The notes under the pieces were generated by a model. The model was not told the origin of the DNA and made no database searches. It saw nothing but the letters and a program-made list of their open reading frames with translations. A program made the translations under genes and the position numbers. 6,041 nt of DNA, taken from assembly GCA_022562855.1 (NCBI GenBank), contig JADFON010000128.1, positions 1 to 6,041 on the forward strand. Direction: 5' to 3'. Every line of letters starts with the position of its first letter. Position 1 is the stretch's first letter. This DNA is from Candidatus Zhuqueibacterota bacterium (GTDB lineage Bacteria > SM23-31). Below, piece by piece: positions 1 through 6,041 of this stretch.

Positions 1-1269
1 GGAAACGTTTTTCGTGCTGAAATCATCAACAAGAAAAAGAACGGCGAATTATATTACGAGGAAAAAACAATAACCCCTTTGAAAGATTCTAAAGGTAATA
101 TTACCCATTTTCTTTCTACGGGTAAGGATATTACTGAAAAGAAAATAGCTGAGGAAGAATTGCGTTTAAGCGAGGAGAGATTCCGGACTATTTTTGAAAA
201 AGGACCCGTAGGAATTGCCCTTGCCGGCATGGACGGAAATTTCATCAGCGTTAACGATATGTATTGTAATTTATTGGGATATTCCAAGGACGAGTTACTA
301 AAATTGAAATTTATTGATATTACCCACGAAGATGACCGGGCTGAGAACGAAGTATTTAACAAAAAAATGCAAAAAGGTGAAATCGAATCATTTTCGATAG
401 AAAAGCGTTATTTAAAAAAGAACGGTGATATCCTCTGGGTAAATGTGACAACATCTCAAATACGTGATAAAAACGGCAAACCGTTGTACAGTATGGGAAT
501 TATAGAGGATATAACAGAAAGACGACAGCTTGAGAAGAAACGTGAAGAAGCGGTGAAATTAGCCGAAAAGGCAGCGAGACTTACATCGCTTGGGACATTG
601 GCGGCAGGGATATCTCATGAAATCAACCAGCCGCTGACGGCAATCAAAATAAAGGTTGACGGGATGCTCTACTGGAAGAACTTATCAAAAGAAATATCTG
701 CGGATGAAGTAAAGGAATGTCTTGAATTTGTTTCTGAGCAGTCGACCCGTATTGACGATATCATCAAGCAAATGCGTGTGCTTGCAAAACAGGATAAGAA
801 TTCTGAACCGATCGAAGTTGTAGTAAACACCGTAATCAGGAATGCGCTGGCGCTTGTAAAACAGCAAATGTCTGCGCGTGGTGTAAAATTGGAACTAAAT
901 CTTGCGCGAAAAGTGCCGAGATTAAAGGGACACCCCGGGTCGTTACAGCAGATAATAATTAACCTTGTTGTAAATGCTATGCATGCTCTTGAAAACTCAA
1001 AAAGAAAAAATAAGAAGATCACTATCTCTACAGAGCGTATTGAAAATAGCTGTAAAATTGAAATTAGCGATAATGGTCCGGGGATACCGGAAAAGCATAT
1101 TAAACATGTATTCGATCCGTTTTTCAGCACAAAAAAGGGCAGCGAAGGTATGGGCTTAGGTCTTTCAATAACCGACAATATCGTTTCTGCGTATGGGGGT
1201 ACGATTTCAGTGCGCAACAAAGAAAAAGGCGGCGCCCAATTTACAATAATGTTTCCTGCTCTCAATTAA
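1..1269 (+). CDS. PAS-PAS sensor histidine kinase (5' truncated by window edge)
   Basis: This is the C-terminal 422 residues of a sensor histidine kinase. The reading frame is open from base 1, so the true start lies upstream; a TTG at 79 is internal and not a plausible start. Seen: residues 1-46 are the end of one PAS/PAC domain, closing with GKDITEKK. Residues about 57-175 are a complete second PAS domain (SEERFRTIFE to GIIEDITERR). A short helical linker follows, then a dimerisation/phosphoacceptor helix with the H-box GISHEINQPL (H206, E207). The catalytic domain has an N-box asparagine at N325, G1 box DNGPG at 357-361, F box DPFF at 372-375 and G2 box GMGLGL at 383-388. No membrane segment lies in the visible part. 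In this NtrB/DctB-like class the histidine is autophosphorylated from ATP and the phosphate passes to a receiver aspartate. The likely partner is the sigma54 response regulator starting at 1534 (inference from adjacency). The signal sensed cannot be told from the sequence. Confidence 0.95.
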   Translation, partial: GNVFRAEIINKKKNGELYYEEKTITPLKDSKGNITHFLSTGKDITEKKIAEEELRLSEERFRTIFEKGPVGIALAGMDGNFISVNDMYCNLLGYSKDELLKLKFIDITHEDDRAENEVFNKKMQKGEIESFSIEKRYLKKNGDILWVNVTTSQIRDKNGKPLYSMGIIEDITERRQLEKKREEAVKLAEKAARLTSLGTLAAGISHEINQPLTAIKIKVDGMLYWKNLSKEISADEVKECLEFVSEQSTRIDDIIKQMRVLAKQDKNSEPIEVVVNTVIRNALALVKQQMSARGVKLELNLARKVPRLKGHPGSLQQIIINLVVNAMHALENSKRKNKKITISTERIENSCKIEISDNGPGIPEKHIKHVFDPFFSTKKGSEGMGLGLSITDNIVSAYGGTISVRNKEKGGAQFTIMFPALN

Positions 1270-1311
1270 AATCAGTACTTTGGTAAAAATTGTATTATCA
1301 GTCGCAGGCTG

Positions 1312-1328
1312 TTCCGCCTTTGGCGGAA
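1312..1328. repeat. Perfect inverted repeat, 7-bp arms
   Basis: TTCCGCC, a TTT loop, then GGCGGAA form a perfect 7-bp stem. It starts 43 bp after the stop codon of the histidine kinase. The following bases (ggtaccac) are not a T-tract, so a standard intrinsic terminator is not supported. It could slow transcription or protect the 3' end of the kinase message, but it more likely belongs to the surrounding repeat-like block. Confidence 0.65.
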
Positions 1329-1367
1329 GGTACCACTTGCACATGGCGCGACGAAAAGGAGACGCCT

Positions 1368-1383
1368 TCCCGCCTTGGCGGGA
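1368..1383. repeat. Perfect inverted repeat, second copy-like palindrome
   Basis: TCCCGCC, TT, then GGCGGGA form a perfect 7-bp inverted repeat. Its core (CCGCC, short T spacer, GGCGG) matches the core of the palindrome at 1312-1328. Two related palindromes 39 bp apart in one gap support the idea of a structured repeat element rather than chance. No T-tract follows. Confidence 0.65.
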
Positions 1384-1525
1384 TAAACCCATCCTACGGG
1401 ACGGGACAATGACAGAATGAGCATGCGTGGCACCCCTCCCCACTCTACCTTTTCCTTATTCGGGGTTTAGGGATGCGATTAACGCCTTAAATTCTAAAAT
1501 TTACAAAGTATTGTTAAAATATTAC

Positions 1526-1530
1526 GGTGG
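1526..1530 (+). promoter_or_regulatory. Ribosome binding site for the NtrC-type regulator
   Basis: GGTGG ends 3 bases before the ATG at 1534. It is an imperfect Shine-Dalgarno with short spacing. The start is chosen chiefly because translation from this ATG begins directly with the first beta strand of the receiver domain (MNILIAEDD), as expected for the family. Confidence 0.5.
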
Positions 1531-1533
1531 ACG

Positions 1534-2988
1534 ATGAATATTTTAATTGCCGAGGACGATAAGAGCATCCAACAAAGTCTGTTGGAGTTTTTAACAACGA
1601 TAGACTACCGTGTAGTCATCTGCGATAACGGGCGGGAAGCTTTGGAGATCCTGAAAAAGGAGAAAATTCATTGCGTGTTGACTGATATCCAGATGCCGCA
1701 TATGGACGGGCACGAATTGCTCAGCCGGATAAAGAATAATAAACTGTGGCAGGATATTGCGGTGATATTGTTCACGGGTCATGGAAATGTCAAAAGTGCA
1801 GTAGACGCAATGAAGAATGGTGCGTATGATTATTTGTTGAAACCTGTCGACATAAAGGAATTAACTATAGTTCACGAACGGCTGAAAGAGTTTCTGGCAA
1901 TAAAGGAAGAGAATAAAGAACTTACGGAGAAGTTTGAGGACAGGGTCAAAGAAGAAACAAATGATATTAAAAAAGAGCTATCCGAAATGCGGAAGGCGTA
2001 TGCTGAAATTGTGGGTGTATCTGAGATAGGTATGTTTTCAGATACTTTGAGACAAATTTTCAGAAAGGCAGACCGCATCCACGGCAACAGGGATATTCCT
2101 GTAATTATAGAAGGGGAAACAGGAACAGGCAAAGAAATAGTTGCCCGCTACATACATTTCGGTAAAGGTAAAGTGGTGACTCCTTTTATCGGTATAAACT
2201 GTTCGGCAATAAGCCCGAATTTGTTTGAAAGTGAATTCTTCGGATACACAGGGGGGGCGTTTACCGGGGCTAAAGCCGGTGGACAAAAAGGAAAACTTGA
2301 GCTTGCAGAGGGGGGTACGATTTTTCTCGATGAAATCACCGATTTGGCGCTTGAATACCAGGCAAAGCTCCTCCGCGTTATTCAAGAACGTGAGTATTAC
2401 CGTGTCGGGGGTCTCAAAAAGTATACTGTAGATGTGAGATTTTTGTGCTCTACAAATCAAGAGATGAAACAAAAAGTAGAAGAGGGTAAATTTCGTGAAG
2501 ATTTGTACTACAGGCTGAACGTGGCACATATTTTACTCCCGCCGCTCAGGGAGAGAAAAGAAGAAATTTTGCCTATGGCGCGTATGTTCCTCAGACAGTT
2601 ATACGATTCACAAAAAACATTTTTCACCAAAATAAGCTCGAAAGCGGTAACGATTTTAGAGGATTATCCCTGGAAAGGAAATATAAGGGAACTCAAAAGT
2701 GCTATCGATCGTATTGCCCTATTCTGGGACGATACCGAAATACGACCTGAACATCTGGATTTTTTGATAGAGGTCGATACTAATATCAAGCGCCGGGCAA
2801 CCATCTCAACAGTAGTTTCTGCAGAAAACATAATTCTTCCCGAAAGCAATTTCAATCTCAAAAACCTCAATTTAGAGATAGTAAAAAAGGTGCTTGACAA
2901 GCATCAATGGAACAAAGCCAAAAGCGCACGGTACCTGGGTATATCCCGTGACGAGCTATACACGTATGTGAAGCGCCTTTCCAATTAA
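1534..2988 (+). CDS. Sigma54-dependent response regulator, NtrC family (receiver-AAA+-Fis HTH)
   Basis: Complete 484-residue bacterial enhancer-binding protein, the usual length for the family. The receiver domain spans about 1-120, with acidic pocket E7/D8/D9, phosphoacceptor D51, T81 and K103. A charged, probably coiled-coil linker covers about 115-160. The AAA+ domain (about 160-400) has Walker A GETGTGKE at 194-201, the sigma54-contacting GAFTGA loop intact at 241-246, Walker B GGTIFLDE at 260-267, the arginine-containing FREDLYYRLNV segment at 320-330 and sensor II GNIREL at 382-387. A Fis-type helix-turn-helix ends the protein (about 444-484). All catalytic motifs are intact, so it should be an active ATPase. 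Known for the family: phosphorylation drives oligomerisation and ATP hydrolysis remodels the sigma54-RNA polymerase closed complex. The upstream kinase is the likely partner. A near-consensus sigma54 promoter just downstream of this gene is a probable target. The specific regulon name cannot be assigned. Confidence 0.97.
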   Translation: MNILIAEDDKSIQQSLLEFLTTIDYRVVICDNGREALEILKKEKIHCVLTDIQMPHMDGHELLSRIKNNKLWQDIAVILFTGHGNVKSAVDAMKNGAYDYLLKPVDIKELTIVHERLKEFLAIKEENKELTEKFEDRVKEETNDIKKELSEMRKAYAEIVGVSEIGMFSDTLRQIFRKADRIHGNRDIPVIIEGETGTGKEIVARYIHFGKGKVVTPFIGINCSAISPNLFESEFFGYTGGAFTGAKAGGQKGKLELAEGGTIFLDEITDLALEYQAKLLRVIQEREYYRVGGLKKYTVDVRFLCSTNQEMKQKVEEGKFREDLYYRLNVAHILLPPLRERKEEILPMARMFLRQLYDSQKTFFTKISSKAVTILEDYPWKGNIRELKSAIDRIALFWDDTEIRPEHLDFLIEVDTNIKRRATISTVVSAENIILPESNFNLKNLNLEIVKKVLDKHQWNKAKSARYLGISRDELYTYVKRLSN

Positions 2989-3034
2989 TTTTCTCTCCCC
3001 ATTTGTAACCTCCCGCAGGACCGACAACCCCCCG

Positions 3035-3062
3035 GTGATTAGAAAATCACTATCTTTTCTAA
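3035..3062. promoter_or_regulatory. Overlapping inverted repeats, candidate enhancer (UAS) for the sigma54 activator
   Basis: Two perfect inverted repeats overlap. GTGATT-AGAA-AATCAC spans 3035-3050 (6-bp arms). TTAGAAAA-N8-TTTTCTAA spans 3039-3062 (8-bp arms). A further GTGATT lies at 3071-3076. The AATCAC at 3045-3050 pairs with either GTGATT copy, which is the pattern expected of a clustered dimeric binding site. The element lies about 165 bp upstream of the sigma54 promoter, within the range used by enhancer-binding proteins. The AT-rich stems make a terminator role less likely. Binding by the adjacent NtrC-type protein is inferred from position only. Confidence 0.5.
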
Positions 3063-3081
3063 AATACTCCGTGATTAATAA

Positions 3082-3103
3082 TTTTCAGCTTGGGGTTTTC
3101 AGC
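3082..3103 (+). repeat. Direct repeat TTTTCAGC
   Basis: TTTTCAGC occurs at 3082-3089 and again at 3096-3103, a 14-base period, between the candidate enhancer and the sigma54 promoter. It could be a second protein-binding site or chance in AT-rich DNA. Confidence 0.35.
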
Positions 3104-3211
3104 CTACTTTACAAAAAAGTGCGGTTTTAAACGCATTACTCAAAGCCGCTCCTACTTCGGACAATACGCAAATTCAATAATAACAACACTCTACAAATCA
3201 GAGAATCATTC

Positions 3212-3227
3212 TGGCATACTCATTGCT
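3212..3227 (+). promoter_or_regulatory. Sigma54 (RpoN) promoter, -24/-12 type
   Basis: TGGCATACTCATTGCT matches the consensus TGGCAC-N5-TTGC(A/T) at ten of the eleven defined positions; only the last base of the -24 element (T for C) differs. The invariant GG (3213-3214) and GC (3225-3226) are separated by exactly 10 bases, the required spacing. Transcription would start near 3238, giving a leader of about 74 bases before the GTG at 3312. It is oriented toward the receiver-cheA operon and lies just downstream of a gene encoding a sigma54 activator. Confidence 0.75.
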
Positions 3228-3300
3228 AAAATAATCTACAATCATGCATTTCTATTGTACAATCCTACATAAACACCGATTTACAAATTTTACTTGATAT

Positions 3301-3304
3301 GGAG
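3301..3304 (+). promoter_or_regulatory. Ribosome binding site that decides the start of the small response regulator
   Basis: GGAG ends 7 bases before the GTG at 3312. The longer in-frame start, TTG at 3294, would place this site inside the coding region and has no Shine-Dalgarno of its own. GTG at 3312 is therefore preferred. Confidence 0.8.
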
Positions 3305-3311
3305 AACTAAA

Positions 3312-3782
3312 GTGAGAATAATACTAATAGATGATGAAATTGCAATAATTGAGAGTCTGAAATTCGCACTGGAGCCTGCCGGTCATAAATGCGAGCTGTT
3401 TACGAATCCTATAAATGCCATAAAAGCTTTTAGAACCGGTGATTATGACGCCATAGTCACGGATTTTAAAATGCCGGAGATGACCGGTATAGACATTCTA
3501 AAGGAAGTACGTAAATTGTCATCCCATGCACCGGTAATAATTCTCACTGGATACGCCGACATCGATAACGCAATCGAGGCTCTTAATTTCGGCGCTTCCG
3601 CTTTTTTCCGAAAACCATTTGCAATAAAGGACTTAATGGAGGTCCTGGTTAGAGTCGAAATGGAAATCAAAGTCCGGAACGAAAGAAAAGATATTTATTT
3701 ACAGTTAAAAAAGAAGTTAGAAAACTGTAACAGCAACGGTAGCAACACATTAGAATTACTTGACAAATTATATATAAGTTAA
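3312..3782 (+). CDS. Single-domain response regulator (receiver with helical C-terminal tail)
   Basis: A 156-residue protein starting at GTG. Residues 1-120 form a receiver domain with acidic pair D7/D8, phosphoacceptor D51 (in VTDFKMPEMTG), switch T79 (LTGYADID) and K101 (FFRKPF). All phosphorylation residues are present. Residues about 120-156 form a charged tail with likely helix (KDIYLQLKKKLENC), and no DNA-binding or enzymatic output domain. The receiver resembles those of FixJ/NtrC-type regulators (KMPEMTG, LTGYADI) more than a classical flagellar-switch CheY, so binding to FliM is not assured. The stop codon is 21 bases before the cheA start, so the two are almost certainly co-transcribed from the sigma54 promoter at 3212. 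The likely phosphodonor is that CheA (inference). It could act as an output regulator or as a phosphate sink. Confidence 0.93.
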   Translation: MRIILIDDEIAIIESLKFALEPAGHKCELFTNPINAIKAFRTGDYDAIVTDFKMPEMTGIDILKEVRKLSSHAPVIILTGYADIDNAIEALNFGASAFFRKPFAIKDLMEVLVRVEMEIKVRNERKDIYLQLKKKLENCNSNGSNTLELLDKLYIS

Positions 3783-3788
3783 CTATCT

Positions 3789-3792
3789 GGAG
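3789..3792 (+). promoter_or_regulatory. Ribosome binding site for cheA
   Basis: GGAG lies 11 bases before the ATG at 3804, slightly long spacing. A second in-frame ATG at 3813 would be even further away, so 3804 is preferred. Confidence 0.6.
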
Positions 3793-3803
3793 ATAATAAA
3801 AAT

Positions 3804-6041
3804 ATGGCTGATATGGAAAATTTTGATGATATAGAATTGATTCAATCTTTTACTTCTGAAAGCAATGATATGCTCGATGAAGTGGAACCCCAGTTAATAG
3901 AACTGCAGGATATTGTTGATTCCGGTGATGGAATTGATAAAGAAATAATCAATTCCATTTTCAGGCTCTATCATACTATGAAAGGTTCCGCAGGTTTTTT
4001 GAATTTTAACAGGCTTGCTTCTGTGACTCATGAAGCTGAGACGCTGCTTGATTTATTCCGGCAAAACAAGGCGGAATTAACCGCAAATAATACCGATTTA
4101 CTTTGCAGAACATGCGACCTGATTAGAAGTCTTCTTGAGACGATAGAAACAAAGCAAACGGATGATAGTCACGAGCAGGAAACCAAAGCAATAGTCGGTG
4201 AATTGTCGTCCGCAATTGAAGCCTCTAAAAACAGTAAGCCAAATAGCAAAGGCGATTCGTCCACGGGGCAGCAGCCGAAAGAAGATCAACAGGGACAGGC
4301 GGATACTAATAAGAATTCGCCAAAAAAAGCAAAATCTTCAGTGAAAAAATCAGCCTCCGGCGGCAAACAATCCAAAGCCGGAAACTCAAACCCCAAAAAA
4401 ACAGGGGCAAGGAAAAAATCAAGCAAGAAGTCTGAAGATGTTGAAGAAAGTGATGTTGATGCAATTGCCAGGGAAATCGAAATGAGTCAGCAGGAAACCG
4501 ATAAAGCAGCAAATGGAGATTTGCAATTTTCGGCATCTCCGGAAATGATAGAGCAGTTTATCCAGGAGTCGGATGAACTTCTTTCGAATCTGGAACAAAA
4601 TCTTTTGGATTATGAAGAGAACCAGGAAAAAGAGGGACCTTATCTTGCAGATGCCTTTCGTCAGATTCACAGTTTCAAAGGTAACTGCGGTTTTCTTGGG
4701 TACAGTGACATGGACAGGTTAAGTCACAAAACAGAATCTGTATTGGAATGCTTAAAGGACAACGTTCCGCTTCGCAGCGACAGTCCTGTCGAATTGTTGC
4801 TGTCTGTAGTGGACATACTAAAGACGGCATTAGCCGATGTCTCGAATAACGGGACGGGGAAAATTGCTGCGCTTGCCGGTTTCATCTCTTTGCTGGACGA
4901 AATTTTACCGGCAGATTCAGAGGGACAAAAAGACGGAGGGGGCGCACTTGGCGAAATCCTTGTTGCTCGTGGCGATGTATCGGTTGATGCGGTAGAAGAA
5001 GCCCTGGACAGGCAGGATATGCCTTTAGGAGAAATACTTGTTGACATGGGTCATGCTTCGGAAGAGGTAGTGGCAAAAGCGTTGAAAGACCAGGGCTCTG
5101 ACAGGACAAAAGACAAATCACAAATTGACCCCTCTAAGGCTCCGAAGACGATAAAACGGCGGGATATCAGGGTTGACGTTGAGAAACTCGATTCACTCAT
5201 CAATCTGGTAGGGGAATTGATTATCGCCGAGTCCCTTGTGACAAGTAACACCGATTTAAAAGGGCTTGAGCTTGAAAACTTCGAACGGGCGGCTCACGGC
5301 TTGAAACTCATTACAACCGATTTGCAGGACGTTGCGATGTCGGTCCGTATGATGCCTATCGCGGGTACGTTCAGGAAGATGATCAGACTTGTTCACGACC
5401 TTGCAGGTAAGGCAAACAAAAAAGTTAAACTCGATTTAATTGGAGAGGAAACCGAGGTAGACAAGAATGTAATCGAGTTGATAGGTGATCCCTTGGTCCA
5501 CATAGTCCGCAACTCTGTCGATCATGGTATTGACACTTCTGAAGAACGGGCGGCTCTTGGGAAAGATGAGATAGGTCGTGTGACCATCCAGGCAAAGCAC
5601 GAAGGGGGGGAGATATGGATAATCATACGTGACGATGGACGCGGACTTGACCGGGATAAAATACTGGCAAAAGCAAAGGAGACCGGTCTGGTAAATGGCA
5701 ATTCAGACAACATGACTGATAAAGAAATATACAATCTTATCTTCGAACCGGGATTTTCAACTGCCGAGAAAGTAACGGATATTTCCGGCAGGGGCGTAGG
5801 GATGGATGTGGTGAGAAAGAATATTGAAAAATTGAAGGGTCATGTGGATGTACACAGCGAGCTTAATAAAGGGACAACTATCAGTTTGAGAATACCTCTT
5901 ACGCTTGCGATTATCGACGGGATGATGATCAGGGTTGGTCAAAAGGCTTTTACCATTCCTATCATCAACATAATAGAGTTTTTCAGACCTTCAAGGGACA
6001 TGATAAACATCCTGGCAAGCGGATTAGAAATAGTAAAACTG
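3804..6041 (+). CDS. cheA: CheA-type chemosensory histidine kinase with two HPt domains and MshEN-like repeats (3' truncated by window edge)
   Basis: The frame is open for 746 codons to the window end. First HPt domain at about 8-115, phosphoacceptor H57 in HTMKGS. Linker about 120-225, containing a Lys/Ser-rich tract (170-209). Second HPt at about 235-345, phosphoacceptor H289 in HSFKGN. Two tandem 24-residue motifs at 381-404 and 407-430 resemble MshEN/GspE_N sequences. The P3 dimerisation domain begins at RVDVEKLDSLINLVGEL (456-472). The P4 ATPase has N-box HIVRNSVDHGID (566-577, N570), G1 DDGRG (610-614), F-box EPGFST (648-653) and G2 GRGVGMD (662-668). The start of the P5 CheW-like domain (about 700 on) is cut off. 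No recognisable P2 domain is seen. CheA autophosphorylates on HPt histidines in receptor-CheW arrays and passes phosphate to receivers; the small regulator 21 bp upstream is the probable partner. The double HPt recalls type IV pilus or alternative-function systems rather than the minimal flagellar form. Confidence 0.96.
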   Translation, partial: MADMENFDDIELIQSFTSESNDMLDEVEPQLIELQDIVDSGDGIDKEIINSIFRLYHTMKGSAGFLNFNRLASVTHEAETLLDLFRQNKAELTANNTDLLCRTCDLIRSLLETIETKQTDDSHEQETKAIVGELSSAIEASKNSKPNSKGDSSTGQQPKEDQQGQADTNKNSPKKAKSSVKKSASGGKQSKAGNSNPKKTGARKKSSKKSEDVEESDVDAIAREIEMSQQETDKAANGDLQFSASPEMIEQFIQESDELLSNLEQNLLDYEENQEKEGPYLADAFRQIHSFKGNCGFLGYSDMDRLSHKTESVLECLKDNVPLRSDSPVELLLSVVDILKTALADVSNNGTGKIAALAGFISLLDEILPADSEGQKDGGGALGEILVARGDVSVDAVEEALDRQDMPLGEILVDMGHASEEVVAKALKDQGSDRTKDKSQIDPSKAPKTIKRRDIRVDVEKLDSLINLVGELIIAESLVTSNTDLKGLELENFERAAHGLKLITTDLQDVAMSVRMMPIAGTFRKMIRLVHDLAGKANKKVKLDLIGEETEVDKNVIELIGDPLVHIVRNSVDHGIDTSEERAALGKDEIGRVTIQAKHEGGEIWIIIRDDGRGLDRDKILAKAKETGLVNGNSDNMTDKEIYNLIFEPGFSTAEKVTDISGRGVGMDVVRKNIEKLKGHVDVHSELNKGTTISLRIPLTLAIIDGMMIRVGQKAFTIPIINIIEFFRPSRDMINILASGLEIVKL
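4944..5093 (+). repeat. Tandem MshEN/GspE_N-like motif pair encoded inside cheA
   Basis: Residues 381-404 and 407-430 of the CheA align to each other over 24 positions. Both have L-G at motif positions 2-3, EILV at 4-7, G at 10, V at 17, A-L at 20-21 and Q at 24, separated by only two residues (D-M). This is the spacing pattern of the paired motifs in the MshE N-terminal domain, which binds cyclic di-GMP in some ATPases. The leading arginine of the family motif is replaced (A381 and P407), and the family spacer is longer (five residues in MshE, from memory). The fold is therefore well supported, while ligand binding is doubtful. Confidence 0.65.

Follow-up and report, generated by a model that had tools for sequence, protein, structure and literature searches.

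An MshEN_N-like domain ahead of the dimerization domain of a CheA kinase, a candidate cyclic di-GMP input

Domain Organization of the Kinase

The DNA analyzed here (the window, 6,041 nucleotides in all) is contig C134 of a fragmented genome that is about 80% complete. Upstream of cheA (window 1-2988) lie genes for a PAS sensor kinase and for a sigma-54 regulator of the NtrC type. The same genes stand in the same order upstream of cheA in the same-family genome G002 (L129:9500-12653), and the NtrC-type regulators of the two loci are 55% identical. The cheA gene and the parts of its product are as follows.

3804..6041, plus strand: cheA open reading frame, 746 amino acids, open at the contig end
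3816..4232, plus strand: Hpt1, residues 5-143 (Pfam PF01627; HxxKG motif at H57; five helices in the model)
4245..4523, plus strand: low-complexity linker, residues 148-240, predicted to be disordered (pLDDT mostly <50)
4539..4904, plus strand: Hpt2, residues 246-367, phospho-acceptor H289 (Pfam, alignment, AlphaFold model)
4944..5015, plus strand: MshEN motif 1, residues 381-404 (head Ala381; Gln404 retained)
5016..5021, plus strand: two-residue spacer Asp-Met, residues 405-406 (from the sequence)
5022..5093, plus strand: MshEN motif 2, residues 407-430 (head Pro407; Gln430 retained)
4947..5120, plus strand: predicted MshEN_N-like four-helix bundle, residues 382-439 (AlphaFold models; Foldseek match 5htl_B)
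5112..5177, plus strand: short disordered tether joining MshEN to P3, residues 437-458 (pLDDT <50 at residues 437-454; linker survey)
5178..5348, plus strand: P3 dimerization domain, residues 459-515 (PF02895; model)
5361..5903, plus strand: P4 ATP-binding kinase domain, residues 520-700 (PF02518, HATPase_c; model)
5916..6041, plus strand: start of the P5 (CheW-like) domain (sequence, model; PF01584 in homologues)

The product was identified as a CheA from its Hpt domain with an HxxKG motif, its P3 domain and its P4 HATPase domain, using Pfam, alignment and model. The first 42 residues of P5 are present before the contig end cuts the reading frame. Pfam gave no PF07194 match, and hence no P2 receiver-docking domain, in the window CheA. 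The full-length AlphaFold model, computed from an alignment of 52 sequences, has a mean pLDDT of 81.7. An earlier, sequence-only reading of this DNA had recognized two 24-residue motifs at 4944-5093. These coordinates are exact and correspond to residues 381-430 of the reading frame that starts at 3804; the accompanying claim that the motifs lie between Hpt2 and P3 is borne out by the full-length model.

Sequence Evidence for MshEN Kinship

Motif 1 of the segment is ALGEILVARGDVSVDAVEEALDRQ and motif 2 is PLGEILVDMGHASEEVVAKALKDQ, each of 24 residues, with the spacer DM between them. The segment matches NF053729, the NCBIfam profile for "cyclic di-GMP-binding domain-containing protein, MshE-related", with an E-value of 3.4e-17 and 62 bits (cut-off 38) over profile positions 2-53 of 53. 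The score also exceeds the cut-off with the full CheA protein (39.4 bits) and in a scan of the whole genome (44.1 bits). A phmmer search of the PDB returned Thermus thermophilus PilF as the top match of the segment, with an E-value of 1.5e-12. The strength of the NF053729 match points to far more than a chance likeness to MshEN motifs, and the MshEN kinship proposed in the sequence-only reading stands.

The 90-position Pfam MshEN profile, PF05157, gave no row for the CheA at E ≤10 and none here in the genome scan. This result is consistent with the missing MshEN_C subdomain: in the full-length model a disordered stretch and then P3 come after the bundle. The profile check suggested by the earlier reading was thus positive with NCBIfam and blank with Pfam.

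The MshEN segment also has a weak, sub-threshold similarity to the Pfam family DUF4388 (window 4950-5100, residues 383-432; E 0.13). Six of 52 CheAs match DUF4388 at E ≤0.01, the best at 3.1e-4, which suggests that part of this family may resemble MshEN motifs.

Predicted Fold of the Segment

An AlphaFold model of the segment consists of four helices with a core pLDDT of about 90; its input was an alignment of 74 CheA segments that are MshEN homologues, and the model is accordingly not independent of the sequence assignment. Foldseek superimposed the model on MshE with bound c-di-GMP (PDB 5HTL) with a root mean square deviation of 1.1 Å over 56 columns at 36% identity, so that the comparison with this complex proposed from the sequence turned out in favor of a common four-helix bundle. 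The best 13 Foldseek matches are all N-terminal domains of MshE, PilF (GSPII) or PilB, including that of Xanthomonas citri PilB; their E-values, no better than 0.02, are modest, which is to be expected for 56 residues. PilF GSPII-B, likewise a c-di-GMP complex, is also among the best PDB structural matches. VIA-align gave Z-scores of 8.5-9.1 for MshE and PilF structures, well above those of unrelated rows. Taken together, profile match and predicted fold make membership of the CheA segment in the MshEN_N family well supported.

MshEN Pairs in Other CheA Proteins

CheA was named, in the text only, among the MshEN-fused proteins retrieved by database searches (Wang et al. 2016, PMC5013675). The CheA-MshEN architecture has been known since that time, and the window CheA is a further member. 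In the literature searched we found no functional test of a CheA-MshEN fusion, and no paper that describes a GSPII domain in CheA or direct binding of c-di-GMP to CheA.

The census was made by profile searches of whole genomes; a peptide scan with the whole CheA drew mainly CheAs that lack MshEN. Five of 40 other sampled relative genomes (G003, G022, G028, G037 and G039) gave a CheA match spanning the MshEN pair and P3. Of 247 genomes searched in the phylum of G028, at least about 105 have the pair directly before P3 of CheA, which confirms, for one other phylum, the suggestion in the sequence-only reading that other CheAs carry a similar insert. Among the 150 matches listed from these 247 genomes, 130 start in the MshEN part and extend into P3.

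A total of 86 CheAs were extracted, and the motif pair could be placed in 84. The pairs of L065, L074 and L089 were misregistered and were excluded from the structure alignment. With a motif finder that leans to the consensus and scores Q, N, H, E, K and R equally at the last position, glycine and glutamine were each found in 84 of 84 copies of motif 2, and in 83 and 65 of 84 copies, respectively, of motif 1. When 52 full CheAs were aligned independently, the invariant columns included G383, L386, G409 and Q430. NF053729 matches 72 of 74 homologous CheA segments. Positions that make no ligand or core contacts vary freely across the 84 homologues.

The head of motif 1 is most often lysine (31 of 84) or arginine (27), then proline (12) or leucine (7), and the window CheA is the only one with alanine. 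At the head of motif 2, lysine (28), proline (27) and arginine (16) predominate. The spacer is 1 to 16 residues long, with 1, 7, 6, 2 and 5 as the commonest lengths. Because of this range the two-residue spacer is ordinary for a CheA, and spacer length is a weak criterion of membership. The idea that a two-residue spacer marks a CheA-specific subfamily was rejected, since CheA spacers span this whole range and their lengths largely track CheA clades.

Four MshEN motifs in tandem, making up two pairs, precede P3 in the CheAs of L022, L094 and L106. In G100, cheA is split (L123:7059-9575, 707 amino acids), with P5 in a separate reading frame directly after it, owing to a frameshift or an assembly error.

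Ligand Contact Positions

The c-di-GMP contacts of MshE are made by the head arginines R9 and R38, by L10 and L39, by the backbone of G11 and G40, by the leucines of LxxxLxxQ, and by Q32 and Q61 (PMC5013675). The CheA segment keeps the corresponding residues L382/L408, G383/G409, V397 with L401, V423 with L427, and Q404/Q430. As judged by alignment, strong departure among the contact positions is confined to the heads, A381 and P407. Neither is arginine, nor any residue of the extended set R/K/L, and the spacer has two residues in place of five; the sequence-only reading had read these features correctly. Position 11 is polar in both CheA motifs (Asp and His), which, like the blank PF05157 result, counts against the c-di-GMP interpretation.

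That reading had taken the missing arginines and the short spacer as pointing away from nucleotide binding, an argument now weakened by the range of CheA spacers and by data on PilF. GSPII-B of PilF, with lysine and leucine heads, bound c-di-GMP at 6 nM, or at 2 nM when it carried the K167L mutation, and the head consensus was widened to R/K/L in that work (PMC11731258). In the PilF sequence, GSPII-C has arginine at the head of motif 1, proline at that of motif 2 and seven residues between the motifs; the weaker PilF site (∼460 nM) is credited to it. By analogy, the P407 head looks acceptable for binding. The missing MshEN_C subdomain is no obstacle either, since the N-terminal subdomain alone binds in two cases: MshE without its C-terminal subdomain at 350 nM, as quoted in PMC11731258, and consensus mutants of PilF9-65 at ∼0.7 μM (PMC12002112).

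The real doubt, by the same analogies, concerns A381, which may weaken binding: the alanine has no side chain that could stack on one guanine. In the literature we found no tested precedent for an alanine head and no experimentally tested precedent for a two-residue spacer. A serine at the motif-2 head of PilF GSPII-A constructs abolished binding (PMC12002112).

The main rival interpretation is that the segment is a degenerate MshEN domain that has lost nucleotide binding and now serves to dock a protein or has a purely structural role. The alanine at the head of motif 1 speaks for this, as do two domains that retain the fold: ND0 of X. citri PilB, which lacks the binding residues (PMC8389850) and is a structural match of the segment, and GSPII-A of PilF, which does not bind (PMC12002112). 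Conservation of the fold is no proof of function. However, in the non-binder GSPII-A the two glutamines and a glycine have been replaced (H33, R62 and A41), whereas the CheA segment retains both glycines, both glutamines and the hydrophobic clusters, with the motif-2 glutamine invariant throughout the 84 CheAs. We regard loss of binding as a possible but less probable explanation than a c-di-GMP input domain.

Placement in the Linker between Hpt and P3

Measured from the last glutamine of the pair to an anchor sequence in the first P3 helix, the median distance is 21 residues (76 cases), against 31 in the window CheA. The sequence-only reading had the motifs in the place of a P2 domain. Their position between Hpt2 and P3 is as described, but strict replacement of P2 was rejected because relatives such as L023 have an extra segment, of ∼200 residues in L023, between Hpt (residues 11-91) and the MshEN pair (residue 308).

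A looser form of the idea, in which the pair substitutes for P2 by docking CheY-type receivers, draws on this position and on the lack of a Pfam P2 domain in the window CheA and in 51 of 52 aligned CheAs, P2 being found in one. It seems unlikely to us, given that sequence and predicted fold are those of a nucleotide-binding domain and not of P2, that the pair is absent from a same-family CheA with the same upstream gene order, and that in some CheAs (L023) the further segment occupies the P2 position and MshEN follows it.

This same-family CheA, from G002 (L129), is 42% identical to the window CheA and likewise has two Hpt domains and P3-P5, but in place of MshEN it has a charged linker rich in proline, lysine and glutamate. 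A tree built from P3-P4 of 97 CheAs requires eight changes of the MshEN label, at least six of them forced by well-supported branches. The hypothesis that CheA-MshEN arose only once and was never lost afterwards was rejected on this sampled tree, in which long branches are present. The changes of label, together with the MshEN-less same-family CheA, indicate that the MshEN domain is modular, being gained and lost within the Hpt-P3 linker.

Genome and Operon Context

The genome of the window encodes two intact GGDEF domains and one GGDEF fragment, one methyl-accepting chemotaxis protein and FlhA. It also encodes several T2SSE ATPases, two of them with MshEN motifs. In L122, the closest relative with a long neighborhood, the kinase gene heads a standard operon encoding CheW, CheR, a standalone MshEN protein, CheB, CheD, receivers and CheX.

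The relative in question is the one whose CheA is closest to that of the window. Its standalone protein, of 137 amino acids (L122:7979-8389, minus strand), lies between cheR and cheB and has repeated MshEN motifs (NF053729, 86.9 bits in three stretches). The window genome has a standalone protein of 143 amino acids on contig C90 (L004:1354-1785) that scores 54.6 bits for MshEN motifs, in about three stretches that overlap. It sits between shikimate-kinase-like and gamma-glutamyltransferase-like genes, outside a che operon.

The MshEN-bearing ATPases would suit the suggestion, made in the sequence-only reading, that the MshEN pair signals motor status by docking an ATPase of a type IV pilus or of type II secretion, which we consider very improbable: nothing was found in its support, there being no evidence of MshEN-MshEN pairing and the neighbors of MshEN-type cheA genes being ordinary che genes.

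Proposed Function

We favor, with moderate confidence, the interpretation that the segment is a c-di-GMP input domain adjoining P3. One c-di-GMP would be bound between the two MshEN motifs, and the change between the occupied and the empty state would alter the reach of the Hpt domains to P4, or the behavior of P3 and P4. In this way, cellular c-di-GMP would tune the output of CheA. The interpretation draws on the family membership of the segment, its predicted fold, the retention of most contact residues, the constant position before P3 in many CheAs, and the GGDEF, flagellar and chemotaxis genes of the genome. We infer ligand binding by the window copy, as well as any effect on kinase activity and the sign of that effect. 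Because of its alanine head, the window copy is less certain as a c-di-GMP input than its relatives.

The survey shows a CheA-MshEN fusion that is common and modular and that, in alignments, retains most of the contact residues. The broader proposal, for which we see the case as evenly balanced, is that c-di-GMP acts directly on a widespread class of CheAs, controlling them by way of a minimal MshEN_N domain whose spacer varies in length and is often shortened. Links between c-di-GMP and chemotaxis are usually made by separate proteins: PilZ proteins, chemoreceptors with PilZ domains, and diguanylate cyclases controlled by CheA. If the proposal is true, the kinase itself would be the point at which c-di-GMP feeds into the chemotaxis phosphorelay, and a receptor domain within CheA would join the swim-or-stick signal directly to the chemotaxis kinase.

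Comparison with Known Systems

Among CheAs, those of L019, L021, L043, L047, L049 and others resemble the window protein in having an MshEN pair immediately before P3. The nearest homologue, L043, is 51% identical and also has a spacer of two residues. The other CheA homologues differ from the window CheA in having mostly lysine, arginine or proline at the motif-1 head and spacers of 1-16 residues.

T. thermophilus PilF provides c-di-GMP-binding relatives, GSPII-B and GSPII-C, that likewise do without two head arginines. Both belong to a tandem array of GSPII domains in a traffic ATPase, and they have K/L or R/P heads and spacers of 5 and 7 residues.

The MshEN_N domain of Vibrio cholerae MshE (5HTL) resembles the CheA segment in its two 24-residue motifs, four-helix bundle, glycines, glutamines and hydrophobic clusters. 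The two differ in the spacer (five residues in MshE, two in CheA) and in the heads (R/R in MshE, A/P in CheA). In MshE the MshEN_C subdomain is present and the host is an ATPase, whereas in CheA MshEN_C is absent and the host is a histidine kinase.
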